From NCBI RefSeq assembly GCF_014191505.1, contig NZ_JACHWS010000006.1, forward strand, positions 1 through 64,000: DNA of 64,000 nt. Reading direction: 5' to 3'. The notes beneath the pieces were generated by a model. That model did no database searches, had not been told where the DNA came from, and saw nothing but the letters and a program-made list of their open reading frames with translations. This stretch comes from Hoyosella altamirensis (GTDB taxonomy: Bacteria > Actinomycetota > Actinomycetes > Mycobacteriales > Mycobacteriaceae). The first letter of the stretch is position 1. Each line of letters starts with the position of its first letter. Both the position numbers and the translations under genes were made by a program. Shown one piece after another: positions 1 through 64,000 of the stretch.

Positions 1-2090
1 TGCTTGTTGCTCAGGATGACCTTCGACCCGACAAATGGGCGAACGTATCGCGCCGCGACCGGATCCGCCATGAATTTCTCGTACTCACCGACAGTGTTGA
101 TGAGCAGATTGCCATTGTCACAGGGCATCGTCCCGTAGTTCACTTCAGCGACCTGCGGCGAAAGTGGCCTGGTTCGCGGAGTGACAAGCACGTTCGGACG
201 GTCGAGCAAATATGCGTTGATCTGGTCTAAGACGGGAACTTCTTTGGCCGGTGAGCTGATCGTCTCGTAGTCCCAGAGTCGCGGTTGTGTAATGGCATCG
301 CGGGTGAACCCAATGATGACGCAATGAACGCCTGCCGGACCCGTGGCTTCTGATGTCCATTTGAAGGTGCGGTGGGCGAACTTGATGCGCCAGCCTGCCG
401 CGAAGATCGCGCCGAACAGCGGCTGGACGCCCTGCCCTTGCGCGATCGAGTTCGTAGTGACAAACGCGAACTCGCCATCACGGTCAGCAAGAAGTTCGAG
501 CGACTTGGCATGCCAGGCGGTGACGTAGTCGAGCGCGCCACTGGGGTTCGCGCCCCAGGCCCGCGAGAGGTCACGTTTGATGTGGTCCTTGCGCTCCCTG
601 TGCCCGACGAACGGCGGATTTCCAAGCACGATGGTTCTGCCGTCGGTGCGGGGGACCAGCTTGGTCCAGTCCACCTCGACGGCATTCGCGTGCCGAATCG
701 TCGGTGCGATTTCGATAGGGAGCCGGTCCGGAGCCACACCGAACTCGAGTGTCATTCGCTGGTTCGCGAGATGATCGACGAGCAGCATCGCCGTCTCAGC
801 AATTCGCGCCGGCCATTCCTCGATCTCGATGCCGTAGAAGTTGTCGAGAGTCACCCTGATCAGGTCGGTGACGTCGAGGGTCATCTGGGTCCGGTCGACC
901 TTCAACTTCTTTGTCTCTGTGTCGTCAATGTCGAGGTCGCGACGCCGTATGAGCAGCTCGAGTTCCAGAGCACGCAACTCACGGTAGGCGACGATGAGGA
1001 AGTTTCCGCAGCCGCACGCGGGGTCCAGGAACCGCAGCTTGCCAAGTTCGTTGTGTAGCTTCGTGAGCTGAGCCTTGTTATCCCACGCTCGATCGAGGCG
1101 GTCACGGTACTCGTCGAGGAACAGCGGCCTGATGGTTTTTAGGATGTTCTCCTCGGTGGTGTAGTGCTCACCGCCGCCGCGGCGCGCTTCCTTGCTCTTG
1201 ACCGTCTGGAACATCGACCCGAACACTGCGGGGCTAATGACCGACCAATCGAACTCGCATGCCTCGAGCAATGCGGTGCGGAAGTTTGTGGTCAAGGCGG
1301 GCAGGGGGAGCTGGTCGTGAAACAGACCGCCATTGACGTAGCGGAAGATCGTGTACGGACTGCCTGCTGGCAGGTTACGCCTTCGCTCATCGGTGTCGAG
1401 AGCGACGAATAGCTCGATGAGGTCGGCATGCAGCGTTGCGTCCGCAGTGTTCTCGCGAAGGAAAGTCTCGAACAGGTTTTCCGGTTCCCACATTCCTGCG
1501 TCGTCTCCGAACAGCAGGAACAGCAGTCGTGCAAGGAGCAGGGTGGCGTCATGGTCTACAACGCCTGCCACTTCAAGCTCGGAGTAGAGGGTGCCCATAA
1601 GTCGAGCTGCTGCGACTGATGCGGTTTCAGCTTCCTGATCGAACGCGTCCCGCATCTTTTCCAGCAGCGCAACCAACGACACGTTCTCGTCGAAGTCCAG
1701 CTCAATCGCTTTGAGGCGTTGCGTTAGGTGCGTGTTGCGATCTCCGACAACGTGTTCGTGGGCAAGCAGTTTCGCGTTCGTCCCGCCGAGCTGGGCGCGC
1801 CGCGGCCAGCGCCAATCTTGACGAGTGGGGCTGGTGAAGATGAGGAGCCGTTCCTGATTCGACTGGCCCACCAGTACATCGAGGGCGCGCTGGATCTTTC
1901 GTGGCGGCAGGTCAGCACAGTGCCATATCCGCATGCCTTTGTAACCGGCGACCTGGCTGAACGTGTACTTGTGCCCGTCAACGTCGAAGCTGGTGTCGGG
2001 TTGGTTCGGGTTTTCCCAACCCAGCTCGTCGATGAACAGGGTGCGAAAGTCGCGGGCGTCGACAAGGTCCAGGAGCCGGTTGTCGGTCAT
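1..2090 (-). CDS. N6-adenine DNA methyltransferase, C-terminus beyond window
   Basis: The frame is open from an ATG at 2090 to the window edge, about 696 codons without a stop, so the 3' end is missing. It carries the SAM-binding motif I LDPACGCGNF (about 995-1042) and the catalytic motif NPPF (607-624), which mark a gamma-class adenine methyltransferase of the Eco57I/type IIG kind. A long helical region precedes motif I. The start overlaps the stop of the upstream helicase gene by 4 nt (ATGA), so the two are almost certainly co-translated. Known role of the family: methylating host DNA for self-recognition in restriction or DISARM-like defence. Whether this protein also carries a nuclease or target-recognition domain cannot be seen, because those parts usually lie in the missing C-terminus. 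Confidence 0.9.
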   Translation of the reverse strand, partial: MTDNRLLDLVDARDFRTLFIDELGWENPNQPDTSFDVDGHKYTFSQVAGYKGMRIWHCADLPPRKIQRALDVLVGQSNQERLLIFTSPTRQDWRWPRRAQLGGTNAKLLAHEHVVGDRNTHLTQRLKAIELDFDENVSLVALLEKMRDAFDQEAETASVAAARLMGTLYSELEVAGVVDHDATLLLARLLFLLFGDDAGMWEPENLFETFLRENTADATLHADLIELFVALDTDERRRNLPAGSPYTIFRYVNGGLFHDQLPLPALTTNFRTALLEACEFDWSVISPAVFGSMFQTVKSKEARRGGGEHYTTEENILKTIRPLFLDEYRDRLDRAWDNKAQLTKLHNELGKLRFLDPACGCGNFLIVAYRELRALELELLIRRRDLDIDDTETKKLKVDRTQMTLDVTDLIRVTLDNFYGIEIEEWPARIAETAMLLVDHLANQRMTLEFGVAPDRLPIEIAPTIRHANAVEVDWTKLVPRTDGRTIVLGNPPFVGHRERKDHIKRDLSRAWGANPSGALDYVTAWHAKSLELLADRDGEFAFVTTNSIAQGQGVQPLFGAIFAAGWRIKFAHRTFKWTSEATGPAGVHCVIIGFTRDAITQPRLWDYETISSPAKEVPVLDQINAYLLDRPNVLVTPRTRPLSPQVAEVNYGTMPCDNGNLLINTVGEYEKFMADPVAARYVRPFVGSKVILSNK

Positions 2091-5000
2091 GCGCGTACTC
2101 CCATGCTGGACACGATGCGGATGGGGTCTTTCCCGGTACGAGTGGTGAGGACGAGCTGGCCGTCTCGATGCAGCGCCGCCAGGAACGTGGACAGGTCATC
2201 GTCGGTTGCGCCGTTGCGGATGCTGCGGCGCAACCGGTTCTCGGCATCTTTCGTAAGTGGATGCTGGTAGAGCTCATCTAGGGCTGCCTGTGTTTCGGCG
2301 TCGTGGTTGTGCAGCGTCGCGCCTAAGCGGTTCCACAAACTTCGTCTCACACCACGCAGTCGGCCCGCGGCCAAATTCGGAGTTGCCAGCGATCCGCGGA
2401 CCAGGGCTTCCAGTAGCTGGTCGTGGTTGTCTGATTGTTCGAGCCCAAGTTCGTGCGGATCGGCCTCGAAGGCTTTGAGAACCTCATGCCCGGTCAACAG
2501 GCGTTGGCCGGCGTCGGTTGCTTGCCCGAATCCGTCAATGCCGGATTCTGTCCGCACGTAACAGATCACCGCATCGGTTTCGCCGATACGACGCTTTCGA
2601 GTGGCGGTAATCATGTCCGGCAGCGCTGCGATCTTTGCTGCCAGTTCGGGGTCGTCAGTTTGTGCGGTGAGCCAGCGTTGGTAGGCCAAGCTGGAGGCGT
2701 CAACATCGTCGGTGTCTTCGGTGTCGTCGAGCTTTCCGTTGTATAGGTCGGTGATTGCGATTTCGTCCTCGCGGTCAAAGAACCTTTCGTCCGACCCGAA
2801 TGCGACAGCGCTGGCAGTCAACCGTTGCGAAATGCGTTGCCGCAGGTTGATGACGTTGTCGACCGACTCGTGAAAGAAGCTGTAGAGCAGCACCGTGTCG
2901 GACTGTTGTCCGACTCGGTCGATGCGGCCGGCCCGCTGAATAAGGCGGATGATTGCCCAGGGCAGGTCGTAGTTCACCACGATGTGAGCGTCCTGCAGGT
3001 TCTGGCCCTCGCTGAGAACGTCGGTTGCCACAAGGACACGTAACTCGTCTTCGGCGGTAACAGTCTGTGGGTGTCCAGGCAGGGTGTTTGAACGCGGGGA
3101 AAACCGTTGCGCGAGCACGGTGGGATCGTCACTGTCTCCGGTCGCGACGCCCACCTGCTCGATTCCGGCAGCTTTGAGTGCGGCCGCGATATATACCGCT
3201 GTGTCCTTGTATTCGGTGAAGATCAGCACTTTGTCGGCGGGGTGTTTGACCGTTAGTAGCTCCACGAGTTTCGCGAGTTTCGAGTCACGTTTGGCGTCCC
3301 ATTCGCCGTAGGCGGTGAGCAGCGCGCGGATCGCTTTAGTGTCCGCGGCCAGATGCTCGCGCAGTTGTGCGGTGAAAATTGCGGGGTTGACCCAATTCAG
3401 GCCGGCTGGGTTGGCAGCCAGCAACGCTTCGTACCGTTTTGAAGACTCGGTGCTGGTGTCCTCGTCGGTCGCGTCGGCGTTGGGATCTTCGTCCTCGCCG
3501 AAGGCGTTCTCCGTTATCGTGCCCGTCGGTAAGGCGAGACCATTGTCGATGGCGTACATGAACAATTCATTGCGGGCGACGTGACGCTTCAGCGACACGG
3601 TGAACGAGTGTCCGCAGGAAGACAGGCGCTTGTAGAACGTGGTGCGGACGAAGCCTGCTACGTTCCCGCGACCACGCGCGAGGTTATCGACGAATTCACG
3701 CTCTGCGTCCGTGAGCGCTACGGTCGGCGAAATATATGCACCCAGTTCGTATCTCGGCAGTATTAGCGCATAGATGGTGTCGAGCGTTTGATTGCTCGCC
3801 ATGACCGTTGCGGGATCGTCTTTCCCGAACGAATGGTCGACCGGTTTCGGCAGCCGCGTCGGAAAGCGGAACTTGGTCCCATCGGCGAACTGCAAATAGG
3901 GGCCGACCTCATCGGTCAGCGAATAGTTGTTCTTGATGAACGTCCGCGTCCTGCGCACCAGGTGCTCGCTCATCAAACGTTTCCAGTCGTCCGGATGTTC
4001 AGACTTGCGGAACGCTGCCATCGTGGTCGTCTTACCATCGACCTTGTCTGGCAATCGGGGGTCCAACTCGATCGCTTTGACCGGGGCGATCCCCAGATCG
4101 TCGTCATCGTCGATGTACAAACCGAGCTGGTTCGCTACGTCTTGAAAGCGAATGTTGTACGGCGTCGCGGTCAACAACAACGCCTTGGAAGCGTTGGCGT
4201 CGATATAGTCCCGAATCGCCTTGTAATCACGACGGGTGTCGTTGCGCAGGGTGTGGGATTCATCAACGATCACGAAGGCGTAGCGGCGCAACTCGGGCAG
4301 GATCGCGTGCGCCATCGAGTACGGAACAACCCGACCGTGTAGCTCATAGGCCTCAAAATGGTCTTCCCACATCGACTGAAGGTTCTTAGGGCACACCACC
4401 AGCGGCATGTAACCGTGCTCATCGCGCAGCATCAATGCCACAGCGATCGCGGTCAACGTTTTACCCAAACCGACAACATCGCCAAGCATCGTGCCTTTGC
4501 GGGTCATGATCCTGCGCGCCAACGTCCGCACAGCCGTCGCCTGATACTCGAGCAACTGACCTGAAATCGTTGACGGCACCGAATATTCCGCCAGACCTTC
4601 ACGAACGTCGCGGGACAGGTCGTAACAGACCTTAAGGAAAACTTCGTAGGGCCGGCGGGGGGTTGTGGTGGCCCACGACTCGTCAATCAAGTCGAGAATG
4701 TCTTTGGTGATCACCCGGCTGAACTTGTCGTTCCAGCGGTCCTCAAACCAGCCCGCCAACGATGTTGCCGCCTGACCATCGACAACATCGACGTTGAGCT
4801 CGTAGTTGTGCATCAGTCCGGGTGCGGTGAGGTTCGACGATCCCACGATCCCAAACACAGGGGTGATGGGGTCTTGGCGGTGGCAGATGTATGTCTTGCC
4901 GTGCAGCGGTCGGCGAGTAAAGACCTTCAACTCGACCACACCCTGGTCAAGCAAGTTCCGCAGTGACTGCAACGCGGCCCGGTCGGCATTAGTCGGTAGG

Positions 5001-5335
5001 CCACGCATCAGCTGGGCCCGTAAATGTTCGACTAATTGAGCTTTGCGTTCACGCATGACGGTGCTGTCGGCGTCATGTTCTGTGACGCCGTCCACTGCTG
5101 CCTGTAACTGGTCGAGTGCTTCTTGCTGTGCGTCTCCCATCACCATGCCGACAAGAACACGAACAACCGGATTGGGTGCGCCGGCTGCAACCTTGTCGTT
5201 GACCAGCGCATCGAACGCGGACCAGCCGCGGAGATTGAAATAGCCGACAGCGACATCCATGCGGTCCGAAATCTGGAACGACTGCTGAAGGTGCTGGCCT
5301 AGTTGGACTTTGATGTTGTCGTAGATCCGCGTCAA
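2087..5335 (-). CDS. PLD-nuclease/SNF2-type helicase fusion, defence-associated
   Basis: The protein has 1082 residues. The N-terminal third has an HKD (phospholipase D) signature: HGKTYI followed by GSSNLTAPG, around residues 145-175. The middle and C-terminal parts form a superfamily 2 helicase: Walker A GDVVGLGKT, DESH box in VIVDESHTL, motif III LLLTATPYN and motif VI QRAGRIDRVGQ. The fusion suggests an ATP-driven translocase that cuts DNA. With the overlapping methyltransferase gene it makes a two-gene restriction-like operon. It resembles parts of DISARM (helicase, PLD, methylase), but drmA/drmB-like genes are not in view. It may also be a type III- or ISP-like restriction system. An ATG start is used; a 13-bp palindrome lies about 33 bp upstream. 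Confidence 0.9.
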   Translation of the reverse strand: MTRIYDNIKVQLGQHLQQSFQISDRMDVAVGYFNLRGWSAFDALVNDKVAAGAPNPVVRVLVGMVMGDAQQEALDQLQAAVDGVTEHDADSTVMRERKAQLVEHLRAQLMRGLPTNADRAALQSLRNLLDQGVVELKVFTRRPLHGKTYICHRQDPITPVFGIVGSSNLTAPGLMHNYELNVDVVDGQAATSLAGWFEDRWNDKFSRVITKDILDLIDESWATTTPRRPYEVFLKVCYDLSRDVREGLAEYSVPSTISGQLLEYQATAVRTLARRIMTRKGTMLGDVVGLGKTLTAIAVALMLRDEHGYMPLVVCPKNLQSMWEDHFEAYELHGRVVPYSMAHAILPELRRYAFVIVDESHTLRNDTRRDYKAIRDYIDANASKALLLTATPYNIRFQDVANQLGLYIDDDDDLGIAPVKAIELDPRLPDKVDGKTTTMAAFRKSEHPDDWKRLMSEHLVRRTRTFIKNNYSLTDEVGPYLQFADGTKFRFPTRLPKPVDHSFGKDDPATVMASNQTLDTIYALILPRYELGAYISPTVALTDAEREFVDNLARGRGNVAGFVRTTFYKRLSSCGHSFTVSLKRHVARNELFMYAIDNGLALPTGTITENAFGEDEDPNADATDEDTSTESSKRYEALLAANPAGLNWVNPAIFTAQLREHLAADTKAIRALLTAYGEWDAKRDSKLAKLVELLTVKHPADKVLIFTEYKDTAVYIAAALKAAGIEQVGVATGDSDDPTVLAQRFSPRSNTLPGHPQTVTAEDELRVLVATDVLSEGQNLQDAHIVVNYDLPWAIIRLIQRAGRIDRVGQQSDTVLLYSFFHESVDNVINLRQRISQRLTASAVAFGSDERFFDREDEIAITDLYNGKLDDTEDTDDVDASSLAYQRWLTAQTDDPELAAKIAALPDMITATRKRRIGETDAVICYVRTESGIDGFGQATDAGQRLLTGHEVLKAFEADPHELGLEQSDNHDQLLEALVRGSLATPNLAAGRLRGVRRSLWNRLGATLHNHDAETQAALDELYQHPLTKDAENRLRRSIRNGATDDDLSTFLAALHRDGQLVLTTRTGKDPIRIVSSMGVRA

Positions 5336-5367
5336 CGCTGGTCCGATCCCCCGTATCGCTGCTTGTT

Positions 5368-5380
5368 TAGGGTAACCCTA
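5368..5380. promoter_or_regulatory. Palindrome upstream of the helicase gene, possible operator
   Basis: TAGGGT-A-ACCCTA is a perfect 13-bp palindrome between the helicase start (5335) and the left end of the IS3 element (5410). Its position fits an operator or promoter element for the defence operon. No cognate regulator is identifiable. Confidence 0.4.
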
Positions 5381-5492
5381 GTGCGGGTGACTATGACAGC
5401 TTGATTCAGTGGCGTGTTCCCTGCAAATCGGTCCGGGTGGTTCTGGAGTCCTGAGACCCCTGCTGGTTGGGCTGAGAGGATAATCAGGGCTG

Positions 5493-5775
5493 ATGTCTGG
5501 ACGGAGGAAGCACTCGGCTGAAGAGATCGTTCGGCAAGCTGCGCAAGGCGGACGAGCTGGCCGCTGCGGGCAAGACTGGGGAGGAGATTGCTGCGGCGCT
5601 CGAAGTGTCGCCGGCGACGCTATACAACTGGCGCCGCGCCTACGGCGGCATGGATACCGACGCGGCGAAAGAGCTCAAGGAGTTGCGTGAGCAGAACGCG
5701 CGGTTAAAGCGGCTGCTGGCCGATGCGGAGCTGGAGAAGGACGCGCTGCGGGAAATCAGCCGGGGAAAATTCTGA
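5493..5775 (+). pseudogene. IS3 orfA (helix-turn-helix), frameshifted
   Basis: The ATG at 5493 opens the typical N-terminus (SGRRKHSAEEIV). One extra base near 5530 then shifts the frame. The remainder, in the next frame, encodes the usual HTH (PATLYNWRRAYGG) and leucine-zipper-like tail ending LREISRGKF at 5775. A single-base insertion is the simplest explanation. The protein would be truncated after about 13 normal residues. Confidence 0.8.
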
Positions 5776-5804
5776 GCCCAGCTGCGAAACGCCGCGCGAT
5801 CGAC

Positions 5805-6635
5805 ATGCTCAAACAGGTTAAGGACATGTCAGAAAGATTCGCGTGCAAGGTGGTTCGGCTACCTCGATCTACGTACCGGCGACTGCCGCTGGCGCAGACA
5901 CCAGGCGACCCGGACGCTGCGCTGCGCAGCCAGTTGCGGGAGTATTCGACCAAGAATCCCTGCCACGGGTTCCGCCGCGCCTGGGCGCATCTGCGCTATG
6001 ACCAGCAACAGCTCGTGAACAAGAAGAAGATCCACCGGCTGTGGTGCGAGGAAGGCCTGCCGCGGCGAGTCAGGGTCCGCCGCAAAAAGACAGGCCGGTC
6101 GACATACCCGCAGGTTGCCGCGGATGCCGCGAACGTCGTGTGGGCAGCCGGAGTTGAGGGGGAGCTTTCCAGTTCGATTTCACCATCGACGGCAAGGCGA
6201 TCAAGATCGCGTCGATGGTCGACGAGCACACCCGCGAATCCCTGTTAAACATCGTGGACCGGTCGGTCACCAGCGAGTGCGTGGTCGACGGACTCTAGAA
6301 GGTCTTCTCCGCGCGCAGCGAAACCGCTTGTCCTGCGGCTGGACAACGGACCAGAGATGATCTCGCGTGCGCTGCAGACGTTCTGTGCGAACCAGGTCGG
6401 CATCGACTACATCCCGCCCGGCACGCCGTGGAACAACGGCTACATCGAATCGTTCCACTCAAGGCAGCGGCGCGAGTGCCTGGAACGAAACCACTGGACC
6501 AGCGTCCTAGAGGCCAGGGTCGTCATCGGCGACTACAAGCACGAACACAACACACGACACCGGCACTCAGCACTCGGCCACCGCACCCCGGCCGAGTACG
6601 CTGCCCACTGTCGATGCATGCCTCAACTAACTTGA
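5805..6635 (+). pseudogene. IS3 orfB (DDE transposase), multiply frameshifted
   Basis: The N-terminal part (5805 to about 6140) is intact, with RHxxxR-like IS3 features. The frame is lost around 6145-6170, just where the first catalytic Asp should appear. A TAG occurs in the next frame near 6297. The C-terminal part (from about 6340) reads normally, with LDNGPEMISRA and the DDE glutamate in YIESFHSRQ. The element cannot encode an active transposase. The C-terminus stops in non-family sequence, which agrees with a truncated right end. Confidence 0.85.
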
Positions 6636-6745
6636 GAATGCCTCAACAAGGGTGAGACAGGACAACAAGTAGGGGCATCGAGTTCGCAAGTTCTGCGACT
6701 CGATATCTATTAGCTGACATAATATAAGTTATCGGCCAATACTAG

Positions 6746-7672
6746 GTGAACCTGCTTGAACCTCGGATCTACGATGGACTCGACGATCTGGACCGCGAGA
6801 AGTACGACGAGCGGCGAATCGCCTACCACTCTGAGCTCGTGATCATCGAAACCTCCACCGTGCGCGAGATTATTCATCAGGGTCGGCTGCTGATGCTGCT
6901 CAACCAGCGCGACATCAGTGCGCGACGATCGCTGATCGTGGACGGTCCCTGGGCCAGCGGCAAGTCCACCACGATCAAGCTGCTCGGCCGTATCCACGAA
7001 CAACGTGTACGGCGCCGCCACCCCAGCCAAGACCGGATCCCCGTCGTCTACATCACCACCCCACCGAAGGGATCGCCGCGCAAGCTCGCAACCGAATTCG
7101 CGCACTTCCTCGGGCTGCCGTATCGGCCGCGATCGAACACGACCGATATCGCCGACGCGGTCTGCCACGTGCTGACCCAGGCACGCACCGACCTGGTGAT
7201 CGTCGACGAGATCCACAACCTGAACCTCGCAACGTCGGCCGGTGAAGACATGTCCGACCACCTCAAATACTTCACCGAGCACATGCCCGCAACATTCGTC
7301 TACGCCGGAATTAACGTTGAACGCTCCGGCCTATTCACAGGCGTTCGGGGCAAGCAAATCTCGGCACGGTCGGTTCTCGTGCGCACAGGTCCGTTCCCTT
7401 ACGGCGATGAGTGGCGCGCTCTCGTAGCATCGCTGGAACAAGCCCTGCGCCTCTTCGGACATCGCCACGGCACGCTGACCCGCAATGCGAAGTATCTGCA
7501 CCAACGCACCGGAGGCAGTATCTCCAGCCTCTCGCAGCTGATCAGGACTGCCGCCATCTCGGCGATTCTGACAGGTGATGAGGCCGTCACGCGTGATCTG
7601 CTCGACGCAACCGCCCTTGACCACGCCGCTGAGTCAGTCACTCCGCGCCCAGGGGCAGCGAACGCGGGATGA
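6746..7672 (+). CDS. tniB: TniB-like AAA+ ATPase of a Tn7/Tn5053-type transposon
   Basis: A 308-residue ATPase with Walker A GPWASGKST (about residues 68-76) and Walker B DLVIVDEIHNL (about 151-161), as in TniB/TnsC target-selection ATPases. The reading frame begins at a GTG directly after an in-frame TAG, so nothing extends upstream. The original start may have been lost when the adjacent IS was inserted or deleted. The stop overlaps the tniQ start by 4 nt. In active elements TniB forms filaments that recruit the TniA transposase to target DNA. No tniA is present here, so the module is probably an immobile remnant or has been recruited for another job. Confidence 0.85.
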   Translation: MNLLEPRIYDGLDDLDREKYDERRIAYHSELVIIETSTVREIIHQGRLLMLLNQRDISARRSLIVDGPWASGKSTTIKLLGRIHEQRVRRRHPSQDRIPVVYITTPPKGSPRKLATEFAHFLGLPYRPRSNTTDIADAVCHVLTQARTDLVIVDEIHNLNLATSAGEDMSDHLKYFTEHMPATFVYAGINVERSGLFTGVRGKQISARSVLVRTGPFPYGDEWRALVASLEQALRLFGHRHGTLTRNAKYLHQRTGGSISSLSQLIRTAAISAILTGDEAVTRDLLDATALDHAAESVTPRPGAANAG

Positions 7673-8661
7673 TCCTGTCAGCCGACCTGCAGGCGCCGCT
7701 TCGGCGCCTGCCGAGAACTGTCGTACCGGCTGCTGATGAATCCCTCGACTCCTACCTGCGGCGGCTCGCGCACGCCAACCGGCTCAATCCCGACGAACTC
7801 CGGCGGTGGCTCACCGGCAACCGAAAGTCGGACCCGGTGGCAGTCGCGTCACTCGCAGCGGTGAGCGGCCGGCCAGCTGCTTCGCTGCGATGGGCAATGC
7901 TCGAACTCTGCAGCCGGGACGATCTGGCCAGCATGCGGTTGAGAACCCGGCCCGACCCCTTTGGGCCCACACGCCCCGAGTGCAGACTCTGCAGCCTCGC
8001 GCGTGGCCACGAAGTCGCACCGCATTGTCGACACCTGCACGAGCATGTCGTCTGCCTCCGACACCAGCGTTGGATCGGCAGCGCAAGGGACCAGACGATG
8101 CGGACAAAGCCCAGCCTTCGCCAGCATCCCGAAATCCTGTCCGCGAACGTCCAGCATCGGCGGCTCATCCGCCGCCACGGCCGCCACTCCGTGATCTCAG
8201 CGTTCCGGGAGGCCACCTACATTGGACGCAGCTGGCACCAACGGCAAGAACACGACGACTCTTACCGCGAGTTAATGGAACGGTTCCACGGCGCAGACTG
8301 GATGATATCCACAGTCGATCCCACAATCCCCGCTGCCACCTACCCGCAACGTGTCGCGCTCACGATGTTGCTCATGAAACACCGCTGGCCAGACAAGCCA
8401 GCCGACGAATCGCCGCAGCTGGCCGCGTTCATTGGGGAGCTGCGACGGACAGCGGCACCGAACTACGAATGGAGCCGCCGCAGCTACTACCGCAGACGCG
8501 ACCCACTCGTCGAAGTCATAGACGCACGCTACGACGACCCTGACGTTCTCGGCGAGTTCGACATCAACCCCAGGAACGACACAAACTGGCTCGAACGTCA
8601 CCTCACCTACCACTATGCGGGCAGTGCGGGTCGGTTCCGAGGATTGCCAAACATTGACTGA
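7669..8661 (+). CDS. tniQ: TniQ-family transposition protein
   Basis: A 330-residue protein starting with ATG in a 4-nt overlap with tniB. The N-terminus (ESLDSYLRRLAHANRL) is the TniQ hallmark. A zinc-finger-like set of Cys/His follows at about residues 103-140 (CRLCSL, CRHLHEH, CLRHQRW). The C-terminal half is helical and rich in Arg and Tyr. Known family role: linking the transposase to a target site or to a CRISPR effector in Tn7-like elements. No Cas genes and no other tns genes are in view. No frameshift is seen, so both remaining genes look intact. Confidence 0.85.
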   Translation: MILSADLQAPLRRLPRTVVPAADESLDSYLRRLAHANRLNPDELRRWLTGNRKSDPVAVASLAAVSGRPAASLRWAMLELCSRDDLASMRLRTRPDPFGPTRPECRLCSLARGHEVAPHCRHLHEHVVCLRHQRWIGSARDQTMRTKPSLRQHPEILSANVQHRRLIRRHGRHSVISAFREATYIGRSWHQRQEHDDSYRELMERFHGADWMISTVDPTIPAATYPQRVALTMLLMKHRWPDKPADESPQLAAFIGELRRTAAPNYEWSRRSYYRRRDPLVEVIDARYDDPDVLGEFDINPRNDTNWLERHLTYHYAGSAGRFRGLPNID

Positions 8662-8799
8662 TCAGCAGAGGCAATGCCTGATCCGCTTCCCCACGCTCAA
8701 CAGAAGCCCGATTCTCGGGTGACCGGAGGCTGGGCGCTCGTCGCCCTGCTGATCAAGAGCGGAACATGATCGTCAATGTAGATCGGGAAACGTCGATCC

Positions 8800-8896
8800 G
8801 CGACAACTAAAGTGAGCAAACTTGCCCGACGGTGCTCAGTTTAGTTGTCGCACCGCAGGTCAGATTACTGCCCTGTGTCAACTTAGTTGAGCAAGG
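8800..8896. repeat. Repeat cluster downstream of tniQ, possible transposon end
   Basis: An inverted repeat pairs GCGACAACTAAAGTGAGCA (8800-8818) with TGCTCAGTTTAGTTGTCGC (8833-8851), 18 of 19 positions matching across a 14-nt gap. A third, partial direct copy (GTCAACTTAGTTGAGCA) lies at 8877-8893. Tn7-type ends carry several transposase-binding repeats of about this size, so this may be the right end of the tniBQ element. It may instead be a strong hairpin terminator for tniQ. No matching set was found with certainty at the left side. Confidence 0.5.
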
Positions 8897-8966
8897 ACAA
8901 TTGCATGCAACCCGTGACCCGCCGCACCCAGGGATACGTCAGGCTCACATACGGCATAGTGGTTGC

Positions 8967-9092
8967 GTGGGGAACAGCGAGAAAGAGTTCATCGACGAGC
9001 AGGTGCGCCGCATGCAGCGAGTGCGGCTCGTGATCAGTGCTGTGGTATTCGTTATCACCGTCATCCTCGTCATCGGACTTGCGCTCATTTGA
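8967..9092 (+). CDS. Small single-pass membrane protein
   Basis: A GTG-started frame of 41 codons. A charged N-terminus (NSEKEFIDEQVRRMQRVR) is followed by one hydrophobic helix (VISAVVFVITVILVIGLALI) that runs to the stop. The charge pattern suggests a cytoplasmic N-terminus. No function is recognised. The same kind of arrangement, a short charged stretch and then a helix, ends the Mrr-like protein downstream. Confidence 0.55.
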   Translation: MGNSEKEFIDEQVRRMQRVRLVISAVVFVITVILVIGLALI

Positions 9093-9248
9093 CCCATTTG
9101 GGTGAGGGTTAACTATGGAAGACCGCTCGTTCCTGGCCGGGAAGCGGCACAAGTAACCCTCTGCTATTCTGGGGACCTCCAGCGACGTAAGACGTTTCGG
9201 AGTGCCGGTCTTGACCTTGCCGGGTGGCGTAGTGGAGTGGAATGATTC

Positions 9249-9425
9249 GTGGATTCGGGTTGGAGAGGTTTCAGCGGCGACGGTAGAGGGTTCCTCGCTG
9301 CCGGAGCAGCTCTGGTTATCGGGGGTGCGCTCTCCCTGCTTACCGGACGGCCTATTTTCGGCGCTATTCTACTCATCATTGGCGGCCTTTTGATGTACGT
9401 AGGTGATGAGAAGCTAGCTAAATAG
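9249..9425 (+). CDS. Small two-helix membrane protein
   Basis: A GTG-started frame of 58 codons. A Gly/Arg-rich start (DSGWRGFSGDGRG) is followed by two hydrophobic segments (FLAAGAALVIGGALSLL and IFGAILLIIGGLLMYVG) separated by TGRP, and a short basic tail. The hydrophobic pattern is coherent only in this frame. No family is recognised. It lies in the gap before the IS-interrupted nuclease gene. Confidence 0.5.
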   Translation: MDSGWRGFSGDGRGFLAAGAALVIGGALSLLTGRPIFGAILLIIGGLLMYVGDEKLAK

Positions 9426-9785
9426 TCCCTGAGGACGTCTCCGGTGCGCGACGGACGATTTCGGCTACCGTCGTTAAGAGCTTTCAACCATGCGTCCCCT
9501 CCTGTTGCTGTTGGGTATCATCGGCGGAGCTGGAGCAGCCCTTAATACAAACACGGCTCTTTACTCGCGCCAATGTGTGGTTGCGGCTGTAATGTTGTGT
9601 CCGGCCGCTCGCTCGTGTAGGGGCGTTGAAGATGCTGACCGGTTCTTTCAAAGGTTCCGCTACCTCACCCGTACGTGGGATCGTGCATGAATGCGGTATA
9701 TCCAGAGCCCTAGGCAAGCGGCAATCAATGCTGCCGACAAGCTGCGGCAGATGGGGTGGAATGCCCCCGGTAAATGGTCCATGCG

Positions 9786-10610
9786 TTATGCGGCCTTGGT
9801 TTGGGGTTGACAGGTTGCAGCGTACTCGCTGGGTGTGAGGTAGTTCAGCGCCGAGTGCCGGTGGGTGAGGTTATATGTCTGCTTCCAGTCGCCGATGACG
9901 ACCCGTGCTTCGAGGATGCTGTGGAACACGTTGAGGTTGAGGCATTCATCGCGCAGCCGGTTGTTGAATGATTCGATATGACCGTTGCACCAGGGACTGC
10001 CGGGCGGGATGTAGGCGATGCCGATGCTGCCCTCGCAGAATCGGTTGAGTGCCCGGGAGATCAGTTCCGGGCCGTTGTCGCAGCGCAACACTGTTGGGGC
10101 GGTGCCGCGGCGCGCGATCACCGCGGTCAATTCGGCCACGAGATCGTCGGCGGTGATCGACCGGCCGACGATGTTGAGCAGCGATTCCCGGGTGTGTTCG
10201 TCGACCATTGACGCGATTTTGAAGGTGCGCCCGTCGGCGGTGGTGTCAAATTGGAAGTCGATGGCCCACACCTCATTCGGTGCCATGGCTTCGGTGATCG
10301 GTACCGTCGATGCGCCGACACGTTTGCGTCTGCGCCGCCGCTGCGCGACTCGCAGTCCTTCCTCCCGCCACAGCCGGTGCACTTTCTTGCGATTAATGAC
10401 CATGCCCTCTGCCCGCAGCGCCGCCCACGCCCGCCGGTAGCCCTTGCGGGGGTGAGATTTCGCCCAGTCACGCAGCCATTGCCGCACACCAGAATCCGGA
10501 TCGGCAGGCGTCTGGTCCGCAGGTGGTTTGCGCTGGGCCGAACGATGCTGCCCGGCAACGCGGCACGCGAGCCGCTCCGATAACCCCAAACGAGTTTGGA
10601 GCATCGTCAC
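9786..10610 (-). CDS. ISa orfB, IS3-family DDE transposase
   Basis: A 274-residue transposase. An N-terminal HTH_21-like region (WLRDWAKSHPRKGYRRAWAA) is followed by the integrase core. The catalytic residues are visible: Asp in VWAIDFQFD, Asp in LRCDNGPELIS and Glu in NGHIESFNNRL. The frame lies -1 relative to orfA, so the full transposase is probably an OrfAB fusion made by ribosomal frameshifting, as in other IS3 elements. It is intact in this copy. Confidence 0.93.
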   Translation of the reverse strand: MTMLQTRLGLSERLACRVAGQHRSAQRKPPADQTPADPDSGVRQWLRDWAKSHPRKGYRRAWAALRAEGMVINRKKVHRLWREEGLRVAQRRRRRKRVGASTVPITEAMAPNEVWAIDFQFDTTADGRTFKIASMVDEHTRESLLNIVGRSITADDLVAELTAVIARRGTAPTVLRCDNGPELISRALNRFCEGSIGIAYIPPGSPWCNGHIESFNNRLRDECLNLNVFHSILEARVVIGDWKQTYNLTHRHSALNYLTPSEYAATCQPQTKAA

Positions 10611-10633
10611 GGCCCGCCGCTTCGCCGCCGGGC

Positions 10634-10915
10634 CTAGAAGTTTCCCCGCGCGATCTCCCGCAACGCGTCCTTCTCCAGCTCCGCCTCCGCAAGCAGCCGC
10701 TTCAAGCGCTTGTTCTCCGCGTCAAGCTCTTTGAGCCGCTTCGCGTCGTCGGCTTTCATGCCGCCGTACTGTTTACGCCAGTTGTACAACGTGGCGGTCG
10801 AGATCCCGAGCTGACGCGCAATCTCATCCACGTCCGTATCCCGCGCCGCGAGCTCATCAGCCGTGCGCAACTTACGGATGATCTCCTCCGGGGAATGACG
10901 TTTCCGTCCAGCCAT
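10634..10915 (-). CDS. ISa orfA, helix-turn-helix protein
   Basis: A 93-residue protein with an N-terminal HTH (ARQLGISTATLYNWRKQYGG) and a C-terminal leucine-zipper-like coiled coil (LKELDAENKRLKRLLAEAELEK), typical of IS3 OrfA. It binds the element ends and provides the N-terminus of the OrfAB transposase. The start is ATG. It is nearly identical to the protein at 56100; only one T/K difference is evident. Confidence 0.93.
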   Translation of the reverse strand: MAGRKRHSPEEIIRKLRTADELAARDTDVDEIARQLGISTATLYNWRKQYGGMKADDAKRLKELDAENKRLKRLLAEAELEKDALREIARGNF

Positions 10916-11675
10916 AATGTCCAGCCTTCCATGAAATCAGAAGGACTCACATAACAGCCGGACCACTCGGAGGGGAGCACACCAGGGGTTTGCTGACGCG
11001 CGGCTGGCCAGCGGGGGCGAGACGGTGAGTATCGAGATTGTCTCGTCCAGCGCGGTCGCAGGGGTTTCCTGGCGCGGCGGCCGGGTCAGTCAGGATGATC
11101 TGCAGCGCTTGGCGGGGCTGCGCAACCGCGGTGCCAATCTTGAGATACTCTACTTCGCGGACACCGGCTATATGGAGAGCGCCATGGAGTACGCCAACCG
11201 CCATGGCATCTTCCTTTTTCTTTACGAGCAGTCAGGCGAGATCAGCCCGGCCAGCTATTGCGCGCGGCGCCTGGAGTACCTGCAGACCGGTGCTGCACCC
11301 TATTCTTCCGACGCCGAGGCTGCTCAGGCGAACAAAAAGCTCAGCAGGGTGGTGGGGGCAGTCGCTTTCGTTATTCTGGGTCTCGTCATACTGATGATCG
11401 TTATCAGCAGCAGGGATGGCGTGGAATCCCTGCCGGGCGCAGTGATAGCGGCGGGTTTCCCTGGCGATTGTGGCGGATACCATTTGCCGCTCGCCGGTAG
11501 AATACCGGGTAGCCACGGGCATTGGGCTGCTGAAATGATCCAGTTCAGCTTTCGCGGATTGGTAGTTCGTCAAGAAGCGTCCTTGACCTCGGGGCGCGAC
11601 GAAAAGGGGTAGGGGGTCTGCCGGGCAGGATGGAGAACGCCCCGGTATTTTTTGCCAGCACAGGAGGGATGGGCG

Positions 11676-12029
11676 TTGCTGAGTCTGCTCGGTACCATCG
11701 TCATATTGATGGGCGTTCTGGCGTTTGTGGTTGCCGCGATCGGGGTGATCAAGCTTCCAGACATGTATTCACGGATCAGTGCGGTGACCACTGCTTCGGG
11801 ACTGGGTTTAGCACTGATTATTGCGGGTGTGTTTCTCCAGCATCCGTCGCTGAGTAACGGGATAAAGGCAGGGCTGGCTATCGTGATCAATTTAGCCACA
11901 TCGGCCGTCGGCGGTCATGCCATCGCGCGGGCTGGATACCTGACGGGGTCCCCCCGCGCCCGGATGCAATACGACGACCTGGCCGACGATATCCGGAACT
12001 CTGCCGGGGAGCGGCGTTGCGGATCCTAG
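11676..12029 (+). CDS. mnhG: MnhG/MrpG-type subunit of a Na+/H+ antiporter (orphan)
   Basis: About 117 residues with three hydrophobic segments. The family motif IGVIKLPDMYSRISAVT follows the first helix. A TTG at 11676 is chosen because GGAGGG lies 8 nt upstream and the helix then begins at once, as in homologues; a start at 11652 is possible. MnhG normally works only within a six- or seven-subunit Mnh/Mrp complex (A-G), and no other subunit is present in the window. The 3' end overlaps the convergent secF stop by 4 nt. Confidence 0.82.
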   Translation: MLSLLGTIVILMGVLAFVVAAIGVIKLPDMYSRISAVTTASGLGLALIIAGVFLQHPSLSNGIKAGLAIVINLATSAVGGHAIARAGYLTGSPRARMQYDDLADDIRNSAGERRCGS

Positions 12030-13054
12030 GATGCCATTGCGCCGTCCGTAGCCCGGGTTTCTTGGACCGACACGGTGTGGCTCTGGATGGCTTTGGTGCG
12101 TTCTTTCATCGAGACAAGCAGTGGAGCCGCGAAGAAGGGTGAGGAGTATGTTCCGATGATGACTCCGACCAGCTGGACCAGGGCGAGATCTTTGAGTGTT
12201 CCCACGCCAAGCATCCACACGGCCACGATCAATAGCGAGAGAATAGGAAGCATACTAGTTAATGAGGTGTTGAACGATCTCATCAAGGTTTGATTCACGC
12301 CCAGGTTTGCACGCTCAGCGTAAGTGCCCTCATATTGTTTCGTGACATTTTTGGTGTTTTCCGCAACTTTATCAAAAACCACCACGGTGTCGTATAGGGA
12401 GTAGCCCATGATTGTGAGCAGGCCGATCACTGTTGCGGGGCTTACCTCGAAGCCGATCAGGGCGTAAATGCCGGCAGTCACTGTCAGGTCGACTATTACC
12501 GCCGCGATCGCGGCTAGTGCCATGTGCCACTCGAACCGCAGACTGATGTAAGCAAACACTATGATCAGGAAAACCGCGAGCGCGAGAGCAGCCTTCTGGG
12601 TTACTTGCCCTCCCCAAGTCTCACTGACTGCGGAGATGCTGACCGCATTCTGCGCCGTGCCAGTTCCGGCCGACTGATTCAGGACAGACTGGAATGCGTT
12701 CTCAACGGCGCGGATCTGGGTTTCATCGAGAGGTTCCGAGCGGATCTGTATTGACGAGGCAGGACCGGCGCCCACCACCTGCACAGTGGTGGGAGAGATG
12801 CCGGAGCTTTCACTGAATACTTGTTCCGCCTCAGCGGTGTCTAACTGTATAGCAGGAATTTCCACGCGGGTGCCGCCGGTAAAGTCAATGCCGAAAGTAA
12901 AACCGCGGAGCAAGATGCCAGAAAGTGATAGTGCTACCAGGACAGCAGTAATTAAATAGAAGATGCGCCTGCGACCGATGATGTCGAATGCGCCCGTTCC
13001 GGTGTAAAGACGTTTCAGGAGTGATACCGGAGCGCTGTTCTTCTGCAGGGTCAT
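12026..13054 (-). CDS. secF: SecF-family protein-export membrane protein (orphan)
   Basis: A 342-residue protein of normal SecF length. It has an N-terminal helix, then the signature FGIDFTGGTRVEI, a periplasmic domain (about residues 75-150) and five C-terminal helices with IGLLTIMGYSLYDTVVVFDKVAEN. SecF works with SecD to drive late steps of Sec-dependent export using the proton gradient. secF almost always follows secD, and here it stands alone between mnhG and a stress protein. It is presumably a second copy beside the chromosomal gene. No truncation is seen. Confidence 0.9.
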   Translation of the reverse strand: MTLQKNSAPVSLLKRLYTGTGAFDIIGRRRIFYLITAVLVALSLSGILLRGFTFGIDFTGGTRVEIPAIQLDTAEAEQVFSESSGISPTTVQVVGAGPASSIQIRSEPLDETQIRAVENAFQSVLNQSAGTGTAQNAVSISAVSETWGGQVTQKAALALAVFLIIVFAYISLRFEWHMALAAIAAVIVDLTVTAGIYALIGFEVSPATVIGLLTIMGYSLYDTVVVFDKVAENTKNVTKQYEGTYAERANLGVNQTLMRSFNTSLTSMLPILSLLIVAVWMLGVGTLKDLALVQLVGVIIGTYSSPFFAAPLLVSMKERTKAIQSHTVSVQETRATDGAMAS

Positions 13055-13120
13055 TTTCTGTGGTCTTCCTTGTGAGACAACTTGATAGCCTGCTGAGTCC
13101 TATATCAGGCAGCAGGGAGT

Positions 13121-13972
13121 CTAGAGATGCTGGGCGGGTTTCGCTAACAGCACTGGTGAGGTGGTGTGCGCCAGCACGGTTGCGGTGACACTTCCGAGCA
13201 CCCATCTGGTGACTCCCCGGTTGCGACTGGTCAATACCGCCAGTGTTCCCGGCGTGTCTGTCTGAAACGACATGATCCCTTCGGCAATGTCGCTGTCGGT
13301 GAGGTGCGAGTAGTCTGCACGGATTCCGGCCTGCGTGAAATCGCTGGCCAGGGAGGCGAGGGTTTCTTCGTATATCCGCGGTTCTTCGGGTTTGCTGGGA
13401 GAGTCGATATGCACAAGATGCAGCGTGAGGTCTAGCTGCTGCGCCCATACTCGGGCGGTGTGCAGGGCTGCCTCATCGCGGCCGCTGCCGTCGAGGCAGA
13501 CGATGCAGTCGCGATACTGGTCGGGCTCAAACGCTGGCTCATACTCAGGCCCGACCATGAGGACCGGCCTCGCGGAATGTCTGATCACATGTTCGGTCAC
13601 GCTGCCGGTGATCATCCGGGAGAACCGGTCTCTATTGTGGGTTGCCAGGCAGATCACCGCGCCGGGGGTTTCCTGCGCGGAATGGATGAGGTGATCTCCG
13701 GCCCAGCCCGCGCTAACGCACACGACCTCTACATGGGCGTAGCCTATCTCGCCGGCGACTGAATCTATCCCGGTAGCCCACCGGCCTCGCACGGGATCGT
13801 GCACGGTGAACAGCTCTAACGGAATCTGGAGCTGGCGGGCGATCTTCAGCGCGGGAGTGATCGCTGTCTCCGCTTCATGGGTGCCGTCGAGCGGGACGAT
13901 CAGTCTTTCGATCGGCGGCGGCTGGGTTTTGTCCTTCCGCCTGCGTGACAGAGCTGGGGGCACATCAGCCAC
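13121..13972 (-). CDS. Tandem universal stress protein (UspA)
   Basis: Two Usp domains: the first from IERLIVPLDGTHEAE to RPVLMVGPEY and the second from YRDCIVCLDGSGRDEAA to SPVLLAKP. The ATP-type motif G-x2-G-x9-G(S/T) appears as GSVTEHVIRHSARPV and GSVTATVLAHTTSPV. The GTG at 13972 has a strong AAGGAG site and avoids overlap with the divergent antiporter gene; an ATG at 14032 would overlap it. Known role: stress tolerance and nucleotide-dependent signalling. The divergent arrangement suggests shared control with the antiporter. Confidence 0.88.
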   Translation of the reverse strand: MADVPPALSRRRKDKTQPPPIERLIVPLDGTHEAETAITPALKIARQLQIPLELFTVHDPVRGRWATGIDSVAGEIGYAHVEVVCVSAGWAGDHLIHSAQETPGAVICLATHNRDRFSRMITGSVTEHVIRHSARPVLMVGPEYEPAFEPDQYRDCIVCLDGSGRDEAALHTARVWAQQLDLTLHLVHIDSPSKPEEPRIYEETLASLASDFTQAGIRADYSHLTDSDIAEGIMSFQTDTPGTLAVLTSRNRGVTRWVLGSVTATVLAHTTSPVLLAKPAQHL

Positions 13973-14020
13973 AGGTAAGCTCCTTCCTGTCGTCCACTCA
14001 AAACCAGCACCAAGAGGATT

Positions 14021-15496
14021 ATGAGCCTTCAACTTCCTGCTGACCGCTGGGTTCTCGCAGCTGCACTGTTGCTCATCGCGGCAATTCTGGCGTCCGGCTT
14101 GGCTCAGCGTATCCGGATGCCAGGCCTTTTGCTGTTCTTAGGTCTCGGCATGCTCATTTCCGATGACGGACTGGGCCTGGTTTCATTGGCCGATCCTGAG
14201 ATCGCGCAGATAGTCGGTACCGTAGCGCTGCTGCTCATTCTTTACGAGGGCGGCTTAACCACAAAGCCCAGCGACGTCCGCAGGGCAGCAGCTCCGGGTT
14301 TGCTGTTAGCCACAGTCGCGGTGATCATCACGGCGGCGGTGCTGGGCGGAGCCACCTATCTCATCTTGAACGTCGATATTCTGACTGCTTTGCTGATCGG
14401 GGCCGTCGTCGCGTCGACCGATGCGGCTGCGGTATTCGCGATGCTGCGCCGCGCGCCGCTGCCCCGCAAAATGTCAGCTCTGCTCGAGGTGGAGTCAGGC
14501 GCGAACGATCCAATGGCGATCATGCTGACAGTCGGGCTGATCGCGACCTGGACTGAATCACCGCCCGCAGGTGACTGGATTTCCTTCGCGGTCACCCAAC
14601 TCGGCGGCGGCCTGCTCATCGGCGGGCTCGTCGGGCTTGCGGGCAGCCGCCTGCTGCTTGTCACCACCCTGGGCCCAGCGGGTGTCTATCCCGTGCTTGC
14701 TCTAGGTGTCGCCGGCTTATCGTATGGCCTCGCAGCCGCCGGGGGCGCATCAGGATTCCTTGCCGTATACGTCACCGGGCTAATCGTGGGGGCCCGGGTA
14801 CCACTGCACAGGCGCGGAATCAGAACGTTCCACGAAGGGTTGGCCAACACCGCAGAAGTGGGCCTGTTCCTGATGCTCGGAATGCTGGTTTTCCCCTCAA
14901 GCCTTGTCGATGTCGCCCTCCCCGGCCTGGCAATCGCAGCAGTCCTGATCCTCGTCGCACGCCCCATCGCGGTTGTAGCGTGCCTGATCTGGTTCCCATT
15001 CACGTGGCGCGAACTTACCTTCGCCAGCTGGGTGGGGCTGCGCGGCGCTGTCCCGATCTTCCTCGCGACCTTCCCCGCCGTTGCCGGCTACCCAGACGGG
15101 GACCTGATCTTCAACATGGTCTTCTTCGTTGTCCTTATCTCCGCACTTGTGCAGGGAATGAGCATCCGCACCGTGGCTAGGTGGCTGAACCTCACACAGG
15201 AAGGTGATGTCTGGAGCCCAGTCGCGGAAGGAATCCCTATCGGGGACCTCAACGCTGAACTCGTCGAAGTCCGTGTCACCTCCAGCCTGCCCATCGCCGG
15301 AAAATACCTCAGCGAGGTCATGCCCCCCATCGGTTTGATCACCACTATCGCCCGCGGGCCCCGGCTGCTCATCCCCACCCCGCGCACCAAACTCCGTGAA
15401 GGCGACCTAGTCATCGTGGCAATGCCTCGCCGGCCCGACGCGAACAAAATCGTCACCGCATGGGCCAAAGGTGAAAACACGCCCGACCCAAGCTAA
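14021..15496 (+). CDS. K+/H+ antiporter, CPA1 NhaP2-like, with TrkA_C domain
   Basis: A 491-residue protein with about 12 membrane helices. Typical CPA motifs are seen: LGLGMLISDDG, LLLILYEGGL, ASTDAAAVFAMLR and LEVESGANDPMAIML. The C-terminus (about residues 405-485) is a TrkA_C/RCK_C regulatory domain (LPIAGKYLSEV ... REGDLVIVAMPRR). It exchanges K+ (or Na+) for protons at the cell membrane, and the soluble domain likely senses a nucleotide. AAGAGG precedes the ATG. It is divergent from the stress-protein gene. Confidence 0.9.
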   Translation: MSLQLPADRWVLAAALLLIAAILASGLAQRIRMPGLLLFLGLGMLISDDGLGLVSLADPEIAQIVGTVALLLILYEGGLTTKPSDVRRAAAPGLLLATVAVIITAAVLGGATYLILNVDILTALLIGAVVASTDAAAVFAMLRRAPLPRKMSALLEVESGANDPMAIMLTVGLIATWTESPPAGDWISFAVTQLGGGLLIGGLVGLAGSRLLLVTTLGPAGVYPVLALGVAGLSYGLAAAGGASGFLAVYVTGLIVGARVPLHRRGIRTFHEGLANTAEVGLFLMLGMLVFPSSLVDVALPGLAIAAVLILVARPIAVVACLIWFPFTWRELTFASWVGLRGAVPIFLATFPAVAGYPDGDLIFNMVFFVVLISALVQGMSIRTVARWLNLTQEGDVWSPVAEGIPIGDLNAELVEVRVTSSLPIAGKYLSEVMPPIGLITTIARGPRLLIPTPRTKLREGDLVIVAMPRRPDANKIVTAWAKGENTPDPS

Positions 15497-15582
15497 GAAC
15501 CCGCCGGGCCGACACGACTCGGAGGAAACTCCAGCAAAGCGTCCCGTGCCACTACCAATCGGTACGGCTAGGCTCAGATGCG

Positions 15583-16092
15583 ATGGAACCGGTGAGATAT
15601 GACCAGACTATCGGAGACCGAGGCTATAGCGGAAACGCGGTCATTGCCCAGCATCCCCACGGGCGGGGCTCGGACAGCATTGCACAGCGCCTCGATATCA
15701 ACACGGCAGAATACCTTCTGCTCGGGCTAACCGTGTGGTCGTCACAGAGCAGCGATACGTCCTGGCCTACCGCAGCGACCGGTCTCACCGCCTATGTCGC
15801 AGAACGAAAAACGATCAGCTCGCACCCCGGCGGACTGCCCGCCCTCCTCGCTACCGGTGACCCAATCCCGGTACAGCAGTGGCACTACCACTGCGAAAGT
15901 ACCGAGCTCGGTCAGGCCTATGATGCACTCACCCTCGTAATGCTCGCATCACAGTCCATCCGTATCGAACTATGGTGCCCCGAAATCGCCGAACACGGTA
16001 TCGCCACGCTCAACTGGAAAATCACCAATCAGCTCGAGTTCGAACGCCGCGGCAGCAAATGGAACCGGACTCAAGCCGGAGGGCTTGCCTGA
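15583..16092 (+). CDS. Hypothetical protein, 169 residues
   Basis: The frame is open and soluble, with a mixed alpha/beta character and no signal or membrane segment. Possible landmarks are an NTAEYLLLGLTVWS stretch and an IRIELWCPEIAEHG stretch. The family is not recognised. It follows the antiporter gene in the same direction after about 85 bp, so it could be co-transcribed. Codon use matches the neighbours. Confidence 0.6.
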   Translation: MEPVRYDQTIGDRGYSGNAVIAQHPHGRGSDSIAQRLDINTAEYLLLGLTVWSSQSSDTSWPTAATGLTAYVAERKTISSHPGGLPALLATGDPIPVQQWHYHCESTELGQAYDALTLVMLASQSIRIELWCPEIAEHGIATLNWKITNQLEFERRGSKWNRTQAGGLA

Positions 16093-16144
16093 TCAACGAA
16101 TTGACCTAGCTTGGGCCATTTGATGGCAATCCGTTCAGCGAGTC

Positions 16145-16385
16145 ACTTGGTCACAACGATCAAGTACGCCCACTCCCGCTCAGGCCTGTTCGGCAGCCTT
16201 GCCCACGGGTGGGCAGGTAGATGACGTCGGAGGTCCATACCGCATCGAGCACACCGCGGGAGAACTCAAGGTAGGATCGTGTGATCCGCGCCAATCGTGG
16301 TCTCCGGCCGCCACTGGCGGACTAATCCCTGGATACCGTTGGCACGCATGATCTTCGCGACCGTCTTGGGGTGCCTATGAAGAAC
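16145..16385 (-). pseudogene. Fragment of a second type of IS3 orfB
   Basis: The minus strand reads HPKTVAKIMRANGIQGLVRQWRPETT. After a frameshift it continues VLDAVWTSDVIYLPTRGQGC, which includes the first catalytic Asp of an IS3 transposase. It resembles the orfB of ISb at 57.3-58.1 kb but is clearly diverged. Neither end of an element is recognisable. Confidence 0.75.
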
Positions 16386-16453
16386 TGGGGCATCAGGTAC
16401 ATGAAGCTGTCGTTTAACTCGTTTTCCGCAGCCCTGTGCCCGGGTTACGGCCC

Positions 16454-16822
16454 TCACACGCAAGGCGTCGGCTCATCACGCTCCGCTTCTGCGCCGCCTG
16501 ACGTTTCGTCATCGAATGTAATCGTCAGTGATGTTCGGAGGCCGCCCTGGGAGCCGTACGACGATGTCCGTCGCCTGAAGGGTTTCTCACCGACATACCA
16601 GGCATCGGTCGCGACGTAACTGAATCCGTCCTGGGAGCGCTCCAATTCCATCTTTCTCCACATGAAGGTGACATGCCTGCCAACTTCCAACCCGAAAGCG
16701 CGGCGTTCGACCGACGGTGTCGTTATGTGAATCCAACAGCCACCGGGTGTATCGGGCGAGTCAATCACACCCCATCCCTCATCGTGATTCCACATGCGGA
16801 CTGTTCCAGTACTGGTCGTCAT
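16454..16822 (-). CDS. Cold-shock-domain-like protein
   Basis: The ATG at 16822 gives 122 residues beginning TTSTGTVRMWNHDEGWGVID, which matches the opening strands of a cold-shock fold (G-x-V-x-W-x4-G-W/F-G-x-I). HITTPSVERR follows where CSPs have a second nucleic-acid strand. The classic FVHFS motif is altered to WIHIT. A longer C-terminal half ends in an acidic, disordered tail. Such proteins bind single-stranded nucleic acid; here it may be a specialised homologue. The frame stays open upstream to 16939 but shows no coding character there. Confidence 0.65.
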   Translation of the reverse strand: MTTSTGTVRMWNHDEGWGVIDSPDTPGGCWIHITTPSVERRAFGLEVGRHVTFMWRKMELERSQDGFSYVATDAWYVGEKPFRRRTSSYGSQGGLRTSLTITFDDETSGGAEAERDEPTPCV

Positions 16823-17004
16823 AGTCTGATATTGCACCCAGTCGTTTGGTGACGTTCTGAGGTTCCCTAGCGGTAGTGGACATCTGATTAGCAGGCCCTT
16901 CGGGCCTGTGGGAAGGCGTTCGGAGGCCGCGCCGCCCATTTGGACTTATTTTCGGGCCGACAAGGCCCTGATTAACAACCTTAGGCGACCTAGCTCTGTT
17001 GTAA

Positions 17005-17020
17005 CTTGTTTATCTTGTTT
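17005..17020. promoter_or_regulatory. Tandem direct repeat in the promoter of TA module 1
   Basis: CTTGTTT occurs twice with a 9-bp period (17005-17011 and 17014-17020), 20 bp before the antitoxin start. A similar 9-bp-period pair of heptamers precedes the third Xre/RES module, so this may be the site for autoregulation. Confidence 0.4.
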
Positions 17021-17039
17021 TGCGGTGTAGCATGGGGTT

Positions 17040-17714
17040 ATGAGCAGTAAGGCCCGGAACCAAGACGGGGTCGCTACGCCCGCTGCGGGCAAGCACAAGG
17101 CCCGGCGTGGGCGGGCGGGCAGAATAACCGGCCGTAGGCCTGCAGCGCGCAGGACCGTGCCAGCTTTGGATCAGTCCAGCTTCTCAGCTGTGATCAGGGA
17201 TGTGCTTGGCACCGTTCCGGAATCGACACGCCAGGGTTTCGTGCAAAGCGTGATGGGCAACGAGCGTGAGACGGGTCTGGACGCTTCCTTGTGGGGCGCG
17301 GCGCCGTCACCGGCCGAGCAGAAGCAGGCCGCCCTGGAAAACCTGCGCCGTCAGTACGAGGCGCGGCGCGCGATCGTAGATACCTCGCTAACCCGGACCG
17401 AAGCAGCTGAACTGCTTAGCGTCTCAGAGCAGGCGATACTCGATCGCTTGGAAACAGGGGACCTGGTCGGCCTGAAAAAGGGACGTGAATGGAGGCTGCC
17501 TCCATGGCAATTCAGCCCCGACACGGAACGGGGGTTCGTCCCAGGAGTGGCGCAGCTGCGCCACGTTTACCCCGGCGGCGCGGTGTCGCTGACACAGTGG
17601 GCTACCACCCCGAACGCAGAACTCGATGGTGCAACTCCAGCTGAGGAACTCGCAGCAGGACGTATCGACGCGGTCCTTAAGGCGGCTGAGACCGGCACCT
17701 CTGCGGCGTGGTAG
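17040..17714 (+). CDS. Antitoxin of Xre/RES-type TA module 1
   Basis: A 224-residue protein. The first 50 residues are basic and probably disordered (RRGRAGRITGRRPAARR). A helix-turn-helix follows (LTRTEAAELLSVSEQAILDRLETGDLV, about residues 118-145). A C-terminal domain with PPWQFSPDTERGFVPG and ATPAEELAAGR resembles the Xre/MbcA/ParS toxin-binding region. It overlaps the RES toxin gene by 7 nt. It neutralises the toxin and probably represses the operon. Order and spacing match two other modules in the window. Confidence 0.82.
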   Translation: MSSKARNQDGVATPAAGKHKARRGRAGRITGRRPAARRTVPALDQSSFSAVIRDVLGTVPESTRQGFVQSVMGNERETGLDASLWGAAPSPAEQKQAALENLRRQYEARRAIVDTSLTRTEAAELLSVSEQAILDRLETGDLVGLKKGREWRLPPWQFSPDTERGFVPGVAQLRHVYPGGAVSLTQWATTPNAELDGATPAEELAAGRIDAVLKAAETGTSAAW

Positions 17715-18409
17715 CGCCGCTCCCAGCACCAGCGAGGCCGCTGAGCGGCGGGCGGGCCTGGAACTGGCAGTGGCGCACCCCCAGCCACCGTCACCCGTGG
17801 CGCTGGTGCCGCATCTACCACCAGTCACACCACACCCCCGACGGGATCACGCACCGCACCTACGGTCCGCTCAGCAGGCTCGATCCTCAGATACCAGCAC
17901 CGGACGGAGAACCCTGGCAATGCCCGGACGGGCGGTCCGTGCTCTACATCGCCGGGAACCTGAGCACAGCGATCGGTGAGGTGTTCGGAGACTTCCCCGA
18001 GGCCGCTGTCTGTCCGCGCTTCCGCGTAGCGCTGCTGCGGCCCACCGGCCCTATCGCCACACTCAACCTCCGCAGTCAGGGAGCCGCGATGCGGATCGGA
18101 GCGCTGCCCTCGCTAGCCACCGGCGACTACCCACGCCCACGCACCCAGGAGTGGGCCCGAGCCATTTACGAAGACCAGCCCGTCACCCGCAGGCACATCC
18201 ACGGCGTGTATTACGACGCCGCCCACTCCAATGGGCCCGCTCTGGCGCTCTGGAACACCGAACACCACGTCAGCGTGCTCACAGACCCCACCGGCGCGGA
18301 CCAGGACTTCGCGCTCAGCGACCCACAGCTCTGGCCACGAGTCGTCCACGCTGCCGTAACCCTCGGAATGCGAGCTGACCTCGTACCGCACTGTCCCAAC
18401 TGTCCCTAG
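17708..18409 (+). CDS. RES-domain toxin, TA module 1
   Basis: A 233-residue protein with a RES fold: WRWCRIYHQ, then VLYIAGNLSTAIGEVF, and the terminal region LWPRVVHAAVTLG. RES toxins degrade NAD+ (phosphorylase or glycohydrolase), as shown for the family members MbcT and Res. The conserved Arg and Tyr near the start (R..Y) and the Glu in GEVF fit the active site. The GTG start lies inside the antitoxin gene, so translation is probably coupled. Confidence 0.85.
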   Translation: MVAPLPAPARPLSGGRAWNWQWRTPSHRHPWRWCRIYHQSHHTPDGITHRTYGPLSRLDPQIPAPDGEPWQCPDGRSVLYIAGNLSTAIGEVFGDFPEAAVCPRFRVALLRPTGPIATLNLRSQGAAMRIGALPSLATGDYPRPRTQEWARAIYEDQPVTRRHIHGVYYDAAHSNGPALALWNTEHHVSVLTDPTGADQDFALSDPQLWPRVVHAAVTLGMRADLVPHCPNCP

Positions 18410-18773
18410 CGGGCACTGCATCACGCGTCGAACACGGCAAGGTCCGTCAGAAATCACGGGCAACATCAAATGAGATCCCCCGCTACGAGCTGGCGCCACA
18501 CGGATGCGCCGCTCGAATAGATGCAGCGCCGGGACGCTCGGCGCACGACGACCAACGTCGGACGAGCGTTCTGTGCCTGCTCAACAACTCAGGCCCGAAG
18601 GTCCGCGCCGGTGAAGGCTTCGGGCTGACAACCTGTTATTCGCTAAGGGAGTTGTCACCGCTACCCGCAAAGCCGCCGACACCGCTAGAGATCTGCAACC
18701 CACAAGCCCAGCCTGGGCACGGGCGCCCAGGAAGGGAGTTGGTCGCGGCACTCTCGAGTTACTTGTTCCGCAG
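18410..18773. other. No gene seen
   Basis: 364 bp between the RES toxin and an IS110 remnant. Short open frames exist, but none has a coherent protein character. The segment is probably decayed mobile DNA. Confidence 0.5.
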
Positions 18774-18920
18774 ACCTACTACCTCAAGAAGAAGTTCGAG
18801 GGGATGTCCACCCCGGAAGCCCTTCGGTGCCTCAAACGTCGGCTCGCTCGAGTCGTCTTCAACAACCTGAGAACCGACCGTCAAACCGGTGTTAGAACTT
18901 GCGTTCCGGCCGCCGCTTGA
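18774..18920 (+). pseudogene. C-terminal fragment of an IS110-type transposase
   Basis: The frame TYYLKKKFEGMSTPEALRCL followed by KRRLARVVFNNL up to a TGA at 18920 matches the end of Transposase_20 proteins (EALRCLKRR). Nothing upstream belongs to it, so only about 48 residues remain. Confidence 0.65.
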
Positions 18921-18934
18921 CATAGAAGAAACGC

Positions 18935-19300
18935 ATGACGAGCTACAGCACGCCGCCGACCGATGAGCAGATCGTCAGGGCCTTCACGTCGTACGCGAAC
19001 GATCGTGCCGCGGCGGGCGTCATGATCGCTAAGGCCGTGACCGAGGTGTCGTTCGGCGACGGCCGGGTGAGGGTCGTGCTCGATCCGGCGAAGTCAGGAG
19101 CGCAGTACTGGGCGCTCATCGAGACCGCTGCGTTCGAGAACCTCGCCGAGCTGTTCGGCATCCCGGCAGCGTTCGATGACGACAAGGGCATCTGGCTGCG
19201 CACCCGCGTGGTGAGCGTGGACGTGCGCGATGTCGACGGCCGACCTCTGGGCATTTGCACGACGGGCGAACTGAACGACCGAGCCATCGGGCGGAGGTAA
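18935..19300 (+). CDS. Hypothetical protein, 121 residues
   Basis: An ATG start 15 bp after the IS110 remnant. The protein is soluble with an alternating strand pattern (GRVRVVLDPAKSGAQYWALIE, LRTRVVSVDVRDVDGRPLG). No family is recognised. Codon use is typical of the window. It may belong with the larger hypothetical gene 280 bp downstream. Confidence 0.55.
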   Translation: MTSYSTPPTDEQIVRAFTSYANDRAAAGVMIAKAVTEVSFGDGRVRVVLDPAKSGAQYWALIETAAFENLAELFGIPAAFDDDKGIWLRTRVVSVDVRDVDGRPLGICTTGELNDRAIGRR

Positions 19301-19581
19301 TCAGTCGGCCCGCCGCACGCACACCACATCAAGCCCAGCACACGCGGTCCGCACGGCAGCCACAGCCGTCGGTACCTCCGAACAAACATGTCCGAGTTCA
19401 GGCCGAAGTCCTTCCGGGCTTTCAGGACCGTCATAGGTGTACCGCTCAGGGATGCTCAAACAGGACAGAATCTGAGAAGTGGCCCGAGAGGCGGGGGCGG
19501 AAAGAACTTCGTTTCCAGGACTCTTGAGTTCAACTGGGTGTATCTAACGGGGGCAGGCACAGGTATATCGATAATGAACCA

Positions 19582-20736
19582 GTGAACCCGCGATTCTCAG
19601 AGCCTGAGTACCAGCTCGTGTGGCCCCGTGATCTCTTCAAGGCTGAAGCTGCGAAGTTACTGAACATGCGCGACATCCAGGGCTGGGATGACGACTGCGC
19701 GCTTCTACTTGAGGATGCCTTTATCCGGGGATATCGGAGTGGACCACTGAGCGAGTTTTACGACGTACCCGCAGTTCTCGACCCTCGCATATGGGGGACG
19801 GAAACGGTCACCAGAACCACCAGCCGGTTGACGCCTCGTCAAGAGCATCTGCGCTTCTTGATGGCAAATGCGGATCAGCTCCGAGAAGATCCACCCCCGC
19901 GTCGACGCTACTGGAGTGCGCGAAAAGCAGGACAAGCCCCTGCGGCTACAGCTCTAGAAATGCCGACCCTGGTCCGTGAGTTCGTATCCCTCATCAGCGA
20001 ATTCGACAACGCCGGGTATCTCGAAAACCGGTTCGGGAAGGACTGCGTAGACGACCCGCGCGATGACACCGTCCACACGCTGATCTATAAGGAACTCGGA
20101 GTGGAGGGGATCTGGCCATTAGGCACCGACCGTCTCACGGACGACACCGATCTTTTCTACGACATCGTTGAGCTGCTACACGATCAAGTCGCGCGGCCGA
20201 GCACTCGGTTCCACCACGACTACTGCGAATGTGGCTGGCATCATGGAAAGTTCGACATCGGGTCGGGTCGAATCGTTTATCGGTGGCGGGTGAACAAGCT
20301 CTTCGGCAACAGCGCTCTGGGACTGCGGCTATCCGGAGATGGCGAAGATATTGGCCGTTTGGTGACCGTTACAGATGAAGCGCGTACCGCCCTGGCCCAG
20401 TCTGTTGCTGCTCGTTCCGATGGGGAGTCAGCGGACCAGGTGCGCCATGCACTTGCCCTCTTCCGTGAACGGGGAAGCGACCGCAATCAGAAGAGGTCCG
20501 CGGTTTCTGCACTCGCCCTTGTTCTGGAGGAACGGCGGCATGGCGTACTTGCTGACGCGCTCGCAAAGAGTGATCGGGGAGCATTGTTCGACCTCGCCAA
20601 CAACTTCCACGTACGCCACCAGGACGCCAAGCAAAAGCGGGACTATGACGACTTTTATCTTGACTGGATCTTCTGGGTGTACCTGTCCACCATCGAGCTG
20701 ACAAACCAGGTTCTCGATGCTCAGCGGACTGGCTGA
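19582..20736 (+). CDS. Hypothetical protein, 384 residues, possibly defence-related
   Basis: A GTG start. The N-terminal part is unrecognised. A middle segment has a C-x-C motif (HDYCECGWHHGK). The C-terminus (about residues 290-380) reads RHALALFRERGSDRNQKRSA, then NNFHVRHQ, then DYDDFYLDWIFWVYLSTIEL. This pattern is familiar from the C-termini of stand-alone proteins found near phage-defence and mobile genes, some annotated as abortive-infection-like. That functional link is an inference only. GC content looks somewhat lower than in the neighbours. Confidence 0.7.
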   Translation: MNPRFSEPEYQLVWPRDLFKAEAAKLLNMRDIQGWDDDCALLLEDAFIRGYRSGPLSEFYDVPAVLDPRIWGTETVTRTTSRLTPRQEHLRFLMANADQLREDPPPRRRYWSARKAGQAPAATALEMPTLVREFVSLISEFDNAGYLENRFGKDCVDDPRDDTVHTLIYKELGVEGIWPLGTDRLTDDTDLFYDIVELLHDQVARPSTRFHHDYCECGWHHGKFDIGSGRIVYRWRVNKLFGNSALGLRLSGDGEDIGRLVTVTDEARTALAQSVAARSDGESADQVRHALALFRERGSDRNQKRSAVSALALVLEERRHGVLADALAKSDRGALFDLANNFHVRHQDAKQKRDYDDFYLDWIFWVYLSTIELTNQVLDAQRTG

Positions 20737-21098
20737 TGTGACGCAGAATTCAAATCCGGTGACATGCACATGGTGCAGAGGCCGATCCAGTCTTCATAGA
20801 AGGTCGCACCAGCACCTCTCCAGATCCTCGAATGGAGCACGGAGATGCACGACCGTTCCACCTACCCCTGATCCAAGTGTCTGCACACACTGCTGGCTCT
20901 TTTCGAGCCTCTGCAGTGTCCTTTCTGCTCACCGGTCACCGGTGAGCAGGGTCCACCAGCTTTGCACGCCTTTCGCGGGCCGAAGCGCTGGTTCGAGCCC
21001 TTATCGAGGGCACCGGTATGTGCGGCGCGTCAGTTCCGCGGCTACGGCAAGTGTCGGTGGCACGTTCCCACCCAGATCGGCGGTCAGAAAGAGGACCT
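20737..21098. other. No gene seen
   Basis: 362 bp without a convincing frame. A CCGGTGACCGGTGA-like repeat around 20930-20945 (CACCGGT twice) is the only visible structure. Confidence 0.5.
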
Positions 21099-21233
21099 TC
21101 AACGTTCATCGTCTCCTTCGAGTCGGCGCTTCGCGGTGCGCTTGGCGAGCAAGATAGCGACAATCCCGCCGATCACTGAGGAGGCGGACATGAGGAGCTC
21201 GATCACGACGGCGAGGCCGATCGGGAAACTCAT
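21099..21233 (-). CDS. Small membrane protein, 44 residues
   Basis: ATG at 21233, preceded in frame by stops. One hydrophobic span (FPIGLAVVIELLMSASSVIG continuing GIVAILLA) ends in a basic, acidic tail (KRTAKRRLEGDDER). It lies directly downstream of the DUF3995-like gene in the same direction and is probably the last gene of that operon. Function unknown. Confidence 0.5.
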   Translation of the reverse strand: MSFPIGLAVVIELLMSASSVIGGIVAILLAKRTAKRRLEGDDER

Positions 21234-21310
21234 GCGAAAGTTCGATCATCAGCTGCTGTTTGATCCGGACGGTCGACGTGGTGCCGCCCGGAGAGTCATG
21301 GGGTCCCGCT

Positions 21311-21859
21311 TCAATGTGTGGAGTGGGTTGCTCGCGCCTCCCTCGGGGCGGCTCGCGCGCGATCACGGGTGATGAAGAGGAGACCGAACAGGATTCCTCC
21401 CGCTATGAAGTTGATGTCCATGAGGTGTGAGGCCCAGAGCGTCTCCGTGTTCGGGTCTGCCACCCCGTAGATCTGCTGGTAGGTCAGACCGGAGATGCCT
21501 CTGTCGGCGAGCCCGGTTTCTCGTAACCATGTGTCGATGAGACCGCTCATTCCCCTGGCGCACAGCATGATGCTCGCTATCGCTGAGTACGCGGTCATGA
21601 CCCATGCGGGCGGCCTGTGCTGATCGGGGCGCATGCTCAGCACGATCAGGCCAAGTCCTATCGAGAATGCCAGGAGGATCGCGATGGTCAAGGCCACGGT
21701 CCCCATCGAGCCGACCTCGGGCGTGGTCTTCTCGGCGTCTCCGAAACCGATGGTTCCGCCGAGCTCCCAGTAGACGTGCATCCCCGCGAACAGCACCATC
21801 CACGCCAGGGCGCCGATTCTCGCCCGCAGACTCCACTGCCGCCTCCGGCCCTGGTTCAT
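21311..21859 (-). CDS. DUF3995-like four-helix membrane protein
   Basis: A 182-residue protein with four hydrophobic segments: LAWMVLFAGMHVYWELGG, VALTIAILLAFSIGLGLIVL, AWVMTAYSAIASIMLCARG and MDINFIAGGILFGLLF. The WELGG motif after helix 1 fits DUF3995. The start overlaps the hydrolase stop by 4 nt, so the two are one operon. Biochemical function is unknown. Confidence 0.75.
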   Translation of the reverse strand: MNQGRRRQWSLRARIGALAWMVLFAGMHVYWELGGTIGFGDAEKTTPEVGSMGTVALTIAILLAFSIGLGLIVLSMRPDQHRPPAWVMTAYSAIASIMLCARGMSGLIDTWLRETGLADRGISGLTYQQIYGVADPNTETLWASHLMDINFIAGGILFGLLFITRDRARAAPREARATHSTH

Positions 21860-22896
21860 TGGCCGTCTCGATCGTGGTCAGCGATGAACGATGAGATCAC
21901 GGGGAGGAGATCGTCGTGGTGCTCGATGTGGACGGCGTGGGACGCGTTGGGCTCGATCCGAACCCGCACATTGGGCATCGTGGTCGCGGTCTCAGCGGCG
22001 TCTTGTGCGTCATGGACCACGCTTTGTCCGGCGAGCACCGCGAGGGTCGGAGTCTCGATCCCGGCGAGCCTTTCGGAGGGGAGCTGTTCAGGGATGGGGA
22101 GTTTGGTTGCGTAGTGTCGCCGGCCATGGTCGAGCAGGCCCGCTAGGGGGCTGTTGGTGGCCGCGTCCGTGCCCCCGGAGATCCAGCTGGTGTACCAGGT
22201 CGCGAAGGAATCCGGCATCAGGGGAAAGCTGGCGACGAAACCGCCCACCAGGAACCGCTTGCTCACTGGCGCGAACACATAGGCGGGGTCGAGGAGGGTG
22301 AGGCTGGCCACGTGATCCGGGTGCTGGGATGCGTAGGTGGCGGCCGTCAGCCCACCGAAAGAGAAACCCGCCAGGTGGGCACGGTCAACGTCGAGTCCGG
22401 TGAGCACCTCGTGCAGCCAGTGGACCTGATCGTCAGCTGACGTAATCGGCTCGACCTGGTCAGACATGCCGGCCATACCCAAGGTGTCGATAGCGATCAC
22501 CGGCCGCTCGGCAGCCAGGTCGGCGATGCTCGCATACCAGGTCACGGCCGGCCCACCGAAACCTGGAAGCAGCACCACAGGCGTGCGGTCGTGGTCTCCT
22601 GAAGGCGATGCCTGTGCCGTGAACAAGTACGCGCGCACCGTGCCGAAGTCAGTCTGGACGTCGTGCTGTTCGGTCGGCTCGGGCATCAGCTTCATCGCTT
22701 GCCCGTACAGGTGCTCGTACTGCTGCTTCGCCTCGTCGCTGCGCCAGTGACCGACCGGTGAATCGCTGCTCAGGAGCGCGATGTTCAGTCCAGTGAACCC
22801 CGCGCAGAACAGTGCCAGGGCGCTCACACCGATCACGGTGCTGCGGGTCACTCGACGCAGGCGTGGTCTCGCGGGAACCGGCTCCTTGCCACCCAT
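21856..22896 (-). CDS. Membrane-anchored alpha/beta hydrolase
   Basis: The ATG at 22896 is preceded by GGGAG; upstream ATGs at 22911 and 22938 are less likely. One N-terminal helix (STVIGVSALALFCAGFTGL) precedes an alpha/beta-hydrolase domain. It contains the oxyanion region LLPGFGG, the nucleophile Ser in AGFSFGGL, and a likely catalytic His in NASHAVHIEH. The substrate is not predictable. It is divergent from a tetR gene with a palindrome in the shared promoter region, so it is probably repressed by that TetR. Confidence 0.85.
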   Translation of the reverse strand: MGGKEPVPARPRLRRVTRSTVIGVSALALFCAGFTGLNIALLSSDSPVGHWRSDEAKQQYEHLYGQAMKLMPEPTEQHDVQTDFGTVRAYLFTAQASPSGDHDRTPVVLLPGFGGPAVTWYASIADLAAERPVIAIDTLGMAGMSDQVEPITSADDQVHWLHEVLTGLDVDRAHLAGFSFGGLTAATYASQHPDHVASLTLLDPAYVFAPVSKRFLVGGFVASFPLMPDSFATWYTSWISGGTDAATNSPLAGLLDHGRRHYATKLPIPEQLPSERLAGIETPTLAVLAGQSVVHDAQDAAETATTMPNVRVRIEPNASHAVHIEHHDDLLPVISSFIADHDRDGQ

Positions 22897-22955
22897 GCTT
22901 AACTCCCTCATGTTTTCAATGCGGTCGCACCGTAGCATGCTTCAGGGCTGGAATG

Positions 22956-22971
22956 CAATGCGGGTGCATTG
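22956..22971. promoter_or_regulatory. Probable TetR operator
   Basis: CAATGC-GGGT-GCATTG is a perfect inverted repeat (22956-22961 and 22966-22971), 15 bp before the tetR ATG and 60 bp before the divergent hydrolase start. It lies where a repressor would cover both promoters. Confidence 0.6.
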
Positions 22972-22985
22972 GTACGCTGGTGGGT

Positions 22986-23564
22986 ATGCCGAGACATGTG
23001 GATCATGACGAACGCCGCGAAGAGATCGTGATCGGGGTGATCGCGGTGATGGCCGAGCAGGGCTTCGGAGCGGTGAGCTTGCGGAGTGTGGCGCAAGCCG
23101 CCGGAGTGTCGATGGGACGGGTGCAGCACTACTTCAGCAGCAAGGCCGAGCTGATCCAGCACGCCTGCAAGCTATTCATCCAACGCGCGACGGCGCAGCA
23201 TGTCGAGTCTGGCCGGCTGCCCCGCAGGGAACGGCTCGAGGCTCTGCTCACGATGGGGATCCCCGGCTCGGCCGATGAGCGGGTCGGAACCGCGGTCTGG
23301 TATGAGTTTGTCATCGTCGGCACGAAGGATGACACGATCGCCGACTTGGTCGCAGCCGCCTGGCGAGAACGTCACGACAACATCGTCAAACTGCTCGATG
23401 TCGGCGAAGGCCGGCGCTCCCTCCCGTCGCACGAGGCGGCCAAGCTGCTCGCGGCGACCTCCGAGGGGCTGGCCGTCGCCGCGATGCTTGGACGCATCAG
23501 CGGCGATGATGCGCGTTCACTCATCGCGAAACAGATCAACGAACTGGAAGCCGATTCCCCATGA
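22986..23564 (+). CDS. TetR-family regulator
   Basis: The ATG at 22986 gives 192 residues. The N-terminal HTH is clear: SLRSVAQAAGVSMGRVQHYF (about residues 34-53). The ligand domain is typical in length (about 140 residues). It probably represses the divergent hydrolase operon and itself through the palindrome just upstream. Confidence 0.88.
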   Translation: MPRHVDHDERREEIVIGVIAVMAEQGFGAVSLRSVAQAAGVSMGRVQHYFSSKAELIQHACKLFIQRATAQHVESGRLPRRERLEALLTMGIPGSADERVGTAVWYEFVIVGTKDDTIADLVAAAWRERHDNIVKLLDVGEGRRSLPSHEAAKLLAATSEGLAVAAMLGRISGDDARSLIAKQINELEADSP

Positions 23565-23643
23565 TTCCGTAGACAACATCGCCGACGACCATCCGAGACC
23601 CACCCGTACGTCAGATCAGTTCATTCCACCACTGGAGGTTCCT

Positions 23644-23937
23644 ATGCCCAAGGGCTACTGGGTCAGCGTCTACCGCACCATTTCCGATCCTGAGAAGCTA
23701 GCCGCTTACAACGAGCTGGCCCGGCTGGCCGTCGAGCCCGGGGGTGGCCGGACCCTCGTCGTTGGCGGTCGGGTCGCGGGGTATGACGCCGGAATCGCCG
23801 AGCGCACCGTCCTGGTCGAGTTCGACAGCTTTGAGCAGGCCGTCGCGGTGCGCGAGAGCGCTGCCTACCAGAAAGCACTGGCCGCCCTCTCCGACGGCGT
23901 CGAGCGCGACTTCCGCATCGTCGAAGGCATCGACTGA
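23644..23937 (+). CDS. DUF1330-family protein
   Basis: 97 residues with a good GGAGG site 6 nt before the ATG. The motifs GYWVSVYRTISDPEKLAAYN and RTVLVEFDSFEQAV are the DUF1330 signature, a ferredoxin-like fold of the dimeric alpha/beta-barrel group. The enzymatic role is unproven. It follows the tetR gene by 79 bp in the same direction. Confidence 0.88.
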   Translation: MPKGYWVSVYRTISDPEKLAAYNELARLAVEPGGGRTLVVGGRVAGYDAGIAERTVLVEFDSFEQAVAVRESAAYQKALAALSDGVERDFRIVEGID

Positions 23938-24288
23938 CCGGGATCCTTCAGCCGGATCTTCACGGAATGCCCACAGAGCCGTAAGAAGCTCGACTCGCCG
24001 AGGTGCCTGCGGCCACGGTGATGTCGCGGCCTGGTGTTGCCAGCCATACGCGAAGGCGGCAGCGACCGGCCCGCCGTCCTGTGCGCGACAAGCCGCAGTT
24101 TCGAAGGCTGGGGCATCCGAAACCGCGACAGCACCGTTCGCGCCAGGCCCGGTGAGCCTGCGTGTCTCCCAGGCACCCGAGCCGAGCGACACCGCTGGTG
24201 CCGAAACGTGATCCGAGTCCGTTCCGATCTCTACCCGGTCGTGCGGCGTTGCCGGGCCACGCTCGCCTTGTCGATGTAGCCCTGGGCA
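23938..24288. other. No gene seen
   Basis: 351 bp. Several overlapping open frames exist on both strands, but none shows a protein-like pattern. Confidence 0.45.
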
Positions 24289-24787
24289 TTGTCGCACTAC
24301 AACGACCCCAGGGGGCGTCGCGAACTGATCACGCAGCTGCAGTCACACGCGCGCGGCAGAGCGGGCGTGAGCAGTCTGTTCGACGCGCTGAGCGGCGCCG
24401 GAGATTCCTTTGAACTCGCGCGCATGGCCCTTGTCAGCTCACCGCCAGGCAAGAACGTGAACGTATTCGAAGAGAACCCAATTGGTATAGCCGCAGTGTG
24501 TTCTCCCATCGTCATGAAACATGTGGCCTCACATGTACCGGCCAGGCTGAATATCCTGCCCGATGACGAGAGGCAGATTCTGATCGACACTCTGCGCTTG
24601 GATCGACGCCGACGGATCAACAGCCAAAGCTGCCGCGCGACTCGTCTGCCACCCAAACACCGTCCGGTACCGGTTGCGGAGAATCGAGCAGCACATCGGC
24701 CGGCAACTCAGTAAACCTGCAGACACCGCAGCCATATGCCTGGCGTTAGAGATCGAGCTGGCGACGAAGTCCAAAAACGACACCTAG
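24289..24787 (+). pseudogene. C-terminal remnant of a PucR/CdaR-type regulator
   Basis: Reading from about 24310, LARMALVSSPPGKNV and LNILPDDERQILIDTLR fit the segment before the PucR C-terminal HTH. Near 24600 the frame slips by one base. It continues WIDADGSTAKAAARLV, then CHPNTVRYRLRRIEQHIGR, to a TAG at 24787. That is the HTH_30 motif of PucR proteins. The N-terminal two thirds are missing. Its normal target genes are not identifiable. Confidence 0.75.
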
Positions 24788-25353
24788 AACGGATGAACGC
24801 TAGCTCCGCGCTCTCACCTGGCTTCGGGTTAGCCGCGTTCTGCTAAAGCACCTTGAGCGGAACCGCTGAAGCGAATAATGGTCGCCTTGAACACCTGCGT
24901 GGGGTCGCCCTCAGATTGCGGAATCTCACCCTCTACATCTTGCCGTCACTCATCCACTCTGGTCAGTACCAGTCGCATCAACGTGCTCTAGCTCCGGAAG
25001 AAGGGGCCGGTATAGATAGTAGGTAGGCGCGAACTCAATGGCTGCACGCGCGAAGAAGGCGGCTATGCGCCGAGCGAAATGAATGCGGTCGGCGCGCTCT
25101 CCGACATCTACGCCTCACGACGTTCCTATGGTGAAGGCGAAGGGCATCACCGTCGTCGACGCGTCCTGGCCGTGAGGAGACGGACTTCATCCTGCGTGCG
25201 AGCACCTCCGACGAGACGGAACGGTCGTCGCGGAAACTACTCGATGTATCGGGTGACAAACTCTAATGACTGCCTAATACTTCCGTAAAAGCCACTGAAA
25301 ACTCCGCTCCTAGCGTCGACAACGCAAGATCAACCAATCGATGGGAGCAGGAA
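24788..25353. other. No gene seen
   Basis: 566 bp of apparently non-coding sequence between two decayed regulator genes and a secreted-protein gene. No clear hairpin terminator is seen. Confidence 0.45.
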
Positions 25354-25776
25354 ATGAGCTGGACCAAAACACGAGTCGCATCAGCGTCGGGAGCATTCGC
25401 GGTAGCGGCAGCGGTGACAGCAACTTCAGTGGCGTGGGCGGACGATTCGGACACAACGGAGGGCTCATCGATCGCGACGCCGGAGTCGTGTGTGCAGCTC
25501 TTGCCGGAAGGTGTGAAGCCACCGCAGATCATCTTCGGAGAACAGGCCGCCGATGACGCGGTTCACTGTGTCGTGGCGCCAGGAACCGAACCAGGCGGGA
25601 TGCCGACCCATATCCCGGATGACTGCGAGGTCATCCGTACTGATGATGCGATGAGCGAGGGGATCCGCGGAGAGGACGGTCCCAAGCGTGTGCTTCACCG
25701 CGCCGACCACCGCGTCAGCGGAGGTGAGCCTACGTGCGTTATCACCATAATCGAGCGAGATGGCGGTGAGGGCTGA
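25354..25776 (+). CDS. Secreted hypothetical protein
   Basis: 140 residues with a signal peptide (ASGAFAVAAAVTATSVAWA, cleavage likely after AWA). The mature part is acidic with four cysteines (SCVQL, VHCVVAP, DDCEVI, TCVITI), possibly two disulphides. The family is not recognised. It begins with ATG after GGAGCAGGAA. Confidence 0.65.
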   Translation: MSWTKTRVASASGAFAVAAAVTATSVAWADDSDTTEGSSIATPESCVQLLPEGVKPPQIIFGEQAADDAVHCVVAPGTEPGGMPTHIPDDCEVIRTDDAMSEGIRGEDGPKRVLHRADHRVSGGEPTCVITIIERDGGEG

Positions 25777-25792
25777 CAGGCATAGTGGTTCT

Positions 25793-25966
25793 ATGCCGCA
25801 TCCAATTTTGCTTGTGGATGACGACCCACGGGTCCTCACCTCCGTTGGGCGAGGACTTGAGGTGTCTGAGTTCCTCGTGCTCACTGCCGTGGACGGCGTC
25901 GCTGCCCTGGAAGCGGTGCGGAGGTCATCGCCCACGCTCGGCACCCCAGCAAATACCCACACCTAA
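25793..25966 (+). pseudogene. Truncated response-regulator receiver domain
   Basis: From an ATG at 25793, HPILLVDDDPRVLTSVGRGL gives the acidic pocket (DDD) and first helix of a receiver domain. The similarity ends after AVDGVAALEAVRR, and the frame closes at 25966. The phospho-acceptor Asp region is missing, so this is a fragment. Confidence 0.75.
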
Positions 25967-26044
25967 CAGCAAACCCCGCGTGAAGACCTAGCGCGGTAAA
26001 CAAATGACTCATCATGTACCACTCCCCTACCAGGGGCGGGTTTG

Positions 26045-26620
26045 CTATTTGTGGCTGATTTTGAGGTATCGGCGCAGTGCTTCTTCCACGAGAGCGCTTC
26101 GGCTGCCCGCTCCCCACTCGGTGGCGAGGGTGTCGAGCTGGCGGATGTCTTCGGGGATGATCCCGGCCAGCGGTATCCGGGCCGGGGAGCTCGCGTGCCG
26201 ACGCCGCCGCGGCTGCGACGGATCCACCCGCCGGAACAACCGGCTCGCAGCCGGAACCGCGGCGGTTTCCCGCCAGTGCGAGGCCAGATCATCAGCATGA
26301 GCTTCAACCGCGTCGAGCACAACCTGACCGTAAGAACGTGCCCGGTCCGGCTTTTCCTGGCGTTCCCGCATGGTCAGCTTCCGCAGCGTCTGATACACCT
26401 CAGGCGCCACCACCGCTTCCGGCGGTGCGGACCGCGCCGACCGCACAGCCGACGCCGATTGTGGTGCACTCACACTCGCCCGCGCAGGCTCATCCGGCGC
26501 CGGGCTAGCCTGCACGGGCCGTATCGGTGTCGGCCGCGGAGGACTCTGCGGCAGCAAAGAATCAATATCCCCGCCAAGCGCATTCGGATCAAACGCGCCG
26601 CGCCGCTTGGTGCTGCTCAT
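26045..26620 (-). CDS. Partition partner gene downstream of parA
   Basis: 191 residues. A Pro/Ala-rich linker fills the first half (QSPPRPTPIRPVQASPAP). The C-terminus is ribbon-helix-helix-like (GIIPEDIRQLDTLATEWGAG then SRSALVEEALRRYL). It overlaps the parA stop by 4 nt. Small RHH proteins in this place act as the centromere-binding (ParB-type) partner that stimulates ParA. No classical ParB domain is present, so this is inferred from position and the RHH pattern. Confidence 0.7.
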   Translation of the reverse strand: MSSTKRRGAFDPNALGGDIDSLLPQSPPRPTPIRPVQASPAPDEPARASVSAPQSASAVRSARSAPPEAVVAPEVYQTLRKLTMRERQEKPDRARSYGQVVLDAVEAHADDLASHWRETAAVPAASRLFRRVDPSQPRRRRHASSPARIPLAGIIPEDIRQLDTLATEWGAGSRSALVEEALRRYLKISHK

Positions 26621-27534
26621 GACACACCCCCCGGCACCGCAGCGGTTTCCCGCTCCGCGACCCGCTGCAGAATCTCACGAGTCAGCAACTGATAATCAGA
26701 CGCCAAACCAGACGGATCACGCGACCACATACGCCGCTCCCCCGCGATCTTCGTGCGCAACTGCTGAATCCGGGTGCGCTGATGCTCCTCCGCAGCAGCA
26801 ACCAGCTCCGACGGTGTCAAATGCCTGGTCCGCAGATCCACCGCAGCAGCACGATCCGAGCGGATCATCGTCTGAAACGGCTGCGCATTGCTCCCCTCCA
26901 GAAGATCCTCAATCTGGCTCATCGCGTCCCTGTTCCGCACCGTCGCCCGCGGATTCACATCGAACAGGACCACACCGAGCAGCTCGATCGCCGCGCCGTC
27001 CCGCCGCGCCCGCAGATAACGGCGAGCCAGCAGTTCCACACCGGACAGGCTGGCATCATCATCCTTAGTGGGCACCACCAGATACGTACAGCTGCCCAGC
27101 AGCGCATCCAGCAACGGTGCGTCTCCTGGGCCCGAGTCCACCAGCACCAGGTCATAACCTTCTTGCTGCTGCAGAGCCGACATCACCTGAACGAGGTTCG
27201 CGCGCATGTCAATACCCGAATGCGCCGCCGTGTTCGCGGCAGCACCAACGAGCGCGAGCGCGGTCCCACCCGCAACGAGATCCAGATTAGGCCGCACATC
27301 TTTGAGCGGCGTCAATGGCTGGGCATACTGCAGCGCCATACTCAGCGCTCCCCCGCCATCACCTTCCACACCCAGGTCGGAGACAGTGGCGTTGGCCTGC
27401 TGATCGGCGTCGACAATAAGAACGCGGCGTCCAGTCGCGGCCACCATACTCGCCACCGAAGTGACGATCGACGTCTTCCCAACGCCACCTTTCTGGTTCG
27501 CGACAAGGACACTGCGCAAGGGCTGTGTGGTCAT
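26617..27534 (-). CDS. parA: ParA-type partition ATPase
   Basis: 305 residues. The deviant Walker A KGGVGKTS is at residues 15-22, the A' motif is VLIVDADQQAN, and Walker B is YDLVLVDSGPGD. It lacks an N-terminal HTH, so it is a type Ib-like short ParA. It drives segregation of the plasmid by pattern formation on the nucleoid. It forms an operon with the downstream RHH gene. The 0.8-kb non-coding region upstream could hold the centromere. A second, truncated parA lies at 59.5 kb. Confidence 0.93.
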   Translation of the reverse strand: MTTQPLRSVLVANQKGGVGKTSIVTSVASMVAATGRRVLIVDADQQANATVSDLGVEGDGGGALSMALQYAQPLTPLKDVRPNLDLVAGGTALALVGAAANTAAHSGIDMRANLVQVMSALQQQEGYDLVLVDSGPGDAPLLDALLGSCTYLVVPTKDDDASLSGVELLARRYLRARRDGAAIELLGVVLFDVNPRATVRNRDAMSQIEDLLEGSNAQPFQTMIRSDRAAAVDLRTRHLTPSELVAAAEEHQRTRIQQLRTKIAGERRMWSRDPSGLASDYQLLTREILQRVAERETAAVPGGVS

Positions 27535-28361
27535 ACCTGGGAGATTACTTCCCGCAGGTTTAGATGTCGTCGTGTGACACGGTTCTGATGCTGTCCTGCA
27601 AGGTATTTGAGACCTGCGGCAGTAGCGGTCGTAGAGTGGTATCGCCGCGTGACCTGTTAAGGGGCATGCCCGGCCCCGATATATACCTTCGCCGTGGGTG
27701 CATCACACGGCCCTCCCTAATCCCACTCGCATGGGTGTACGTATGGTCTTACAACGGGCGTTGCTCAGCCCCTGCGCAGACTCTTATACACCGCCTTGCT
27801 TAACGCCTGCTACACGTCACGGCTTTTGTCTTACTACGTCTTTGTGTCTGGTGGTTCCCAGGCACATGCATGCGACGCTTTATGGTCCTTTCCTACGCCC
27901 GTTGCAGGTCCGTTGTACACACCGGAGCCAGATACTCTCTCCTTGTCTGGTCCCCCTCCGTACGCCGAGTACGGCGCAATTCCTTTTTTGCGACACAGCA
28001 AACTCCTACCTATCGGCCCTATCTATTCCCCTGTACCGCCCGATTGTCAGTCACTTGCTAGCGACGTACGCCAGCCTGTGACAGGGCGTCTTGTTCAGCC
28101 GTACAAAGCGTCGGCTTATGGCCAAAACAGCTGGCATAGCTAGCGTCTGCCAGCAGGCCGCGAAAAGGCGTACTACATGGCTTTTCCATTGCTTTAGCAG
28201 GGCCTTTTCCTACGCATTGCCTCTGACGTTAATTACGGCCGGTGACATGACGTGTGGAAGAGGATGTCTCCAGGCCGGTCCTCCGACACGGCGCATGGGC
28301 CGCACAGCCGACGGTCGCGGGGACCGGTCGATGCCCGTGTAAATTCCTCTTGGGTTAACGA
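27535..28361. other. Unexplained 0.8-kb segment upstream of parA
   Basis: No coding frame on either strand is convincing. Base composition is unlike the rest: T- and C-rich on the plus strand, with many GTAC/CGTA steps. One palindrome is seen, CCGTAC-gccga-GTACGG (about 27958-27974), and a repeated phrase TTTCCTACGC (about 27889 and 28206). It may hold the partition site or an origin, but no iterons are clear. Confidence 0.4.
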
Positions 28362-29457
28362 TTACCGCAGGTAGCGAGTGGCGTTGTCGGTGAGGTTGGC
28401 GGTGGTATAGATGTAGCGGTCGAGCATTTCGTAGGACGCGTGGCCGGTCTGCTGACGGATGAGTCTGACAGGGACGCCCTTCTTCGCCGCGGTGGTAACG
28501 AATCCCGAGCGCAGCGAGTGGGCGCTATATGTGTTGGAGTCTTCCCCGATCGCGCGAACTGCGTTTTTGACAATGTGAGTGATGGTAGCGGGGAGAGGCG
28601 GGCGGAACGGTTCCCGTTACGGCTTCCGCCGATGTTCGTAAACAGGGGCCCCGGTTGCTGTCCGCGTATCTGCAGCCACTGTTTCACCGCCATAACGGGG
28701 CACGTGTCGCTGGCTTGGTAGTTGATGGGGATATACCTGCCGCGGCCCTTCTGGTCGGTTTTGGATGCGCGGAGGTGAAGGAACATCCCGTCGTCGTTGT
28801 CGTCGTCGAAGGTCACGTCGGCAAGGTCAATGCTGATGAGTTCGGAGCGGCGGAATGCGCCGTAGAACCCGGTGAGCAGATAGCTTTGTTGCGTCGGCCT
28901 AGGGGAGTGGCGGGTAAAGCGCGCGCTGCGGCGTCGAGCTTTTGGAGGGAGAGGGCGCGTGCACGTCCTGGCGTGGCCTTCTGTGCGCGGGCGATGTAGT
29001 CGAGCGTGTAATCGAGGAGATTGTCTTCACCGCTGCGGTATTGGGGCCACGGCTGGCTGGTCGCGGCATGCCAGGCTTTTAGGCCCGAGATTCGGCGGGC
29101 GAGTGTTACTGGGCTCAGCAGTTCGTCGTCGCTGTGACGCGTTGCGGCCGAATCACCCCAGTACAGAAGGTAGCCGATCAGGGTTTGTTCCCCGGCGGGC
29201 AGCGCGGTAATTTCTCGTTTTTCGCACCAGGTTTCGAAGTGTGTCCGGTCGGATTTGTAGGCGCGGGGGGTGTTTGGTGCGCACAACGCTTGGCGCATGC
29301 GCGCACCGTATTCAGCACGGAATGTCGCCTCATCCGAGAGGACACCAGGCGCTGCGCCGCCTGCTGGCGGCCGGTCGAGTGTAGTCACGAGCAGGCCCGG
29401 CACCCTCTCTGGCAGTGGGGGATTGTCTTGCCTGACTGTAGCTTTCGACTCTGACAA
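28362..29457 (-). pseudogene. Tyrosine recombinase with two frameshifts
   Basis: The 5' part from 29457 encodes a SAM-like core-binding domain (LCAPNTPRAYKSDRTHFETWC). One base is missing near 28880, after GRRNKA. The next frame continues LLTGFYGAFRRSELISIDLA with the first catalytic Arg. A second slip near 28610 leads to the frame with HSLRSGF (His/Arg pair), GHASYEML and the terminal Tyr in DRYIY, ending at 28362. All catalytic residues are still encoded, but not in one frame. It was probably a plasmid resolvase or an integrase. Confidence 0.85.
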
Positions 29458-29606
29458 TCCGACCCGACAGAGGATTACCTGTCACGTGACGTATTAACAC
29501 TGGAGGGTCTAGTTGGCATCGTGGAAGATCAATCAGTTCAGGGGAATTGATGATAAGTCGCTATTACCGTCAATTCGACGGCGCACGAGACTGCGAGGGG
29601 GGAGCA

Positions 29607-29641
29607 CACCTCTGCCTGCCAGTGCCGGGCAGGCAGAGGTG
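29607..29641. terminator. Strong 14-bp hairpin
   Basis: CACCTCTGCCTGCC (29607-29620) pairs perfectly with GGCAGGCAGAGGTG (29628-29641) around a 7-nt loop. No T-run follows on either strand. It may be a terminator or a protein-binding site. It stands about 150 bp upstream of the recombinase start. Confidence 0.55.
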
Positions 29642-30067
29642 GTTTGCCGGATCTCTTTGTGCGTGTCCAATTAATTTTCCTCGCCCGCAGCATCCGGACG
29701 AGTACGAGCAAGCACGCACCTGCATATGCAGTCTGGGTCGAATACGCGATGTTCGATTTCGACGTGCCCTGCGGCGACGGCGTCACCACTACACCCCCGC
29801 TCAGTCCACACTAAGAATGGAGGGACCCGCGTCCGGCCGTCCTGGATCGACCTCCGCAAGCTTCCGGATACGCGCATGCGTGCCAGTGAAGGTCGGCACG
29901 CACCTGCGCCCAAAGTTCGTAGCCACCAGATTGTCAGGCGACGGCTATCGCTGAGAGTGCGGATCGTCGGCGCAGGGCCCCGGGGTCGTATCCACCCTGC
30001 ACTCACGTTACGAGGACACTCCACGAATGACGGCCGTGTCCCCATCAGCCGCCTGTCGACGCCACCG
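29642..30067. other. No gene seen, left flank of the Tn3-family transposon
   Basis: About 430 bp. Short pieces such as YAVWVEYAMFDFDV can be read but cannot be linked into a gene. The long antisense frame here is only the shadow of the transposase gene. Confidence 0.4.
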
Positions 30068-30072
30068 TACCT

Positions 30073-30113
30073 GGCCCGGAACTCCCGAAGCTGGCCTGAG
30101 CCGCAAGGTAGCG
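30073..30113 (+). repeat. Left terminal inverted repeat of the Tn3 element
   Basis: 41 bp, matching the reverse complement of 33948-33988 at 40 of 41 positions. The inner boundary is AAGGTAGCG. Confidence 0.93.
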
Positions 30114-30159
30114 CTGTCTCGGTCAGCGGTCGGCTTTGACCTGGTCTACTGTTCGGCTC

Positions 30160-33057
30160 ATGCGCCAGGATTGGTCGGTTGAGGATCTGGTCGCGTCGTG
30201 GACGCTGATCGGAGAGGACTGGCGTCTTGTCGGGAACAAGACTGGGGCTACCCGTCTGGCGTTCGCGGTGATGCTGAAATTCTTCGAGATCGAGGCCCGG
30301 TTCCCGAGCCAGGCCAGCGAAATCCCTACCGATGCGGTGGCTTACGTCGCCGAACAGGTAAGTGTCGACCCGACGGAGTTCCCAAACTATCGGTGGGCGG
30401 GCAGGACGATCGAGTACCACCGCGCCCAGATTAGGGCGGTGTTCGGGTTCCGGGAGTTCACCCGTGCTGACGAGGACAAACTCGCGGATTGGCTGTCGCT
30501 TGAGGTGTGTCCGGTCGAGCTGCGCGATGAACAATTGCGGGAGGCTTTGCTGGTTCGGTGCCGGGTTGAACGGATCGAGCCACCGGGCAGGATCGAGCGG
30601 ATCATCCGGTCGGCGCGAGCGGGTTTCGACCAGCGTTTCTGTAGCACGACGGTGGATCGTCTCGGTGAAGACTGTGTAGCGCGGCTGGAAGAACTGGCCG
30701 GTTCGCCGCTGCTGGCGGAGTTGAAGGCCGATCCCGGCCAGCTCGGGCTCGAAACACTGTTGCGTGAGATCGGCAAGCTCGATTCGGTCCGTAGTCTTCA
30801 GCTGCCGGAAGGTTTGTTCGCCGATGCCTCGGACAAGTTGGTGCATGCGTGGCGTGCTCGCGCAGCCCGCTCGTATCCATCGGATTTGAAGGCAGCACCG
30901 CGAGCGATTCGACTGACCTTGCTGGCTGCGTTGTGCTGGGTTCGGTCGGCAGAGATCATCGACGCGCTGGTGGATCTGTTGATCGGGTTGGTGCATCGGA
31001 TCAACGCCCGCGCCGACCGTCGCGTCGAACGCGAGTTGATCGACGACCTGCGGCGAGTTCGGGGCAAGGAGTCGATCCTGTTCCGGATCGCTGAAGCAGC
31101 GGTGGACCACCCTGATGACACGGTTCGTGACGTGTTGTTCCCGGTGGTCGGTGAGAAGAAGCTGCATGATTTGGTCCGGGAAGCCCGCGCCAACGAGCAA
31201 TCGTTCCAAGCCCGGGTCCGCACTGTGCTGAGGGGCTCGTACAGCAGCTACTACCGGCGGATGCTCCCAGCACTGTTGGTTGCCTTGGATTTCCGCTGCA
31301 ACAACACTGCCTACCGGCCTGTCATGCAAGCGTTGGATCTGCTGGCCCGCTACGCGAACACTGATGGGAAGGCCCGGTTCTATGCACCCGATGATCTGGT
31401 GCCACTCGACGGGGTTGTTCCGCGAGCATGGCGTGACGCGGTGCTTGATGACCGGGGTCGGATCGAACGCATCCCCTATGAGCTGTGCGTATTGATCGCG
31501 TTGCGGGATGCATTGCGACGCCGAGAAATCTACGCCGGTGGCGGGAACCGGTGGCGCAACCCTGACGAGGATCTCCCTCGCGATTTCGACACTGCACGCG
31601 AGATCCACTACGCCGCGTTGCGGAAGCCGCTCGACGCCAGCGAATTCATCACTAGCCTGCAGCAACGGATGAGCGATGCCCTGTCGCGACTGGATGCCGC
31701 GTTGACCGACCGCAGCGCTGGTGTCAGCCTCACCACGCGAGCCGGGCAGCCGTGGATCACCGTGCCCCGACTCGAACCACTGCCCGAACCAGTGAACCTC
31801 GCCGCGGTAAAAGACGAAGTACAGCGACGATGGGGCACCCTGGACCTTCTCGATGTGCTCAAGGAAGCCGACTTCCTTGCCGAGTTCACCGGCGAATTCA
31901 CCTCAGTCGCCTCCCGTGAAGTGATCGACCGCGACACGCTGCGGCGGCGCCTGCTGCTGTGCCTTTTCGCCCTTGGTACGAACATGGGTATCCGCGCGAT
32001 CGTGGCCACCGGTGAACACGGTGAATCAGAAGCCGCGCTGCGGCATGTGCGGCGGCACTTCATCACCCGCGACAACCTGCGCCGAGCGATCGCCAAACTG
32101 GTGAACTCGACATTCGAGGCGCGTGACCCAGCATGGTGGGGCAACGGCACTACCTGTGCGAGCGATTCGAAGAAGTTCGGGTCGTGGGAATCGAACCTGA
32201 TGACTGAATGGCATCAACGCTACGGCGGCGCCGGGGTGATGATCTACTGGCACGTCGAACGCCGCTCCACCTGCATCTACTCCCAGCTGAAATCGTGCTC
32301 GTCGTCTGAGGTTGCAGCGATGATTGAAGGGCTGCTGCGGCACTGCACCGACGCGGACATCGACACCAGCTACGTCGACACCCACGGCGCATCAGTCGTC
32401 GGCTTCGCATTCACCGAACTACTGGGGTTCCGGCTGTTGCCCCGGTTGAAAAACATTGGCTCGATCCGGCTTTACCGTCCCGACGACACCTCAGCATACG
32501 GGCAACTCAGCCCAGTCCTCACGCGCCCGATCCGCTGGGACGTGATCACTCAGCAGTACGACCAAATGGTCCGCTACGCCACCGCACTACGGCTCGGTAC
32601 CGCCGAATCCGAGTCGATCCTGCGCCGGTTCACTCGAGGCGGACCAAAACACCCCACCTACCAGGCCCTCGAAGAATTGGGTCGCGCGGTACGCACGATC
32701 TTCGCCTGCGACTTTCTCGCCTCACCAGAGTTGCGGCGGGAGATCCACGGCGGCCTGCAAGTCGTGGAGAACTGGAACTCCGGCAATACCGTCATCTTTT
32801 ACGGCAAAGACGGCGACCTGACTGGCCCCGACCGCGAACACACCGAAGTATCGATGCTTGCCCTTCACCTGCTCCAGTCCGCCCTGGTCCACATCAACAC
32901 CCTGCTGGTTCAGGATGTCCTCAACGATGCCCGGTTCCGCGAACTGATCGGCCCCGACGAACGGCGTGGACTGTCACCACTGTTCTGGTCCCACATCAAC
33001 CCCTACGGACGGTTTCGCCTCGACATGGACTCACGCCTCGGCCTGACCGGCAGCTGA
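30160..33057 (+). CDS. tnpA: Tn3-family transposase TnpA
   Basis: The ATG at 30160 gives 965 residues, the usual TnpA length; a TTG at 30136 is possible. The N-terminal DUF4158-like DNA-binding region ([17 protein letters not shown]) is followed by the catalytic DDE domain. [18 protein letters not shown] carries a catalytic Asp, and the C-terminus has [17 protein letters not shown]. It catalyses replicative transposition through the 41-bp ends, giving cointegrates resolved by TnpR. Confidence 0.95.
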
Positions 33058-33183
33058 AATCTCCCGCAGTCCGCGCCTACACCTACAAGTGACCACCAAA
33101 GATCACATACGTGAGGGCTCGGAACATCATGCGGAATCAAGCCAGGCGGCGCTGACCGCGTGTATATGCGCATAAACGAGCAT

Positions 33184-33289
33184 TTTCGGCAAGGTGCCGA
33201 AACGCTTCGCCGCGCCGACAGCTTCTTTGCAAAACCCTTTGCGAAACATCCGGTTCGGAACATACAGTTTTGATAGGTTTTCGCAAAGG
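33184..33289. promoter_or_regulatory. Probable res (resolution) site
   Basis: Between tnpA and tnpR lie two inverted repeats. TTTCGGCA-AGG-TGCCGAAA is at 33184-33202. CCTTTGCGAAA (33236-33246) pairs with TTTCGCAAAGG (33279-33289). Their order and spacing fit binding sites for the resolvase, which would also let it repress its own promoter. Confidence 0.7.
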
Positions 33290-33299
33290 TGGAGCGGGT

Positions 33300-33911
33300 A
33301 TGCGCAACGCTTACGACGAACTCATCAACCCCGAGGGTGATCCCCGCTCCATAGCCTATGCGCGCGTCTCTACCGCCGATCAAGACCCACAGCTGCAGAT
33401 CGATGCCCTGACCGCACACGGATGCCGAAGGCTATTCATCGAGAAGGTCAGCTCGCGCGAGAAGGACCGCCCCGGTCTAGCAGCCGCGCTCCACCGGCTC
33501 GACCCGGGCGACACCCTCGTCGTCTGGAAACTCGACCGGCTCGGACGCTCGGTTACCGAAGTCGTCGGTCTCGCCGAGAAACTCCATGCAATCGGCGTCG
33601 GCCTACACATCCTCGCCGGAACCCTCGAAGGCCGCTACAGCGCAACCGGGTCCGGGAAGTTCTTCTTCACCGTCATGGCAGCCTTCGCCGAACTCGAACG
33701 CGACCTCATCCACGAACGGACCATGGCAGGCCTGGCCGCGGCGCGTGCCGCAGGACGCGTCGGCGGCCGGCCGCGCAAGCTCGACCCCGACAAACTCGCT
33801 GCCGCCAGAGCAAGACGCGCACGAGGAGAATCCCTGCCTCAGATCGCCAAAGCGCTGAACGTCTCCGCCTCCACTATTCACCGGCACCTCAAACAGGCCG
33901 ATTCAGGTTAA
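33300..33911 (+). CDS. tnpR: Serine resolvase TnpR
   Basis: 203 residues from an ATG with GGTGGAGCGGG upstream. The catalytic region is YARVSTADQDPQLQIDAL (Ser in RVST). The LDRLGRS helix and LIHERTMAGLAAARAAGR follow, then a C-terminal HTH (LPQIAKALNVSASTIHRHL). It resolves cointegrates at the res site just upstream. It lies inside the Tn3 element, with its stop about 37 bp before the right terminal repeat. Confidence 0.94.
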   Translation: MRNAYDELINPEGDPRSIAYARVSTADQDPQLQIDALTAHGCRRLFIEKVSSREKDRPGLAAALHRLDPGDTLVVWKLDRLGRSVTEVVGLAEKLHAIGVGLHILAGTLEGRYSATGSGKFFFTVMAAFAELERDLIHERTMAGLAAARAAGRVGGRPRKLDPDKLAAARARRARGESLPQIAKALNVSASTIHRHLKQADSG

Positions 33912-33947
33912 GAACCCAGTCAGCGCAGCCAACCTTCCCGGACCAAT

Positions 33948-33988
33948 CGCTACCTTGCGGCTCAGGCCAGCTTCGGGAGTTCCAGGCC
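33948..33988 (-). repeat. Right terminal inverted repeat of the Tn3 element
   Basis: 41 bp, the reverse complement of the left end with a single T/C difference at the fifth base. Confidence 0.93.
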
Positions 33989-34108
33989 TACCTGGCGACC
34001 CATCCTCTAGTGAGGTTCTCGTGCGTCGCCACCGCCTTCGCTCCTACGTTCGCACCATAGCGCACTCGTGTGCGGTACTGTGCGTAGAGTTTGTGGAGGT
34101 GCAATCCG

Positions 34109-34687
34109 ATGTCGGCAATCAAGGATGTGCTTGACCGGTACAACGTGGGTTTGACGGAGCAAGACCTGGCGAGCGAGCTCGACGCGGCACTGCGATCGGT
34201 TCAGCGTCCCGGCTCCGCGCCGCTCACCGCCCATGAACTGGACTACCTCAGCCAGCATGCTGGTGAGGGCACCGATGCGGTGCTAGCGCAATGGGATCCC
34301 GCAGACGAACAGCATCGCCACGCCGTCGCCGTCGCCAGCTCCGTTAAGGATCTCGTTGCCAGTTCCCTGAGCCGGACGCAGGCAGCACGGCAGCTAGGGG
34401 TCGACCCGTCGGGGATTTCACGCCGCATCCACGAAGATGCCCTGTGGTCGTTCAAAGTGGGTTCACGACTCCGCATTCCAAGCTGGCAGTTCGCCGGGAA
34501 CGCCCTACTTCCCGGGCTGGCTGAGGTGGTTGCGGCGATCCCGGAAGGTGCGCATCCCCTCGATATCGCCGCGATGATGACCAGCCCGCACGAGTTCCTC
34601 GATGGCCACACGCCAGCGCAGTGGCTTGCCGCTGGCCGCGACCCGGGCGTCATCGTCAGCATGGCTGCAGACTTCGATCGGTGGTGA
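34109..34687 (+). CDS. Antitoxin of Xre/RES-type TA module 2
   Basis: The ATG at 34109 has GGAGG 9 nt upstream; 192 residues. The middle HTH reads LSRTQAARQLGVDPSGISRRI (about residues 92-112). The C-terminus (RIPSWQFAGNALLPGL, HTPAQWLAAGRDPG) matches the toxin-binding domain seen in the two other modules. It overlaps the RES gene by 4 nt (GTGA). CGCAC and GTGCG repeats around 34061-34084 may be its operator. The Tn3 element ends 120 bp upstream. Confidence 0.82.
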   Translation: MSAIKDVLDRYNVGLTEQDLASELDAALRSVQRPGSAPLTAHELDYLSQHAGEGTDAVLAQWDPADEQHRHAVAVASSVKDLVASSLSRTQAARQLGVDPSGISRRIHEDALWSFKVGSRLRIPSWQFAGNALLPGLAEVVAAIPEGAHPLDIAAMMTSPHEFLDGHTPAQWLAAGRDPGVIVSMAADFDRW

Positions 34688-35304
34688 AACCGAAGGTTCC
34701 TCGTGAACCACATTCGCCGCTAGTTCGCAATGAGGGTGACGTCATCGAGTATGCCGGTCCAGTGTGGAGAATTCACCGAACCCGCGGAACGCATGTCCTG
34801 CCGTGGAACTCGTTTCGTGAGTTCGGTCCCGTAGTGAGCTCGCGCTACGATCCGCACCCTCCGGAGCGGGGAATCCACCCTGGTTTCGGCATCATGTATA
34901 CCGCGTGCAGTGTGCGCACCTCTGTGGCGGAGGTATTTCAGACCACTCGCAGGGTCAACACGATGACCGGTGCGCCCTACCTGACTTCGTGGATGCCGGT
35001 CCGGCCGCTGAAGTTACTTGATCTCACGCAGAGCTGGGCAGTGAAAAACAATGCCGCGTACGCGCTCACGGCGGCTCCGCGGCCGACCTGCCGGGCTTGG
35101 TCTCATGCCATTCACCAGCAGTGGGAAGACCTCGATGGGCTGTGGGCGCCGTCCACGATGACCGGTGAATCCATGCCGGTGCTATATGACCGGGCAGCAG
35201 CGGCGATCCCGTCCGCACCTGATTTTTCGAGGCCACTCTCGCATCCGCTGGTGTGGTCACTGATTGAACGAGCCGCCGAAACAGTCGGCTACGGTGCACA
35301 TTAA
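34684..35304 (+). CDS. RES-domain toxin, TA module 2
   Basis: The GTG at 34684 overlaps the antitoxin stop; 206 residues. RES signatures: VWRIHRTRGTH, SRYDPHPPERG, GFGIMYTACSVRTSVAEVF and LDLTQSWAVKN. The Arg, Tyr and Glu of the NAD+-cleaving site are present. Sequence outside these motifs differs strongly from modules 1 and 3, so the modules were acquired separately and are not recent duplicates. Confidence 0.85.
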   Translation: MKPKVPREPHSPLVRNEGDVIEYAGPVWRIHRTRGTHVLPWNSFREFGPVVSSRYDPHPPERGIHPGFGIMYTACSVRTSVAEVFQTTRRVNTMTGAPYLTSWMPVRPLKLLDLTQSWAVKNNAAYALTAAPRPTCRAWSHAIHQQWEDLDGLWAPSTMTGESMPVLYDRAAAAIPSAPDFSRPLSHPLVWSLIERAAETVGYGAH

Positions 35305-35473
35305 CCGTGAGAGGGCATACCTATTCCTTGGAGTGCGACTGTGATGAAGTCGGGGAATCCGGGCGTGGTGAAATCGATACGGGGCCGGGAGCGGCGCGTA
35401 GATAGTGCCTTTCGCGATAGGGAGGCACGTAGGGGACTGATTTGCTGGGGTTTTGCCCAGATTCCGCGATCTG

Positions 35474-35500
35474 ATCAAGGATGTCCACCAAACGGGGTCA
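35474..35500 (+). repeat. Solo right end of ISb
   Basis: 27 bp (ATCAAGGATGTCCACCAAAC then GGGGTCA) match the right end of the ISb element at 58478-58504 with one mismatch. No other ISb sequence is near. It is a scar left by deletion or imprecise loss of an ISb copy. Confidence 0.75.
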
Positions 35501-35568
35501 CCTCAATCGAGGTGGATTACTGAGAAATGTTTGAGGGTTTTGTTTAGTGTGAGCTGAGTCGTGCTGCT

Positions 35569-36255
35569 GTGCTGTGGCGGTGGCGTAGCGTGCCGCTAGT
35601 GATCTCCGAGTATGCGTACGGTCCGGATTGGCTGAATCCGGCGGCCATCATTGAGCAGTTCGGCGCGTTTGGTTTTGCTGCCGTTGTGGTGATCGTGTTT
35701 ATCGAGTCAGGTCTGCTAGTGGGGTTTTTCCTGCCGGGCGATTCGCTGTTGTTCACCGCTGGACTGTTTTCCGCGACGCATCCGGATTCTTTTGCGCCTT
35801 TGTGGCTGCTGATGGCGTGTGTTCCTGTCGCGGCGATTCTGGGGGACCAGTTAGGCTACGCGATTGGGCGCAGGGCAGGCCCTGCGATTTTCAGCAGGCC
35901 AGAGTCGCGTGTGTTCCGCCGTGAACACGTGCGGAAATCGGAAGCCTTCTTCGCTAAGCATGGGCCCAAAACTGTTGTGCTGGCCCGGTTTGTGCCGATC
36001 GTGCGGACGTTTGTTCCGGTTATCGCCGGTGTGTCCCGTATGCATTACCGCACGTTCTGCATCTTCAATATTATCGGTGGTATTGCGTGGGGCGCAGGGC
36101 TGACCTTGCTCGGGTATGTGCTCGGGGACCGTGTTCCCTGGGTGCGTGACAACCTTGACCTGGTTATCGTGCTGATCGTCGCATTTTCGGTGATGCCGGT
36201 TCTGGTCGAGTTTACTCGCTCCCGCCGTGCTGCTGCGCGAGCAGAGGTCCAGTAG
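35569..36255 (+). CDS. DedA-family membrane protein
   Basis: 228 residues, about five helices. DedA signatures are present: VFIESGLLVGFFLPGDSLLF, GDQLGYAIGRRAG, RFVPIVRTFVPVIAGVSRM and GGIAWG. Members of this family flip undecaprenyl phosphate or other lipids across the membrane. The true start may be a GTG shortly downstream. Its pairing with the uppP gene, which makes undecaprenyl phosphate, supports a role in lipid-carrier recycling. Confidence 0.9.
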   Translation: MLWRWRSVPLVISEYAYGPDWLNPAAIIEQFGAFGFAAVVVIVFIESGLLVGFFLPGDSLLFTAGLFSATHPDSFAPLWLLMACVPVAAILGDQLGYAIGRRAGPAIFSRPESRVFRREHVRKSEAFFAKHGPKTVVLARFVPIVRTFVPVIAGVSRMHYRTFCIFNIIGGIAWGAGLTLLGYVLGDRVPWVRDNLDLVIVLIVAFSVMPVLVEFTRSRRAAARAEVQ

Positions 36256-36433
36256 CGCAGAACCCTTGTTCCGTCGGGCGGGTGCTTTGACAGCGCGGCA
36301 TCATAGGCAAGTCAGGGAAGCAATGTGTACTGGGACGTGGATGTGGTGGGAGGCCTGCTGATGTGGCAGTGTGATCGCTTCAAGGAGGCAGTGGTTGTCT
36401 GATGTGGCGCTCGCAGCCGCCGCTGAGGAGCAA

Positions 36434-37267
36434 ATGTCGTGGCTTCAGGTTCTTGTTCTGTCTATGGTTCAGGGTTTGACTGAGTTCCTTCCAGTGTCTT
36501 CTTCCGGGCATTTACTTCTCGCGGGCGAGGTGTTTTTCGGCGCTGATGCGGGGGCGTCGTTCACGGCTGTGTGCCAGCTCGGCACTGAAGCCGCGGTAGT
36601 CGTCTATTTCGCGCGGGACATCGCCCGGATTGTCAGGGCCTGGATCCGTGGGATCTTTATCCCGAGTGTGCGGAAACAGGCCGATTACCGTCTAGGCTGG
36701 TTAGTCATCGCGGGTTCGCTGCCGATCGGGGTACTGGGGTTCTTCTTCCGTGACGATATCCGGACGGTAGCGCGTAATTTGTGGCTGGTCGCGGCGATGC
36801 TGATTGTGGCCGGGGTGATCCTCGGTGTCGCTGAGTACGCTGGTCGAAAGCAGCGCGAACTCAGCACACTTACGCTGCGTGACACGCTTGTAATGGGTAC
36901 CGCTCAGGCCGCTGCGCTGATTCCGGGGGTATCACGGTCAGGAGGAACGATTAGTGCTGGCCTTTTCCTAGGTCTGTCGCGGTACGCGGCCGCGAGGTAC
37001 TCGTTTCTGCTCGCGATTCCCGCTGTGGTTGCTTCAGGGCTGTTCAGCCTTCCGGATGCGCTGAGCCCGCAGAGTTCTGGGCTCACAGCGGATGCGTGGC
37101 AACTCTCAGTTTCGGTGGGTATCACGTTTGTTGTTGGTTACGCCTGCATCGCGTTCTTCCTCGCTTTTGTGCAGCGCTATTCGATGTACTGGTTTGTTGG
37201 GTACCGGATAATTGTAGGCGGCGGTGTGCTTATGCTTCTCGGTACCGGAACTATCAGCGCTAGTTAA
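36434..37267 (+). CDS. uppP: Undecaprenyl-diphosphatase UppP (BacA)
   Basis: The ATG at 36434 is preceded by GAGGAG; 277 residues. Family motifs: [16 protein letters not shown] (catalytic Glu and Ser region) and [20 protein letters not shown] (second conserved block with the essential Arg). Eight or so membrane helices are seen. It dephosphorylates undecaprenyl diphosphate, recycling the cell-wall lipid carrier; extra copies give bacitracin resistance. Upstream is a DedA gene with a related function. Confidence 0.93.
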
Positions 37268-37470
37268 CACGTTACGTGGAATGCTGTTAGCTCGTTTTGG
37301 AGGCGGTGGTGGCGATTTCTCCGGCGAGTTTTTCGATGACGTCCTCGACGTATTGCTGCACCGAAGGTCGCTTGAGGCCGTCCTTGAGGCTGGTGGTGGC
37401 GGTTACCCGGTTGATCGTCCGGAGGTGGTCCGAGGAAGTCCTTGATGTGCACGTAGCCGGTGCAGTCAGT
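37264..37470 (-). pseudogene. C-terminal fragment of a CNNM/HlyC-family transporter
   Basis: On the minus strand, short blocks match the C-terminus of the intact gene at 48268 at the nucleotide level: a GGCGATTTCTCCG(G/A)CGAG block and a TTTTTCGATGACGTC block, then the pieces around GAGGCTGGTGGT and GATGT(G/C)CACGTAGCCGG. Internal deletions and frameshifts are present. It is a relic of a third copy of this transporter. Confidence 0.7.
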
Positions 37471-37484
37471 GGGGCTTCTGCTTC

Positions 37485-37820
37485 TTGATAGCGGCGCTGC
37501 TGGCCGTCAGCATCCTGCGCAACCCGGATGTACCCGAACCCATACTCAATGAGCGTGGGCAGCCGATCCAGGCACCGGCAAGTAACTGGCGGGCCGCCGG
37601 TATCACCATCGGGTCCTTTGTGGCGTTCGCGGTGCTGCTGCTGCCTGCCGGATGGATAATTGCCGGAGCCGTTGTGTTCTGGGGAGTGACGGTGGGACTG
37701 GGCGGTACAAACTATCTGCGTAACCTGCTGATCGGATTTGCGATGTCCTCAATCGTGCAGCTGGTTTTTGCGGGAATGCTCGGTCTCACTCTTCCACCCG
37801 GCGTGATGGGGATGTTCTGA
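37485..37820 (+). pseudogene. tctB: TctB subunit, N-terminally truncated
   Basis: The frame starts at a TTG next to the CNNM relic. It has only about 111 residues, whereas TctB usually has 150-180. The later helices are intact (AAGITIGSFVAFAVLLLPAGW, AVVFWGVTVGLGG, LLIGFAMSSIVQLVFA, GLTLPPG). The first helix is missing. TctB is the small membrane subunit of tripartite tricarboxylate transporters. The stop overlaps the tctA ATG. Confidence 0.75.
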
Positions 37821-39325
37821 TGGACTCAATAATTGGTCTGATCGGGGGATTCGGCGATGTCTTTACCCCCACCAACCTGCTTTACGTTCTCATTGGTGCG
37901 CTGATCGGCACTGCCGTCGGAGTCCTTCCGGGGCTGGGATCGGCGATGGCAGTAGCGTTGCTGTTGCCGATCACCTTCACTCTCGACCCGCTAGCCGCAT
38001 TGGTTATGTTTGCCGGAATCTACTTCGGTGGGTTGTTCGGTGATGCCATATCCGGCATCCTCATGAATACTCCGGGCAATTCCACGGCAATCGCTGGATC
38101 GATCGAGGGACACCGGATGGCGAAGCTGGGGCGTGCCCCACAAGCACTGGCGACCTCAGCGATCGGTGCGTTCATCGGAGGAATGATCGCCACCGTGCTG
38201 GTGGTGTTCTTTGCGCCCACCCTGGCGGATCTGGCCACGAAGTTCGGGCCGGGCGAATACTTCGCACTCGCGCTGTTTGCGTTCATCGCCACCTCTGTGG
38301 TTGTGTCCGACTCCGTCCTTAAGGGTATGGCGGCGCTACTGATCGGATTGGTGCTGGCCATGATCGGCACCGATCAGGTCAGCGGGTCGCAGCGCTTCAC
38401 TTTCGGGAACGTTGCACTGTTTGACGGTGTGAGCATTGTCGTGATCACTGTGGCGATGCTCGCGGTCGGTGAAGTCATCTACATCGCTTCGCGTATCGGA
38501 AGACCGGACGACCGCAGCCTCGTTCCTTCGAAGGGCAGGCCGTTTCTCACCAGAGCCGAGTTCCGCGAAGCCCTCCCGGCATGGTTGCGCGGCACCGCAT
38601 TCGGTGTCCCGTTCGGGGTCATCCCTGCGGGTGGCGCTGAGGTCCCGACGTTCCTTTCCTACGGTGCCGAGCAGCGGCTGGACCGCCGCCGGAAGTTCCC
38701 CATGTTCGGCAAGGGCGCGATCCGTGGAGTTGCCGGTCCCGAAGCGGCCGGCAACTCCACGGCCGGCACAGCGATGGGGGCGCTTCTGGCTCTGGGGCTG
38801 CCGACCTCCGCGACCGCGGCGATGCTGCTCGCCGCCTTCCAGCAGTACGGTATGTAGCCGGGCCCGCTGCTGTTCACCCGCAACGCCGAACTCGTCTGGG
38901 CCCTGCTCGCCAGCCTCTTCATCGGGATGGTTGTCCTGCTCATCCTGAATCTGCCGTTCGCCCCGCTGTGGGCGAAGTTACTGAACATCCCCCGCGAATA
39001 CTTGTACGCAGGGATCGCCCTGTTCGCGTGCTTCGGTGTGTACGCCGCTAGCGCCTCACTCGTTGATGTCGTGTTCATGCTCGCCCTGGGTGTCCTCGGG
39101 TTTGCTATGCGGCGATACGGCGTTCCTCTCGCACCGGTACTGATCGCGGTCATCCTTGGCCCACTGGCGGAAACTTCGCTGCGCGCTGCGATGAACAACT
39201 CGGAGAATAACCCGCTCACGCTAGTAAGCACACCCATCACACTTACCCTCTATTTCTTGCTGATCGTTGTCATCGCGATCAGCGCATACAATAAGTTGCG
39301 CCTCCGCACGAGTGCAGATCTGTGA
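37820..39325 (+). pseudogene. tctA: TctA subunit interrupted by an amber codon
   Basis: The frame runs from an ATG at 37820 to a TAG at 38855-38857, and continues in the same frame to 39325. Around the stop it reads QQYGM-stop-PGPLLFTRN, where the family has QYGxQPGP, so a CAG-to-TAG change is likely. TctA motifs: GVLPGLGSAMAVALLLP, GIYFGGLFGDAISGILMNTPG and GLPTSATAAMLLAAF. This is the large subunit of a tripartite tricarboxylate transporter. The substrate-binding tctC is absent. Confidence 0.88.
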
Positions 39326-39501
39326 CGTGTCCGGTGGCCGCGGCTCGCGCCACCAGCTGCAAAGCCGACCGAACCGAATAGATCCTCAGTCCGATATCGA
39401 AAGGTACGTGTTTCATCCATGAGACGCGCTAAGCGAAAACCTCGAAGACAGCCCCCGCCCCCGAAGAACGGCCACTGCGCAGCCGAATACCGGACTCCGC
39501 C

Positions 39502-40896
39502 GTGCTGACCGTCCTTGGAATCGCGCTCGGCATCCTCGTCGTCGTGGTTATTACCGCCGTCACCGGTTACTTCGTGGCGCAAGAGTTCGCTTACATGGCA
39601 GTTGACCGCTCTCGCCTGAAGGCCCGCGCCGAAGATGGTGACACCGCCGCCGCACGTGCCCTATCGGTCACACGCCGCACCTCCTTCATGCTCTCCGGCG
39701 CGCAGCTGGGCATCACTGTTACTGGCCTGCTGGTCGGATACGTTGCCGAGCCGCTGATTGGGAGCGGAATTGGCGAGCTGCTGGGCGGTGTCGGCGTCCC
39801 GACCGCCGTTGGGGTAGCCATAGGAACCGTGCTCGCTGTGGCTCTAGCCACCATTGTGCAGATGGTCTTCGGTGAGCTGTTCCCCAAGAACCTGGCAATC
39901 GCGCGGCCCGAACCAGTTGCGCGCTGGCTGGCTCTTTCCACCACAATCTATCTGAAGCTATTCGGCTGGCTGATCAAGCTGTTCGACGCGTCGTCGAACC
40001 TGCTGCTGCGTACACTGCGCATCGAACCGGTCCACGACGTGGAACATTCAGCCAATCCCAGGGACCTCGAGCACATTGTTGCGGAATCCCGCGACACCGG
40101 GGAACTCCCGAAGGAACTGTCGACGCTGCTCGACCGCATCCTCGACTTCCCGACTTGTACCGCCGAGCATGCAATGATCCCGCGATCCCGGGTCGACTAC
40201 GTATCCCTGGACGAACCGGTAGTGCAGGTGTTAGCGAAGGTGAGCACCGGACACACGCGCTACCCGGTTGTCGGCACGTCCACTGATGACCTGCGTGGTG
40301 TGGTGCACCTGCACGACCTGCTCGCCCGCGACGCTGCCACCGGCACCGCCGCGACGGTGTGCCGGCCCGCGGTGATAGTACCTACCACCCTGCCACTGAC
40401 AGAGGTGCTGGCCCGGTTAACCGAGGCCCGCGAGGAGATGGCACTGGTGATCGACGAATACGGCGGCTTCGCTGGTGTCGTCACCGTCGAGGACATCGCT
40501 GAGGAACTCGTCGGTGAGATCGCCGACGAACACGATCCCGCCATCGAGGCCGACGTGATCACACCCGAAGGTGACGGCTGGCTCGTCCGCGGAGACCTGC
40601 ATCTCGACGAGCTCGCCCGCACACTGGACTACGAACTTCCCGAAGGTAACTACGAGACTCTCGCCGGTCTGGTCATTGCAGAATATGGCGGGCTGCCAGC
40701 GGTCGGGGACACCGTGGTGATCGCCCTCGAGCCGGACCCAGCCGACCTCGTGCACGACGCCGACCCGCCCACCCGGAGAATGATCGCCGAAGTCCGTGAG
40801 GTCGCCAGCTACGTACCGACGTCACTGCGGGTCACCATACAAATCGATACGGCCAGACCCGTCGCAACGGGCGACGAGGAGAACGACAATGAGTAA
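39502..40896 (+). CDS. CNNM/CBS-domain transporter, long form (pair A)
   Basis: 464 residues from a GTG. N-terminal CNNM membrane domain (FVAQEFAYMAVDRSRL, SGAQLGITVTGLLVGYVAEP, FGELFPKNLAIARP). Two CBS domains follow (around residues 215-330), then a C-terminal CorC_HlyC domain (EGDGWLVRGDLHLDELARTL). Known family role: Mg2+ or other divalent-cation export, or maintenance of cation balance. It overlaps the next gene by 8 nt. A similar long/short pair lies inverted at 48.3-50.7 kb. Confidence 0.9.
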   Translation: MLTVLGIALGILVVVVITAVTGYFVAQEFAYMAVDRSRLKARAEDGDTAAARALSVTRRTSFMLSGAQLGITVTGLLVGYVAEPLIGSGIGELLGGVGVPTAVGVAIGTVLAVALATIVQMVFGELFPKNLAIARPEPVARWLALSTTIYLKLFGWLIKLFDASSNLLLRTLRIEPVHDVEHSANPRDLEHIVAESRDTGELPKELSTLLDRILDFPTCTAEHAMIPRSRVDYVSLDEPVVQVLAKVSTGHTRYPVVGTSTDDLRGVVHLHDLLARDAATGTAATVCRPAVIVPTTLPLTEVLARLTEAREEMALVIDEYGGFAGVVTVEDIAEELVGEIADEHDPAIEADVITPEGDGWLVRGDLHLDELARTLDYELPEGNYETLAGLVIAEYGGLPAVGDTVVIALEPDPADLVHDADPPTRRMIAEVREVASYVPTSLRVTIQIDTARPVATGDEENDNE

Positions 40897-41917
40897 TCCC
40901 TGGATCGTCCTCGCCGTCACAGTCGGGCTGATCACGGCGAGCGCATTCTTCGTTGCGGTGGAGTTCGCACTCATCGCCGCCCGCCGCCACCGTCTCGAAG
41001 ACGCCGCCCCGCACAGCCGTTCAGCACGCGCTGCCCTGCGCAGCGCCTCGGAACTGTCGGTGCTGCTGGCCGGTTCGCAACTCGGTATTACCGTGTGCAC
41101 CCTGGCTCTCGGTGCGGTAACCAAGCCGGCAGTGCACCATTGGCTCACCCCAGCATTCGAAGCCGTTGGTGCCCCGCTGTGGGTCGCTGATGTGGCCGGA
41201 TTCGTTCTCGCACTGGTCATCGTGACCTTCCTGCATCTGGTGGTCGGGGAGATGGCCCCGAAATCGTGGGCAATCGCGCACCCGGAAAAGTCGGCCACGA
41301 TGCTCGCGATCCCCATGCGCGCATTCATGTGGCTGACCCGGCCAGTCATCGCGCAGCTCAACCACCTGGCTAACTGGTGCCTGCACAAGGTAGGCGTCGA
41401 CCCCGTCGATCAGGTCAGTACCGGGCAAAATTCGGACACGCTCCGGCATCTCGTTGAGCATTCAGCCACGGCCGGAACGCTCGACGAGCGCTACCACGGT
41501 CATTTGACGAGCGCACTCGAACTCGAGGCCCTCACCGTGGGTGACATCGTTCGGCCGAATGCCCGGCCGAGTAGCGTGCCGCCCGAGGCCACCTCTGCCG
41601 AGATACGGGACACCGCCCGCCGGACCGGTCACCTGAGACTGCTGGTACGCGGAAACGGGCACGTCGACGGCGTAGTCCACGTGCGCGACAGTCTCCAGGC
41701 GGCACCCACACTCACCGCAGGTGAACTCATGCGCCCGGCCCTCACCGTCGATGCCGGCATCCCCGTCTACGAGGCACTGCGGATCATGCGAGAGACACGG
41801 AGCCACCTTGCAACCATCACCAACGATGGCAAGGTGACCGGGATAGTCACCCTCAGCGATGTGCTAGAACGCCTGCTTCCAATCACCCAAACGGTGGCCG
41901 ACAGTCAGCACACCTAG
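40889..41917 (+). CDS. CNNM/CBS-domain transporter, short form (pair A)
   Basis: The ATG at 40889 overlaps the long-form stop; 342 residues. CNNM domain motifs FFVAVEFALIAARRHRL, AGSQLGITVCTLALGAV and VVGEMAPKSWAIAHP, then a CBS pair. It lacks the CorC_HlyC domain. It probably pairs with the long form in a heteromeric transporter. Confidence 0.88.
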   Translation: MSNPWIVLAVTVGLITASAFFVAVEFALIAARRHRLEDAAPHSRSARAALRSASELSVLLAGSQLGITVCTLALGAVTKPAVHHWLTPAFEAVGAPLWVADVAGFVLALVIVTFLHLVVGEMAPKSWAIAHPEKSATMLAIPMRAFMWLTRPVIAQLNHLANWCLHKVGVDPVDQVSTGQNSDTLRHLVEHSATAGTLDERYHGHLTSALELEALTVGDIVRPNARPSSVPPEATSAEIRDTARRTGHLRLLVRGNGHVDGVVHVRDSLQAAPTLTAGELMRPALTVDAGIPVYEALRIMRETRSHLATITNDGKVTGIVTLSDVLERLLPITQTVADSQHT

Positions 41918-42234
41918 TAGTAAACCGCCTGTAAGTATTTGGGTGGCCGACCCGGTGCTGGCTGACAGGATCAGTGTCGTCGCGACAACCGGTGGGACTC
42001 GTGAAAAACGGCCGCTGGCGGGACGCAGTGTCACCTGGCCCACGTCATCAGTCTCGCTAGCCCGAATCTTCGGGCACGCCATGGCGCTCCTGATGTTCGC
42101 CCATGGGCGGAGCCTCCTGTACGCCCATGCGCACGGGATTACGTTAGGGCGTATGTATGGGCTTAGTATAGCGGTGCTGCGAAAATTGGCTAGATAATCG
42201 CGCAACTTTGGGTCAGGCGAAATGCCACGTCGTT
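41918..42234. other. No gene seen
   Basis: 317 bp between pair A and the end of the replication gene. CGCCATGG and CGCCCATGGGCG-like palindromic pieces occur near 42080-42110, but no terminator or gene is clear. Confidence 0.45.
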
Positions 42235-43461
42235 CTATGCACCCCTTTTCTGTTGAGGCGGTAGTTCACTCCTTTGTAGTTTCATCCAGACTTCGTGCTG
42301 CTCCTCAGTGTGGTTGCAGCGGACGGCGAGCTCGGGGCCGGTGTAGTTCTGTGGTGGTGTGCGCCAGCCGTGTTCGTCGCAGTGGGGGCAGTGTGCGCGC
42401 TGGCGGCGCTGCTCAGCTGCTTCGGTTTCGCGGGCGATGTCGGCGGCAGCGGGGCGGTCGTTGAGGTCGAGGGTTGTGAGGATTCTGCCGATGAGTCCGA
42501 TGGGGCGGTGGGGTTTGTGGGGAAGATAGTGGCCGAGTGATTGCCAGTCGCGTAGCGCCTGGTTGAGATCCCGGCCGCTCCAGCCGTGGCGGGCAGGTTT
42601 GGTGAGGACACGGGCCCACCCATGGGGGGTGTGTCTGTGCGCCCAGCGTGGTGTTGAGGGGTCGGAAAGCCAGGTTCTGGCGAGCCACAGCCCGTCCGGA
42701 TCGACAGGGCGGCCTGGCTCGGTAGGTGAGGGCGCCGTAGGCGCTCGTTTTTCCACAGGCTTGCCTGTAGTTATTTTTCTCTCAACGTAAGAGGTAATTT
42801 CAGAGTGACCCCTACGGGGGTGGGTGGACATTTTGTTGTGTGGCGCACTTTTTACGTGCGAGTTATCCACAGGGATAGTGGGTTTGGGGTGGTGGAGTGC
42901 CCACACCGAGGCCCAGCCGCGGGCGTGGTCGCCGCAGCGCCAGGAGGCCATCCGTTCGGTGCGTGTGCGCTGGCGGCCGCGGAGTATTTCGGTGGCAAGG
43001 CCGAGTTCGCGCAGGAGGTTGCGGGCGCGGGTGACAGTTTTTGTGGCGCACTGGAGTTTCGCGGCGATGGTGGTGTTGTCGACGCGGGAGTTGCGGCCGG
43101 TGGCGTGATCTGCGGCATCGGCCATGACGGTCGCGACGCGCAGGAGTGTTTTGAGGCTAACCCCCGCTGTGAGGTTGCGGCGGGCCTGGCTGTAGTGGCG
43201 CGTGTAGACACGCTCGAGGTCCGCTAGCCATGTATCGCGGCGGTACCAGCAGGGAACGCCCTGGTATGCATCGGGTTCGAGTTCCAGCGCGACAGGTCGA
43301 GTGGGGGCGAGCGCGGCCACTATTGCCGGTGCAGTGCGCGCGGTACCGCGCCTGCGCCGAGTGTGGGTACAGCCGCGGTATCGCGACACACACGGTGTTT
43401 TGGCTGAAAACGTTGAAGCGATATGAGGGTATGCGCTACCCTCAGAACTGCCTGTAAGCAA
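42235..43461 (-). CDS. Plasmid replication initiator with helix-turn-helix
   Basis: Up to 408 residues from a TTG at 43461; the true start may be further downstream. A winged-HTH core (SRVDNTTIAAKLQCATKTVT then RARNLLRELGLATEIL) and MASWRCGDHARGW match actinobacterial plasmid 'helix-turn-helix' Rep proteins. A zinc-finger-like HCPHCDEHG is near the C-terminus. It would bind the origin and load the replication machinery. Its 5' leader region overlaps a double-hairpin RNA candidate on the opposite strand. Confidence 0.75.
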   Translation of the reverse strand: MLTGSSEGSAYPHIASTFSAKTPCVSRYRGCTHTRRRRGTARTAPAIVAALAPTRPVALELEPDAYQGVPCWYRRDTWLADLERVYTRHYSQARRNLTAGVSLKTLLRVATVMADAADHATGRNSRVDNTTIAAKLQCATKTVTRARNLLRELGLATEILRGRQRTRTERMASWRCGDHARGWASVWALHHPKPTIPVDNSHVKSAPHNKMSTHPRRGHSEITSYVERKITTGKPVEKRAPTAPSPTEPGRPVDPDGLWLARTWLSDPSTPRWAHRHTPHGWARVLTKPARHGWSGRDLNQALRDWQSLGHYLPHKPHRPIGLIGRILTTLDLNDRPAAADIARETEAAEQRRQRAHCPHCDEHGWRTPPQNYTGPELAVRCNHTEEQHEVWMKLQRSELPPQQKRGA

Positions 43462-43565
43462 TTCTGTCCTCTCAGTTGGACCAGACCGAAACGAAGCGCC
43501 AACTTCGTTTCACCCTGACGAAAGTTTCAAAACCCCCCTTGCCCGGGGGTTTTCGTCATTTCTGG
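43425..43565 (+). ncRNA. Double-hairpin RNA candidate, copy A, antisense to the rep leader
   Basis: Hairpin 1 is GAGGGTA-tgcgc-TACCCTC (43425-43443). Hairpin 2 is AGAACTGC-ctgtaa-GCAATTCT (43444-43465). A strong terminator follows at 43529-43553. The unit overlaps the first codons of the rep frame on the opposite strand, the position of copy-control antisense RNAs. A related unit lies at 43927. The 5' end is not known. The hairpins may instead act in the rep mRNA itself. Confidence 0.5.
43529..43553 (+). terminator. Rho-independent terminator after RNA copy A
   Basis: AAAACCCCC pairs with GGGGGTTTT (43529-43537 and 43545-43553), followed by CGTCATTT on the plus strand. It would stop plus-strand transcripts before reaching 43570, and could also act on the minus strand. 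Confidence 0.75.
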
Positions 43566-43926
43566 GGTGTGTGTCTGATCAGTGACGAATGCAGTTGTCC
43601 GATCGATGTGCTGGGGTACCTCCTTCCCGCCGGAAGCTGGGTGCAGCTCTTACGGCCACACTCGGTTGGGGATCGATGCCGAGGGCCGCCAAGATTTAGG
43701 TGGATGCTCGTCGAATTCGGTTGAGTCAGTTGACGTACCGGCCTAACGCGACCAAACGGCTGAGCGATGCGACGCGGCAACTGGGAGGCTTGGTGAACGT
43801 GCAATGACCCACTAAGCGCCCCTGGGAGGGGCAACAAGACTCTGAACGGCGAGGTCATGCGACAAGTTTCCACGTGATGTTTATGGAACTTTGTGCGTGT
43901 TTCGCTCGTGTTCAGTTGAATGGTGT

Positions 43927-44060
43927 GAGGGTGCACGGTACCCTCAAAACTGCCGACAAGCAGTTTTGCTCCTCTCAAAGGGGCAGCACAGGATCAGAGA
44001 AAGCCTGGCTCTCTGGTTGGCTCTTAGAAGACCCCGGTGGCCGCCGGGGTCTTCTTGTCT
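43927..44060 (+). ncRNA. Double-hairpin RNA candidate, copy B
   Basis: Hairpin 1 is GAGGGT-gcacggt-ACCCTC (43927-43945). Hairpin 2 is AAAACTGC-cgacaa-GCAGTTTT (43946-43967), directly adjacent as in copy A, with the same 6-nt loop size. Relative to copy A, a G-C pair has become A-T in hairpin 2, a compensatory change. CCTCTCA follows both. A terminator lies at 44026-44055. No rep-like gene overlaps this copy. Confidence 0.5.
44026..44055 (+). terminator. Rho-independent terminator after RNA copy B
   Basis: AGAAGACCCCGG (44026-44037) pairs perfectly with CCGGGGTCTTCT (44044-44055) around 6 nt, followed by TGTCTCT. It lies between copy B and the convergent RHH gene and may serve both. Confidence 0.75.
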
Positions 44061-44102
44061 CTGCAGATCCTGTACCGCCGGTATGTACGAGTCCGCTCGT
44101 GT

Positions 44103-44315
44103 TTAGGCGGTCTTCTGCAGTGGCAGTACCTCCTGGTAGTCCACAAGATGCGTCCGGCCGGTGTGCTCAGCAATCAGCACAGCAATCAGGTCGTTCGCGG
44201 TGATTCCTCGGTCCTGAGCCGCCTTTTGCAGGGCGGCTTTCAACTCGGGGTGCATGCGCGCGAGAAAGGCTTCTCTCGGCCCCTTGCTCGGGCGACCAGG
44301 TTTGCGTAATCCAGC
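44103..44315 (-). CDS. Small ribbon-helix-helix-like regulator
   Basis: 70 residues from an ATG at 44315. A basic start (AGLRKPGRPSKGPRE) is followed by LARMHPELKAALQKAAQDRG and ITANDLIAVLIAEHTG, an RHH or Arc-like pattern. The frame is open to an ATG at 44363, but a 12-bp inverted repeat there looks like the operator, favouring the shorter form. It is probably a plasmid copy or transfer regulator, or an antitoxin. No toxin partner is next to it. Confidence 0.65.
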   Translation of the reverse strand, partial: AGLRKPGRPSKGPREAFLARMHPELKAALQKAAQDRGITANDLIAVLIAEHTGRTHLVDYQEVLPLQKTA

Positions 44316-44336
44316 CATGGGCACAATCTTGCCGTT

Positions 44337-44386
44337 TTGGCTATCCGCTAACGGGGAGGACACGCCGGCGAGTTGCGGATAGCCAA
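44337..44386. promoter_or_regulatory. Inverted-repeat operator upstream of the RHH gene
   Basis: TTGGCTATCCGC (44337-44348) and GCGGATAGCCAA (44375-44386) are perfect 12-bp inverted copies with a 26-bp gap. Two dimer sites in the leader fit negative autoregulation by the RHH protein. Confidence 0.6.
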
Positions 44387-44539
44387 TTTCGAATGCAGGT
44401 GGCGCTTAATGACCATCAGCGCATCGGCTGCCCAATGTGGCGCTATTGAAGGGAAATGTGATGACACCCTTGGGTACACCAAGTTTCGGAGTGTCCCTGG
44501 TAGATGCGGCCAGCGTTCAACCGCTCGTCGCCTTTCCGC

Positions 44540-44711
44540 GCCCTGTTTGGAGGCACACGGGTACCTGCGCAGGCAGGAGGAAACTCGGCTGGAGGTCGTG
44601 TACGAGTTCGCCTCCCCGGTAAAACGAGAATCGTGAACGCATCCGGCTCGATCACCCGGCTCGGTGATGTTTCTGCGCCCGCACCGTTTTCTGGGCAGAG
44701 TTGGTGCGGGC
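44540..44711 (-). repeat. Dispersed structured repeat, copy 1
   Basis: On the minus strand: a 9-bp stem GCCCGCACC...GGTGCGGGC with a 17-nt loop containing TGCCCAG (44711-44677), then GCGCAGAA. After about 40 diverged bases comes a block of about 70 nt (44615-44543) with only a few differences from copy 2. See copy 2 at 55468, in the opposite orientation. Function unknown: a structured RNA, a regulatory leader or a mobile-element end. Confidence 0.55.
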
Positions 44712-44902
44712 CCCCTCTCTGTAGAAGCTTGACGGCTGGCGTCGGGATGGAAGTATAGGTTCACGCTAGTCTCAGCGAACCTTCCCAAGGGTGCTGTGAG
44801 GGACGGGCGAAGAGGCAATCTCACGCTTCACCGCGGGATTTACAGTGATTCGTGAAGGCATCACTAGTTTCGCCGCGGCAAGGCGGTACGAATTGAAGGC
44901 GG

Positions 44903-45634
44903 GTGTGGGCAGTGCAGCGGTTTGAGGACCTGTTTGAGGTGTTCGGCGGTCTGACCCAGGCGCTGCTGAAGCAGTCCGACACGGCCGCTGATGTAGCTGA
45001 ACACGTGACAGCGGCTGCGAACCTGCTGATCGACGGTGCGGATTTCGTCAGTATCACGCTGCGGGACAGCAAAGGCAATTATTTCACTCCTATCGCGACG
45101 AGCGAAGTGTGTACCGAGCTGGATCTGGCGCAATACAGCTATAGGGAGGGCCCCTGTGTGGAATGCGCCCGCAAGCCGGGGCCAGGTTACGCCTACAGTG
45201 CCCGTCTCAGCACCGATGAACGGTGGCCCCGGTTCGGTCCCGCCGCGGCCAGTCTCGGGGTGGAATCTGTGCTCGCGGTGACACTGACACCGGATCGGCG
45301 CTGTGTGTACCCGCCGGGCGCGCTTAATGTGTACTCCACGCAAGCCCATGGCTTGTCCGAAGACGAAAAGCACAAGGTGCTGATTCTCGCCGCGCATGCC
45401 TCGCTCGCGCTCGCGCACACCAGCGCCCTGACCTACCTCCAGCTGCGCGAACACCAGCTCCAGCAGGCACTCGCCAGCCGTGACGTGATCGGGCAGGCGA
45501 AAGGCATTTTGATGGCCCGCCAGGGCATCAGCGCCAGCGACGCATTCGAACTGCTGAAACGCACCTCCCAGGACATGAACCTCAAACTCGCCGAGATCGC
45601 GAAAACCATCGCCAGCCGACATTCAGACACGTAA
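44903..45634 (+). CDS. GAF-ANTAR transcription antitermination regulator
   Basis: 243 residues. A GAF-like sensor domain (about 20-165; LLIDGADFVSITLRD ... LNVYSTQAHGLSEDE) is followed by a C-terminal ANTAR RNA-binding domain (ALASRDVIGQAKGILMARQG, SASDAFELLKRTSQDMNLKL). ANTAR proteins bind paired hexaloop hairpins in mRNA leaders and prevent termination. A GTG start is used. A hairpin terminator follows. Its RNA targets are not identified in this window. Confidence 0.9.
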   Translation: MWAVQRFEDLFEVFGGLTQALLKQSDTAADVAEHVTAAANLLIDGADFVSITLRDSKGNYFTPIATSEVCTELDLAQYSYREGPCVECARKPGPGYAYSARLSTDERWPRFGPAAASLGVESVLAVTLTPDRRCVYPPGALNVYSTQAHGLSEDEKHKVLILAAHASLALAHTSALTYLQLREHQLQQALASRDVIGQAKGILMARQGISASDAFELLKRTSQDMNLKLAEIAKTIASRHSDT

Positions 45635-45681
45635 ACAGCCGGGTGACACAGCACGGCAGCCGCGTCACCGCAATCCCGGGC

Positions 45682-45735
45682 GGCTTTGCTGGCTGACTGC
45701 TTAACCAGCAAAGCCAGTAGTGCACAGCCTCTAGC
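45682..45735 (+). terminator. Terminator region after the ANTAR gene
   Basis: GGCTTTGCTGG (45682-45692) pairs with CCAGCAAAGCC (45705-45715). A second palindrome, AGCAGTGCACTGCT, follows and is trailed by CTTTT. Confidence 0.65.
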
Positions 45736-45944
45736 AGTGCACTGCTCTTTTCCTACCCACAGCGCCCTCACGGGTAACCACCCCCATGCCCAAGACCCTC
45801 GATAGCGGCACATGCCGCTGCGCGCCCGGTCTGCCCATGCTTGCGAGCAGACTCAGCTGCAGGTTTCCGCAGCTGACGAGCCACAGATAGATGCATTTTT
45901 CACACGGTCAGATTTTGGGCGGTGGTTTTGAGATACTGGAGTGC

Positions 45945-46541
45945 ATGGGACTGCCCGCGACGCGCGATAGGGTCCGCAAGTACCCGCGGCAGGGCCGCTC
46001 GAGGGACACGGTGAGCGTGCTGCTGGAAGCCGCGGCGCAAATGTTTAACCGGGAAGGACTGACAGCGACGACCAACCGGATCGCCGAGCGTGCCGGGGTG
46101 TCCATCGGCACGCTATACCAGTATTTCCCGAACAAGCACGGGATGCTTCGTGAGCTGGCCGTGCGGCACCTCATGGCGGGCGGCGAGCAGCTTGGCCAGG
46201 TGTTCGCGATGCTCCGGGAAACCAGGCCACCGTTCGAGGAAACGATGCGCGCGATCGTCGAGGTGATTGTCTCCCTGCACAGCGAGCGGCCCGCTTTGCA
46301 CGCTCTCTTGCACCGGGTCGCCGCGCGACTGCCCCAGGACCTCGCCGTGATGTGCGCATTCGAGGACTATCTCGTTGACGAGATCGGGTATCACCTCGAG
46401 CGCTGCGGCCGCGGCGGCGACGATGTGTCCCTGACCGCGCGGACACTGGTCCATGCCGTCGACGCGCAGGTGCACCGGGTCCCAGCGCGGCACCCGATCA
46501 CAGCCGAGCAGGTAATGTCACTCATCCGGAAACTCACCTAG
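45945..46541 (+). CDS. TetR-family regulator
   Basis: 198 residues from an ATG at 45945; an earlier ATG at 45891 is open but adds no fold. The HTH is TTNRIAERAGVSIGTLYQYFPNK (about 42-64, split here as TTNRIAERAGVS and IGTLYQYFPNK). The ligand domain resembles TetR_C regulators controlling hydrolases or efflux. It converges on an alpha/beta-hydrolase gene 9 bp away, which may be functionally linked. Confidence 0.87.
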   Translation: MGLPATRDRVRKYPRQGRSRDTVSVLLEAAAQMFNREGLTATTNRIAERAGVSIGTLYQYFPNKHGMLRELAVRHLMAGGEQLGQVFAMLRETRPPFEETMRAIVEVIVSLHSERPALHALLHRVAARLPQDLAVMCAFEDYLVDEIGYHLERCGRGGDDVSLTARTLVHAVDAQVHRVPARHPITAEQVMSLIRKLT

Positions 46542-46550
46542 GAATACTGC

Positions 46551-47471
46551 TCACTTCGCCGGGCCGGGCAGTGTCGCGAGCAGCGACCGCAAGGTAGCCG
46601 CGAGCTGGGACAAGCCCGGTTCCTCGATCGGGAAGTGACCGCAGTTGCCGAGGAGAACCAGTTGTGTGCGATCGGGTATCCGTTCAAGGAACCGGATGCT
46701 CAGTTCGGCCGGTGTCCAGCGATCCATCGCTGGATGTACCAGTGTGAGCGGTGCGGCACAGAATGTTTCCGGGGGCGTGTGCCGGAACCCGAGAAAACTG
46801 CTGAGGAAGGCGATTGGTACCGACACGCCCCCGCCCTTGGGGTCGGTGGCGCATGCGTGCGACAGAGCGGGGTTGAGGCTCATGTTGTTCATGTCCACCG
46901 CCCAGCGGATTGGTATCCGTACACGGCCAAGCAGTGGTTCGATCACACGTAGCGCACCCGGCGCGGCACGCCCCATAAACGCCCAGCGTGCGGCCGCGCT
47001 GCGGGCAGCGGGATCCTCGGGGTCGAGAAGACACGTCGCGACCACATGGGCAACGGCGCCGGTGCGGGCAGCAACCTCGTAGGCCAGCATCCCGCCCATA
47101 CTGGCGCCGAACACAACCAGCGGCCGGTCATCGGATGCTGTTTCAGCGAGCACGAAGTCACACAGCAGATCGATCCAATCGGGGTATCTCACCGACCCCG
47201 GATCCGGATCGGCGGTGTCACCGTACAGCGGCAGATCCACGGCCATCACTTCTACGCCCTCCCGCGCGGCGAGCGCGGCGAATGGCCACAACAAACCTGA
47301 GTGGCCGCCCGCCCCGTGGATGGCCAGGACCCGCACGTCCGCGTCCGGGCTACCAGCGCGGGCGACGTGAACACGTTTGCCGCGCCACGACCACCACGTC
47401 GGCACCGGAGCGATCAGCGAATCCCGGCGGTATTCGCCGGGAAGGAACTCCGCATATCCGAGGTAATCCAT
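46551..47471 (-). CDS. Alpha/beta hydrolase
   Basis: The ATG at 47471 gives 306 residues. AIHGAGGHSG forms the oxyanion region. The nucleophile is Ser in VFGASMGGML, the acid is likely Asp in HPAMDRWTP, and the His is in NCGHFPIEEP. It is soluble, with no signal peptide. It may be an esterase or lipase; the substrate is unknown. An upstream ATG at 47513 is open but without coding pattern. Confidence 0.85.
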   Translation of the reverse strand: MDYLGYAEFLPGEYRRDSLIAPVPTWWSWRGKRVHVARAGSPDADVRVLAIHGAGGHSGLLWPFAALAAREGVEVMAVDLPLYGDTADPDPGSVRYPDWIDLLCDFVLAETASDDRPLVVFGASMGGMLAYEVAARTGAVAHVVATCLLDPEDPAARSAAARWAFMGRAAPGALRVIEPLLGRVRIPIRWAVDMNNMSLNPALSHACATDPKGGGVSVPIAFLSSFLGFRHTPPETFCAAPLTLVHPAMDRWTPAELSIRFLERIPDRTQLVLLGNCGHFPIEEPGLSQLAATLRSLLATLPGPAK

Positions 47472-48267
47472 ATGTTGATCATCGACGCCCCGATCACTCG
47501 GCACAACTCGCATTCAGTACCCGCCGGAATCACGCGAAAACATCCTCTCAACTGCAAACACTCATCAGCTGACGCTGCCTGCTGCATTGCCTGCTCGCAT
47601 TACGCGTGAACAACCCCTCAATCCACCGGATCCTGTGCATAAGCGTGGGCCTCGTAATGAACCATCATTGCCGGAGGCTTGAGTTGATTCGAGCGCCACC
47701 CGGGCCGGTGCCTAGGTGGCTGTGGGGTCGATGTCTTTGCAGAGGGCCTGGGCGGCGGCATCCAGAATGGCCGGATGGTCCAGGGCTAGCTCGAGCGTTC
47801 GGATGTAGTTGTTTCCGCGCGGCGGCTGTTGACTCGTCTCCGAGGTAACCCAAATGCCACGCGCAGCCTGACTTGAGGCTGGCGCTGAGCGCCGGTCTAT
47901 GCGTTCAGAGTTGTTTGCCCGAGGCCGACGGCGTTGCGGCGTGCCGTCATCAACATTGGCCGTCTGTAATTCTCGTATCCGGAAGTATCCCGATACGGAA
48001 ACCCGCTGAGGTCACCGAAACATGCACCGGGGTCACTTATTATCACCATCGCGATCCCTCCTGGGCACCGATGAGCACAGTAATCGCGGCCGCCCGTTAC
48101 ATCTGGGACCCAGCCCGTGGGCATAATTCATCGGATGCCTCCGCCAGAGGCCGCTACCGAATTGCGGCGTAGCTGCGCCGCTGAGAGTGTTTGTGCTGTG
48201 TTGCTGCGGATGATGGCCTCAAGGCTGCACGGCCCAAGCGTGGCGGTGACATCCGCAGGGAGTGGTT
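47472..48267. other. Intergenic segment with a possible gene remnant
   Basis: About 800 bp without an intact gene. On the minus strand near 47870-47717 a protein-like stretch can be read (NNYIRTLELALDHPAILDAA ending KDIDPTAT-stop), without a start codon. It may be the tail of a deleted gene. Nothing else is supported. Confidence 0.4.
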
Positions 48268-49305
48268 TTAGCTGACTTTGGTGGCGGTGTCGGCGATTTC
48301 TCCGACGAGTTTTTCGATGACGTCTTCGAGCATGGCTGCACCGATTGTGTCGGTGGAGTCGTTGCTGGTGACGAGTGCGACGTGGGTGCCGAGTGATTGC
48401 ATGTCGCTGAGGACGTCATCGAGACTGGTGGTCGCGGTTACGCGGGTGATCTGCCGGATGTGCTCTGCGGGCAGGACGGTGTGGGTGTCAAGGTCGAGGA
48501 TGTCTTTGATGTGGACGTAGCCGGTGATGGTTCCGGCGCTGTCGGTGGTGGGGATGCGGGAGTAGCCGGTCGTGATGCAGGTTTGCTGGAGCTCGCCGAT
48601 GCGGGTATCGACGGGGGTGGTGACGAGGCTGTTGAGGGGAACCATGATTGAGGTGACGGTGTCCTCTGCGATCGCGACCGAGCCTGCTAGCAGAGTGTAG
48701 GTGCTTGGGTCGAGCAGTCCTTCGCGTTTTGCTTCGTCGATGATTCCGGCGACTTCGTCAGCGGTGAAGGCGGATGCGACTTCTTCGCGCGGTGTGACGC
48801 GGAGCAAGCGCAGGACGAGGTTCGCGATCGAGTTGATGACGATGAGCAGCGGTTTGAACAACAGTACGATCGCGTATAGCGGTGGGCCGAGCAGCAGTGC
48901 CGACCGTTCAGGACCGGCGATCGCGATGTTTTTAGGCACCATTTCTCCAATCGTCATATGCAGTGACAGCACGATGGTCAGCGCGATCACGAGCGCGATG
49001 GGGTGCAGCAGCGCGGAGGGTACACCGAGCGCTTCGAGGGGGACTTCGAGGGCGTAGGCGATCGCGGGTTCGGCGACGGCACCGAGACCGAGTGAGCACA
49101 TGGTGATGCCGAGTTGCGCACCGGCCATCATGAGTGACACGCGTTCGAGGGCGCGCAGGGTGATCCGTGCGCTGCGGCTGCCCGCGGCGGCGCGGGGCTC
49201 GATCTGGGTGCGCCGCGCGGCGATGAGCGCGAACTCGGCTCCGACGAAAAAGGCGTTCCCCAGCAGCAGCGCGATACCGATGACCATTCCGGTGATATCA
49301 ACCAT
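48268..49305 (-). CDS. CNNM/CBS-domain transporter, short form (pair B)
   Basis: 345 residues. CNNM motifs FFVGAEFALIAARRTQI, AGAQLGITMCSLGLGAVAEP and TIGEMVPKNIAIAGP, followed by a CBS pair (about 200-335). It has no CorC_HlyC domain. Its 5' end overlaps the long-form gene by 8 nt, the same arrangement as pair A. Probably forms a two-component cation transporter with that gene. Confidence 0.9.
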   Translation of the reverse strand: MVDITGMVIGIALLLGNAFFVGAEFALIAARRTQIEPRAAAGSRSARITLRALERVSLMMAGAQLGITMCSLGLGAVAEPAIAYALEVPLEALGVPSALLHPIALVIALTIVLSLHMTIGEMVPKNIAIAGPERSALLLGPPLYAIVLLFKPLLIVINSIANLVLRLLRVTPREEVASAFTADEVAGIIDEAKREGLLDPSTYTLLAGSVAIAEDTVTSIMVPLNSLVTTPVDTRIGELQQTCITTGYSRIPTTDSAGTITGYVHIKDILDLDTHTVLPAEHIRQITRVTATTSLDDVLSDMQSLGTHVALVTSNDSTDTIGAAMLEDVIEKLVGEIADTATKVS

Positions 49306-50695
49306 GCTGGTTCTCCGTCCGCGGGCTGTGTGTTGTGGGGTGCGTAGCAGCGGTGTGTATCCGGCTGAGCCGGACGCGGGCGATCCGCCGCCCGTCTGTC
49401 TGCGTTACGCGCAGCCGCGCTGTGATGGGGGTGGGCATGCCGTCGCTGTCGCGCTCGGTGAGATCGGCCGCGCTGAGATCGACGGTGTCACCGGGTTGGG
49501 CGAACCGGGCGATTTGTTCGGTGATCAGACCGCCGAGGGTGTCACTGTGTTCGGCTTCGGGAAGCTCTATGCCGGTGATGTCGGCGGCCTCGTCGGGGCG
49601 GATCAGGCCGGGAAGCGACCATGAACCGTCCGTGAGACGCCGGGGCCGCCCGCTGGGGCGGTCTTGTTCGTCGTCGATTTCCCCAAGGACTTCTTCAACG
49701 AGGTCCTCGAGGGTGACAATGCCTGCGGTTCCGCCGTATTCGTCGATGACCACAGCGAGTTGCAGTCCGCTGCGCAATTCCTCGAGCACACCGCCGAGCC
49801 CCATCGAGGCGGGGACCGCGCGGACACCCGTCATGATGTCGGCGGCAGTGACGCGCGACCGCTGCTGCGGGGGCACGGCGAGCGCGGACTTAAAATGCAC
49901 GACACCGGCGATGTCGTCAACCGAGCGGCGCTGGACGGGGAACCGCGCGTGACCGGACGCCGTCACCAGTGCCAGGATGTCGCGCACCGGCGTGGTGGTA
50001 TCGATGAAACTGACCCGCGGGCGCGGGGTCATCACATCGGCGGCCGTGCGCCGCGCGAAAGCCGAGGCCTCTTCCACACGCCGGGCGATCGCCTGGTCGA
50101 GCAACCCCTGCTGCGCTGACCGCACAGCAAGGGCGCCAAGCTCCTGAGCGGAGCGGGCTGAGGCGAGTTCCTCACGTGGCTCGATGCCCAGCGCGCGCAC
50201 GATCCGGTTCGAGATGCCGTTAAGAACCATGATCAACGGTTTCGCGGCGGCGGTGAAACCGCGCTGCGCCCCGGCCACGGCCCGGGAGACCCGCCACGGC
50301 TCCGAGATCGCCCAGTTCTTCGGAACCAGTTCACCGAACACCATCTGGGTCACTGTGGCAATTATGAAGGCCGCACCCAGGGCTACCCCGAGACTGGCCT
50401 GCTCGGGCACCCCCGACCACGCGATCGGACCGCGCAGCAGCGCGGCGATCGAGGGTTCGGCGACAAAACCGACCAGCAGACTGGTCGCGGTGATACCGAG
50501 CTGCGCGCCCGAAAGCTGAGTCGATAATGTTTGCAGCGCCTTCTGTACCGAGCGCGCGCGTTTGTCCCCGCCCGCCGCGGCGTCTCGCACAGTGGGCCGG
50601 TCGACCGTGACCAGGGCGAACTCAGCCGCGACGAACAAGGCATTCGCAGAAATCAGAACGATAACAAGTAAAACCAGAAGCCACTCCGTTACCAC
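49298..50695 (-). CDS. CNNM/CBS-domain transporter, long form (pair B)
   Basis: 465 residues from a GTG or ATG-like start at 50695. CNNM domain (LFVAAEFALVTVDRPTVRDA, SGAQLGITATSLLVGFVAEP, FGELVPKNWAISEP), CBS pair with VVIDEYGGTAGIVTLEDLVE, and a C-terminal CorC_HlyC domain. It is clearly a paralogue of the gene at 39502. The divergence at protein level is large, so the duplication is old or the two pairs were acquired separately. Confidence 0.9.
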   Translation of the reverse strand: MVTEWLLVLLVIVLISANALFVAAEFALVTVDRPTVRDAAAGGDKRARSVQKALQTLSTQLSGAQLGITATSLLVGFVAEPSIAALLRGPIAWSGVPEQASLGVALGAAFIIATVTQMVFGELVPKNWAISEPWRVSRAVAGAQRGFTAAAKPLIMVLNGISNRIVRALGIEPREELASARSAQELGALAVRSAQQGLLDQAIARRVEEASAFARRTAADVMTPRPRVSFIDTTTPVRDILALVTASGHARFPVQRRSVDDIAGVVHFKSALAVPPQQRSRVTAADIMTGVRAVPASMGLGGVLEELRSGLQLAVVIDEYGGTAGIVTLEDLVEEVLGEIDDEQDRPSGRPRRLTDGSWSLPGLIRPDEAADITGIELPEAEHSDTLGGLITEQIARFAQPGDTVDLSAADLTERDSDGMPTPITARLRVTQTDGRRIARVRLSRIHTAATHPTTHSPRTENQHG

Positions 50696-50816
50696 CGCGG
50701 CGCCTCCACGCGCATCAGCAGCAACGGGCAGGGTCTGTCACCAGGATCATCCACATCCCGACTATAAACGACCACAGTAGGCCCGTGGTCTAGCACCAGT
50801 TTGTCTCCGTGGATCC

Positions 50817-51023
50817 GTGACGCTGCCCGCATCTCTCCAGGAGCAGCATTGGGACCTTCGGGCCGGAACAGGGCTACATCGCTGTGGGAGCCGGGCGTCT
50901 TATACCGGGCTAACCCGGCGGCGGGCCGATGCTGCGGGCGCTGAGTTTTATGTGTGCGCTGTGGCCTATCGCGCGCGCCTGGCTGCGTACAGGGTTGGCC
51001 GCTGCAGGGTGTGCCAAGGATGA
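50817..51023 (+). CDS. Possible small Cys-rich protein
   Basis: 68 codons from a GTG. RCGSRASYTGLTRRRADAAG and a C-terminal GRCRVCQG give a CxxC-type pattern with three cysteines. Length and spacing suggest a small zinc-ribbon protein, but no family is recognised and the ribosome site is weak. It may be spurious. Confidence 0.35.
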   Translation: MTLPASLQEQHWDLRAGTGLHRCGSRASYTGLTRRRADAAGAEFYVCAVAYRARLAAYRVGRCRVCQG

Positions 51024-51113
51024 GAAGGCTCTAATGCTGGGTTAATCGGGGTCCCATTGCTGGGGGTGAGAGTGGAAGGAGGGCACATCACGTGATGGGA
51101 AGGAAACATAGCG

Positions 51114-51860
51114 ATGACGCTTGCAGGGATGAAAACACAAGGTGGGGCGGTAAAATCAGTGAATAAGACACGGCTCACCGGTAGCGTCCGCACGGCCGGT
51201 TCCGGTGCTGCGGCGCTCATGGCGACTGTGGTGCTGGCGGGGTGCGGGACGCAGGCGCCGCCGGTGGAGGGGGCGCATCTGGAGAATTCCCCGGCGGCGA
51301 CGGGGCTGATGCAGTCCGAACCGGCGGGTGAGGGGCGTGAGGGCGGTGCTGAGACACCTGATCCGGGTGCCGACGGTGATGTGGTGGTCTCCGCGGGTGA
51401 TGCGGGTGCGGTTCTTGTACGTCTTGATGGGGGCGTGCTCACGCTGATCGACGTGGTGCCGGAACCGAGCTGGGAGCAAGTCAAGCTGGAGCAGGAGCCC
51501 GGGGAGATCGAGGTGGATTTCGTGCGCGGCGCGGACACGGTGGAGGTGGAAATCGAGATTGATGACGGCCGTCTTGACATCGAGATCGACACGAAAACCC
51601 CGGCCACCGACGGGGAACGCATTTATTCGCTCGAAGGGGCCGGTAGCGTCACTATCGACGTGCGTGCAGGATTTGTGTCACTGATCAGCGTCGATGTCAC
51701 GGACGGGTGGGTTGCCAGCGTGGATGAGGACGAACTGCGCGAGGGTGAGGTTGAAATTGATCTGCGTAACAGCGCAACAGGACAGACCGTGGAGTTCGAC
51801 GTGGAAGTTGATGATGGGCGCCTTGAGGTTGATCGCACCTACACAAGCCCCCTGCGCTGA
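51114..51860 (+). CDS. Lipoprotein next to a two-component system
   Basis: 248 residues with a lipobox VVLAGC (Cys at about residue 44). After an acidic, disordered linker come two similar segments, WEQVKLEQEPGEIEVDFVRG with VEVEIEIDDGRLDIEID, and a second with VEFDVEVDDGRLEVD. These are PepSY-like or other internal repeats. The ATG at 51114 has AAGGA upstream; later starts are possible. It precedes the response regulator by 9 bp, so it is likely the sensor system's accessory or target protein. Confidence 0.75.
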   Translation: MTLAGMKTQGGAVKSVNKTRLTGSVRTAGSGAAALMATVVLAGCGTQAPPVEGAHLENSPAATGLMQSEPAGEGREGGAETPDPGADGDVVVSAGDAGAVLVRLDGGVLTLIDVVPEPSWEQVKLEQEPGEIEVDFVRGADTVEVEIEIDDGRLDIEIDTKTPATDGERIYSLEGAGSVTIDVRAGFVSLISVDVTDGWVASVDEDELREGEVEIDLRNSATGQTVEFDVEVDDGRLEVDRTYTSPLR

Positions 51861-52081
51861 GACGAGCCCGTGATGCGGGTACTGGTGATCGAGGACGAAC
51901 CGCGCATTGCGTCGTTCATTGAGTTCGGTTTAACCGCGGAAGGCTTCACCGTGGAGGTCGCCGATAACGGCGCCGATGGGCTGGGCCTGGCCGAATCGGC
52001 CGGTTTCGATGTGATCGTGCTGGACCTGATGCTGCCGCGCATGATTGGTGAGGAAGTTCTGCGCCGGCTGCGCGCGGGGGG

Positions 52082-53522
52082 GGCGTGTCATGACAAGTGT
52101 GTAAGTCCTGGGTGGGTCAAGATCGGCTGGTGTGAGGACCGGTCAGGAAGGACACCTTGTGGCAGAGAAGATATCGGCTGGTGAGAAGGTGGTGCCCCCG
52201 GTGCTGGCGGGCGATGGGGGTGCCGCGCGGCTGCTGGCGCAGGTTTTGCCGGAGGAGAAGATTGATTCTCTTATTCAGGAGGCGAAATCTTCCGGGACGC
52301 CGCTTGATGGTGTGGATGGCCTGCTGAATCACATGACCAGGGCGGTGCTGGAGCGGGTTCTGGATGTGGAAATGACTGAGCATCTTGGTTACGAGACTGG
52401 TGACCCGGCCGGGCGCGGCACGGGTAATTCCCGGAATGGGAAAAACACGAAAACTGTTTCCACACATAATGGGCCCGTTGAGATTTCGGTGCCGCGTGAC
52501 CGTCAGGGCAGTTTCGAGCCGAGGATCGTGCCGAAACGCAAGCGGCGGACGGGCAGCATCGAGGAGATGATCCTGTCGCTGTACTCGCGCGGTATGACCA
52601 CCCGTGATATCGAGGCGCACCTGAAGGAGGTGTACGGTGTCTCCGCATCCCGGGAGCTGATCTCGAAGGTCACCGACGTGGTCGAGGACGAGATCCGGCA
52701 GTGGCAGTCCCGCCCGCTCGATGAGGTGTACCCGATCCTGTACGTCGACGGGATCCGCATCAAAGTCCGCGACAACGGCATCGTGTCCACCAAGGTGGCG
52801 TACCTGGCCATCGGTGTGGACACCGATGGGTTCAAGCATGCCCTGGGCTGCTGGATCGCGGATAGCGAGGCGGCGCGCTTCTGGCAGAAAGTCGTCACCG
52901 ATCTGCGCAACCGCGGCGTGCGTGACATCCTCATCGCCTGCTGCGACGGCCTGACCGGGCTGCCCGACGCGATCCGCTCGGTGTTCCCCGATACCACGGT
53001 TCAGACATGTGTCGTGCATGTCCTGCGCAATGCGATACGGTTCGTCTCTCACGATGACCGCAAGAGGGTCGCCGCAGCGATGCGGCGGATCTACACCGCC
53101 CCGAACCTCGAGGGCGCCGAGCTCGCGCTGAAAGAATTCCGGAAACAATTCGGTGATAAATACCCAGGCGCCGTGGATGTGTGGGAACTGGCGTGGGAGG
53201 AATTCATTCCATTCCTCGACTATCCAGCCGAGCTGAGAAAAGTCGTGTACACGACAAATATGATCGAATCGATCAATTTCCAGCTCCGGAAAATAACGAA
53301 GAACCGGGGGCATTTCCCGGACAATGATGCCGCGATGAAGCTGTTCTACCTGGGATTACGAAACATCTCTAGCTGGCGTGGCGGCACGTCCGGCACTGCG
53401 ACACCCGGCTGGAAAATCGCCCTCAACACACTGGCGAGAACCTTCCCGGGAAGACTGAAATTCTGATAGCGTAAAAACGGACGTAAGTCATCTAGAACTT
53501 ACACAGAAATCGTGACAGGCCC
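52082..53522 (+). mobile_element. IS256-family insertion sequence
   Basis: 1441 bp. Its terminal inverted repeats read GGCGTGTCATGACAAG... (left) and GGGCCTGTCACGATTT... (right, inverted), sharing a GTGTAAGT block. It is flanked by the 8-bp repeat GCGGGGGG (52074-52081 and 53523-53530). It encodes one complete transposase and appears intact. Confidence 0.93.
52159..53466 (+). CDS. IS256-family transposase
   Basis: The GTG at 52159 has AAGGA upstream; 435 residues. Motifs: TEHLGYE, GNSRNGKNTKTV, SLYSRGMTTRDIEAHLKEVYG, catalytic Asp in YPILYVDGIRIKVRD, Asp in ACCDGLTGLPDAI, the C/H region QTCVVHVLRNA and Glu in YTTNMIESINFQLRK. Length is normal for Transposase_mut proteins. Confidence 0.95.
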   Translation: MAEKISAGEKVVPPVLAGDGGAARLLAQVLPEEKIDSLIQEAKSSGTPLDGVDGLLNHMTRAVLERVLDVEMTEHLGYETGDPAGRGTGNSRNGKNTKTVSTHNGPVEISVPRDRQGSFEPRIVPKRKRRTGSIEEMILSLYSRGMTTRDIEAHLKEVYGVSASRELISKVTDVVEDEIRQWQSRPLDEVYPILYVDGIRIKVRDNGIVSTKVAYLAIGVDTDGFKHALGCWIADSEAARFWQKVVTDLRNRGVRDILIACCDGLTGLPDAIRSVFPDTTVQTCVVHVLRNAIRFVSHDDRKRVAAAMRRIYTAPNLEGAELALKEFRKQFGDKYPGAVDVWELAWEEFIPFLDYPAELRKVVYTTNMIESINFQLRKITKNRGHFPDNDAAMKLFYLGLRNISSWRGGTSGTATPGWKIALNTLARTFPGRLKF

Positions 53523-53986
53523 GCGGGGGGCTCAACCGTGCCGGTGGTGGTGCTGACAGCGAAAGACGCCGTCCTTGACCGTGTCACCACTCTCAACGCC
53601 GGAGCCGATGACTACCTGGTCAAACCGTTCAGTTTCGCGGAACTGCTCGCCCGCATCCGGGCGCGACTGCGCTCCGCACCCGCCGCTACGGACCCGACAG
53701 TGCTGACTGCGGGCAGGATCCGGATCGATCTGGCTCGGCGGCGCTGCTGGACCGGGGACCGCCCCGTCGAGTTGACGAACCGTGAGTTCCGGTTGCTGGA
53801 AGTGTTCATGCGCCATCCCGGGCACGTGCTCTCCCATGCGCAGCTGCTTGACCTGGCGTGGGGGTACTCGCACGACCCCGTCTCGAATATCGTCGAGGTT
53901 TACATCAGCTACCTGCGCAAGAAGATCGGCGCGGACACCATCGAAACAGTCCGCGGCGGTGGCTACCGGCTCGTGGACGGCAGCGC

Positions 53987-55405
53987 GTGAAATCACTGCG
54001 CATCCGGCTGCCGCTGATCGCGGCCGCGATCCTCGCCAGCAGTCTCGCGCTTGCGGTGCTGCTCGCTTACCAGCTGCTCAGCCTGGTCGGTCAGCGTGAT
54101 CTCGATCAGGCGCTGCAGCGCGAACTCAACCGGTTCACGCTCGCGCTCACCGAATACTCCGAAGAACACCGCGAACCAGACGGGGTGATCTCGGCGGAGA
54201 CGCTGCGCAACGCTGTCAATGACTACTACCGGCTCAACCCCGGCAGTGATACTTACCTCACCGTAATCCGGCTCGGTAACTCGGTGTTCGTGTCTCCCGC
54301 ACCGCCCGCTCAACTGACTGACCTCAGTGACCGGCTCGCAATACCCCCCAACGCGGGCACCGGATTTGAAACCCTCGACAGCCAGGCAGGGACGCTTCGA
54401 GCTGTGCAGGCACCCATCACCGTCAACGGTGAGACCGCCGGATCCGCGCAAGTGGTGGGTGCCCTCGATCCGATCTCTGACCAGACTTCCCAGTCGCTGG
54501 TCTGGCTGGGTATTGTCGCCGCGATCAGTCTGGTGACCGGCGGAACGGCCCTGTCAATTGTGATCACCCGGACCCTCGCACCGCTGCGTGATCTCGCCGC
54601 GACCGCGCAGCAGACCGGTCAGCTCCACGACCTTGACGCACGAGTGCCGCAACCCGCCCGCCGCGACGAGATCGGCATCCTCGCCGAGGAATTCAACCGG
54701 ATGCTTGACCGTCTGCAGGGCGCGGCGCAGGCACAAACCGACTTCATGGCACGCGTCTCCCACGAGCTGCGCACACCCATCACGATCGCGCGCGGGCACA
54801 CCGAAACCCTCGAGTACAGTCCTACCACCGACCCTCGCAGGATCCAGCACACTGCCGCTATCGTGCGCGAAGAAATCGACCGGATCGCCGGGCTCGTCGA
54901 GGACCTGTTCGCCCTCGCCCGCGCTGACCAGCCAAACTTCATCGCGCCCGAACCCGTCGCGCTGCCCCAGTTCTTCCGCGACCTCACCACCCGAGCGGCG
55001 GGACTGCAGCTGACCGGAGTGAACATCCTCCCGCCTCCAGGCGTCACTATCAACGCCGACCCCACCCGGCTGAGCCAGGCGATCCTCAACCTGCTGCGCA
55101 ACGCCGCGATTCACACCCCCGACGGCACCATAATCACCCTCACCGCCCACGCAGATGCTCATGACGTGCAGTTCATTGTCACCGACGACGGACCCGGAAT
55201 ACCGTCCGCGCTGCTCCGCGACATCACTGAGCCTTACGTGCGCGGGCCACGCCCGCCGCACCACGATTCCACCGGGCTCGGACTCGCCGTGGTCAATGAA
55301 ATAGCCCGCGCCCACCACGGAGAACTCCGGATCACCAGCACCCCATCCGGAACCACCGCCACCATCAGCCTTCCACGACGGGCAACTCCGGCCAGCCCCG
55401 CGTGA
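53987..55405 (+). CDS. Sensor histidine kinase
   Basis: The GTG at 53987 overlaps the response-regulator stop (GTGA); 472 residues. Two membrane helices (LIAAAILASSLALAVLLAY and LVWLGIVAAISLVTGGTAL) bound an extracytoplasmic sensor domain of about 140 residues. HAMP, HisKA (phospho-His in ARVSHELRTPITIAR) and HATPase domains (N box LNLLRNAAIHTP, DDGPGIP, STGLGLAVV) follow. Its own regulator gene is split by the IS256 element, so the kinase either has no partner or phosphorylates another regulator. The promoter may also be cut off. Confidence 0.93.
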   Translation: MKSLRIRLPLIAAAILASSLALAVLLAYQLLSLVGQRDLDQALQRELNRFTLALTEYSEEHREPDGVISAETLRNAVNDYYRLNPGSDTYLTVIRLGNSVFVSPAPPAQLTDLSDRLAIPPNAGTGFETLDSQAGTLRAVQAPITVNGETAGSAQVVGALDPISDQTSQSLVWLGIVAAISLVTGGTALSIVITRTLAPLRDLAATAQQTGQLHDLDARVPQPARRDEIGILAEEFNRMLDRLQGAAQAQTDFMARVSHELRTPITIARGHTETLEYSPTTDPRRIQHTAAIVREEIDRIAGLVEDLFALARADQPNFIAPEPVALPQFFRDLTTRAAGLQLTGVNILPPPGVTINADPTRLSQAILNLLRNAAIHTPDGTIITLTAHADAHDVQFIVTDDGPGIPSALLRDITEPYVRGPRPPHHDSTGLGLAVVNEIARAHHGELRITSTPSGTTATISLPRRATPASPA

Positions 55406-55467
55406 ACGCAGCCCAATGACGCCTGCGCGGGTGAAAGCACCAGGTGGCGGCAGCGCAGGCGAGGGGT

Positions 55468-55645
55468 GCCCGCACTAGCTTTGCCCAGCAACCAGTGCGG
55501 GCGCAGAAGCACAGCTTGCCGCGACCTGATCGATCCGTCCGTGCCAGACTGGCATCCCCCGTGCCCGGGAAGCGCGAACTCGTACACGACCTCCAGCCAA
55601 GTTTCCTCCTGCCTGCGCACGTACCCGTGTGCCTCCAGACAGGCG
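55468..55645 (+). repeat. Dispersed structured repeat, copy 2
   Basis: GCCCGCACT (55468-55476) pairs with AGTGCGGGC (55494-55502) around a 17-nt loop with TGCCCAG. GCGCAGAA follows. A block of about 70 nt at about 55574-55643 is nearly identical to the reverse complement of 44543-44615. The last stem pair is T-A here and C-G in copy 1, so the stem is conserved by compensation. It directly follows the kinase gene. Confidence 0.55.
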
Positions 55646-55680
55646 CACCCGGCAGCGATGCAATCCGGGGCGTAACCCCG

Positions 55681-55872
55681 GTGTTCGCGTCATCAAGCAG
55701 CAGCCAGGCCGCCACCGCCAGCAACTACACCGATGCGTTCACCAGCGCGTACGACGCCTACAACCACATGTTCATGACCGCCGAAGTTCTCGCGGGCGGA
55801 ATTGTCGCGTTTATGGGCGAGGCGATGCCAGAAGGCGGCGTCGAAACCGGAGGTGGTGGAACCGCAAAGTAA
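55681..55872 (+). pseudogene. C-terminal fragment of an unknown protein
   Basis: A protein-like stretch (YTDAFTSAYDAYNHMFMTAE, VLAGGIVAFMGEAMPEGG) ends at a TAA at 55872. Upstream it runs into the dispersed repeat, so a start is lacking; a GTG at 55681 could start a 63-residue product. Not recognised. Confidence 0.4.
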
Positions 55873-56099
55873 CCACCCAATCGTTGCGCGGATCTAGCCG
55901 AGCTTTCCACTCCTTCACCCGGCTGGGCCCGCGTGGCTCTCCATCTGACGGGATCCGTCACATGCCTCGACGAATCGTGCTCCACCTGTTGGCGCTCGCA
56001 CTTGTCGCGGGCTGCGGGAGCGCCGGTGAATGGTGTGCTCCCCTCCGATTGGTCCGGCTGTTATGTGAGTCCTTCTGATTTCATAGAAGGCTGGACATT

Positions 56100-56381
56100 A
56101 TGGCTGGACGGAAACGTCATTCCCCGGAGGAGATCATCCGTAAGTTGCGCAAAGCTGATGAGCTCGCGGCGCGGGATACGGACGTGGATGAGATTGCGCG
56201 TCAGCTCGGGATCTCGACCGCCACGTTGTACAACTGGCGCAAACAGTACGGCGGCATGAAAGCCGACGACGCGAAGCGGCTCAAAGAGCTTGACGCGGAG
56301 AACAAGCGCTTGAAGCGGCTGCTTGCGGAGGCGGAGCTGGAGAAGGACGCGTTGCGGGAGATCGCGCGGGGAAACTTCTAG
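56100..56381 (+). CDS. ISa copy 2 orfA
   Basis: 93 residues, nearly identical to the protein at 10634-10915 (one T/K change in KLRKADELAARD), with the same HTH and coiled coil. It starts with ATG and ends before the orfB deletion. Confidence 0.9.
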   Translation: MAGRKRHSPEEIIRKLRKADELAARDTDVDEIARQLGISTATLYNWRKQYGGMKADDAKRLKELDAENKRLKRLLAEAELEKDALREIARGNF

Positions 56382-56412
56382 GCCCGGCGGCGAAGCGGCG
56401 GGCCGTGACGAT

Positions 56413-57219
56413 CGTTTGGGGTTATCGGAGCGGCTCGCGTGCCGCGTTGCCGGGCAGCATCGTTCGACCCAGCGCAAACCACCTGCGGACCAGACGCCTG
56501 CCGATCCGGATTCTGGTGTGCGGCAATGGCTGCGTGACTGGGCGAAATCTCACCCCCGCAAGGGCTACCGGCGGGCGTGGGCGGCGCTGCGGGCAGAGGG
56601 CATGGTCATTAATCGCAAGAAAGTGCACCGGCTGTGGCGGGAGGAAGGACTGCGAGTCGCGCAGCGGAGGCGCAGACGCAAACGTGTCGGCGCACCGCCG
56701 GTACCGATCACCGAAGCCATGGCACCGAATGAGGTGTGGGCCATCGACTTCCAATTTGACACCACCGCCGACGGATGCACCTTCAAAATCGCGTCAACGG
56801 TCGACGAACACACCCGGGAATCGCTGCTCAACATCGTCGGCCGGTCGATCACCGCCGACGATCTGATCGTCGCGCTGACCGCCGTGATCGCGCGCCGCGG
56901 CACCGCCCCAACAGTGCTGCGCTGCGACAACGGCCCGGAACTGATCTCCCGGGCACTCAACAACTTCTGCGAGGGCAGGATCGGCATCGCCTACATCCCG
57001 CCCGCAAGCCCCTGGTGCAACGGTCATATCGAATCATTCAACAACCGGCTGCGCGACGAATGCCTCAACCTCAACGTATTCCACAGCATCCTCGAAGCAC
57101 GGGTCGTCATCGGCGACTGGAAGCAAACATATAACCTCACCCACCGGCACTCGGCGCTGAACTACCTCACACCAATCGAGTACGCTGCAACCTGTCAACC
57201 CCAAACCAAGGCCGCATAA
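56413..57219 (+). pseudogene. ISa copy 2 orfB with 10-bp deletion at its start
   Basis: From RLGLSERLACRVAGQ onward it is like copy 1, with all DDE residues. The 10 bases around its original start (GCTCCAAACT) are missing. This puts orfB in the +1 instead of the -1 frame relative to orfA and fuses it to an overlapping open frame from 56323. Normal -1 frameshifting would not make OrfAB here. Confidence 0.8.
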
Positions 57220-57256
57220 CGCCTGGTGGGGTTGACCCCGTTTGGTGGACATCGGT

Positions 57257-58148
57257 TTAAGCGGCTTGAACCGCTGGGATCATGAGTTGCTGCTCGAACG
57301 TTACCGGGCTGATCATCCCGAGCCGTGTGTGCCGGCGACGCCGGTTGTAGACCCGTTCGATCCAGTCCCCGGTCGCAAGCTTCGCCGCAGCCTTGGCCGG
57401 CCACGAATGCCGATCGTAGAACTCGGTTTTCAGAGTGGACCAGAACGATTCCTGCTGAGCGTTGTCCCAGCACACCCCGGTCCGGCCGGCCGAGAGCCGC
57501 ACCCCGAGCTCGCCGACCACGCCTGGCCAGCTGCGCCGAGGTGTACTGACAGCCGCGGTCCGCATGCAAGATCACCCCGGCCACGTCCCGGCCCCGCAGT
57601 GCGACCGCCCGGCGCAGCGCGGTCTCCACCAGATCAGTGCGCATGTGGTCCTCAATCGCCCAGCCGAGTACCCGCCGCGAGCAGCCATCGCGGACCGCGC
57701 ACAGATACAGCCAGCCCTGCCCGGTGGCCAGGTACGTGATGTCCGAGGTCCAGACCGCATCAAGCTGCCCGCGGTCGAAGTCGCGGTTCACCAAATCCGG
57801 GAGCGAGTGCGCGGACTCGCCGGCAAGCGTCGTCACTGGTCGCCACCTGGCCGGGCTGATGCCTTGAATACCATTGTGTCGCATGATTTTCGCGACGGTC
57901 TTGCGAGACACGGTTTCACCGTCATCGCGCAGGTCGGCCAGGATTCTGGGCGCACCGTTAACCCCGTCGGATGCGATGTGCGCATCAACAATCTTCGTGT
58001 TGAGTTCTGCACGGCGCTGAGCTCGCGGGCCGGGCTCGCTGGCCTGGCGCTGTTTCCACGCGTAGTAGCCGGAGCGGGACACCCCGAGCAGTTCGGCCAT
58101 GCGGGTGATACCGAAGCTCGCCTTCTCCACGTCCATCAGCGTGAACAT
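57257..58148 (-). pseudogene. ISb orfB transposase, frameshifted
   Basis: The 5' part encodes the HTH (FGITRMAELLGVSRSGYYAW) and the first catalytic Asp (DAVWTSDITYLATGQGW), up to HADRGCQYTSAQLA (second Asp). The frame slips near 57525. The next frame continues VVGELGVRLSAGRTGVCWDN with the Glu in QQESFWSTLKTE, to the end at 57257. A single-base indel is the cause. IS inactive unless corrected. Confidence 0.85.
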
Positions 58149-58150
58149 GG

Positions 58151-58495
58151 CTACCGGTTCTGGTTCTCGGTCGCGAAGAAGGCGGCCGCTTTTTTCAGAA
58201 ACTCGCGGTCCATCCGCAGCTCGGTGACCTCGCGGCGCAGCCGTTCGAGCTCGGCACGTTCATCGGCATCCAGCGCCGGTGGCGGGTCGTCCATCTTCGC
58301 CCGCTCGATCGCGACCCACCGGCCCAGCAGGGCTTCGCCCACGCCGATCTCTTTAGCGACGTGTGCAATCGGGCGGCCGGTGTCGATCACCAGATGCGCG
58401 GCATCACGCCGGTACGCCGCGGTGTAGCTCTTGCGTTTACTCCCACAGGAACATCCTCCTGCCAGGCATGCCTGGCCATCAAGGACGTCCACCAA
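58151..58495 (-). CDS. ISb orfA
   Basis: About 114 codons. The conserved part begins KRKSYTAAYRRDAAHLVIDT with HTH AHVAKEIGVGEALLGRWV. A coiled-coil tail (ERAELERLRREVTELRMD, REFLKKAAAFFA) is typical of IS3 OrfA. The annotated start is uncertain; a shorter protein is likely. Confidence 0.85.
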   Translation of the reverse strand: MVDVLDGQACLAGGCSCGSKRKSYTAAYRRDAAHLVIDTGRPIAHVAKEIGVGEALLGRWVAIERAKMDDPPPALDADERAELERLRREVTELRMDREFLKKAAAFFATENQNR

Positions 58496-58640
58496 ACGGG
58501 GTCAACCCCACGCCAACCGTGGGCCCAGAGTTGCGCCTCATCACCTGCGGCGGCGACTTCGATAATCGAGAACACAGCTACCGAGACAACATCATCGCAT
58601 TCGCAGCTATTACCGGCTAAACACAGAGAAGAGGCCCAAC

Positions 58641-58947
58641 ATGAAGAGTCAACTACGATTATGGGTCCCCTGACTGCCGCAGCTGCAATGTTGCTCACCG
58701 GATGTGCCAGCCGAACGACCGAATGCCGACAGAGCCTGAGACGGCAATAACGGTTCCAGTCGAGTCCGCGCATCGGCCACCTGACTCCTTACCGAAGCCG
58801 CACGGTCGCAGGGCCACGAATCCCGCCTGGCTGCAGCAGGTGTACAGGATCGCTTGGTCCAGGTCGGCAGCCTGCGGCCATGGCGGTCCCAGCCTCCGCG
58901 CTGGCACTTGCCGTTCAGTTGAGCGCATCGAGCATGGGACTGCCTGA
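58641..58947 (+). pseudogene. Lipoprotein gene remnant after the sortase
   Basis: An ATG at 58641 with AGAGG upstream opens KSQLRLW and stops at 58673. One base away the frame reads GPLTAAAAMLLTGCASRT, a signal peptide with lipobox LLTGC. A second slip leads to a Pro-rich stretch (MPTEPETAITVPVESAHRPP) ending at 58947. At least two frameshifts are needed, so it is decayed. It sat downstream of the sortase gene in the same direction. Confidence 0.55.
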
Positions 58948-59244
58948 ATAACGGTGGATCTGGTCTTGGTCTGACACGCCGAGCAGCCCTGCGGCATGTG
59001 GTTCCTGCCCACGTTCACGGGTGTTGAGGGAGTCCATTGAGAGCAAGTGGCTACCACAGCGATCGGCGCCAATCCCCTTATATGAATGGCGGGCGGGCCG
59101 GAGACCACGCGCAGGGGTGGTGTGCGGACTTCCTGGCTCTTGCCCTCTCTGAACAGGCTGGCGAACTGAGCACAATGTTGATTGATAATTGTTGTACCAA
59201 TTCATTAATTCAAGTGGACTCGCCACAAGGGCGTGTGGATTGGC

Positions 59245-59523
59245 TCATCTGTTCTTTCCGAGCCACGCTGTGAGGGCCTCGTTGGTGATGTCGCGGATCT
59301 TCATGTCCTTATCGACTGCAGCCGGGCGTACCTCCCTGAGAAGTTCCGGCGTGATCCGCGTGCTGAACGGCACGAGCATCTTCGCGGCTGCCGGTGCCGT
59401 GACGGTGGACTTAGGAGCAGGCTTTGTCGCAGGTGTCGGCTCTGGCGCAAGCGGATGGCTCTTCCGAGGTGCCTTCTGCAGCCTGGCGCCGAACGCGCTG
59501 ACTGGCTCCTTGCGTGCGGGCAT
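59245..59523 (-). CDS. RHH-type plasmid partition or antitoxin protein
   Basis: 92 residues. A Pro/Ala/Lys-rich first half precedes a C-terminal RHH-like domain (STRITPELLREVRPAAVDKD, ITNEALTAWLG). The start overlaps the stop of a parA remnant (TAATG), the usual parA-parB order. It may still be expressed, but its ATPase partner is truncated. Confidence 0.7.
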   Translation of the reverse strand: MPARKEPVSAFGARLQKAPRKSHPLAPEPTPATKPAPKSTVTAPAAAKMLVPFSTRITPELLREVRPAAVDKDMKIRDITNEALTAWLGKNR

Positions 59524-59645
59524 TACTTACTGCCTCCATTCGTGATCCTTGGCAGATGCACATCGAACGCCGCGATGAGATCAGCCGCGCGGCTGCCGTA
59601 TGAGTGGATCGGCTCGCGGGCACCCACGCTTCCGCGATGACGGTG
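59523..59645 (-). pseudogene. C-terminal remnant of a second parA
   Basis: About 38 codons read VGAREPIHSYGSRAADLIAA then FDVHLPRITNGGSK-stop, which resembles ParA C-termini (PIHxYGxRxxE). Homology stops near 59645, where unrelated sequence begins. It overlaps the RHH gene start, so it is what is left of a parAB operon. Confidence 0.6.
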
Positions 59646-59761
59646 CGGAGTGGAATGCGAATACAAGGTGGTTAACGCATCTGCACCGCCCGAGCCCGCC
59701 GCTGGGTGGTGGCCGTCCCTTCCAGGTGTTCAAATGTAGTCACTTGTAATACATTGATTCT

Positions 59762-60067
59762 GTGGCGGAACTCTTCGATCTGGACCTTCTTGATGGAGAC
59801 GACCCGTTCGAGATCGACGTTCAAGCCGCACACCTGTTCAAACATCCCCGCCTGGGCATCGAGGACATCCACGAGGTCTGGGCATCCGACCCCATGTTTT
59901 ATCCCGCAAAACCACCCGCGCACTGGCTGATGGTCGCCGAGGTCCATGGCCAGATCCTCATGGTCCCCCTCGCCCCATCCCGAGACGCAAACCCCGCAAA
60001 ATGCCGCCCCATCGGCTGCTACCAAGCATCCAAACACCTCGCCGACCAGTACCGGAGAGACCGATGA
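59762..60067 (+). CDS. BrnT-like toxin
   Basis: 101 residues from a GTG. The segment LFKHPRLGIEDIHEVWASDP, then WLMVAEVHGQILMVPL and CRPIGCYQASKHLADQYR, follows the BrnT pattern (KHxxxxxE, beta hairpin, RPIxxxxAxxxE/Y). BrnT is a RelE-fold ribonuclease in type II TA systems. It is followed by a small RHH antitoxin with a 4-nt overlap, the usual toxin-first order of brnTA. Confidence 0.65.
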   Translation: MAELFDLDLLDGDDPFEIDVQAAHLFKHPRLGIEDIHEVWASDPMFYPAKPPAHWLMVAEVHGQILMVPLAPSRDANPAKCRPIGCYQASKHLADQYRRDR

Positions 60068-60285
60068 ACCAGCCCATGACCCCCGACGAGGAATACGACT
60101 TCTACGCCCGCGCCGAGAACCAGGAACCCCAAGGCCCCGGACGGCGCCGGCTGACGGCTACGGTGCCGGTTCGCTTCCCAGCCGACCTGCTGGAGAAGAT
60201 CCGCGCAGCAGCTGCTGCCGACGACCGGTCCGTCTCAGCCTGGATTCGCCGCGCCGTCGAGCACGAACTCCGCGATTCCGCCTAA
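60064..60285 (+). CDS. BrnA-like ribbon-helix-helix antitoxin
   Basis: 73 residues from an ATG overlapping the toxin stop (ATGA). The C-terminal RHH is clear: TVPVRFPADLLEKIRAAAAADD, split as TVPVRFPADLLEKI and RAAAAADDRSVSAWIRRAVE. It binds the toxin and autorepresses the operon. Confidence 0.75.
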   Translation: MNQPMTPDEEYDFYARAENQEPQGPGRRRLTATVPVRFPADLLEKIRAAAAADDRSVSAWIRRAVEHELRDSA

Positions 60286-60410
60286 AGCGCTCACGAGTCC
60301 CGACGCCCGCGCGGTCGCACATCCAGGTATACAAGAACCCACGCAGACACCGCTACCGCCTTATATCGGAAACGACCGTCTGCGCGGGACCCGCCCGCAG
60401 CCCCCTTCGA

Positions 60411-60986
60411 GTGGGACACAACATCGGGTACGCCAGAATCTCGACCGCCGATCAGAACCCGCAGCTGCAGCTCGACGCACTGGACGCAGCGGACTGCCTG
60501 AAGGTCTACACTGACACCGCGACCGGCACCAAAGCCGACCGGCCGCAATGGAACGCCTGCCTGGGTGATCTGCGTCCCGGCGACACCCTGCTCATCTGGA
60601 AGATCGACCGGCTCGGCCGCAACCTGCGGGACCTCATCGACATAGTGACCACCCTGCAGGCCCGGGGCGTCGGGGTGCGCTCGCTGACCAATGGGATTGT
60701 CGACACCGCCACCGCGCACGGCAAACTCGTCTTCGGCATGTTCGCCCTGATGGCCGAATACGAGGCTGCGCTCATCAAGGAACGCACCGAGGCAGGGTTG
60801 GCTGCCGCGCGTGCCCGAGGACGTAAAGGCGGGCGCAAACCGAAAATGACTCCCACCCTGATCGGCAAGGCCCAGCGCATGTACGACTCGCGCCAGTTCA
60901 CCATGGCCGAGATCGCCCAATCCTGCGGGGTCACACCCATGACGATCTACCGCACCATCAGAACCAGCCGCCCCGCAACGTCCTAA
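60411..60986 (+). CDS. Serine recombinase (resolvase/invertase)
   Basis: 191 residues from a GTG at 60411. Catalytic region GYARISTADQNPQLQLDAL, then WKIDRLGRNLRDL, LIKERTEAGLAAARARGRKGG and a C-terminal HTH (FTMAEIAQSCGVTPMTIYRTI). It is not part of a visible transposon; no transposase or terminal repeats are nearby. It may resolve plasmid multimers. Confidence 0.9.
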   Translation: MGHNIGYARISTADQNPQLQLDALDAADCLKVYTDTATGTKADRPQWNACLGDLRPGDTLLIWKIDRLGRNLRDLIDIVTTLQARGVGVRSLTNGIVDTATAHGKLVFGMFALMAEYEAALIKERTEAGLAAARARGRKGGRKPKMTPTLIGKAQRMYDSRQFTMAEIAQSCGVTPMTIYRTIRTSRPATS

Positions 60987-61181
60987 ACCCCAAACCACCG
61001 CTAGCGCTAACGGCTGCGCGGATCATCCTCAAGCCCGGGTTTCGGCGCGGCAGTCACGGTCGCGCAGAAGGTGCTGACTCCTGAGGTGGCTCAGGTGGCG
61101 ATCGCCGGGATCACCGACCCGGCAGCGGCACTGACCCGGATCAGGTTGCCGGTGTCGTAGTAGTCGATGTCTGACCAAGAC

Positions 61182-61796
61182 CTATTGCGGCGGCTGAATG
61201 ATCGTGACCGACCGGACTGGTGGCGCGACTCGTATTCCGCATTGCCGCGCGGCAGCGGTGTAGGGGGTGGGTGTCGTATCGTATTCCCATGTTCCACGTC
61301 CGGCGTTACTGAACAGCGCGATTGCTTGGCTGGCTCCGGTAGTGAATCTGGATTGATAGACGATTCCGGCGAAATTTTTCGCAAAAGCCGCCGCCCATTC
61401 TCGTGGCACTGTGTAGGGGGTGGTGGTGCCGAGTTCGCGTGTTAAGCCGTAACTAGCGGCCTGTTCGCGGCAGGTGTTCGCTAGCCGCTTCGTCGCTGGC
61501 GCACGCAGTTTCGATACCACCCGAGTGTTCGCAAATTCTGCGCTGACCACGCCCAATTGGACGAGTGTTGTACCGGCGGTTTCGCGTACAGCAGTGCACG
61601 GGTCGAAGGCGAGATAGCAGGTGCCGCGCGGGGCTTCGAGGTCAAACCGCCCTTCCCCTGAGGATGAGAACCACCAGGGGCTGAGATCACGACGGTGTGC
61701 CCGGTATAACGTGCGAGCGCGAGTCAACCGGTATTGTGGGAATGTTGACAGGTCGCGGTCACCGGGCGGTGGCAGCGCAGGTTGTTGACGTGTCAC
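61182..61796 (-). CDS. RES-domain toxin, TA module 3
   Basis: The GTG at 61796 overlaps the antitoxin stop (GTGA); 204 residues. RES pattern: LYRAHRRDLSPWWFSSSGEG, FDLEAPRGTCYLAFDPCTAV, RETAGTTL, and VYQSRFTTGASQAIALFSNAG near the end. This is the FDLxxPxGTCYLA subtype common in Actinobacteria. Expected activity: NAD+ degradation. Confidence 0.85.
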   Translation of the reverse strand: MTRQQPALPPPGDRDLSTFPQYRLTRARTLYRAHRRDLSPWWFSSSGEGRFDLEAPRGTCYLAFDPCTAVRETAGTTLVQLGVVSAEFANTRVVSKLRAPATKRLANTCREQAASYGLTRELGTTTPYTVPREWAAAFAKNFAGIVYQSRFTTGASQAIALFSNAGRGTWEYDTTPTPYTAAARQCGIRVAPPVRSVTIIQPPQ

Positions 61797-62311
61797 GCGC
61801 CCCACCGGGCTGCGTCAACATGGGCGAGTTCTAATACCGCACTCGTGCGGCCAGCTCGTATCGCCTCCACTGCTGTCTCGCCGAGTTGTTCGTTCTCCGC
61901 ACACATCCATACCGCACACGTCCACGGGTCTGCCCCCGCTCGAAGAACCTTCCAGACATCATTGAGGCCGGGATGTAGTGCGCCGCTTGAGGTGAACTGC
62001 CACACCGGGTACACCCACTGGCGGTCTTCAAGCTGGCAGGCAATAAGTGACCCAGCATGAACTCGCTTCGCGATTGCTTGCCGACTTGTCCCGAGCCATC
62101 GCACAAGACCTGCGGTGTCATAAAAGGGGCCGACCAGGCGATCGAAAACATGACTTGAAGGTAGCGCGGCGATCATCGCTTCCGCTAGGGCTTCAGCGTC
62201 GTCAAACGCCGAATGAGGGACACCTCCCTTACGTGCGGCCATGAACGCGTGGTGGACCCGGTTGCGCAGCACGTCCATAAGTTCACGTTCTTTGTCATCG
62301 AGTGACGACAT
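61793..62311 (-). CDS. Antitoxin of Xre/RES-type TA module 3
   Basis: The ATG at 62311 has GGAGGT 4 nt upstream; 172 residues. A middle HTH-like segment (AGLVRWLGTSRQAIAKRVHAG) is followed by WVYPVWQFTSSGALHPGL and a C-terminal helical part ending VDAARWGA. The W-x-P-x-WQF motif is shared with modules 1 and 2. Tandem GTCAACC repeats lie in the promoter. Confidence 0.8.
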   Translation of the reverse strand: MSSLDDKERELMDVLRNRVHHAFMAARKGGVPHSAFDDAEALAEAMIAALPSSHVFDRLVGPFYDTAGLVRWLGTSRQAIAKRVHAGSLIACQLEDRQWVYPVWQFTSSGALHPGLNDVWKVLRAGADPWTCAVWMCAENEQLGETAVEAIRAGRTSAVLELAHVDAARWGA

Positions 62312-62327
62312 CGCACCTCCAGGGACG

Positions 62328-62377
62328 GTCAACCTTGTCAACCAAGCTTAACAGCTGGGCTGTCAACCATGTCAACC
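62328..62377. promoter_or_regulatory. Tandem GTCAACC repeats, operator of TA module 3
   Basis: GTCAACC occurs four times (62328, 62337, 62362 and 62371), as two pairs with a 9-bp period: GTCAACCTTGTCAACC and GTCAACCATGTCAACC, starting 34 bp apart. Read on the gene's strand, the repeats contain TTGACA, a -35-like box, so binding would block transcription. Confidence 0.7.
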
Positions 62378-62483
62378 CCCATTTCTTTAGTAATGTTCCA
62401 TTCGCCGAGACGCGTTGGCACGGCTCACCCTCAGCATATCCTCGTCATTTTCCTTCGAAAGAAGTCTGCAGCCAGGGGTGCAT

Positions 62484-62633
62484 ATGACAGACAAACTCGC
62501 CTACGCAGTGGAAGACGCACGATACAGAACTTGTGTCGTCCCTTCAGTACCAGTAATCGGGGAGGCCGGGGACATAGCGGATGAGCGCGCTCAAGTCGCC
62601 TCTGCAGGGTCGCCAGGTTCAGTGATCGGGTGA
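62484..62633 (+). CDS. Possible small acidic protein
   Basis: 49 codons from an ATG with AGGGG upstream; DKLAYAVEDARYRTCVVPSV is the most protein-like part. It has no recognisable family. It is divergent from the third TA module. Kept because of start context and composition, but it may be spurious. Confidence 0.3.
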   Translation: MTDKLAYAVEDARYRTCVVPSVPVIGEAGDIADERAQVASAGSPGSVIG

Positions 62634-62702
62634 AGGACTACCGCGGCGTGAGCAACGCTGGTGCTCACCAGACGCAGCAATCTTAGGGGAGAGGGGTGCG
62701 TT

Positions 62703-63131
62703 CTATTTGCGGCGCCTGGTACGGAGTCGGCGCACGAGATCGAGGATGATGCTGCGGTCCTCGTCGCTGAGTTCTTTTGCTGCGGCGGCTATTTCATCCG
62801 TGTCGTCATTTGTGCGTGCGTTGATGGGGTCTTCTGCTGAGGAGTGCTCGTCAGCAGCTAGCCGGCTGAGGTGCGTTTTGATTCGTTCGAACTCTTCTTC
62901 TGGGCCGAAGAAGTCGAGCGGTACTTCGAAGACGTCGCAGAGGTGTTTCACTGTTTCGAATCCGGGATGCTGGCGTTTACGGCTCAGCAGTTGAGACAGG
63001 TTCGCTTCTCCGATGGTTCCGCCGTGAGCGCGGACCATCCTGACTATCTCGGCCTGGCTGTAGGGTCCGCGGCCGGGAGGGTGCACGTTGTCGATCAGAT
63101 ACCGGAGCCTGTCCGCGAAGTCAGTGCCCAT
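62703..63131 (-). CDS. EspR-like XRE-family regulator
   Basis: 142 residues. FADRLRYLIDNVHPPGRGPY, then SQAEIVRMVRAHGGTIGEA and NLSQLLSRKRQHPGFETVKH, match the layout of mycobacterial EspR, including the PPGRGP motif. EspR is a nucleoid-associated protein that regulates ESX-1 secretion and cell-wall genes. A C-terminal basic tail (RRLRTRRRK) is present. No ESX genes are in the window. The divergent secreted-protein gene is a possible target. Confidence 0.82.
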   Translation of the reverse strand: MGTDFADRLRYLIDNVHPPGRGPYSQAEIVRMVRAHGGTIGEANLSQLLSRKRQHPGFETVKHLCDVFEVPLDFFGPEEEFERIKTHLSRLAADEHSSAEDPINARTNDDTDEIAAAAKELSDEDRSIILDLVRRLRTRRRK

Positions 63132-63220
63132 CCCAGACCTTCCCTTCGGTGAAGCTTCGACTGTCCGTATCGCGGGCGTGCTACCACCCTAATCTAGGGC
63201 CACCGGGGTCTAAAGTGCAT

Positions 63221-63242
63221 TTAGCGCGCCGTTCAGCGCTAA
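63221..63242. promoter_or_regulatory. Inverted repeat upstream of the EspR-like gene
   Basis: TTAGCGC (63221-63227) and GCGCTAA (63236-63242) are perfect inverted copies with an 8-bp gap, 90 bp before the EspR-like start. It may be an autoregulatory site. Confidence 0.45.
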
Positions 63243-63800
63243 GAACGTTTGAGCGGTACGCCGGGAGCGCGTCTCCACCAACCGTTCACTGTTGCAAAGC
63301 CGTTATCGGTGTGGTTGTATCCGCTTCGGGAGGTTTTACGGGGGTGAACGGAAGATGATCTGCGAGCCAGACGCTCATGAGCTGCGTGCTTGCACCGGGG
63401 GGCCGGGTACGAACAGTGTGATACGCGGTCCTGACGTGTTCTTGTCAATCTGAGTAATAGACCTCTCCGCCAGCAGTCATGTCGGCAAACAAGTATCTGC
63501 TGGCGGGAGGTGCTACGCACCCCGCCTGCGCCCAATGAGGCCTGTAGGCGCACATCAGTTCGCAGCGGAGCTCCTCTATTCTAGGCGCCTCGCTGTCGGA
63601 CCTGTCGACAGCAAGGAGGAGCGCGCCGTTTTGTGATTGCAGTGTGAGATTCCCGCGGTCCCGCTCGGATTGCCCACTTTCGCGTTGCGGCTCGCTGTAC
63701 GCGGCTGCAGGAAGGACGCTTCCGGGCGCTCTTTCCTTCCCAACTCACTCGTTCTGCCCCCATTTGTAGGGGCACGTCATGCCATTTGAGAGGAAAATCG
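63243..63800. other. Long leader-like region before the secreted-protein gene
   Basis: About 560 bp without a supported gene. A hairpin GCTGTCG-gacctgt-CGACAGC lies at about 63590-63612 within a larger GGCGC...GCGCC enclosure. A long untranslated leader with structure is possible. Confidence 0.4.
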
Positions 63801-64000
63801 TTGAGGAAGAACGTCATCCGTTCTGTGGCCGCTGTGTCTGCGGCTGCGTTGTCCGCACCCTTGTTTGGCGGAATCGCGTCTGCGAATCCGCAGCCTGGGC
63901 TGGCGTCTCCACCATCAGGTGGGGGCCAGCCCGGATTGACTAGCCCTGATCCTGCGCCTGCCCCGCAGCGTCAGGTGTGGGTGGAAGTCCCGCAGCAGCA
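63801..64000 (+). CDS. Secreted protein, N-terminus only
   Basis: A TTG start after GAGAGG opens a signal peptide (RKNVIRSVAAVSAAALSA, PLFGGIASA, cleavage likely after SA). A Pro/Gly-rich linker follows (SGGGQPGLTSPDPAPAPQRQ). The frame is open to the window edge. Such linkers precede peptidase or cell-wall-binding domains in actinobacterial plasmid proteins, but the domain itself is out of view. Confidence 0.65.
   Translation, partial: MRKNVIRSVAAVSAAALSAPLFGGIASANPQPGLASPPSGGGQPGLTSPDPAPAPQRQVWVEVPQQ

Follow-up and report, generated by a model that had tools for sequence, protein, structure and literature searches.

The window, a 64,000-nucleotide stretch of Hoyosella altamirensis DNA (positions 1 to 64,000 of contig NZ_JACHWS010000006.1), carries two similar sequence units, hereafter copy A and copy B, on a contig of 98,284 bases. 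A Hoyosella subflava plasmid, pAS9A-2, covers 97% of the region at 92% identity, and the contig carrying both copies is very probably a plasmid itself. Copy A overlaps the start of rep, whose product has tblastn relatives in 259 plasmid records, chiefly from Mycobacterium and Rhodococcus. The likeness of rep to the pVT2/pLR7/pJAZ38 plasmids (NC_005016.1, match H49) supplies what we take to be the family name. Profile searches of Rep returned no rolling-circle initiator domain, only weak helix-turn-helix scores. Sequence comparison identifies the unit as the minus-strand beginning of a plasmid replication gene, where a Shine–Dalgarno (SD) sequence precedes a covarying stem that bears the start codon. 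The features of copy A are as follows.

42235–43461, minus strand: rep, pVT2-like replication protein of 408 aa (tblastn to plasmid records and family genomes)
43461–43459, minus strand: rep start codon TTG, inside a hairpin; start position common to homologues
43467–43473, minus strand: SD sequence GAGAGGA of rep, 5 nt ahead of the TTG, read from the sequence
43443–43466, minus strand: H1, start-codon stem-loop of the rep mRNA leader; covariation in homologues, G·U on the minus and A·C on the plus strand
43425–43443, minus strand: H2, second leader hairpin, overlapping the antisense promoter
43413–43418, plus strand: antisense −35 TTGAAG, separated from the −10 by 18 nt; TTG at this spacing in homologues
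43437–43442, plus strand: antisense −10 TACCCT; T1, A2 and T6 invariant in alignment A1
43447–43560, plus strand: predicted ctRNA A, deduced from the promoter and the hairpin at 43529–43553; start uncertain by about 3 nt
43488–43511, plus strand: internal hairpin of ctRNA A, 9 bp, loop CGCCAA
43529–43553, plus strand: terminator-like hairpin of ctRNA A, with equivalents in homologues

Both units had been picked out in the sequence-only reading as two adjacent hairpins followed by CCTCTCA, and both are indeed present. In copy A, stem 1 pairs GAGGGT (43425–43430) with ACCCTC (43438–43443) and corresponds to H2, stem 2 pairs CAGAACTGC (43443–43451) with GCAATTCTG (43458–43466) around the loop CTGTAA, and CCTCTCA occupies 43468–43474. 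The counterparts in copy B are GAGGGT (43927–43932) with ACCCTC (43940–43945), CAAAACTGC (43945–43953) with GCAGTTTTG (43960–43968) around the loop CGACAA, and CCTCTCA at 43971–43977. This arrangement is well beyond chance: a composite pattern of the unit matches twice in the window against 0.00 expected, with none of 100 shuffles reaching two matches. The same pattern finds only copies A and B in the whole 4.76 Mb genome, one additional match in the species-level genome collection and no exact match among viral contigs. The compensatory change from G-C to A-T described for the second stem is confirmed at 43445/43464 in copy A versus 43947/43966 in copy B. The paired layout of that stem holds in both copies, but in copy A the pair 43448/43461 is a C·A mismatch on the plus strand and a G·U wobble on the minus strand. 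Likewise, stem 1 of a third plasmid (L003) reads GAAGGT/ACCCTC, giving A·C on the plus and G·U on the minus strand. The terminator placed 60–65 nt beyond CCTCTCA lies at that distance when measured to its centre, but its stem already starts approximately 50–55 nt after CCTCTCA.

Approximately 45 leaders of rep homologues have in common CCCCGAAGGGA, a short variable stem and TCTCAGGGTAGCGCxCACCCT, with the start codon in or near the loop of the variable stem, and homologues carry AAGGGA at the position equivalent to the SD sequence of rep. A covariance-model search for relatives, as suggested beforehand, was carried out with R1, a model of the leader unit searched without protein information. 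R1 matches 25 of 399 order-level genomes and 114 of 401 at the level of the host family, about a quarter; matches elsewhere in the phylum, outside Mycobacteriales, occurred at chance level and were set aside. An in-frame ATG, GTG or TTG lies upstream of the anchor in 140 of 141 matches, a count that takes in three copies of B only via a TTG 36 nt away, and in 120 of these 140 the start codon stands 18 nt before a conserved GGT codon. Across the 141 related units compared, the start codon (TTG, GTG or ATG) sits in or beside the loop of the covarying stem. The ORFs downstream belong mainly to a Rep cluster (97 members, joined by single linkage and including some primase-like ones) and to a cluster of 31 that we tentatively call AEP-primase-like, a name taken from a motif and from weak profile scores (LigD_Prim-Pol, E = 7.5e-4; AEP-TOTE, E = 0.0019 and 0.007), none of which reaches its curated cut-off. 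At four loci (L088, L089, L093 and L152), the unit opens an ORF of 36–48 aa, and the primase-like gene follows in another frame.

Pairing in the start-codon stem is retained across considerable sequence divergence, with 33 distinct stem sequences among 65 units and 320 Watson–Crick cells. Alignment A2 was fitted to the model, which biases it in the model's favour, and kinship of the sequences inflates its covariation figures. In A2, all four pairs of H1 show changes on both sides, and whole-structure covariation is 0.209 versus 0.141 in shuffled alignments (0 of 500 shuffles as high). Sliding the structure along A2 lowers the covariation and leaves fewer cells paired. For H2, both-side changes occur at one of five pairs only. 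Counted in the rep-strand sense across homologues, H1 and H2 together hold 27 G·U versus 11 A·C pairs, the SD hairpin H0 holds 13 versus 12, and a per-sequence wobble count gives 9 versus 8. Using the wobble pairs of the whole homologue set to assign a strand was dropped as indecisive, as they are balanced by the per-sequence count and mildly in favour of the rep strand by the pooled one. Nevertheless, copy A and L003 show G·U pairs and the homologues a mild bias in the same direction, and the mRNA therefore appears to account for the retention of the stems no less than any antisense RNA does. The pairing evidence thus belongs mainly to the minus-strand rep mRNA leader: the compensatory pair 43445/43464 coincides with the predicted 5′ end of the antisense RNA or precedes it.

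A different set of constraints concerns the plus strand. Within the first codons of the replication gene lies a putative antisense promoter with the consensus (T/C)TGnnn-N18-TAnnnT, the T, A and T of whose −10 element, read antisense, are among the invariant columns of the unconstrained alignment A1. Among 65 units, the −10 hexamers are TACCCT (37), TACCGT (16), TATCCT (4), TATCAT (3) and others including TAGCAT; the anchor of this tally was picked by the TAnnnT pattern, which makes TAnnnT invariant there by construction, yet the variety of hexamers is still informative. Of the 65 nonredundant units, 35 show an antisense TTG with a spacer of 18, where the background is 1.6% per position, and 61 retain the A at +28, the third position of a codon. 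Additionally, the changes in TCTCATGATAGC disrupt the second hairpin and give a different peptide, yet TAnnnT is retained. A terminator-like hairpin is centred at a median of 98 nt from the −10 (quartiles 92–104) in homologous units, scores above the 95% level of shuffled sequences in 85 of 127 and is followed by at least four T within 8 nt in 65 of 127, although such hairpins could act on either strand. A promoter scan with an E. coli-type consensus found no promoter at copy A, because TACCCT is a poor TATAAT. From the conserved −35 and −10 elements and the terminator-like hairpin at a fixed distance, we therefore predict an antisense RNA of about 105–110 nt, which would cover the rep start codon and SD sequence and whose 5′ hairpin is predicted to coincide with the upper part of H1. 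The segment 43483–43515, which includes the internal hairpin, is identical (33 of 33) in three Hoyosella plasmids. H2 probably represents the promoter region and lies outside the antisense RNA. Placing both hairpins in a plus-strand RNA fails at H2: the GAGGGT/ACCCTC hairpin contains the −10 TACCCT and lies upstream of the predicted transcript.

Copy A combines elements expected of a ctRNA locus, namely a predicted short structured RNA antisense to the rep leader over the SD sequence and start codon, a promoter motif of its own on the opposite strand, an intrinsic-terminator motif whose T-tract is weak in half of the units, and stem-loops kept by covariation. We consider it likely, with good confidence, that copy A is a plasmid copy-control module with an antisense RNA over the rep start and that copy B is the orphan leader of a second replicon. 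In the proposed mechanism, the rep mRNA would present its SD sequence and then the stem-loop bearing the start codon, and the plus-strand promoter TTGAAG-N18-TACCCT in the first rep codons would give rise to an antisense RNA ending at 43529–43553. Being complementary to the start codon, the SD sequence and the leader, this RNA would block rep translation by pairing, and copy number would be held down. The earlier suggestion that copy A lies antisense to the rep start, as copy-control RNAs do, is thus strengthened by the conserved antisense promoter and terminator-like hairpin found in the sequence comparison. That comparison establishes the layout, the stem covariation, the conservation of the antisense promoter, the position of the hairpin and the occurrence before two kinds of replication genes; we infer that the antisense RNA is made, inhibits translation and sets copy number. 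Its binding to the rep leader would stop translation by analogy with the ctRNA of pGA1 (PMC9592669) and RNAII of pMV158 (PMC4485353). More broadly, the unit can credibly be regarded as a widespread family of ctRNAs that overlie the site where translation of plasmid replication genes begins.

The same conservation might instead concern the mRNA leader hairpin itself, acting by start-codon occlusion or as an operator for Rep or the RHH protein, with the antisense RNA irrelevant. This is improbable in our judgement: the covariation and the mild G·U bias on the rep strand (27 versus 11) agree with it, as does the location of H2 and lower H1 outside the predicted antisense RNA, but TAnnnT is conserved even where H2 is broken, the TTG or CTG held at precisely 18 nt, part of which is a third codon position, has no role in the mRNA hairpin, and the terminator-like hairpin keeps a fixed distance. 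It is hardly plausible that what is conserved is the peptide at the N-terminus of the replication proteins (SQGSAHP), with the hairpins as a by-product, the alternative against which the stems were to be checked, for although an SxGSA-type peptide is indeed conserved, being widespread and opening both Rep and primase-like ORFs, the stems covary, varying in sequence yet staying paired, third codon positions do not vary where the promoter depends on them, the 36–48 aa leader ORFs are opened by the unit with the primase-like gene in another frame, and TCTCATGATAGC alters the peptide but keeps the −10.

Copy B, whose function had been left open, is best read as an orphan leader belonging to a second replicon type. 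Its features and neighbours are listed below.

43916–43921, plus strand: antisense −35 TTGAAT, 17-nt spacer
43939–43944, plus strand: antisense −10 TACCCT
43949–44058, plus strand: predicted ctRNA B, from the promoter and the hairpin at 44026–44055
43945–43968, minus strand: start-codon-type stem-loop, with CTG (43963–43961) at the start codon position
44026–44055, plus strand: terminator-like hairpin
43556–43978, minus strand: 140-aa ORF behind copy B, coding doubtful; no stop in three plasmids
44103–44318, minus strand: RHH-like gene, 71 aa, candidate CopG/CopB-type copy repressor
44337–44386, no strand assigned: perfect inverted repeat of 12 bp, TTGGCTATCCGC...GCGGATAGCCAA, preceding the RHH gene; a possible operator

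The best alignment of copy B is with the rep leader of a co-resident small plasmid (contig C11; L044), scoring 66 versus 49 for copy A (shuffled maxima 23 and 25) and extending over the whole length from the terminator to beyond the −35, and an RHH gene lies directly upstream in both places; copy B therefore has the appearance of a leader from a second replicon type. Homologues of the RHH gene are also found directly upstream of rep on pAS9A-1, where the identity is 57.7%, and on a Rhodococcus plasmid. Its profile scores, to HicB and RepA-regulator families, are weak and below cut-off. The inverted repeat is nearly unchanged in three plasmids, with one base differing just inside it, at 44348. 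Apart from one weak match, copy B is the sole unit type without ATG, GTG or TTG at the usual in-frame position, and the 140-aa ORF behind it shows a weak codon signal, 16 synonymous versus 21 nonsynonymous codon changes in three plasmids and no family match in a profile search. We propose that copy B derives from the leader of a pAS9A-1-like replicon and was kept with the upstream RHH gene after rep loss; its sense half would have lost the start codon (now CTG) and rep, the antisense half remaining intact and perfectly conserved.

In three plasmids, the 73 nt at 43912–43984, at copy B, are unchanged. The RHH gene is about equally conserved (257–258 of 261 identical), and recent exchange of the B–RHH block is therefore an alternative to selection. 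That copy B is a neutral relic within such a block has, in our estimate, slightly less than an even chance: the loss of its start codon and rep and the equal conservation of the neighbouring gene fit, whereas the absence of any change in 73 nt while the next 300 nt of intergenic sequence are 87% identical does not. A live trans-acting role, directed at its own leader, at rep of copy A via the shared anti-SD TCCTCTCA or at related incoming plasmids, with the RHH protein alongside, is possible but rather doubtful. Promoter, stem and loop are identical in three plasmids, and the predicted duplex energies, which include terminator stems, are −93 for ctRNA B with the sense strand of copy A versus a shuffled minimum of −80, and −127 versus −91 with the small-plasmid leader, the latter mainly reflecting homology; moreover, excess Cop repressor impairs the establishment of cognate plasmids (PMC5717011). 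Against this, the longest exact match between the copies is 8 nt, the loops differ (TTACAG, TTGTCG and TTCACG in the rep sense), the small plasmid and copy B coexist in two genomes, and the start codon of copy B is lost. We attach little probability to the more specific idea that the RHH gene and copy B form an orphan negative-regulator pair of a pAS9A-1-like replicon, a rep-less cassette that would limit or exclude related plasmids in the cell. A search of the host, conducted without a positive control, found no primase gene elsewhere for copy B to serve.

No Rfam 15 family reached its gathering score in the window or in 20 related loci. A permissive search returned sX13 at 43447–43563 (plus strand), roughly the extent of predicted ctRNA A, but with E = 0.087 and 21.5 bits versus a gathering score of 50 bits, and this match was taken as chance. 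Searches of the open-access literature returned no paper describing an antisense RNA for these replicons.

The R1/IncFII (CopB–CopA–Tap–RepA) and IncB/I (RepY–RepZ) plasmids follow the order repressor, antisense RNA, leader peptide and rep. This gene order is echoed by RHH gene, unit and rep here, and some relatives of the unit place their leader ORF of 36–48 aa before the primase-like gene. In copy A, however, rep itself starts in the hairpin, and neither a pseudoknot nor coupling is in evidence. A leader ORF coupled to rep, as in IncFII/IncI plasmids, is absent from the window, and the leader-ORF layout occurs only in the four loci named above. With the pVT2/pLR7/pJAZ38-type mycobacterial replicons, the shared feature is a related Rep, and the leader unit also occurs in genomes of the mycobacterial family. 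Corynebacterium pGA1 is likewise an actinobacterial plasmid with an antisense RNA overlapping the rep start, a ctRNA said to control the amount of Rep and copy number (described through PMC9592669). Unlike the Hoyosella replicon, pGA1 replicates by rolling circle; in Hoyosella the RNA is predicted, its promoter lies within the coding sequence of rep, and the hairpin loop contains or adjoins the start codon. In pMV158, the CopG repressor gene lies upstream and the antisense RNAII inhibits translation of the replication gene (PMC4485353, PMC5717011). The two systems resemble each other in a hairpin with a 6-nt loop and in an antisense RNA, predicted in Hoyosella, at the replication gene, and the small RHH-like gene upstream is a candidate counterpart of the repressor gene; pMV158, however, is a rolling-circle plasmid with one short RNA hairpin, whereas the predicted Hoyosella RNA is longer with several hairpins.

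If the RNA is made, the unit would represent a widespread, apparently undescribed antisense-RNA family for replication genes of Mycobacteriales plasmids, including Mycobacterium and Rhodococcus relatives, and a single translation-control module common to replication proteins of different families. It would offer a handle for shuttle-vector copy number and would help to assign these plasmids to compatibility groups. More unusual is the survival of the antisense half of copy B, unchanged, beside the RHH gene. The start-codon loop, which comprises the start codon and a variable second codon, was considered as the sole incompatibility tag but found no support, co-resident units sharing loops in 4 of 88 pairs versus 4.0% between genomes, as unrelated units do; other compatibility determinants, for instance the internal hairpin, may still operate.

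Several further arrangements were observed. In three Rhodococcus-like plasmids, a second unit approximately 1 kb after rep opens an AEP-primase-like gene (L087 3057–3119, L088 4444–4506 and L089 4779–4841, all on the minus strand), two of the three using a 36-aa leader ORF that ends in ATGCTGA. Genome G127 (contig C2; L137 3252–3936, minus strand) carries tandem units 620 nt apart, in the order RHH gene, unit with an ORF ending in an RHH-like domain (recognised by eye) and unit opening a primase-like gene; in its relative G949 (L138), the middle ORF is just 46 aa. Between copies B and A, the intergenic block 43719–43785 is almost fully conserved in three Hoyosella plasmids and could be part of an origin. 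Within rep, the stretch 42888–43029 is approximately 80% identical at the DNA level to mycobacterial plasmids versus about 44% identity for the whole protein, and a DnaA-box-like TTATCCACA lies near it, at about 42864.
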